22,211 nt of DNA, taken from the IMG/VR virus record IMGVR_UViG_3300034283_003860, positions 1-22,211 of that record, one strand, 5' to 3'. Positions 1-22,211 of the stretch are shown piece after piece. A program made the translations under genes and the position numbers. Position 1 is the stretch's first letter; every line of letters starts with the position of its first letter. Below the pieces are notes generated by a model. It did no database searches, was not told the origin of the DNA, and saw nothing but the letters and a program-made list of their open reading frames with translations. Origin of the DNA: a virus.

Positions 1-1248
1 ATGAAGATCAAGCATGGCAGCGCGGTGGTGCCCATCTACAAGGGCCGAGTGCGCAGATGGGATTGCTACACCGTGGCTTATCACATGAATGGCAAGCGCG
101 TGCGGCGAAACTTTGGCAGTCTTGAAAAGGCCAAGGCTGAGGCTCAGTTGATGGCCCGCAAGATTCAGGAAGGTAAATCCTCCAGCAACGATCTGACTTC
201 TGCTCAGCGAGAAAACCATCTCGCTGCGGAACGTCTGATGGCTCCCTTCAATATGCCGCTGGTGGCTGCGGTTGAGGAATACGCACGCTGCCGACAGTTG
301 CTCGGGGATGTGCCACTGATGGCTGCCATCCAGGAGTTCGTGCGGCGAAATCGAGGCGTGCAACTCGGGGTGAAAGTGCCGGACCTGATTGCTGAGTTTG
401 TGAAGGCAAAGGCGGAGGACAATCTGAGCCGCATCTATCGGTTCCAACTATCTGGAAGCGTGAAGCGCTTTGCCGCCGCCTTTCCTGGTGAGATTTTGAT
501 CATCAAGTCTGGCGATATTGACCGGTGGCTGCGCAGCCTCAATCACACCCCGGTGACTCGCAATTCGTTGCATCGCTGCATCAAGGTGTTCTTCTCCTTT
601 GCCAAGTCTCGCGGCTACTTGCCGCAGTCGGAAGCAACGGCGGCAGAACTGGTGCCGGTTGCCAAGGAGGGCGAGACGAAGACGGAAATCTTCCAACCAG
701 CGGAGATGACCAAGCTTCTTGCCGCAGCTTCATCGGAGGAGTTGGCGCTCCTGGCCATTGGCGGATTTGCCGGGCTGCGCATGGCTGAGATCAAACGTTT
801 GGACTGGAAGGCGGTAGATCTGGACCGGCGAATCATCACCTTGAGGGCGGATCAGGCCAAGACGGCGTCGCGGCGAATCGTGCCGATCAGTGATAATCTG
901 GCGGCATGGATTGAGCTATTGCCAAGAGAGGGCAAGGTGGTTGGCAAGGTTGCGCCTGATCTCACCAAGTTGGCGGAAACGCTTGGCATGGAATGGCCTC
1001 GAAATGCGCTTCGGCACTCCTACATCAGTTACCGTCTGGCCGTCGTCAAAGACGCCGCCAAAGTGTCTCTGGAGGCGGGCAACTCGCCAGACATCATCTT
1101 CAAGCACTATCGCGAATTAGTCACGGAACCAGAAGCCAAGGAATGGTTCGCCATCATGCCGGCCAAGGGCTGGGTTCCGCCTGAGCCGAAGAAGCCGAAA
1201 CCCATGCCCCGTCGCCAGAGGAAACTCGTCGATGCCATTTTGGGTTGA
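1..1248 (+). CDS. int: Tyrosine recombinase (phage integrase)
   Basis: Site-specific recombinase expected to integrate and excise the prophage. At 415 aa it has an N-terminal arm/SAM-like region (about 1-220) and a C-terminal catalytic domain (about 230-375). Visible catalytic positions are R260 (in FAGLRMAE), K287 (DQAKTASRR), R338 (NALRHS) and the nucleophile Y370 (FKHYREL). The two usual histidines of the R-K-H-R-H-Y set are Asn here (N335, N361). From memory this is a recurrent variant in Planctomycetes/Verrucomicrobia-type integrases rather than decay. A basic proline-rich tail (PEPKKPKPMPRRQRK) follows the domain. The gene is convergent with the last late gene, only 20 bases away. The ATG is the first base of the window, so the upstream region and any att site are not visible. 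Family assignment is secure; activity is inferred. Confidence 0.95.
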   Translation: MKIKHGSAVVPIYKGRVRRWDCYTVAYHMNGKRVRRNFGSLEKAKAEAQLMARKIQEGKSSSNDLTSAQRENHLAAERLMAPFNMPLVAAVEEYARCRQLLGDVPLMAAIQEFVRRNRGVQLGVKVPDLIAEFVKAKAEDNLSRIYRFQLSGSVKRFAAAFPGEILIIKSGDIDRWLRSLNHTPVTRNSLHRCIKVFFSFAKSRGYLPQSEATAAELVPVAKEGETKTEIFQPAEMTKLLAAASSEELALLAIGGFAGLRMAEIKRLDWKAVDLDRRIITLRADQAKTASRRIVPISDNLAAWIELLPREGKVVGKVAPDLTKLAETLGMEWPRNALRHSYISYRLAVVKDAAKVSLEAGNSPDIIFKHYRELVTEPEAKEWFAIMPAKGWVPPEPKKPKPMPRRQRKLVDAILG

Positions 1249-1253
1249 GCCTT

Positions 1254-1269
1254 GTTGCGCAACGAAGAT
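1254..1269. repeat. GTTGCGCAAC copy behind the integrase
   Basis: GTTGCGCAACGAAGAT in the 20-base gap between the integrase stop and the last late gene, identical over 16 bases to the palindrome at 9688-9703. It is the only copy outside a gene. Confidence 0.7.
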
Positions 1270-1715
1270 CAGAGTCCTGCCGCCTGCTTCCACGCGAGAT
1301 CCATGTCGGCGCTCGTCATGCCGAGTGCGGCTCCGAGCTGGATGACGAGTGGATGATCTCTATGATAGTCGCTCGAAAACTCCCACTCGATCTGAGCGGT
1401 GGTGCGTTGCGGCTCGGGCAGGGCTGCGATCAGCGTTGGGATTTGTTCCAGCAAGCCCGCGCCATGGAGCCAGAGACGTAGCTGCCGGGCGGTGATGGCC
1501 GGCAGGCGAGCGCGGAGACGAGTCTGTTCTGCGGTATCCAGCGCGGCAGTGATCTGCTCCTCGCTGGGAAGTGGAGATCCATCCGCCGAGACATAACTGC
1601 CACCCGGCTGCATGATCAAACCCCTGCCCATCTGGCGCATGGCGAGGGACAGGCGGGCGAACTGGCGAGCCGTATCGCCAGTCATGGAAACTGAATTGGA
1701 GGTGATCGTCATCAT
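1269..1715 (-). CDS. Small tail-fibre-associated protein, last gene of the late operon
   Basis: A 148-aa protein with no enzymatic motif. The C-terminal half has the pattern ITARQLRLWLHGAGLL, LPEPQRTTAQIEWEFS, DHPLV, LGAALGMT. I recognise this as a small domain common at the end of phage tail-fibre modules in Proteobacteria and relatives; its role (assembly or accessory) is not established. The residues before about 70 look low-complexity and linker-like. Start could be M1 or M2 (adjacent ATGs). It lies 5 bases after the glycosyltransferase stop and ends 20 bases from the integrase stop, so it closes the late transcript. I see no clear terminator between them. Confidence 0.75.
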   Translation of the reverse strand: MMTITSNSVSMTGDTARQFARLSLAMRQMGRGLIMQPGGSYVSADGSPLPSEEQITAALDTAEQTRLRARLPAITARQLRLWLHGAGLLEQIPTLIAALPEPQRTTAQIEWEFSSDYHRDHPLVIQLGAALGMTSADMDLAWKQAAGL

Positions 1716-1720
1716 GGGAG

Positions 1721-2593
1721 TTAGCCGTCTTCTCGGCGGTTGGCGAAATGGGACCGGATCGCGTAGCGAAGTCCGAAAGGTGCTGCAGGTGTCCAGGTCA
1801 GCAGACCGTTATCGGCGTGAGTCAGGTGGATGGAAGGATCGAGCGTCTTGATCAAGACATCGTTGCGCTCCAGGTAGCGCCGGTCCTTCAGTTCACCGTG
1901 CCAGAGGTGACTGGCCGTGCCAGGAACACAGCCCATGGCGCGGCCTTTGATCCAAGCCTTCACCGGAGTGGCCCAGGCATCATAGTGGGCGCGCAAAGCC
2001 GGGTTCATGACGATGTGGCCGGGCTGGTCGTAGTCGAGGACAGCGGAGGCAAAGCCTACATCACCATTACCCACCACGAGGTGTTCGTAGAGACCTCCGC
2101 GTCGTTGAGTCCACAAAGCACGCCTTGCCGCCATGGCGAAACCGGGATGCGCAACGCAGCGATGAAGCAGATCAGGCTCCTTGCCGATGCCAGGGCGTTC
2201 CATGCTCACGCTGTCATCGTGCGCGAGCCATTGTGCTTTGGAAAATGGCTGGACGACGGGGAAAAAGTCCAAGGCACGGGCGGTTTGATCGAACCAATGC
2301 TCGCTGCTGAAGAGGATGTCTGCGTCCACCCAGGCAAGCGCCTCAAAGTGGCCTACCACCATGGTTGCTGCGATGTTCAGCAGACATTCCTTCTGCATCA
2401 TCACCTGGTCATTGTCGGCGGTGATCTGCTGCCAGCCAGGCATTCCTGTCGTTTGCAGAGGATGCCCTGGCAGTTGAGCCTCCACCCCGTAAACGGGCAG
2501 GCCCTTGGTGGACTCCAGAAAGCGGCGCAGGTTTTGCCGAGGCCGCTCAAAGCCGAACCAGTTGTAGTGACAGGTAATGATGGCGAGCTTCAT
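1721..2593 (-). CDS. GT-A fold glycosyltransferase of the tail-fibre module
   Basis: A 290-aa putative nucleotide-sugar glycosyltransferase. The N-terminus (LAIITCHYNWFGFERPRQN) resembles a GT-A Rossmann start. A DxD metal/sugar-nucleotide motif sits at D90-D92 (LAWVDADILF). A VGNGDVGF motif (about 174-181) occupies the place of the acceptor/base region, and the C-terminus has the HLWHG (229-233) plus DRRYLERNDVL signature seen in galactosyltransferase-like phage and bacterial GTs. It begins 3 bases after the stop of a fibre gene and is cotranscribed with it. It could therefore glycosylate fibre or virion protein, host surface polysaccharide, or modified DNA bases. The acceptor cannot be read from sequence. 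No signal peptide or membrane segment is seen, so it should be cytoplasmic. Confidence 0.8.
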   Translation of the reverse strand: MKLAIITCHYNWFGFERPRQNLRRFLESTKGLPVYGVEAQLPGHPLQTTGMPGWQQITADNDQVMMQKECLLNIAATMVVGHFEALAWVDADILFSSEHWFDQTARALDFFPVVQPFSKAQWLAHDDSVSMERPGIGKEPDLLHRCVAHPGFAMAARRALWTQRRGGLYEHLVVGNGDVGFASAVLDYDQPGHIVMNPALRAHYDAWATPVKAWIKGRAMGCVPGTASHLWHGELKDRRYLERNDVLIKTLDPSIHLTHADNGLLTWTPAAPFGLRYAIRSHFANRREDG

Positions 2594-2596
2594 GCG

Positions 2597-3781
2597 TTAG
2601 TTCGTGTAGCGCCCACGGACTCGCAGCCACAGACCGTTGAAAGTTGGCAGAGTGCTGTAGGCATCGGGCATGCCGGTGTCGAGGTAGACATCGAGCTTCG
2701 ACCCAGCAGGCATGGTCAAAGCGCCATTGACGAGAAGAGGAATGCCGAGGCCCTTGGCATCGCTGTTCGGGAAGTATTCATAAAACCAGAAGGACTGGGC
2801 ATACAGGCCGCCAGGGGACGAAGAGTTCGGCGCGTCGGTGCCATAAACGATGATGTTCGACTGGAAGAAATTGTCCGCCATTCGCGGAGTCGCATTGCGC
2901 ATCGCAAGGCCGATGTGCGTGATCACCGCATCACGCGGCAGAACGAAGATCGAGCTGGATTGAAGCGAGTCGTAACTGGTTTGGCTACTAAGCTGCAAAG
3001 GGATGAGCAGATCGAACATCTGTCCCGAGGCTCCATTGCTCTGCACGAAGGCCACGAGCGCGGCATTGTCGCTCGGAGTGCCACTGGTGATCTGGGACCA
3101 GGCATGGCTGTGCGTGGTCGGCGGAAATGTGCTGGGTTTGCCCGTCACCTCATTCCAGGAGCTTGGGAAGGAGGTGGGTTTGCTGGTCACGTTCGACCAG
3201 GTCACTGTGGGATTGCTGGCACCACCGGCACTGTTGATAGTGATCGTCTTGGTTTCCTCGTTGAGGGTGAAGGTGACGTTCGATCCAGCCACCAGCCTCG
3301 CCTTGATCCAGGCCCACGCGGCGTCGGCGGCTGGATCAGGGGCCGTGTCGCCGGGGCGTGAAGGCGAATTGCGCAGCGTGATCGGAAAAGCCAGGGACTT
3401 GCGCGGATGAGGAAGTTCGCTGGTGATTTGCCACTCGATCTGCGCGGTCAGGGCAATGGCTGCGCTATTGGCGAGAGCGACTCGCAAAGGCTCAGAATCT
3501 GCCAACAAGCTGAAGGTGTAGTTCGTCTGCGCATCTGAACCAGCCACCGTCCACGAGGTGTCGAGCAACACAGGCGAGCCGCTCTCAGCACCTGGCAGTT
3601 TCACGGTCAGCTTCCCTGTCGTGTTGGCGGGAAGAGCCACAGGCACGTTGTCCTGCTCGAAGGTGACGCGCAGAACGAACAGCGTGCCCAGAATTCCGCT
3701 GAGCGACGGCATCGTCGAACTCACATTCGATGCCGTGACTTCTCCGGTGCCTGCATTGATGCAGAGATGCTGCTGGTCCAT
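2597..3781 (-). CDS. Tail fibre / receptor-binding protein
   Basis: A 394-aa distal tail protein. Residues about 25-140 form a beta-rich N-terminal domain (LRVTFEQDNVPVALPAN, LTAQIEWQIT) like the N-terminal domain of the next gene upstream (3801-4748), suggesting a shared baseplate-attachment module. Residues about 190-235 carry short fibre repeats of the WSNVTSKPTSFP / WNEVTGKPSTFP / HSHAWSQITSGTP type, typical of trimeric phage fibres. The remaining 150 residues are a Ser/Asn/aromatic-rich beta domain, probably the receptor-binding tip. A TTGAC box lies 14 bases upstream of the ATG. The glycosyltransferase follows 3 bases after the stop. Confidence 0.85.
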   Translation of the reverse strand: MDQQHLCINAGTGEVTASNVSSTMPSLSGILGTLFVLRVTFEQDNVPVALPANTTGKLTVKLPGAESGSPVLLDTSWTVAGSDAQTNYTFSLLADSEPLRVALANSAAIALTAQIEWQITSELPHPRKSLAFPITLRNSPSRPGDTAPDPAADAAWAWIKARLVAGSNVTFTLNEETKTITINSAGGASNPTVTWSNVTSKPTSFPSSWNEVTGKPSTFPPTTHSHAWSQITSGTPSDNAALVAFVQSNGASGQMFDLLIPLQLSSQTSYDSLQSSSIFVLPRDAVITHIGLAMRNATPRMADNFFQSNIIVYGTDAPNSSSPGGLYAQSFWFYEYFPNSDAKGLGIPLLVNGALTMPAGSKLDVYLDTGMPDAYSTLPTFNGLWLRVRGRYTN

Positions 3782-3795
3782 GCCTGACGTGGGAT

Positions 3796-3800
3796 GTCAA
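3796..3800 (-). promoter_or_regulatory. TTGAC start box, tail fibre gene
   Basis: TTGAC exactly 14 bases before ATG 3781, directly after the preceding TGA stop. Confidence 0.5.
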
Positions 3801-4748
3801 TCACACCGTGGGCAGCACCATGTAGGTCACATGAGAACCCGCGAGAGCCGTGATGGCGCTGTTGGCGATTTCGGAAGCGAAGCGGGCGATCACCTCACCA
3901 TCCGCCGCAGCGGTGAGCGTGCCTTCAATCATTGCCAGATTGCCGGAAGTCAGACTGCTCAGATTGGCTGCGGATGGCAGGTTGTAGGCGCTGGCGAAGT
4001 TCACCGTCTCGGTGGTGGCCGTGAGTGTGTAACGTGATGTGCAATGAAGCTGGCTAAGCGCCGGACCATTGATGCTCCAGCGGCTGCCAGTCGCCGTGGC
4101 GGCGGCATTGTAGGGGATGGTGAACTTGAATGCGTATCGCTTGCCGCTCTGCACCGGAAACTTCAACCCCGTGACATCGAGGAGCGTGTTCGCAGTTGCG
4201 TGGCTGTTGATGACATTGCTGGTGATTGCCACTGTGATTGGGGTGAGCAGAGGCAGCGTTGGCCCCTCCTGCGAGGCTGGCGCTCCAGGGATAGTTTCCG
4301 TGCCGCGCCAGACATTGTTGTGCAGCACGAACTCCACCGTGTGGGAGCGATCTCCCCAGGGCACGCTGTCCGTTTCACGCCAGGCGAATTCGGCCATGAG
4401 ACTCATGCGGCCTGTGTCCGTGTTTTCGCCGGCGGGATCGGCCACCTTGAGCAGTTCGTTGAGCTTGTCGGTGGCGTAATTGATACGCCCCTCATAGACC
4501 TTTCGGGAACTGTCGAGCGTCCAGGATTCGGCCAGGGCGCAGGTTTGATCGACCTCATACTTGCCCCAGGGTTTCACGATGAACCGGAACTGCGACAACG
4601 CTGGAGCCGTCCATGCCTGCCCATCACGCAGGAGTGTGAGTTGGATTTTGGCACCTGTGCCACGCTTGGCTTCAAGCAGAGCCACCGGAGAAGCGAAGCC
4701 CTCGGCGACGATGAGCTGTGAGGTGTCGGTATCGAAGATGAGTTTCAT
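3801..4748 (-). CDS. Baseplate/fibre-like tail protein
   Basis: A 315-aa protein starting MKLIFDTDTSQL. The open frame extends 32 codons further upstream, but ATG 4748 overlaps the preceding stop as ATGA, which is the spacing used throughout this operon. The N-terminal region (about 25-130) is related in layout to the following fibre gene: an input-description strand, then LMAEFAWR in place of LTAQIEWQ. It resembles BppU-like adaptor domains. The C-terminal region from about 175 (DVTGLKFPVQSGKRYAFKFTIPYNA) is a jelly-roll-like domain found at the ends of many phage tail proteins. Probable role is receptor binding or connecting a fibre to the tail tip. The family assignment is by pattern only. 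Confidence 0.75.
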   Translation of the reverse strand: MKLIFDTDTSQLIVAEGFASPVALLEAKRGTGAKIQLTLLRDGQAWTAPALSQFRFIVKPWGKYEVDQTCALAESWTLDSSRKVYEGRINYATDKLNELLKVADPAGENTDTGRMSLMAEFAWRETDSVPWGDRSHTVEFVLHNNVWRGTETIPGAPASQEGPTLPLLTPITVAITSNVINSHATANTLLDVTGLKFPVQSGKRYAFKFTIPYNAAATATGSRWSINGPALSQLHCTSRYTLTATTETVNFASAYNLPSAANLSSLTSGNLAMIEGTLTAAADGEVIARFASEIANSAITALAGSHVTYMVLPTV

Positions 4749-5128
4749 GAGTCGTCTTTGCGTTGTTGATCCAGCAGTCCTTGGAAATACTCGGCTAGGC
4801 TCATGAGGTCGGGCACGAAGGCCAGACCACTGATGCGCGGCCACTGGTAGGGATTCTTGTCAACCGCAGACCCGAAAGCGCCCAGCACATAGGCCGCCAT
4901 GTGGCGCAGTTCGCGCAGCCTCATCACGCCCGTGGATCGCGGGAACTGATAGGGTTTTACTGATGAAGAGGTTCGTTTGTTGGACTTGGAAAAGTCAGTG
5001 ACGCCCTTCGCCTCCCATTTGAGGCCGAGCTGCGGAAACAACCAGGTGGCGTAATCACGAAGCAGCCACGCTGGCAGCACTCCTTTGCTGCGCTTCCATT
5101 CATAGGGCTTCGGGGTTGGTCGGCTCAT
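4745..5128 (-). CDS. Small tail-tip protein of unknown function
   Basis: A 127-aa basic, Trp/Tyr-rich protein (PYEWKRSKGVLPAWLLRDYATWLFPQLG, YQWPRISGLAF) with no signal peptide, membrane segment or catalytic motif I recognise. A motif is used twice with variation: KPYEW / KPYQFPRSTGV / NPYQWPRISGL. It starts 6 bases after the upstream gene and its stop overlaps the next start as ATGA, so translation is coupled to the two fibre-like genes. Position suggests a tail-tip or baseplate connector; this is inference only. Confidence 0.7.
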   Translation of the reverse strand: MSRPTPKPYEWKRSKGVLPAWLLRDYATWLFPQLGLKWEAKGVTDFSKSNKRTSSSVKPYQFPRSTGVMRLRELRHMAAYVLGAFGSAVDKNPYQWPRISGLAFVPDLMSLAEYFQGLLDQQRKDDS

Positions 5129-5134
5129 TAAGGT

Positions 5135-5986
5135 TTAGCGCACGACCGCACGCGGCACGTATTCGGTGGTGATGGAGGTGAGCCAGAGCGGCTTATCGAG
5201 CAGTTGTTCGGACTGGATGCCTTTGAGCGACCAACCCCAAGGCCAATTAAAGGTGAAGCCCGCGCTGGAATACCAAGGCTGCGCGAAGATGTCCTTCACC
5301 AGTGGTGCATTTTGCGGCGTGAGATGGCCGGGCAGCTTGTCCGTTGGCGGCGGATCGGTGGAAAGGAAAGTGTCCACGACCACGACACGACTGCTGTCCA
5401 GATTGGTATAGCGTTGATCTGCCCAGCCCGTGTAAACGCCCAACTCGTTGGTGAAGGTGGTGCCCGTGAGGCTGAGCGTAGTGGATGAATTGACCGGCTG
5501 ATTATTGACCGTGATGCGACGCTTGCGCGCTTTGGGTGCCAGGATGCCTTTGCAGTCCAGCGAGAGCCGCCAGACATGGCCGTTGAGATCTTCCTTCTCG
5601 ATGCCGACGATCCACATGGCCGAAAAGCCCGGAGCCAGGTCACCTTGGGAGAACTGATCTGGTTTGACGGTCAGCAGATCAATCGGTCCCTCATCCCAAC
5701 CCTCCTCAGGCAGACGGATGCGATTGGCTTCGATCTTGTCAGCACCACGGGCGAGCCCTTCACACTGAAGACGATGGATGAAGACCGGGCCATCCGGCTT
5801 GGTCTGCACCTCTTTGATCCGCATGTTGGTCCGCCGTGGCGGAGCGCCCCCATGATGAAACGTGTCTTCACGATCCGTCTGCCAAACCTGCACGGTGCTA
5901 TCCAGTCCATAGGGACGGACCACCAGATCCTCGGGCTCAATCTCCAGGATGCGCGGTCCGTGTTCGATGTAGGGGGCCGAGATCAT
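5135..5986 (-). CDS. Distal tail / tail-tip protein
   Basis: A 283-aa beta-rich protein directly after the tape measure gene, with an ATGA overlap at 5983-5986. In lambda-like late operons this slot holds minor tail proteins of the tip (gpM/gpL type) or a distal tail protein, and the size and beta-rich composition fit. Visible stretches include NMRIKEVQTKPDGPVFIHRL, a central GHVWRLSLDCKGILAPKARKRRITV and a Trp-rich C-terminus (FNWPWGWSLKG). No Cys cluster typical of gpL and no hub hydrolase motif is seen. Function is assigned by position. Confidence 0.7.
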   Translation of the reverse strand: MISAPYIEHGPRILEIEPEDLVVRPYGLDSTVQVWQTDREDTFHHGGAPPRRTNMRIKEVQTKPDGPVFIHRLQCEGLARGADKIEANRIRLPEEGWDEGPIDLLTVKPDQFSQGDLAPGFSAMWIVGIEKEDLNGHVWRLSLDCKGILAPKARKRRITVNNQPVNSSTTLSLTGTTFTNELGVYTGWADQRYTNLDSSRVVVVDTFLSTDPPPTDKLPGHLTPQNAPLVKDIFAQPWYSSAGFTFNWPWGWSLKGIQSEQLLDKPLWLTSITTEYVPRAVVR

Positions 5987-7722
5987 TTCAGTGCCTCCAG
6001 GATTTGTGGCAGGATCTGAGCGACCATCTGCGCGGCCTGCTGGGAAGTGCCGTTCTCAGTGGGCGCTTTGTCGACGGCAGCGTTCTGGGCAGCGCGTTGG
6101 GCCAGCGGATTGTCCTGACTACCGCCTTTCAAACCCGGCATGAAGCGGTCGTAGGAATCCTGCACTCTGGAACGAGCGTCGGCCATCCTCTGCTCCGCAC
6201 GACTCCGCGCGTCATCGGCAGTTCCCTGGCTCAGAGCCGAATATCCCTGAATGCGTTGGCGACCTCCATCCTGCCGGTTGGCCGCACGTTCTTCCAGAGC
6301 ACTCTTGGTTTGGGCGATGCGGAGAGCTTCCTGCTGGGATAGGCCAGTCTCTTCCGCAATGCGCCTTGCCTCCTGCTGGATGCGAGCCTGACGCTCCAAA
6401 GCATCTGCCTCCTTGTTGCGCCCACGGGCACGCAACTCCAGCACCTGGAGATCGTTGGCCATGCCTGAACGAGCCTGGTTTTGCTGTGCGGTCTTTTCAG
6501 CTTCGGCCTGCTGCTGACGGTCCTTCTCCGCGCTGATCTGTTGTTCGAGCGTGAGGACGTCGCCGAGCAATTTCTGACGCTGAAGTTCGAGTTGCAGAAC
6601 CTCCTCAGTGTCCTGGCCGCCCTTGCCTTCCATGTAGGCTTTGTCGCGAGCCGCCTTCATCTTCGCCTCGATCTCGGCCACGTTGCCTTTGGCGAGTTCG
6701 AGGTTCTCATCGGGCGTGAGTTGTTGTTTCAGATTTCCATCCTTGGTCTGGTTGATCTGCTCGCGAATGCCTTGCATGCGCTTCTCCTGCGCTTCGAGTT
6801 CCTTCTGTCCCTTCTCGATGCTCTCGGCGGCCTCCTTCTGAGCAGCAGCAATCTTCTTGGCCCAGTCGGCGGCTTCTCGCGCGGCCTCACGTTGCTTTTC
6901 CTGAGCGGCAGCCGCTTCTTCGGATTCGAGTTTGGATTGAGCAAGTGCAGTTGCCGCCTGTTCGACGCGCTCGGTGAAGCTGCCATCCAAGCCACCGAAA
7001 AGAGCCACACCAGATACCGCAGCGAAGTCGGCAAGGCCTAGGAGCGATTCGGCCGTCCAGGCCTTGAGCTTCAGAATGCCGCTATCGAGCTGATCATTGA
7101 AGTCGGCCAGGCGTTGGACCTGTTCTTCACTCAGCACTGGAGTGTCCGCGAGTGCCTGCAATTCCTCACGCCCCTGCATGAGCAGCGGGATCAACTCGGC
7201 CCCGTTGCGGCCCATGAGATCAAACACCTCCGCGAACCCTTCGCCGCGCCCGCGAGCACTGATGAACGCTTCGGAAAGCGCCATGATCTGCTCCACCAGC
7301 GACATGGAGCGTAGCTTGGAAGCGCTGACGCCAAGTTGTTTCAGGGACTCAGCCGTCTTCTCACTGTTCTCCGCATCCGCCAATGAGCGGGTGAGTTTTG
7401 AGACACCGCCGACGAGTGTTTCCACATCGCTGCCTGAGAGCTTGGCCATGGCACCCAGGCGCTGGAGACTTTCGACGCTGGTATCGAGTTGGACGGAGAG
7501 ATCACTAAGCCGGTCAAAGTCGTCGATGACCGACTTGAGTCCTGTCAGGGAACCGACGGCCGCAGCGAGCTGGCCGAAGCCGCCCACCACATCAGCGCTC
7601 ATCGCCTTGCCCAGTGTGCTGCGGGCACGACTGGCAAAGCCTGACAGAATACCCTGAGCTTTTGCAGCCCCGGCCTGCAGGTCCGTGTTATCCCAGCCAA
7701 GTTCGACTTTTGGTGCTGCCAT
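5983..7722 (-). CDS. Tape measure protein
   Basis: A 579-aa protein that should set tail length and sit inside the tail tube. It has the expected anatomy: an N-terminal segment (about 1-230) with Ala/Gly-rich helical stretches and an LxQLDTSVESLQRLGAMAKLSGSDVETL motif typical of tape measures; a long coiled-coil core rich in Ala, Gln, Glu and Lys (about 250-520); and a short amphipathic C-terminus. Scaling from lambda gpH (853 aa, about 135 nm) suggests a tail near 90 nm. It follows the G/T chaperone genes as in lambda, except that a plus-strand gene has been inserted between them. A TTGAC box lies 17 bases before the ATG. Confidence 0.93.
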   Translation of the reverse strand: MAAPKVELGWDNTDLQAGAAKAQGILSGFASRARSTLGKAMSADVVGGFGQLAAAVGSLTGLKSVIDDFDRLSDLSVQLDTSVESLQRLGAMAKLSGSDVETLVGGVSKLTRSLADAENSEKTAESLKQLGVSASKLRSMSLVEQIMALSEAFISARGRGEGFAEVFDLMGRNGAELIPLLMQGREELQALADTPVLSEEQVQRLADFNDQLDSGILKLKAWTAESLLGLADFAAVSGVALFGGLDGSFTERVEQAATALAQSKLESEEAAAAQEKQREAAREAADWAKKIAAAQKEAAESIEKGQKELEAQEKRMQGIREQINQTKDGNLKQQLTPDENLELAKGNVAEIEAKMKAARDKAYMEGKGGQDTEEVLQLELQRQKLLGDVLTLEQQISAEKDRQQQAEAEKTAQQNQARSGMANDLQVLELRARGRNKEADALERQARIQQEARRIAEETGLSQQEALRIAQTKSALEERAANRQDGGRQRIQGYSALSQGTADDARSRAEQRMADARSRVQDSYDRFMPGLKGGSQDNPLAQRAAQNAAVDKAPTENGTSQQAAQMVAQILPQILEALK

Positions 7723-7737
7723 TGCAGGCAGGGCTGG

Positions 7738-7765
7738 TTGTCAAACCTTGGACTTGAACCATAAT
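7738..7765 (+). promoter_or_regulatory. Sigma70-like promoter of the HNH-like moron
   Basis: A -35 box TTGTCA (7738-7743) and -10 box CATAAT (7760-7765), each 5/6 to consensus, are separated by 16 bases. Transcription would start near 7772, about 12 bases before the moron ATG at 7784. The -35 box overlaps, on the opposite strand, the TTGAC box of the tape measure gene. The promoter lets the gene be expressed in the lysogen independently of the late operon. Confidence 0.6.
7740..7744 (-). promoter_or_regulatory. TTGAC start box, tape measure
   Basis: TTGAC 17 bases before ATG 7722; overlaps the opposite-strand -35 box of the moron promoter. Confidence 0.45.
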
Positions 7766-7783
7766 GACAGGCAACCACCCTTT

Positions 7784-8572
7784 ATGCCCTGTCGCCTTTG
7801 CGGTTCCGACCAACCTCTTGTAAATTCTCACATCGTTTCCAAGTTTCTGTGGAAACTGAGTGGGATAATTGGGGCGCAAAAAAAGTTTGATGCTTTTTGT
7901 ATCAATGACGAAGCGAAGTCACAGAGACATCAACAAGATGGTTTCAAGGAGCAATTGCTTTGTTTCTGTTGTGAGCAGCGTCGATCAAAGTTTGAGTCCG
8001 TTGCTCGAAAGGCTGTATTTGGACGCATCCGTGCTCTGGGTTTTAGCAAAGGCTCAGTTATACTTGATGGGTTGGACTACCGAGCAATCAAACTTTTCAC
8101 AATGTTCCAATTGTGGATGATGGGAATTTCGACTCACCCATTTTACGCTCATGTTATTCTTGGTCCACACGCGGAAAAATTAGCTTCATTACTTTTGGCT
8201 GATGACCCAGGGGACACGTGGCTTTACGGCAGCACTTTAGCAGTCATCAATTGTAATAATGCGAGTCTGCCTGGGATATTCACACAGCCTGAACGAATTA
8301 AACTCTGGGGACATAATGTTTATCGTTTCGTATTTGCAGGACTTCATTGTTTCTTTTTTGTGTCCAGCCACGCACCAGAGCGAGAATGTCAGAGTCTTTT
8401 TTTACAAAAAGACGGAACTTGGCCAATCTTCTCAGGACCAATCACAGACTATCCCCACGTGATGCAAAAAATTCGTGCTTTCAAAAAGTTCGTTCAGCCC
8501 GAACCCGCTCCCACCAGCGCCCTGTTTCCGACAGCATGCGGTCTGGCCACAGCATTGCCTCGCCCTCCATAA
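7784..8572 (+). CDS. Moron: Cys2/Cys2-His (HNH-like) protein
   Basis: A 262-aa protein in the opposite orientation to the tail genes. Start MPCRLCG is chosen because the open frame upstream lies antisense to the tape measure N-terminus and ATG 7784 follows a good promoter. The N-terminal 80 residues carry C3-x2-C6, S15-H16 (NSHIVSKF), QQDG (50-53) and C60-x2-C63-E64. I recognise this layout as that of widespread zinc proteins often labelled HNH-like. A canonical N...H pair is not clear, so nuclease activity is unproven. The rest has hydrophobic stretches (FTMFQLWMMGIS, FVFAGLHCFFFVSS) without an obvious membrane anchor. GC is about 44% over 7921-8400 by hand count, well below the neighbours, indicating recent acquisition. 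The last 30 or so residues (PEPAPTSALFPTACG...) are antisense to the T chaperone. Superinfection exclusion or defence is a reasonable guess only. Confidence 0.8.
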   Translation: MPCRLCGSDQPLVNSHIVSKFLWKLSGIIGAQKKFDAFCINDEAKSQRHQQDGFKEQLLCFCCEQRRSKFESVARKAVFGRIRALGFSKGSVILDGLDYRAIKLFTMFQLWMMGISTHPFYAHVILGPHAEKLASLLLADDPGDTWLYGSTLAVINCNNASLPGIFTQPERIKLWGHNVYRFVFAGLHCFFFVSSHAPERECQSLFLQKDGTWPIFSGPITDYPHVMQKIRAFKKFVQPEPAPTSALFPTACGLATALPRPP

Positions 8573-8699
8573 GGCGCAACGCATGCACATAGGCACGCCC
8601 TCGGGAGAGCGGCAGTTGCCAGCGGATGTAATCTTCGGTCCAGCCCGTGCCGCGCGCAATCACTGTGATGTATTGCGCCTCCGACACGGGCAGGGCTAG
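8481..8699 (-). CDS. Tail assembly chaperone T extension (made by -1 frameshift)
   Basis: This frame has no plausible independent ATG. It is entered from the G gene by -1 slippage on GGGAAAC, continuing LALPVSEAQYITV and on to the stop at 8481. Adding about 72 residues gives a G-T fusion of roughly 245 aa. The encoded segment (DYIRWQLPLSRG, HALRLMEGEAMLWPD, RWWERVRA) has the compact, Trp-rich character of lambda gpT-like partners that bind the tail tube protein and tape measure during tail assembly. An in-frame GTG (8685-8687) could in principle start a 68-aa protein, but no TTGAC box or Shine-Dalgarno precedes it. The 3' end runs into the inserted moron, with which it overlaps convergently by about 90 bases. 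Confidence 0.8.
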   Translation of the reverse strand, partial: LALPVSEAQYITVIARGTGWTEDYIRWQLPLSRGRAYVHALRLMEGEAMLWPDRMLSETGRWWERVRAERTF

Positions 8700-8705
8700 T
8701 TTCCC
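8643..8705 (-). promoter_or_regulatory. Programmed -1 ribosomal frameshift signal (lambda G-GT type)
   Basis: Read on the minus strand, the heptamer G GGA AAC (8699-8705) is in the correct X XXY YYZ phase of the G frame (TTG GGA AAC TAG) and abuts the G stop. A 7-base spacer (TAGCCCT, 8692-8698) follows. Then comes a nested hairpin: GCCCGTG (8685-8691) pairs with CACGGGC (8643-8649), and inside it GCGCAAT (8672-8678) pairs with ATTGCGC (8654-8660). Slippage leads exactly into the T frame. This matches the known lambda GT arrangement. Confidence 0.88.
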
Positions 8706-9217
8706 AAGTCGCCTCGTTCGGAAGGTTCGGGCACGGCCTTGTTGATGCCGGCTTCATTGAAGATCTGAAGGGCGAGATTCACTGCCGCCACATGCTTCGA
8801 CCGTGGCACGTTCAAGTCACCCCAGGCTTCGATGGTTTCCAGGAACAGAGGCAGATCAGCACGCACCATCCGCCAGTCGGCAGGCTCATGGCTGCACAGC
8901 CAAAGGATCTTGATCGCGTCCGCCAGGAAGGTGGTGAGCTGCTCCAAGGTCTTGGACAACGGCAGCGCCCCATCGGCAGCACGCAGTTTGTAGAACAAGG
9001 CCTCGCGTCCTGAACTGTAGCCATGAAGCGTCACGGGCTGGAAGCAGCCCTTCTGCTCGATCCAGACTGGCCATGTGTGCTCGGCATCAAAGGCGTTTTC
9101 ACGTTCCGTTTGAGCTGCGTTGAGGACTGCCTCGGGCACAGCGTCCCGGTGGACCTTTCGTGATGGCTTCTTGGTCGGCTCGGGATCGAGCCGGAGTTTG
9201 GATGGTGATGGTTTCAT
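8696..9217 (-). CDS. Tail assembly chaperone G
   Basis: A 173-aa protein in the lambda gpG position, between the tail tube and the tape measure. The N-terminus is basic and Lys/Pro-rich; the rest is helical (LSKTLEQLTTFLADAIKILWLCSHEP, LPLFLETIEAWGD, VAAVNLALQIFNEAGI). It ends DLGN-stop on a slippery heptamer, so most product is G and a minority is the G-T fusion. Its start overlaps the upstream stop as ATGA (9214-9217). The chaperone identity rests mainly on location plus the frameshift apparatus. Confidence 0.82.
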   Translation of the reverse strand: MKPSPSKLRLDPEPTKKPSRKVHRDAVPEAVLNAAQTERENAFDAEHTWPVWIEQKGCFQPVTLHGYSSGREALFYKLRAADGALPLSKTLEQLTTFLADAIKILWLCSHEPADWRMVRADLPLFLETIEAWGDLNVPRSKHVAAVNLALQIFNEAGINKAVPEPSERGDLGN

Positions 9218-9969
9218 GCGATTCGGAAATGGCGTTGCACCCGGTCGAGCATGTCATCGCTCGCCTGCTCAGAAACAAAGGCGGAGCGCAGAGAGCGAGG
9301 CTTGCGCAAGAGCACGCGCCGGCCTGTGGCATGGAGATGCCGGAGGATTTGATCATGCACACATCGGGCGTTGTAGGCACTGACTAGCGGATGCTGTGGT
9401 TCACTCTGTTCCAGGCGACCTTCACGAAGCTGCTGGATGAGTGCTTGAGCATCAGGCCGCATCCATTCACCGCTCGGAGCCTTCACCGAATGCCCGAAGC
9501 GTGGCAGTCGGAACAGTCCGTTCTCATGCTCAATCATGGGGATGCCAATCACGCCTAGGGCGGCAACAAGCCCCGCATCGGTGGTTTCGATCAGTTCATC
9601 CGCATCGCGCAGGCTCGGCAGTTCATCGCCGTCCGTGTAGATCGTGGCGTGATCATTACCCACCAACGTGAGCCGGATGCGATCTTCGTTGCGCAACGAA
9701 GATGCGATCATGTTGGCGTTGTGACAGGCGCGCAGACTGCACAGAAAGGGATGCAACGGATCTGCCTGCTCCAGGCTGCCTGAATGCCAGTCGTTGTTCA
9801 GGCCATCGGTGGTCAGGGAGTTCCAGAGCGACTGAAGGCCCACATAAAACGTGGTCACTTCTTCGCCAGTGCGATCATCAAGCACCACATCCGTGCGGAT
9901 TGGAAACCCCAGGGCTCCCAGACAGGACGCCAAGCTCAGGCTGTGAGTGGGCCACCAGCCTTCGATCAT
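9214..9969 (-). CDS. Internally duplicated protein after the tail tube gene
   Basis: A 251-aa protein of no family I can name. It is built from two related halves. A copy of LEQADPLHPFLCSLRACHNANMI (about residues 66-88) recurs as LEQSEPQHPLVSAYNARCVHDQI (about 186-208). The preceding segments SCLGALGFPI and AALGVIGIPM also correspond. Neither half has a catalytic motif I recognise. It overlaps the tail tube stop (ATGATC at 9966-9969) and the G start, so it is translated with the tail assembly genes. A role as a tube-associated or assembly protein is inferred from position alone. It also contains a 22-bp perfect palindrome (9682-9703). Confidence 0.75.
   Translation of the reverse strand: MIEGWWPTHSLSLASCLGALGFPIRTDVVLDDRTGEEVTTFYVGLQSLWNSLTTDGLNNDWHSGSLEQADPLHPFLCSLRACHNANMIASSLRNEDRIRLTLVGNDHATIYTDGDELPSLRDADELIETTDAGLVAALGVIGIPMIEHENGLFRLPRFGHSVKAPSGEWMRPDAQALIQQLREGRLEQSEPQHPLVSAYNARCVHDQILRHLHATGRRVLLRKPRSLRSAFVSEQASDDMLDRVQRHFRIA
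9682..9703. repeat. 22-bp perfect palindrome with GTTGCGCAAC core
   Basis: A perfect 22-bp palindrome centred on GTTGCGCAAC (9688-9697), flanked by ATCTTC and GAAGAT, inside the duplicated tail gene (codons SLRNED). Its right 16 bases recur at 1254-1269, in the convergent gap behind the integrase. Confidence 0.8.
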
Positions 9970-10358
9970 GGTGCGATGCCTGGGAACATTTCAGCGGTGA
10001 AGCTGACCTGGGGTTCATCCGTGTCGCTCAGTTCGCGTGTCGGGTCCTTGTAGATGATCTTGCCTTCAGTGGGCGAGAACCCGTGGACGGAGCTTTGGAA
10101 ATTGGCGAGCGCTGTGATGGCGGTGCCGGGATGCTGATCGGCAAAGCCTGTGGCACTGTTGCCGACGATGATGCCTGAGAACTCAAAGGTGATGCGCGGG
10201 TTCTCGGCGCGGACGTAGGACACCATGCGCTGGCTGTTCTTGCGCTCCACATACTCGCGTGTCGGCTTGATGGAGAGCTTGGTGACCAGCACGCCCGTCT
10301 CGTCGGTGAGATCGTAGGCAGGACGTGTTCCGTGTTCGATGATGGCTTGCACTGGCAT
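9966..10358 (-). CDS. Major tail tube protein
   Basis: A 130-aa protein in the gpV slot, after the tail terminator and before the chaperones and tape measure. It has the small beta-barrel character of tube proteins (VLVTKLSIKPTREYVERKNSQ, ITFEFSGIIVG, PQVSFTAEMFPG) and no other motif. Length suits a minimal tube subunit without the Ig-like domain of lambda gpV. A TTGAC box (10380-10384) lies 21 bases before the ATG, longer than for the other genes. Assignment is by order and size; some similar small proteins are tail-fibre adaptors, but the position argues for the tube. Confidence 0.75.
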   Translation of the reverse strand: MPVQAIIEHGTRPAYDLTDETGVLVTKLSIKPTREYVERKNSQRMVSYVRAENPRITFEFSGIIVGNSATGFADQHPGTAITALANFQSSVHGFSPTEGKIIYKDPTRELSDTDEPQVSFTAEMFPGIAP

Positions 10359-10366
10359 GGCTGTGC

Positions 10367-10834
10367 TCAGGCGGCGGGTGTCAATTCAGCGGACTGCGCG
10401 CTGATCGAGAACCGAGTGGTGTGGCTGCGAGTCCGATCCTCGCGATTGAGTTCACTCTCGCTGCGGGTGATGCGCAGGCGGCGGATGTCCCAACCCGTGC
10501 GATCAACTTCAGGCAGCGTGGCAAGCCATGCGAACAACGCTCCACGATTGGTCAGTGCAGATCGCAGTGAAGCTATCCAGATGGCCTCCATCAGCACCGG
10601 GGTTTCATCGGCATGGGTGTGCAGGACCATGATGCCATTGGCCTCGATCAACCTGGTGTGCGGAAACTCCAACATGTCGATGTGGCAGAAAACGCAGGGC
10701 CTCTGCCTTGCGGTCATTTCCAGGCCTATGCCGATGTTCAGAGTGGTCGACAGTCCGTTCTGCTGCCTGACATGCGTGAGGTAATCAGCGAGCAGTTTAG
10801 CGAGTCTGTATTCGAGCGAGGGTTGGTCATTCAT
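10367..10834 (-). CDS. Tail terminator-like protein (gpU position)
   Basis: A 155-aa alpha/beta protein (EYRLAKLLADYLTHVRQQNGL, GLEMTARQRPCVFCHIDML, LPEVDRTGWDIRRLRITRSESEL) located between the tail completion protein and the tail tube, where gpU-type terminators lie in lambda-like phages. These cap the growing tail and join it to the head. No signal peptide or catalytic residues. It starts 3 bases after the upstream stop (TAG GGC ATG). The C-terminus is Ser/Ala-rich. Confidence 0.65.
   Translation of the reverse strand: MNDQPSLEYRLAKLLADYLTHVRQQNGLSTTLNIGIGLEMTARQRPCVFCHIDMLEFPHTRLIEANGIMVLHTHADETPVLMEAIWIASLRSALTNRGALFAWLATLPEVDRTGWDIRRLRITRSESELNREDRTRSHTTRFSISAQSAELTPAA
10380..10384 (-). 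promoter_or_regulatory. TTGAC start box, tail tube gene
   Basis: TTGAC 21 bases before ATG 10358, the longest spacing of the set, so the weakest case. Confidence 0.3.
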
Positions 10835-10837
10835 GCC

Positions 10838-11650
10838 CTACTTGCCTTGTCGAAAAGCACGGGCAGCCATGGCCTTGAGTTTTTCAGCCATGGCATGTTG
10901 AAGCCTTGTTCGAGCCCGGCGTTCCGCCTGGCGAAGCTGGGCATCGTTGCAGGCTTCAGGCGCATAGCTCACCTGGTTCTGGAGCTCGATGTTGGCTCCT
11001 TTGTCGCCGCGTTTCACCATGGCCGTGCCCTGCGAAGTTTTGTGGGCTCCGGTGTTCGCCCATCTGGGAATACCGCGCACAGTGCCACCCAAGGTTTTGG
11101 CCGCTGCGATCCAGCCAGCTTTTACCGCGCCGATCTGCCTCTGCACTTTGGTGATGTAGCGATCAAGAGCCTCACCCTTGGAAATCACCGCCAGTGTTTT
11201 GGCACTGTCTGGCACGCGGCCATAGCGCGCCGTGCGGGCGTTCTTGTGGAGGTCCGCGCGAATAGCTCCGATGGGAATGCCCGCCTTGGCGCACAGTTTG
11301 CGCAGGATGCGCCGAGCCTTTTCCGGTTCGCCGTTCTTGTCGGCACGCCAGTATTCACGAGCAAGCACGGGATCAGCGGCTTCGAGCTGCTTGAAGGCTG
11401 TGCCCAAGTTGTCAGCGCGTTTAAAAATGCGGTTGATGTCCGCCTTGATGCGAGCCGCCAGTTTCTTGAAGGGTTTGTCTGTCAGGCCAAACGGCAGCGT
11501 GATCCGCGCACTCTCCACAGCCAGCGTGCGGACTTCCTGGATGAGCAGCTTGTCCATCGGGCGCTGCACTTCTTTGGGGAAGAGAGCGATCTGCTTCTTG
11601 ATCGGGTCGAGACCCGTGACTTTTCCAGTAACGCGCATGTCAGGGATCAA
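10838..11650 (-). CDS. Tail completion / minor tail protein (gpZ/gp10-like position)
   Basis: A 270-aa basic, helical protein in the slot of lambda gpZ or HK97 gp10. The start is unclear: the longest frame begins with TTG at 11650, while ATG 11638 (MRVTGKVTGL) begins just after the preceding stop and is the likelier start. Features are an N-terminal segment PIKKQIALFPKEVQRPMDKLL, IKADINRIFKRADNLGTAFKQL, and a C-terminal Arg/Ala-rich helix (RQAERRARTRLQHAMAEKLKAMAARAF). No catalytic motif. Role inferred from order between the head-tail connector and the tail terminator. Confidence 0.68.
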   Translation of the reverse strand: MIPDMRVTGKVTGLDPIKKQIALFPKEVQRPMDKLLIQEVRTLAVESARITLPFGLTDKPFKKLAARIKADINRIFKRADNLGTAFKQLEAADPVLAREYWRADKNGEPEKARRILRKLCAKAGIPIGAIRADLHKNARTARYGRVPDSAKTLAVISKGEALDRYITKVQRQIGAVKAGWIAAAKTLGGTVRGIPRWANTGAHKTSQGTAMVKRGDKGANIELQNQVSYAPEACNDAQLRQAERRARTRLQHAMAEKLKAMAARAFRQGK

Positions 11651-11948
11651 CAGGACCGAGTTCCAGGGTGACGATGGCGTGAGGAGGACGGTTCATCACG
11701 GCTTTGATGCGGTAGTCCTTGTTCTCCCAGCGCACGATCTGACCGCTGTGCGGAATGTCCGGGATGGAAGTGCGTAGCACCTTGGCATTGAAGCGCACCT
11801 CATCGACTTCACCACCCAGCATGAGCTCACCCGACAGCATGGGCTCGGAGATCAGGGCCAACGTGGGCTGCCCCTGGTAGAAAATGACCTTGCCGAAGTC
11901 CTGGAGGATTTCAGAAAAGTCGGCGGCGATTTCATCGTGGATGGACAT
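11640..11948 (-). CDS. Head-tail connector (gpFII-like position)
   Basis: A 102-aa protein starting MSIHDEIAADFSEILQDFGK, followed by a beta-rich body (QPTLALISEPML, DEVRFNAKVLRTSIPDIPHSGQIVRW, YRIKAVMNRPPHAIVTLEL). This helix-then-barrel order is that of small head-tail joining proteins such as lambda gpFII. It is the first gene after the capsid terminator, with a TTGAC box exactly 14 bases before its ATG. The next gene overlaps its stop. Confidence 0.72.
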   Translation of the reverse strand: MSIHDEIAADFSEILQDFGKVIFYQGQPTLALISEPMLSGELMLGGEVDEVRFNAKVLRTSIPDIPHSGQIVRWENKDYRIKAVMNRPPHAIVTLELGPVDP

Positions 11949-11962
11949 GCCATGCGGTTCAC

Positions 11963-11967
11963 GTCAA
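11963..11967 (-). promoter_or_regulatory. TTGAC start box, head-tail connector
   Basis: TTGAC exactly 14 bases before ATG 11948, immediately after the U-rich end of the capsid terminator. Confidence 0.5.
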
Positions 11968-11973
11968 AACGAA

Positions 11974-12006
11974 GCAGCCCTCCCCGCACAAGGCGAAGAG
12001 GGCTGC
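11974..12006 (-). terminator. Rho-independent-like terminator after the capsid genes
   Basis: On the minus strand a 14-bp stem (outer GCAGCC/GGCTGC, inner CTCTTCGC/GCGGGGAG with two G-U pairs) closes a 5-base loop (CTTGT) and is followed by TTCGTTTT. It lies 32 bases after the decoration gene stop. The two G-U pairs become A-C mismatches on the plus strand, so it is directional for the late transcript. It probably lowers tail-gene transcription relative to the capsid genes, a common phage arrangement. Confidence 0.65.
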
Positions 12007-12037
12007 ACCCGAACCCGAGGCCCACGCCCCGAGAATT

Positions 12038-12430
12038 TTAAAACACCAGCGCCATGGTGAGCGACTTGGCGGTGTTGTTACCCCCGGCAGCTTCCACGGT
12101 GACCTTGGCCCGAATGTATTGCCGCACATCAGATGGCAGGCGCACTTTGCGAATGACAGCGGCGGCACCGGCTCCACCCGCGCCCGTGACTTCCATGGAG
12201 GCAAGGGCAGCGATGGTGGCGAAGGTGATGCCATCTTCCGAGTCCTCCAGGGTGACAGTGGCCTTCTTCGTGTCAGCCAGTGAAGGCAGGGCCGGAAGCG
12301 CGAGTTCCACCTCGAAGTGGCACTCGTGGGGAGGCTTCTGGATCAGGTTGAACGGATCAATGGTTGCCGTGGCAGCAGCGGCAGGCAGGGCTACCGTGCG
12401 GATGAGTTCAGCGTCTTTGAGAGCGTGCAT
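12038..12430 (-). CDS. Capsid decoration/cement-like protein
   Basis: A 130-aa Ala/Thr/Val-rich beta protein immediately after the major capsid gene (in lambda gpD precedes the capsid gene, but other phages place it after). Visible: HALKDAELIRTVALPAAAATATIDP, then VTLEDSEDGITFATIAAL and SDVRQYIRAKVTVEAAGG. A jelly-roll/beta-sandwich surface protein is likely. The 30-base leader has no Shine-Dalgarno and no TTGAC box. A strong terminator follows. The role is inferred from position and composition. Confidence 0.65.
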   Translation of the reverse strand: MHALKDAELIRTVALPAAAATATIDPFNLIQKPPHECHFEVELALPALPSLADTKKATVTLEDSEDGITFATIAALASMEVTGAGGAGAAAVIRKVRLPSDVRQYIRAKVTVEAAGGNNTAKSLTMALVF

Positions 12431-12460
12431 AAGGATGATGAATGATGAGGGTTGCTTTGA

Positions 12461-13369
12461 TCACGTCTCGTCGTTGGCGATGGAGGCCGTGCGGATGATC
12501 GGGATACCTTCCCACTCGGTGGGCAGTGGCGCGGGCGTGCCGTTGGCGGTGGTGGCCGTGCGGCTGTTGCGCAACTGTTCGCGGGAGCGCCCGTTCATGA
12601 GGATGTGCGTCGGCTCGAAGCCGAAGTCGGTGAACTTCTCGTAGGCTGAGTAGAGCAGCGCGTCGTTGAGGCTCTTTTTGCCGTTGCCGGACTCCTCTAC
12701 GTTCTTGATGCGCACTGCACAGTTGCGGTTGGCCAGGCGCATACCTATACGGCCTGTCATCCAGTTGGTGTAGGCCTTGTAGGGGTTGCCTTCGGCATCA
12801 TAGACCGTTTCCAGATCCCAGGTGTCTTGGAGGCGGATGGACTGTGCGTTGCCGAACAGAAACTCGACACACTCGCGGCCCAGGCGCAGGAACCAGACCG
12901 AGGATTTGGAAGCTGCACCACCGGCATCCACCAGGTGCGCGGCATCGGCTTTGATCTGCGCAAGCAGACCTGGGAAGCCTTTGCTGTCGTTACCCGTGCC
13001 ATAGTAGAACTGCGAGCCAATGTATTGCATCGCGGCCTCGATCACGCCCGAGGCATGGTTTTCGAGCAGGCGACCTGGATCACGGGCACCATCCACGATC
13101 TGTGCATCTACAGCGATCTGGTGATCGAGGATGTGCGTTTGGAAGGTGCGCGTTTCGTAGCTGGACTTGCTGCGTGGCACGCCCTCGTTGGCGTTGCGGA
13201 AACGCACGGAAGGCAGGCCGGTGCGGACGGTCAGTTCCATTGTGGTGCCGGTCATGGTATCGGCGGGCACAACGGTGAGTTCGGGAGCCATTTTCACGGC
13301 TTCCTCAATGAGCGGGTAGCCGATACCGGCGTCCAGCTTGGCGATGTCGAGAAGGGTGGGGACAGACAT
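12461..13369 (-). CDS. Major capsid protein (HK97-fold)
   Basis: A 302-aa protein following the protease/scaffold gene. It starts with a helix (MSVPTLLDIAKLDAGIGYPLIEEAVK) and has an E-loop-like segment with LTVRTGLPSVRFRNANEG, then YETRTFQTHILDHQIAVDAQI. The P-domain-like helix is LLENHASGVIEAAMQYIGSQFYYG, and NDALLYSAYEKFTDFGFEPTHILMNGRSREQLR fits the A-domain region of capsid proteins of this group. The fold is assigned from this layout and synteny. No N-terminal delta region is seen, so a separate scaffold (the C-terminus of the upstream gene) is expected. Unlike most spaced genes here it has no TTGAC box. Confidence 0.85.
   Translation of the reverse strand: MSVPTLLDIAKLDAGIGYPLIEEAVKMAPELTVVPADTMTGTTMELTVRTGLPSVRFRNANEGVPRSKSSYETRTFQTHILDHQIAVDAQIVDGARDPGRLLENHASGVIEAAMQYIGSQFYYGTGNDSKGFPGLLAQIKADAAHLVDAGGAASKSSVWFLRLGRECVEFLFGNAQSIRLQDTWDLETVYDAEGNPYKAYTNWMTGRIGMRLANRNCAVRIKNVEESGNGKKSLNDALLYSAYEKFTDFGFEPTHILMNGRSREQLRNSRTATTANGTPAPLPTEWEGIPIIRTASIANDET
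12566..12575. repeat. GTTGCGCAAC palindrome copy
   Basis: 10-bp palindrome inside the major capsid gene, encoding LRN in EQLRNSR. Confidence 0.7.
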
Positions 13370-13406
13370 GGAGGTCTAGGACTTGAGGGTGTGTGATTGG
13401 GATGGA

Positions 13407-13841
13407 TCAGGCTTTGGCGAACTGGCGGTTCCAGACCTCGGCGGCGGTGGTGGGCGCTTTGTCCCCGGCGGGTGTGATCTTGGCGGGCACCTGCGTGCCC
13501 ATTTCAGCGGCGATCTGCGCGGCTTTGGCAGCGGCACGCTTGTCGAGATCCTGCTCGCGGGCGTTGAGGTCACGCACCTGCGTTTCGAGTTCGCCCACAC
13601 GCTTGCACTGACGCTCGACATCACCCTGAACAGCGATGAGCTGGCCTTTGAGTGTGTCACGTTCCGTGCAGACCTGCTGCAAGGCTGTTTGATGAGCCTG
13701 CTCTTTGGTGGTGAGGCTGGCTTTGAAGGTTTCGACTTGGGCGGAAGCGTCGGTCATCAAGCTCTCGCGAGCTTTGGCATCGGCTTCCAAGGTTTGAATG
13801 CGAGCAAGCGCATCAGTGAGTTGTTCTTCGGCGGTTTTCAT
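13407..13841 (-). CDS. Possible nested scaffold protein (Nu3-like)
   Basis: In-frame ATG at 13839-13841 inside the protease gene would give about 144 aa made almost entirely of coiled coil (TAEEQLTDALARIQTLEADA and on). This matches the lambda C/Nu3 plan, in which the scaffold is made from an internal start. A TTGAC box lies 24 bases upstream, further than the usual 14-17, and there is no Shine-Dalgarno, so separate expression is uncertain. Confidence 0.4.
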   Translation of the reverse strand: MKTAEEQLTDALARIQTLEADAKARESLMTDASAQVETFKASLTTKEQAHQTALQQVCTERDTLKGQLIAVQGDVERQCKRVGELETQVRDLNAREQDLDKRAAAKAAQIAAEMGTQVPAKITPAGDKAPTTAAEVWNRQFAKA

Positions 13842-14678
13842 CAGGGTGGATGTCCGGGAAGGCGTGTCAACTCGGGTGGCTGTGAGGGACCGCAGACGGG
13901 CGATCACCTCGTCGCGACTCTTGACCGTGCCGGCCAGGTTGAAGCGCTGAGCCTTGCGGGCGCTAAAGCTCTGTCCTTCCATCGCCTCGTCCGGGATCTT
14001 GCGGCCACGCGCGAGCACGGCGGTTTTGAAGTCGGCGGCGACTTCCTCAATGTCGGACTGGATCAACGCACGCTGCTCTTCGCTCAGCGACACACCGGGC
14101 GTGCCCATGCCCTTGAACTTGCCTGCGGCAAACACTTCTACTTTTAATCCCTGGCTGCGGAACTTTTCGGCGCTGTCGATGAACGGCAACATCACACCAA
14201 TGGAGCCGACACGCGCACTCGGTGTGGCATAGACGGCATCGCACTGGGACGCGATCCAGTAGGCGGCGCTGCACATCTGGCCTGCGCTGAAGGCGTGGAT
14301 GGATTTGAGCTTGGCCGCATCCGCCACGGCCTGGGCCAGTTCGGGCGTTCCATTGACCGTTCCGCCTGGTGAGTCGATGTCCAGCAGGATGGATTTCACT
14401 TCATCCCGTGCGACCGCTTCTTGAATCGCTTCCGCCACCTGGTTCATGTCGGTCGCACCAAAAAGCAGCGAAGAGATCAGATCCGGGTCGCGCATGAGCG
14501 GGCCGTGGATGCGAATGATACCAACGCCATCCTCCACGGACAGAAGCGGGTTCGATGAAGGCTCAGGCAGCGTCAGACGCGCATCGAAGAACGCCATGGC
14601 TTGAGCTGCCATGCTGTGCATGGCCTCGGAGGTGATGAGCCAGGGCTGGCGGGAGAGAAGCGAATCGAGCGCGGTCAC
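13407..14678 (-). CDS. Prohead protease (S49/SppA-like) with C-terminal scaffold-like region
   Basis: A 423-aa protein that should cleave scaffold and portal proteins during head maturation, like lambda gpC. The ClpP/SppA-type domain covers about 45-270. It shows ILLDIDSPGGTVNG (97-110), the nucleophile S137 in AGQMCSAAYWIAS, ARVGSIGVML, and the general-base lysine in AAGKFKGMGTP (K187 or K189). Residues 280-400 are a coiled coil rich in Gln, Glu and Lys. Met280 (13839-13841) could start a nested scaffold of about 144 aa, as lambda Nu3 lies within C. The start is GTG at 14676-14678, overlapping the portal stop as GTGA and preceded by a TTGAC box at 14 bases. Confidence 0.92.
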   Translation of the reverse strand: MTALDSLLSRQPWLITSEAMHSMAAQAMAFFDARLTLPEPSSNPLLSVEDGVGIIRIHGPLMRDPDLISSLLFGATDMNQVAEAIQEAVARDEVKSILLDIDSPGGTVNGTPELAQAVADAAKLKSIHAFSAGQMCSAAYWIASQCDAVYATPSARVGSIGVMLPFIDSAEKFRSQGLKVEVFAAGKFKGMGTPGVSLSEEQRALIQSDIEEVAADFKTAVLARGRKIPDEAMEGQSFSARKAQRFNLAGTVKSRDEVIARLRSLTATRVDTPSRTSTLMKTAEEQLTDALARIQTLEADAKARESLMTDASAQVETFKASLTTKEQAHQTALQQVCTERDTLKGQLIAVQGDVERQCKRVGELETQVRDLNAREQDLDKRAAAKAAQIAAEMGTQVPAKITPAGDKAPTTAAEVWNRQFAKA

Positions 14679-16111
14679 GCCCCGTTTGGAGTGTCAACAG
14701 CAGCAGGTGGCGGTGCAGGCACGACTGAGCCACCGCTGGGCTTCCACAGCATGTCGAGAGGCACCCCGTATTTGGTGGCGGTTTCGAGGATCATCTTCGC
14801 GTCACGCGCACGCCGTTCGAGTTCCTCACCGAAGTCCGCGCCCAGTTCCTCGTAGTGATCGCTGATGGTCTTGAGCCCCATCTCGACATCGGAACGGTTT
14901 TGCTGCGCTTCACGACCTGCATCGACGCTGAGCTTGCGCGGACACACGCAGCTAATTTTCCACCATCCCTGGACGGGCGGAAATTCGCCACGAGCAATCG
15001 CATCACCGATCACATAGAACCACACGGGTTTGATCAGTCGTTGGATGAGGATCATCTGGCGGTAGGAGAACCGTCGATCTGCCTTGGCCACGACCAATCG
15101 AACGCCTGCTCCACCGACCTTGGATGAGTCTGCCGCGAATTCATAAGGCAGCACGCCAAGCGCGGAGTCACGGCGCAGATGCTCCAGGAACCCGGTGAAC
15201 GTCGGGCTGGGCCGCTTCGGCTCGAAGGAATCGAGCGATTCGTTGGGCTTGAGGGCGACCAGTTTCCCGCCGGTGATCTGCTGAAGGGTGGCCGGGCTGC
15301 TAGCTTCGCTGGCGGCGGCCTGATCACCTTCGATGGCAAAATCTGAATCATCCTTCAGATCACCTGTCTCCGTCTTCAGCACACGGGTCACGTCGCAGTT
15401 GTCCTTCACGGCGTGCTTTTCCAAAGCGATCAGCTCCATCTCGTCGATGATGTGATTGATGGAATGCTGGATCGTCGGGGCGTTGCGAACGCTCGTGGCG
15501 TTCTCCGGCTCAAACACATGCAGCACGCTTTGGGCAGGCAGCTCACGCGCACCTTTGTCCTCGATCACTCGATACGAAACCGGCGCTCCCCAGGCATCCA
15601 GGGTGATGCCGTGGTAGCTTTTGGCGGCCGTGTTGCCATCACCGATGCGGTGTGACTCGATCAACTGAAGCGCGGCAAGCCCAAGTCGGCTGCGGGTAAG
15701 ATGAATGAAGTATTCACCGTCCACATCCATGCCGCGACACACTAGCGACTGCACTTCCTCAAAGCTGAACCTGCCGGTGACTTCGCATCGGGCTGACCAG
15801 CCACGGAAATAGGCTTCCGCTTTGCGGTTCCATTCCGGGTCATCCGACTGTGCTTGCGGGCGAATGCCATCTCCTGTGGAATAGATCGCCATGTTGCTGA
15901 CCATCTCACGCACGAAGCCGGAGTTCTTGGCGAGGTAACGCGCACGCTTCACCAACTCACGATGAACATGAGGCGTGAGGTCCTGCTTCGCATCACGCGG
16001 GGAGGCGCCAGGCACCTGACCTCGGCGCGGCGATGGATTGGCGGATTCGTAGATCGAGCTGACGGCCCTGGGCTTGAACCAGCCATTCACCCATTGGAGA
16101 AGTGGATTCAT
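14675..16111 (-). CDS. Portal protein (lambda gpB family)
   Basis: A 478-aa portal that would form the dodecameric ring through which DNA enters and leaves. It has the lambda-portal order: helical N-terminus with RELVKRARYLAKNSGFVREMVSNMAIYSTGDGIRPQ, then EAYFRGWSARCEVTGRFSFEEVQSLVCRGMDVDGEYFI, DAWGAPVSYRVIEDKG, QSVLHVFEPENATSVRNAP, and a C-terminal stem with KADRRFSYRQMILIQRLIKPVWFYVI. Length is slightly below lambda gpB (533 aa). Start overlaps the gpW-like stop as ATGA (16108-16111). Confidence 0.93.
   Translation of the reverse strand: MNPLLQWVNGWFKPRAVSSIYESANPSPRRGQVPGASPRDAKQDLTPHVHRELVKRARYLAKNSGFVREMVSNMAIYSTGDGIRPQAQSDDPEWNRKAEAYFRGWSARCEVTGRFSFEEVQSLVCRGMDVDGEYFIHLTRSRLGLAALQLIESHRIGDGNTAAKSYHGITLDAWGAPVSYRVIEDKGARELPAQSVLHVFEPENATSVRNAPTIQHSINHIIDEMELIALEKHAVKDNCDVTRVLKTETGDLKDDSDFAIEGDQAAASEASSPATLQQITGGKLVALKPNESLDSFEPKRPSPTFTGFLEHLRRDSALGVLPYEFAADSSKVGGAGVRLVVAKADRRFSYRQMILIQRLIKPVWFYVIGDAIARGEFPPVQGWWKISCVCPRKLSVDAGREAQQNRSDVEMGLKTISDHYEELGADFGEELERRARDAKMILETATKYGVPLDMLWKPSGGSVVPAPPPAAVDTPNGA
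14693..14697 (-). promoter_or_regulatory. TTGAC start box, prohead protease
   Basis: TTGAC exactly 14 bases before GTG 14678, within the portal coding end; supports the GTG start. Confidence 0.5.
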
Positions 16112-16365
16112 GGGGCGATGCGGCGGATGTGGGAAGTGGTGATCCGGCGGCGACGTTCATAGGTGGTTGGAGCCAGAACGCGCAGTGCATGGACGCATTC
16201 ATCGAGCGTCTCCTTCACGGTCATCGGGAACTGCTTGGAAGCATTGGAGCCGCTGTCGCCCCAGCTCATGAGGGTCTTGCCCTCCAAAAGCATCTGCTTG
16301 GCTTTCGCCTGGATGTTGAGAACTTCTGCGACCGTGAAGCCGACGGTGAACAAACCTTGCGCCAT
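16108..16365 (-). CDS. gpW-like head completion protein
   Basis: An 85-aa helical protein directly upstream of the portal, the position of gpW in lambda. It contains EVLNIQAKAKQMLLEGKTLMSWGDSGSNASKQFP and TVKETLDECVHALRVLAP, a two-helix pattern with a short hairpin like other small connectors of this slot. A TTGAC box lies 15 bases before the ATG. The stop overlaps the portal start. The lysis genes separate it from the large terminase, where lambda has only gpW itself. Confidence 0.75.
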   Translation of the reverse strand: MAQGLFTVGFTVAEVLNIQAKAKQMLLEGKTLMSWGDSGSNASKQFPMTVKETLDECVHALRVLAPTTYERRRRITTSHIRRIAP

Positions 16366-16380
16366 GCTTGGGCGTGAGCT

Positions 16381-16385
16381 GTCAA
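16381..16385 (-). promoter_or_regulatory. TTGAC start box, gpW-like gene
   Basis: TTGAC 15 bases before ATG 16365, containing the TGA stop of the spanin-like gene. Confidence 0.45.
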
Positions 16386-16657
16386 CGAGCCGCTGGTTCC
16401 TTCAGGTCACGTTTGATCTCATCCACGGTGAGCCGGATGTAGTTCACGTCTGTCTTCACGACATCCGTGCTGCGCTCCAGGAGTTGGATCTTCACGTCGT
16501 GGGATTCAAGTCGCTGCCGGTCCTCGTTGCGCAACAGTTCGAGGTGGCGAAGGGTGCTGGTGTGAACGCCCCAAGCAGTGGCACCGGCGATGACCAGTGA
16601 CAGGATCTGCACGACATGCCCGAGGCTGATGGTGGAATCATAACGTGGCTGAGTCAT
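16382..16657 (-). CDS. Spanin-like membrane/coiled-coil protein
   Basis: A 91-aa protein with a short cytoplasmic N-terminus, one membrane segment (about 12-31, SLGHVVQILSLVIAGATAWG) and a long charged coiled coil (about 33-88). This is the architecture of inner-membrane spanins (Rz) and of some holin-accessory proteins. It is third in a holin-endolysin-this order, which supports a role in outer membrane disruption. ATG 16657 overlaps the endolysin stop as ATGA; the longer upstream frame is rejected. No Rz1-type lipoprotein is seen embedded in it. Confidence 0.65.
   Translation of the reverse strand: MTQPRYDSTISLGHVVQILSLVIAGATAWGVHTSTLRHLELLRNEDRQRLESHDVKIQLLERSTDVVKTDVNYIRLTVDEIKRDLKEPAAR
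16526..16535. repeat. GTTGCGCAAC palindrome copy
   Basis: 10-bp palindrome inside the spanin-like gene, encoding LRN in ELLRNED. Confidence 0.7.
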
Positions 16658-17235
16658 GAACTGATGAGCTTGAGGATGGAGGCTGGTGTGATGAACCCAA
16701 GGGTGACGAGGCTGCCGCTCCCCTTCAGCGGACGAATGCGTGCGGTGATCCAATCGCCCTCGCGTTCTTTGGCAGCGGAGCTTGGATCGAGAGACGTGTT
16801 GCCCTCGATGGTGGACATGCTAACGCCGCGCACGGCTGTCACGATGCCAGCATGGCCGTTGGAGGTAGCGCCGAGGCGTGCCAGCCAGATGGCACCAGGA
16901 GCCGCAGTCGGAGAAAGCAGACCCAGCTTGCCGAAGTTGGCTGCACTGGTGACGCAGTGAGGTGTCATGACCGACTGCCAGCGTTTGATCTGCTCCGGCG
17001 TGGCAGACAGTGAGCGCAGCGCGGCAATCACCATGCCTTCACAGAACGCGGCGCAATACGCCCAGCCTGGTTCCCAGGGAGACGAGCGCATGAGCGAGCG
17101 CAGTTCATCGACCAGGGCGCGATCAGGTCCAGCCGTGCTGGGGTTGTCCCAGTCGGCGTTGGGTTTTACTTCACGCAGGCCAATGAACCGACCCGCCTGT
17201 CGCATGACAGCCGTTGCCAGAGAGTCGGAGGTCAT
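16654..17235 (-). CDS. Endolysin (CHAP/NlpC-P60-type peptidoglycan hydrolase)
   Basis: A 193-aa papain-like cell wall hydrolase. A likely catalytic triad is visible: C61 in GWAYCAAFCEG, H128 in NGHAGIVTAV, and N146 (or E144) in STIEGNTS. No signal peptide, so it depends on the upstream holin for export. Translationally coupled on both sides: its start overlaps the holin stop and its stop overlaps the spanin-like start. Cleavage would be amidase or endopeptidase in murein stem peptides; which of the two is not readable. Confidence 0.82.
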   Translation of the reverse strand: MTSDSLATAVMRQAGRFIGLREVKPNADWDNPSTAGPDRALVDELRSLMRSSPWEPGWAYCAAFCEGMVIAALRSLSATPEQIKRWQSVMTPHCVTSAANFGKLGLLSPTAAPGAIWLARLGATSNGHAGIVTAVRGVSMSTIEGNTSLDPSSAAKEREGDWITARIRPLKGSGSLVTLGFITPASILKLISS

Positions 17236-17450
17236 TTCTTCCTCCAGTTGATGCGCACACGACCATAGGCGGCGGTGGCGAGACCACCGAACTCGGCAAT
17301 GGTGTCCCAGTTGGCGGCGGCAATGGCCACCATGCCCTGAGCTTCGTCCGTGGGGAGATGGAGGCCGAAGAGACGGCCAAGAGCACCGACCGCAGAAATG
17401 ACGATGCCCGCATAAGTGAGCTTGCCCTGAAGAGTTTGAGTGGGGTTCAT
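17232..17450 (-). CDS. Holin-like small membrane protein
   Basis: A 72-aa protein starting MNPTQTLQGKLTYAG. An upstream in-frame start overlaps the terminase gene, but ATG 17450 has a TTGAC box 15 bases before it. There is one clear hydrophobic segment (about 11-30), a second weaker one (about 39-62) and a basic end (RVRINWRKK). Size, charge at the C-terminus and the position directly before the endolysin support holin function. It resembles short phage holins with a Lys/Gly N-terminus, but homology is not certain. Confidence 0.7.
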   Translation of the reverse strand: MNPTQTLQGKLTYAGIVISAVGALGRLFGLHLPTDEAQGMVAIAAANWDTIAEFGGLATAAYGRVRINWRKK

Positions 17451-17465
17451 GCCCCGTGGAGCCGT

Positions 17466-17470
17466 GTCAA
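17466..17470 (-). promoter_or_regulatory. TTGAC start box, holin-like gene
   Basis: TTGAC 15 bases before ATG 17450, overlapping the TGA stop of the large terminase; decides between two in-frame starts. Confidence 0.5.
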
Positions 17471-19287
17471 TCTGCGGTGGGTTCGTCGTCCTCTTTGATC
17501 TCGGCATCCGCCTTCACCGACTCCTGTCCCACCAGTTTGAGCATCACCGCTGCGGCCACCTGCATGGCTTCACAATCCCAGTAATGATTGGGCCGCTTGC
17601 CGATGCGTTCCCACAACCACTTGCCGCCTTTGCGGACACGCTGCTCGCTCTCCATCTGCGTGAGATAGTCATCTCCGGCATCCTCAGCGATTTCCCAGGT
17701 GGGGCCACGCTCCGGGTCCTGATTGCGGCGCAGTCGCGCGAGCATGTCTTTGATGTTGAGGTTCGACCAGTAGAACACTGAGCAGGTCTGGCCGCGTCCT
17801 AGCACCACCTTGCGGCGAGGGGAGTAGAACCGATGCACGCTCCGGCCTTCCTTGGTGCGGTGAACGTAGGTGGCACGACGGTCGCCCATGAGAGCCACCC
17901 AGCCGTGTTTGGCGCATTCGCGATACACGTCATAGGTGGCGTGGCCGGCATCGACGAATACCAGGTTGGAGTGAATGGAAAAGCGTTCCTGCAAGGTGAG
18001 CACTTCGTCCCAGGTGGGCACGCGCTCACGCCACACCAAACGCGAAGAACCTTCCAACGACCAGCCACGCACGATCACGAAGAAGTGATCCATCTGGCAG
18101 TCCACCGTCATGAATCGAAGCGGCGACGCCACCTGATCAGGATCGAAGGGAGGCGTGAGGAACTTGCCCTGCCGGTTCACCGCCGCCTCATCGTCCCAAG
18201 TTTCACCGAGACGATAACCGCTGGGAGTGATCTCCAATTTAAAATCCTCCAGGTAGTCGCGCCATGGCAAAGCAAGGCGCTTCTGGTAGAACTGACGCAG
18301 TGGTTCCAGATCGCCCTGCTTCGCAGCCGCCTTGGCACGCAGATACAACTCAGCAAGCCTGCCCCAGCTCATCGCGCAGAGGGCGTTCCAATGAAACCCG
18401 ACGTTCTCCGGTGACGCGTTCAGATTGGTGCGCACATAACGACCCGTGGTGCTGAGCACACGTCGCGTGCGGTCGCTGTCATCGAACGCATGACCGCAGC
18501 CTTCACAAGTCAGCGAGGCGGTCTCGCGCACGCGGGCGAAGTTCCATTCGCCATCATCATCGCGGGCGTCCTTGCTCCATTCCACGTTCTCCCATTTGAA
18601 AGGCTGGCGGAGGTCACAGTGCGGACACGCAAAGGTCCACTCGCGCATGTCAGTGGTTTCAAACTTGCGGTGAGTGTCATCGTTCTCTTCCCCGCCCTGG
18701 GACATGAAGAGGCACTTGCCCAGCCAGCCGAAGGCGGTGACACGGGCTTCCGCCTCCGCCATGTGGCCCACGGGCCAGCGCCAGGTTTCATCGCCGATCA
18801 ACCAGCGGATGGAGCGGCGTTGCAGGTTGGTCTTGTTGTGGGCACCAAGCACCCAGAGCGTCATGCCATTGGAAAAATGCTTGGTGCTCGTCTTGAGCTT
18901 GTGCCGGTCACGCGGGTAGAGCGCCTGCACGCTGGGGCACTCATCAAACACTCGGCCAAGGCGGCTTTCGGCCTGATCTTTCGCGTCATCATCGGTCTGG
19001 TCGAGCCAGAGCGCGGGTCCCGGCAGGTTGGGGATGATGTAGCAGAGGCCGATCTCACCGATCGTGGTCTTGCTCGATTGGATCGCCGCAATGATCGAAA
19101 CGATCCGAACCTTGGGATCAACCAGAGCTTCAAGGGGCTCCTTCAACCACGGTGAGTTGTCCGCACGAAATCTGCCCGGAACCGGCGAGTAGGGGATGGA
19201 ATGAATGTGTTCCTCCGCCCAGGCCCATGGTGGACGGCGGTCAGGTGGACGCCATGCTTCGCACCAGATTGCTTCGAGAATGCTCAC
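17467..19287 (-). CDS. Terminase large subunit (GpA family)
   Basis: A 606-aa packaging motor and nuclease. Its Walker A-like sequence is IQSSKT (about 69-74), and Walker B is WLIGDETWRW (D166-E167). A zinc-finger-like C219-x2-C222...C259-x2-C262 lies in the middle, and an RNase H-like nuclease domain begins near TVDCQMDHFFVIVRGW with further acids in LVFVDAGHATYDVY. Length is close to lambda gpA (641 aa). The start is GTG at 19285-19287, supported by a TTGAC box exactly 14 bases upstream. It is separated from the small subunit by the inserted lipocalin gene. Confidence 0.95.
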   Translation of the reverse strand: MSILEAIWCEAWRPPDRRPPWAWAEEHIHSIPYSPVPGRFRADNSPWLKEPLEALVDPKVRIVSIIAAIQSSKTTIGEIGLCYIIPNLPGPALWLDQTDDDAKDQAESRLGRVFDECPSVQALYPRDRHKLKTSTKHFSNGMTLWVLGAHNKTNLQRRSIRWLIGDETWRWPVGHMAEAEARVTAFGWLGKCLFMSQGGEENDDTHRKFETTDMREWTFACPHCDLRQPFKWENVEWSKDARDDDGEWNFARVRETASLTCEGCGHAFDDSDRTRRVLSTTGRYVRTNLNASPENVGFHWNALCAMSWGRLAELYLRAKAAAKQGDLEPLRQFYQKRLALPWRDYLEDFKLEITPSGYRLGETWDDEAAVNRQGKFLTPPFDPDQVASPLRFMTVDCQMDHFFVIVRGWSLEGSSRLVWRERVPTWDEVLTLQERFSIHSNLVFVDAGHATYDVYRECAKHGWVALMGDRRATYVHRTKEGRSVHRFYSPRRKVVLGRGQTCSVFYWSNLNIKDMLARLRRNQDPERGPTWEIAEDAGDDYLTQMESEQRVRKGGKWLWERIGKRPNHYWDCEAMQVAAAVMLKLVGQESVKADAEIKEDDEPTAD

Positions 19288-19301
19288 TCAAACGGCGCGA
19301 A

Positions 19302-19306
19302 GTCAA
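19302..19306 (-). promoter_or_regulatory. TTGAC start box, large terminase
   Basis: TTGAC exactly 14 bases before GTG 19287; supports the GTG start. Confidence 0.5.
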
Positions 19307-19345
19307 AATGCGACGACAGGAAATGTTCCCGAGCTAGAATGAACG

Positions 19346-19897
19346 ATGATCCGGCCAGTCCTTACCGCCTTGCTGCTTGCGACCACAGTGTTCTTTAATT
19401 CTTGCGCATCCCACCCTGTGAAACCGCTCGCAACCGTTCCCAAAGTCGAGTTGCCCCGTTACATGGGCAAGTGGCATGAGGTGGCCAGGTTGCCCATGTT
19501 CTTCCAGCGTGGCTGCGTCAAATCCACCGCCGAGTATGCGATAAAACCAGATGGAGCGGTATCAGTCATCAATCGCTGCCTGAAGAACGGAAAGCCAAAG
19601 CAAGTCCGAGGGACGGCGACCGTGGTTGATGCCCGAAGCAATGCGGTTCTCGAAGTGCGATTCAATGAATGGTTCTCCGTCTTCATTCCTCGTGCGAAAC
19701 AGGGGAACTACTTCATCGTCTGGCTTGCGGCGGACTATTCCGCCGCCGTCGTGGGAACGCCGGATCGGAAGTGCCTTTGGATCTTGGCGCGCACGACCAG
19801 CCTGCCAAAAGCCACCTATGACGAGATCGTCGCTCATTGCAGCGGGCTTGGTTTCCCGGTTGAGAGTCTGATTGTTGAGAAGGCTCAGCAGCCCTGA
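19346..19897 (+). CDS. blc: Moron: Blc-type outer membrane lipocalin
   Basis: A 183-aa lipocalin. The N-terminus is a signal peptide with lipobox-like FFNSC, lipidation expected at C20, implying export to the outer membrane in a Gram-negative host. The fold signature is present: GKWHEVARLP with G41 and W43, and the C-terminal TPDRKCLWILAR with strands before it. The family binds lipids such as lysophospholipids and helps in membrane stress. The gene sits on the opposite strand between small and large terminase, with 58 bases to the large subunit start and 5 bases to the small subunit stop. That is a classic moron position. There is no TTGAC box before it, unlike the phage genes. ATG at 19339 in another frame is not used. 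Confidence 0.9.
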   Translation: MIRPVLTALLLATTVFFNSCASHPVKPLATVPKVELPRYMGKWHEVARLPMFFQRGCVKSTAEYAIKPDGAVSVINRCLKNGKPKQVRGTATVVDARSNAVLEVRFNEWFSVFIPRAKQGNYFIVWLAADYSAAVVGTPDRKCLWILARTTSLPKATYDEIVAHCSGLGFPVESLIVEKAQQP

Positions 19898-19902
19898 GTG
19901 CA

Positions 19903-20508
19903 TCACTTCCCGCCCTCATGGAGGATGGTGAGCACCTCATCAATGGCTTTACGGCACTCCTCTTGAATGCCCGTCGCATCGAGTCCAGACAGGATCGGTG
20001 GCAACTCTGACTCGAACTTGTTGCGCAACAAGGCGGTGGCCCGCCCGATCTGCGTCGTCCATGTGCGCCTCACTTCTTCGACGGTCACATAAAGTCCTTT
20101 GCGGACTGCGACCTTGAGTTCGCGTTCTTCCACTTCGGCGAGCAGTTTGCGGGCACGCAGGGCGGTGTCGAAATCAGTGCCTGGCTCGGCTCCCTTCAGG
20201 TCATGCCGTTTCATGAACTCACGCCATGCGGCCACATCGTGCAGGCCGTTAGCGGCGGCCTGTGGCGCGTCCTTGCGCTTCTTCCACGTGGTGATCGACT
20301 GCCGCGTTGTGCCAAGGAATTCGGCCAACTCCACGAAGTTGCGGGCGAAGGCGGGGCCGCTTCCACCCGCCGTGCTGCTGGCGAGATTTTGCAGCATGCT
20401 GCGCTCCGCTCGCGTCAGCTTGCCTCCCTTGTGAACGCGTTGGACGAGATTGGCGAGATCCTTGTTGAGGAGCTTGCGGGCGAGATCAGGCGGGAGCGAG
20501 GATTCCAT
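19903..20508 (-). CDS. Terminase small subunit (Nu1-like)
   Basis: A 201-aa DNA-recognition subunit. A helix-turn-helix lies about 57-80 (NFVELAEFLGTTRQSITTWKKRKDAP). The C-terminal half (about 112-175) has the long helix AEVEERELKVAVRKGLYV followed by EEVRRTWTTQIGRATALLRNKFESELPPIL, a pattern I know from Nu1-type small terminase subunits. Start ATG 20508 has a TTGAC box 17 bases upstream. First gene of the packaging-morphogenesis operon; stop is 5 bases from the stop of the convergent lipocalin. Confidence 0.85.
   Translation of the reverse strand: MESSLPPDLARKLLNKDLANLVQRVHKGGKLTRAERSMLQNLASSTAGGSGPAFARNFVELAEFLGTTRQSITTWKKRKDAPQAAANGLHDVAAWREFMKRHDLKGAEPGTDFDTALRARKLLAEVEERELKVAVRKGLYVTVEEVRRTWTTQIGRATALLRNKFESELPPILSGLDATGIQEECRKAIDEVLTILHEGGK
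20017..20032. repeat. 16-bp palindrome with GTTGCGCAAC core
   Basis: CTTGTTGCGCAACAAG, a perfect 16-bp palindrome inside the small terminase gene, encoding LLRNK. Confidence 0.7.
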
Positions 20509-20525
20509 GCTCCGCAGGCTGCGAA

Positions 20526-20530
20526 GTCAA
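20526..20530 (-). promoter_or_regulatory. TTGAC start box, small terminase
   Basis: TTGAC 17 bases before ATG 20508, with no Shine-Dalgarno in between. Confidence 0.45.
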
Positions 20531-20532
20531 CG

Positions 20533-20757
20533 TCACTTCATCGCCAGCAGTTTCATCAACGCCACCACGGCATAGCCACGCGGTGTGGCGCGCTCCTGCT
20601 CCCAGTTTTCCAGCGTTCGCTTGCTGATGCCAAGAAACTCCGCCGCATCACGCTGGCTGAACGCCTTCTTCTCCCGCCATGCCTGAAGTGCACGGGCGAA
20701 TTTGCGGGGAGTCACCCCTTTGGGAAGTTTCATGGCAGCCATACGCAAGTCACGCAT
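20533..20757 (-). CDS. Small HTH (XRE-type) regulator
   Basis: A 74-aa protein with an XRE/Cro-type helix-turn-helix: FSQRDAAEFLGISKRTLENWEQERATP. Start chosen at ATG 20755-20757 because a TTGAC box lies exactly 14 bases upstream. A longer start at 20766 would leave only 5 bases, and ATG 20733 (MKLPKGV) is also possible. It diverges from the ParB-like gene with a 43-base shared intergenic region and is followed by the small terminase 24 bases later, so it may control late transcription. A full CI-like repressor is not visible. Confidence 0.75.
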   Translation of the reverse strand: MRDLRMAAMKLPKGVTPRKFARALQAWREKKAFSQRDAAEFLGISKRTLENWEQERATPRGYAVVALMKLLAMK

Positions 20758-20771
20758 AGCCCGCATCTGAC

Positions 20772-20786
20772 GTCAACGCCGTTGAC
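20772..20786. promoter_or_regulatory. Back-to-back TTGAC boxes of divergent HTH and ParB genes
   Basis: GTCAAC-GCC-GTTGAC forms a dyad. Each arm is the TTGAC box of one gene, placed 14 bases before GTG 20801 (+) and 14 bases before ATG 20757 (-). The dyad may also serve as an operator for the HTH protein, but the box spacing explains it without that. Confidence 0.5.
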
Positions 20787-20800
20787 ACTTCTCGCGGTGC

Positions 20801-21577
20801 GTGAGTATTCCCATTTACTGCGCCCACACGCGGCTCATTGATCCCAACACGCTGAAGCCTAACCCGGCCAACCCGAACCGGCACAGTGCGCATCAGATCG
20901 CCTTGCTGGCCTCCATCATTCAGGAGCAGGGCTGGCGGAACTCGATCACCCTCTCCAAACGCAGCGGGATGATCGTGCGCGGGCATGGTCGGCTGGAGGC
21001 GGCGCTTCTGATCGGCTGTGAATCCGTGCCGGTGGATGAGCAGGACTATGCCAGCGAAGCCGAGGAACTCGCTGATCTGCTCGCGGACAACCGCCTCGCA
21101 GAACTGGCGGAACTTGATGAAGGTGATTTGAAGCGGCTGCTCAAATCCATCCAGGAAAGCGATCCCTCCTTTGATCTCGAACTCACAGGCTTTGCCGAAG
21201 ACGAGATCCGCAAACTGTTCGACGCCGAAGACCCCGCCGAGGAGATGGAAATCATCCCCCGCATGGAGTGTCAGGCGTTCGAGCACCACGACTACCTCGT
21301 CTTCATGTTCCATGACCTGCGCGACTGGATGCAGGTGCTTCAACTCATGGGCGTGCGTGAGGTGGATTACTCGATCACACGAACCACCAAAAAACTCGGC
21401 ATCGGCCGTGTCCTCTATGGAAAACGCCTCCTCGATCTCTGCAAACGAGCCGCTCTGGCCGGAACTCCAACCCCTGAGCCTGCGCCTGGTCATCCTGAGC
21501 CGCAGTCGGGCGCGAACGATGACCAGCCACAAACTGTTCCCGAACGCCACGCTGCTCGTGCCGGAAAGCGAGCTTGA
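20801..21577 (+). CDS. ParB-like protein of a DNA modification cassette
   Basis: A 258-aa protein. The ParB N-terminal domain is clear: PNPANPNRHSAHQIALLASI, then GWRNSITLSKRSGMIVRGHGRLEAALLIGCESVPV with the G61-H-G-R64 nucleotide-binding/catalytic motif, and ADNRLAELAELD. This is the phage/methylase-associated type rather than chromosome-segregation ParB, as there is no HTH or ParA partner. Residues about 150-215 form a second domain (MECQAFEHHDYLVFMFHDLRDW, KKLGIGRVLYGKRLLDL) that I do not recognise by name. GTG at 20801 is the most upstream start and has a TTGAC box 14 bases before it. The last 50 or so residues overlap the next gene. Confidence 0.82.
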   Translation: MSIPIYCAHTRLIDPNTLKPNPANPNRHSAHQIALLASIIQEQGWRNSITLSKRSGMIVRGHGRLEAALLIGCESVPVDEQDYASEAEELADLLADNRLAELAELDEGDLKRLLKSIQESDPSFDLELTGFAEDEIRKLFDAEDPAEEMEIIPRMECQAFEHHDYLVFMFHDLRDWMQVLQLMGVREVDYSITRTTKKLGIGRVLYGKRLLDLCKRAALAGTPTPEPAPGHPEPQSGANDDQPQTVPERHAARAGKRA

Positions 21578-22211
21578 GCAATATGCCCACATCCCGTTGG
21601 AGAAGGTCACGGTGCCTGATGCCGTGATGGGTATCTCCTCGTTGCGCAACTGGCTGCTCCAACACTTCAAGGAGGACGCGATCATCATGCTCGATGACGA
21701 CATCAGCGCCTGCGTCTGCATGGTGTCGCTTCGCTGCCGAAAGCTGTCCGTGGAGGAAACGCTGCAAATGCTCAGCAACTCGGCCTACAATGCCCGTGGA
21801 GCTGGAGCACGCCTGTTTGGCTGGCATCAGCGCAGTGATCCGCGCCTGCTGCAACGCAATGATCCCTTTGGCGTGAATCATTGGGTGGGCGGAGCGGTTG
21901 GTGTGGTGCGCGATGCTGAAGGTGGAGTGCCGGTTTGGGATGAACTACTCAAGTGCAAGTGCGACATCGACGCCTCGCTCCAGGAGCTTCTCGACAATCG
22001 CCTGGTCTGGAATGAGGCGCGATTCTGCTTTGTGCAGGAGCGCGACAAGAACCTGGGCGGCAATTCATTGTTCCGCAGCGCAGAGCGCATCGCCACGGAG
22101 AAGCGGCATCTGAAGCGCAAGTGGAAGGCCCACATCGACTTCGGTGACTACAAGAGCCAGGACCGCGTCGCAATGAATGCCCCGCGCCGTCAGAGCATCG
22201 CACTTGGATGA
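21417..22211 (+). CDS. TET-associated-type glycosyltransferase (TAGT-like)
   Basis: A GT-A fold glycosyltransferase of about 264 aa. Motifs seen: LRLVILSRSRARTMTSHKLFP (about 22-42), TLLVPESELEQYAHIP, the RNW motif (MGISSLRNWLLQHF, about 71-84) and a metal-binding DDD (MLDDDISACV, D93-D95). HWVGGAVGVVRD lies further on, with a charged acidic C-D-I-D (182-185). These match my memory of the TAGT family described by Iyer and colleagues in phages carrying TET/JBP, where it glycosylates hydroxymethylated bases. The start is uncertain: ATG 21417 gives a 161-base overlap with the ParB-like gene. The conserved region begins near 21486, so a later non-ATG start is possible. The gene ends at the window edge; no TET/JBP is inside the window. 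Confidence 0.72.
   Translation: MENASSISANEPLWPELQPLSLRLVILSRSRARTMTSHKLFPNATLLVPESELEQYAHIPLEKVTVPDAVMGISSLRNWLLQHFKEDAIIMLDDDISACVCMVSLRCRKLSVEETLQMLSNSAYNARGAGARLFGWHQRSDPRLLQRNDPFGVNHWVGGAVGVVRDAEGGVPVWDELLKCKCDIDASLQELLDNRLVWNEARFCFVQERDKNLGGNSLFRSAERIATEKRHLKRKWKAHIDFGDYKSQDRVAMNAPRRQSIALG
21641..21650. repeat. GTTGCGCAAC palindrome copy
   Basis: 10-bp palindrome inside the TAGT-like gene, encoding LRN of its RNW motif. Confidence 0.7.

What the first reader, a model, noticed from the sequence alone, without database searches (positions are those of the whole stretch)
20801..22211. ParB-like plus TAGT-like glycosyltransferase: probable DNA base hypermodification cassette
The TAGT family is known from phages in which TET/JBP enzymes make 5-hydroxymethylcytosine that is then glycosylated. 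Here a TAGT-like enzyme (SRSRART, RNW, DDD motifs) follows a ParB-domain protein carrying an extra C-terminal domain I cannot name. The cassette diverges from the late operon and runs off the window, so the oxygenase or methylase would be expected just to the right. If confirmed, the prophage protects its DNA with sugar-modified bases, and the ParB protein is a candidate for targeting or restricting the modification.
Basis: partly seen in the sequence, partly recalled or inferred. Interest (0 to 1): 0.75.

Follow-up and report, generated by a model that had tools for sequence, protein, structure and literature searches.

The report
ParB–glycosyltransferase pair that probably sugar-coats DNA
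This Verrucomicrobia prophage carries a two-gene module, a ParB-like protein always paired with a sugar-adding enzyme, which recurs beside the DNA-packaging genes of very different phages and probably attaches sugars to viral DNA, although none of these phages carries a recognisable enzyme that makes the chemical handle such sugars normally need.

Summary
ORF 20801-21577 is ParB-like with an extra C-terminal domain. ORF 21417-22211 is an intact, divergent TAGT-type GT-A glycosyltransferase whose stop codon is the window's last codon.

The reading is partly supported. The predicted TET/JBP, methylase or hydroxymethylase to the right is not there: in over 50 related contigs the next genes encode an MgsA_C-like protein, often a DNA ligase, an amidoligase and a class-II glutamine amidotransferase. 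Profiles for TET/JBP, thymidylate synthase/dCMP hydroxymethylase and C5 methylase found nothing credible in about 52 relatives. The TET profile had no positive control.

What is there instead is a strict two-gene module. In all 162 GT loci with enough upstream sequence, ParB lies directly upstream. All 80 loci found by the ParB C-terminal domain alone encode the GT (42 of these contigs are new). The pair recurs in Verrucomicrobiota, Microbacterium, Bacteroidia and Streptococcus (pro)phages, usually beside terminase. Lactobacillus phage c5 has a parallel ParB–TAGT pair. ParB-like genes elsewhere pair with methylases, Mom, ABC–GNAT or PAPS-reductase enzymes.

Best explanation: a ParB-guided DNA glycosylation module without a recognisable phage-encoded handle-making enzyme. 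DNA modification itself is unproven. New variant of a known kind.

The parts
20801..21577 (+). ParB/Srx-fold protein (258 aa, GTG start); N-terminal ParB-like domain about residues 10-148
   Evidence: phrog_620 E 7.7e-32, phrog_498 (ParB-fused DNA methyltransferase) E 7.5e-37; Pfam ParB_N only 0.072 for this protein but above cut-off in paired homologues; AF2 pLDDT about 74-94 over residues 1-90
21248..21451 (+). ParB C-terminal domain (about residues 150-217; FExxxYxVxxF..DW....G......KxGxGRVxxG); candidate GT-docking adaptor
   Evidence: shared by GT-paired ParBs of all four lineages; not detected in the ParBs checked that pair with MTase, Mom, ABC-GNAT, PAPS reductase or canonical TAGT; searched for alone, 80 of 80 loci have the GT downstream
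21417..22211 (+). TAGT-type GT-A glycosyltransferase (264 aa, complete, overlaps ParB by 161 bp)
   Evidence: PF20691 E 2.8e-5, phrog_842 E 1.5e-10; hhalign to T6 TAGT probability 90; nearest named BFVD folds are TAGT proteins
21693..21701 (+). DDD metal/nucleotide-sugar motif (D93-D95)
   Evidence: invariant in alignments A1 and A3
21957..21971 (+). KxDxD motif (K181, D183, D185), candidate acceptor-site/catalytic acidic pair
   Evidence: invariant; corresponds to KEDYD in the L129 and Javan291 GTs and to CEDM in T6 TAGT
22056..22076 (+). GGNxxFR motif (G214-R220)
   Evidence: GGN..FR invariant in alignment A3; GGC...R in T6, L129 and Javan291
20533..20766 (-). divergent HTH regulator, context
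   Evidence: HTH_31 E 6.2e-9
19903..20508 (-). terminase small subunit, context
   Evidence: phrog_57 E 3e-9
17467..19287 (-). terminase large subunit (GpA type), context
   Evidence: GpA_ATPase E 2.5e-39, GpA_nuclease 6e-22

Best explanation
The two genes form a phage DNA-glycosylation module. The GT-A enzyme transfers a sugar from a nucleotide-sugar to bases of the phage's own DNA. The ParB-like protein is its DNA-side partner: the ParB domain contacts DNA (perhaps using CTP/ATP as a clamp or switch) and the C-terminal domain docks the GT. Lying beside terminase, the module probably acts on replicated DNA around the time of packaging and shields it from host nucleases in the next host. It works without a recognisable phage-encoded TET or hydroxymethylase, so the sugar goes onto an unmodified base atom, a host-made handle, or a handle made by an unrecognised phage protein. 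In the Verrucomicrobiota lineage the downstream amidoligase and glutamine amidotransferase may elaborate the product further. Shown: the gene pair, its obligate linkage, GT-A/TAGT homology, ParB homology and no recognisable handle-makers. Inferred: DNA as acceptor, docking by the C-terminal domain, timing, anti-restriction benefit and the amidation step.
For: (1) TAGT homology, a family with bona fide DNA glycosyltransferases: PF20691 2.8e-5 and phrog_842 1.5e-10; bridging homologue L129 scores PF20691 68 bits and hits Klebsiella T4-like beta-glucosyl-HMC-alpha-GTs at E 1e-5; among named viral folds the nearest are TAGTs. (2) Obligate pairing: ParB directly upstream of GT in 162 of 162 loci with upstream room; the converse scan by the ParB C-terminal domain gave 80 of 80 with GT; ParB and GT distance matrices correlate r=0.94 overall and 0.63 within the diverse set, shuffled maxima 0.15 and 0.10. 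(3) What ParB pairs with in other phages: N6/N4-MTase fusions upstream of terminase (Javan49, P8625, NatCom_27610), an overlapping Mom gene (phiEf11, Pfam Mom 1.8e-45), ABC-GNAT then TerS/TerL (Pmp13), PAPS reductase (035JT001), and canonical TAGT at 4.5e-54 then TerL (Lactobacillus c5). (4) Terminase linkage in the four C-terminal-domain lineages and c5, and a TerL hit downstream in 33 of 86 set B/C loci with the few TerL queries used. (5) Literature: ParB-like DpdB is the ATPase for dPreQ0 insertion into DNA (PMC12839542); ParBc genes accompany CmoX 5cxmC modification (PMC12783734); solitary TAGTs are proposed to be novel transferases (PMC13216743). (6) UDP-glucose dehydrogenase-like genes next to the GT in Microbacterium and Bacteroidia phages.
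Against: No direct evidence that DNA is the acceptor. In the TAGT systems known to modify DNA, the acceptor is already glucosylated hydroxymethylcytosine, and no hydroxymethylase was found. The window GT alone is below the Pfam cut-off. The AF2 models are modest (pLDDT 66 and 57), and the C-terminal domain is low confidence. No host-range or restriction data exist for these phages here.
Confidence: 0.6

Rival explanations
1. Classical two-step route: a host enzyme or an unrecognised phage enzyme makes 5-hydroxymethylpyrimidine (or 5-hydroxycytosine) in DNA and the TAGT glycosylates it; ParB only targets it.
For: Known TAGTs of T-even phages act on glucosylated 5hmC (PMC13216743, PMC13390438); the Tet_JBP profile had no positive control, so a divergent oxygenase could be missed.
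Against: TS/dCMP-HMase and C5-MTase profiles, with ringing controls, found nothing credible across the relatives. The unannotated genes of c5 and Javan291 and the early region of one Verrucomicrobiota relative hold no recognised oxygenase, methylase or hydroxymethylase domain. No handle-maker is a constant neighbour.
Confidence: 0.15
2. The GT glycosylates a protein, for example the neighbouring terminase, ParB itself or a host enzyme, and the module regulates packaging or takeover.
For: Close linkage to TerS/TerL in several lineages; GT-A fold neighbours in PDB include protein glycosyltransferases.
Against: The same terminase-linked ParB position elsewhere carries DNA-modifying enzymes; the terminases differ between lineages while the pair is constant; TAGT relatives act on DNA.
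Confidence: 0.13
3. Lysogenic conversion: the GT alters lipopolysaccharide or another surface polysaccharide, with ParB an unrelated partition protein.
For: Some structural neighbours are polysaccharide GTs, such as WrtF.
Against: No membrane or translocase genes seen beside it; strict pairing with a DNA-binding-type ParB in phages of Gram-positive and Gram-negative hosts; closest viral folds are TAGTs.
Confidence: 0.05

Closest known systems
TAGT family (PF20691; T6-type beta-glucosyl-HMC-alpha-glucosyltransferase)
   Same: GT-A core, DDD and acidic/GG...R motifs; homology through bridging members
   Different: Paired with ParB instead of a hydroxymethylase or alpha-/beta-GT; window protein divergent and below the Pfam cut-off
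TET/JBP-TAGT phage hypermodification cassettes (the source of the family name; recalled, not read here)
   Same: Uses a TAGT-type glycosyltransferase
   Different: No TET/JBP or C5-methylase found in relatives; ParB and terminase linkage instead
ParB-domain-fused phage DNA methyltransferases (phrog_498)
   Same: Same ParB-like domain and downstream linker; often upstream of terminase
   Different: The effector is a separate GT rather than a fused methylase; carries an extra C-terminal domain
ParB-Mom of Enterococcus phage phiEf11
   Same: Stand-alone ParB gene overlapping a DNA-modifying enzyme gene; Mom acts on unmodified adenine (established knowledge)
   Different: The enzyme is Mom, not a GT; its ParB lacks the C-terminal domain
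CmoA/CmoX/CmoY 5-carboxymethylcytosine systems (PMC12783734)
   Same: ParBc protein often nearby; ligases, some with predicted Gln-hydrolysing domains, make amides on DNA bases, as the amidoligase/GATase here might
   Different: No CmoX-type methylase found here; the amidoligase is of the Amidoligase_2 family and the core enzyme is a GT
DpdA/DpdB 7-deazaguanine DNA modification
   Same: A base-modifying enzyme with a ParB-like ATPase partner (PMC12839542)
   Different: Transglycosylase chemistry, not a glycosyltransferase; host defence island rather than phage gene pair

Membership tests
TAGT (PF20691) sequence family | Profile score above the curated cut-off (27.5 bits) | tested here: not met
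   Window GT 24.6 bits, E 2.8e-5; paired homologues L129 68 bits and Javan291 63.4 bits do meet it
TAGT (PF20691) sequence family | GT-A fold related to phage TAGTs | tested here: met
   AF2 model with confident core; Foldseek BFVD hits named TAGT E 4e-11 to 1e-8, PDB GT-A enzymes
TAGT (PF20691) sequence family | Conserved DDD and acidic acceptor-site motifs | tested here: met
   D93-D95, D183, D185, GGN..FR invariant
TAGT (PF20691) sequence family | Glycosylates a DNA base | not testable with these tools
   Needs LC-MS or an enzyme assay
TET/JBP-TAGT hypermodification cassette | TET/JBP dioxygenase encoded by the same phage | tested here: inconclusive
   No Tet_JBP hit in about 60 relatives, but the profile rang in no control genome
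TET/JBP-TAGT hypermodification cassette | C5-methylase supplying 5mC | tested here: not met
   No credible PF00145 hit in 10 large Verrucomicrobiota relatives, Quhwah, Javan291 or 39 further module contigs; one spurious 28-residue match in G003
T-even-type hmC glucosylation system | dCMP hydroxymethylase (thymidylate-synthase family) | tested here: not met
   PF00303 absent from module phages and from c5; T6 rings as control. The one other hit lies on a different contig (C78) of the Bacteroidia MAG behind L129
ParB/Srx phage partner family (phrog_620/phrog_498) | ParB-like N-terminal domain | tested here: met
   E 7.7e-32 and 7.5e-37
ParB/Srx phage partner family (phrog_620/phrog_498) | Genetic linkage to a DNA-modifying enzyme | tested here: inconclusive
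   Seen in most sampled ParB loci of other phages by Pfam domain or annotation; here the linked enzyme is a GT whose substrate is unproven
ParB/Srx phage partner family (phrog_620/phrog_498) | NTP binding or hydrolysis and DNA binding | not testable with these tools
   Box-II-like GHGRLEAA motif present; activity not assayed

The most novel reading that the evidence does not exclude
The ParB-GT pair is a self-sufficient DNA glycosylation system: with ParB as loader, it attaches a sugar directly to an unmodified DNA base, with no prior hydroxymethylation, and the ParB C-terminal domain is a dedicated adaptor, so that ParB is an exchangeable loading platform for many phage DNA-modifying enzymes at the packaging step.
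Probability: 0.22. Interest if true: 0.88.

Novelty: new variant of a known kind. Interest (0 to 1): 0.62.

Why it matters
If right, it gives a home to part of the 'solitary' TAGTs (288 of 753 phage genomes in PMC13216743) whose function is unknown, and predicts a new sugar-modified base chemistry that needs no hydroxymethyl handle or an unknown one. It also suggests a general role for the enigmatic ParB domains attached to phage DNA-modifying enzymes: an exchangeable DNA-loading partner next to terminase. Cultured phages carrying the pair (Lactobacillus c5, Microbacterium Quhwah and Gina) make this directly testable.

Tried and rejected
- TET/JBP, methylase or hydroxymethylase to the right of the GT: rejected for the relatives.
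- NCBIfam found no GT family; PDB by sequence found nothing relevant.
- UDP-glucose dehydrogenase as a universal partner: only Microbacterium, the Bacteroidia phage and L131.
- Amidoligase/GATase as core parts: not detected in the 86 set B/C loci, so accessory.
- A positive-control phage for Tet_JBP could not be fetched.
- Iyer et al. 2009 and 2013 are not in the library; one wrong id led to an unrelated paper.
- ParB C-terminal domain fold: AF2 confidence too low for a fold search; tblastn of the domain alone finds only Javan291 among 50,697 phage records and nothing in plasmids.
- Arthrobacter phage Kitkat has ParB near a GT-B enzyme and a distant MgsA_C-like gene; its ParB lacks the C-terminal domain, so it was not counted.
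- Lactococcus phage AM6 ParB is followed by a 221-aa protein with no Pfam hit, so it neither supports nor contradicts the partner pattern.
- No published restriction or DNA-modification data found for c5-type phages.

Full report
What is in the window. The window is a 22,211-bp virus record with an integrase at the left end, a late operon on the minus strand (tail, head, portal 14675-16111, TerL 17467-19287, TerS 19903-20508, HTH 20533-20766) and, divergent from it, two overlapping genes on the plus strand. The first, 20801-21577, is ParB-like (phrog_620 E 7.7e-32; phrog_498, ParB-fused DNA methyltransferase, E 7.5e-37). The second, 21417-22211, is a 264-aa glycosyltransferase whose stop codon is the last codon of the record, so it is complete. 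It matches Pfam TAGT at E 2.8e-5, just under the curated cut-off, and phrog_842 at E 1.5e-10.

Relatives. At least 125 viral contigs encode the GT; the best 80 are 74-97% identical to it. Host genomes with the GT are Verrucomicrobiota, including Prosthecobacter, Akkermansiaceae and Chthoniobacter flavus Ellin428, plus one distant Bacteroidia MAG. Close relatives (L002, L110) continue the cassette to the right: MgsA_C-like protein, ATP-dependent DNA ligase (not in all), Amidoligase_2, class-II glutamine amidotransferase, two small proteins, an AAA clamp-loader-like ATPase and a further AAA protein.

The family. Bridging homologues connect the window GT to bona fide TAGTs. The Bacteroidia GT (26% identical to the window GT) scores 68 bits to PF20691 and the Streptococcus phage Javan291 GT 63 bits, against a cut-off of 27.5. 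The Bacteroidia GT hits T4-like Klebsiella beta-glucosyl-HMC-alpha-GTs at E 1e-5. The window profile aligns with T6 TAGT at hhalign probability 90. The AF2 model (pLDDT 66, core over 80) is GT-A; among named viral structures its nearest are TAGT proteins. Acidic and glycine motifs are invariant and purifying selection is strong (dN/dS 0.07-0.16). The enzyme is therefore very probably active.

A two-gene module. ParB lies immediately upstream of the GT in 80 of 80 Verrucomicrobiota-type loci, 5 of 5 Bacteroidia-type, 73 of 73 Javan291-type and 4 of 4 Microbacterium-type loci with enough upstream sequence; the eight exceptions have at most 603 bp upstream. These ParBs share a C-terminal domain (FExxxYxVxxF..DW....G......KxGxGRVxxG) that was not detected in the ParBs checked that pair with methylases, Mom, ABC-GNAT or PAPS reductase, nor in c5 ParB. 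Searching for that domain alone returned 80 loci; all 80 have it fused to ParB and all 80 have the GT within 1.5 kb downstream; comparing contig names, 42 of these contigs were not in the earlier set. More distant versions of the domain with other partners could have been missed. ParB and GT distances correlate (r=0.94, 0.63 within the diverse set; shuffled maxima 0.15 and 0.10). The MgsA_C-like gene is a third shared part in Verrucomicrobiota and Microbacterium phages (phrog_16866; 56 Microbacterium records hold the GT and 56 the MgsA_C-like gene).

What ParB pairs with elsewhere. In other phages the same ParB-like gene, often by or upstream of terminase, is joined to DNA-modifying enzymes: an N6/N4-MTase fusion followed by an annotated C5-MTase, then TerS/TerL (Javan49); an MTase fusion then TerL (Verrucomicrobia phage P8625; NatCom_27610); a separate ParB overlapping Mom (phiEf11; Pfam Mom 1.8e-45); ABC-GNAT then TerS/TerL (Pmp13); PAPS reductase (035JT001). 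Lactobacillus phage c5 has ParB overlapping a canonical TAGT (4.5e-54) just before TerL. Published precedents are DpdB, a ParB-like ATPase for deazaguanine insertion (PMC12839542), and ParBc genes with 5-carboxymethylcytosine systems (PMC12783734). This is the main argument that the acceptor is DNA; it is inference, not proof.

No handle-maker. Profiles for thymidylate synthase/dCMP hydroxymethylase (with T6 ringing as control) and C5-methylase gave nothing credible in 10 large Verrucomicrobiota relatives, Quhwah, Javan291 and 39 other viral contigs with the module, nor did the former in c5. N6/N4 methylase was tested in the first eleven only. Two minor hits are set aside: a 28-residue C5-MTase match in G003, and a thymidylate synthase on a different contig of the Bacteroidia MAG. 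The Tet_JBP profile found nothing but rang in no control, so absence of TET is weaker. Domain scans of the unannotated genes of c5 and Javan291 and of the early region of one large Verrucomicrobiota relative found no oxygenase, methylase or hydroxymethylase. The classical 'hydroxymethyl first, sugar second' route is therefore not encoded in any recognisable form.

Mechanism. Most likely the ParB protein loads or targets the GT onto phage DNA, and the GT places a sugar on bases before or during packaging. UDP-glucose dehydrogenase-like genes beside the GT in Microbacterium and Bacteroidia phages hint at a uronic acid donor there. The Verrucomicrobiota amidoligase and amidotransferase could amidate such a sugar, but this is speculation. 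The acceptor atom is unknown: direct base glycosylation, a host-made handle and an unrecognised phage enzyme all remain open.

Novelty. TAGTs, ParB-methylase fusions and ParB-modification links are known; PMC13216743 notes solitary TAGTs of unknown function. I found no paper describing the obligate ParB-TAGT pair, its diagnostic C-terminal domain or its shared genomic slot, but the key Iyer/Aravind papers could not be read. I rate it a new variant of a known kind.

Noticed in passing
L002:7890-9563 and homologues in L003-L081: Amidoligase_2 followed by a class-II glutamine amidotransferase, downstream of ParB-GT in most Verrucomicrobiota prophages whose contig reaches that far; function unknown, possibly amidation of a modified base or sugar acid.
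   Followed up: partly
L002:5970-6572 and L101:13495-14115: MgsA_C/RarA-C-terminal-like protein (phrog_16866) next to the ParB-GT pair in both Verrucomicrobiota and Microbacterium phages, plus a separate AAA clamp-loader-like protein in the former; looks like a split RarA-like ATPase.
   Followed up: partly
window 19346-19897 +: Lipocalin_2 (Blc-like) gene (E 1.8e-44) on the opposite strand between the terminase subunits; a likely moron, also present in relative L110.
   Followed up: no
window 1721-2593 -: 290-aa protein beginning MKLAIITCHYNWFGFERPRQNLRRFLE, glycosyltransferase-like on inspection only, beside the tail-fibre gene; no Pfam or PHROG hit.
   Followed up: no
L300:90-1713 (Lactobacillus phage c5): ParB overlapping a canonical TAGT directly between the cos site and the terminase of a 50-gene dairy phage; a convenient test system.
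   Followed up: yes
L083:13217-14149 - and relatives: NAD-dependent epimerase/dehydratase gene (PF01370 E 1.4e-53) in several large relatives; possible nucleotide-sugar supplier.
   Followed up: partly
L118 (Chthoniobacter flavus Ellin428): Prophage with terL and amidoligase frames broken into pieces while ParB and GT stay open.
   Followed up: no
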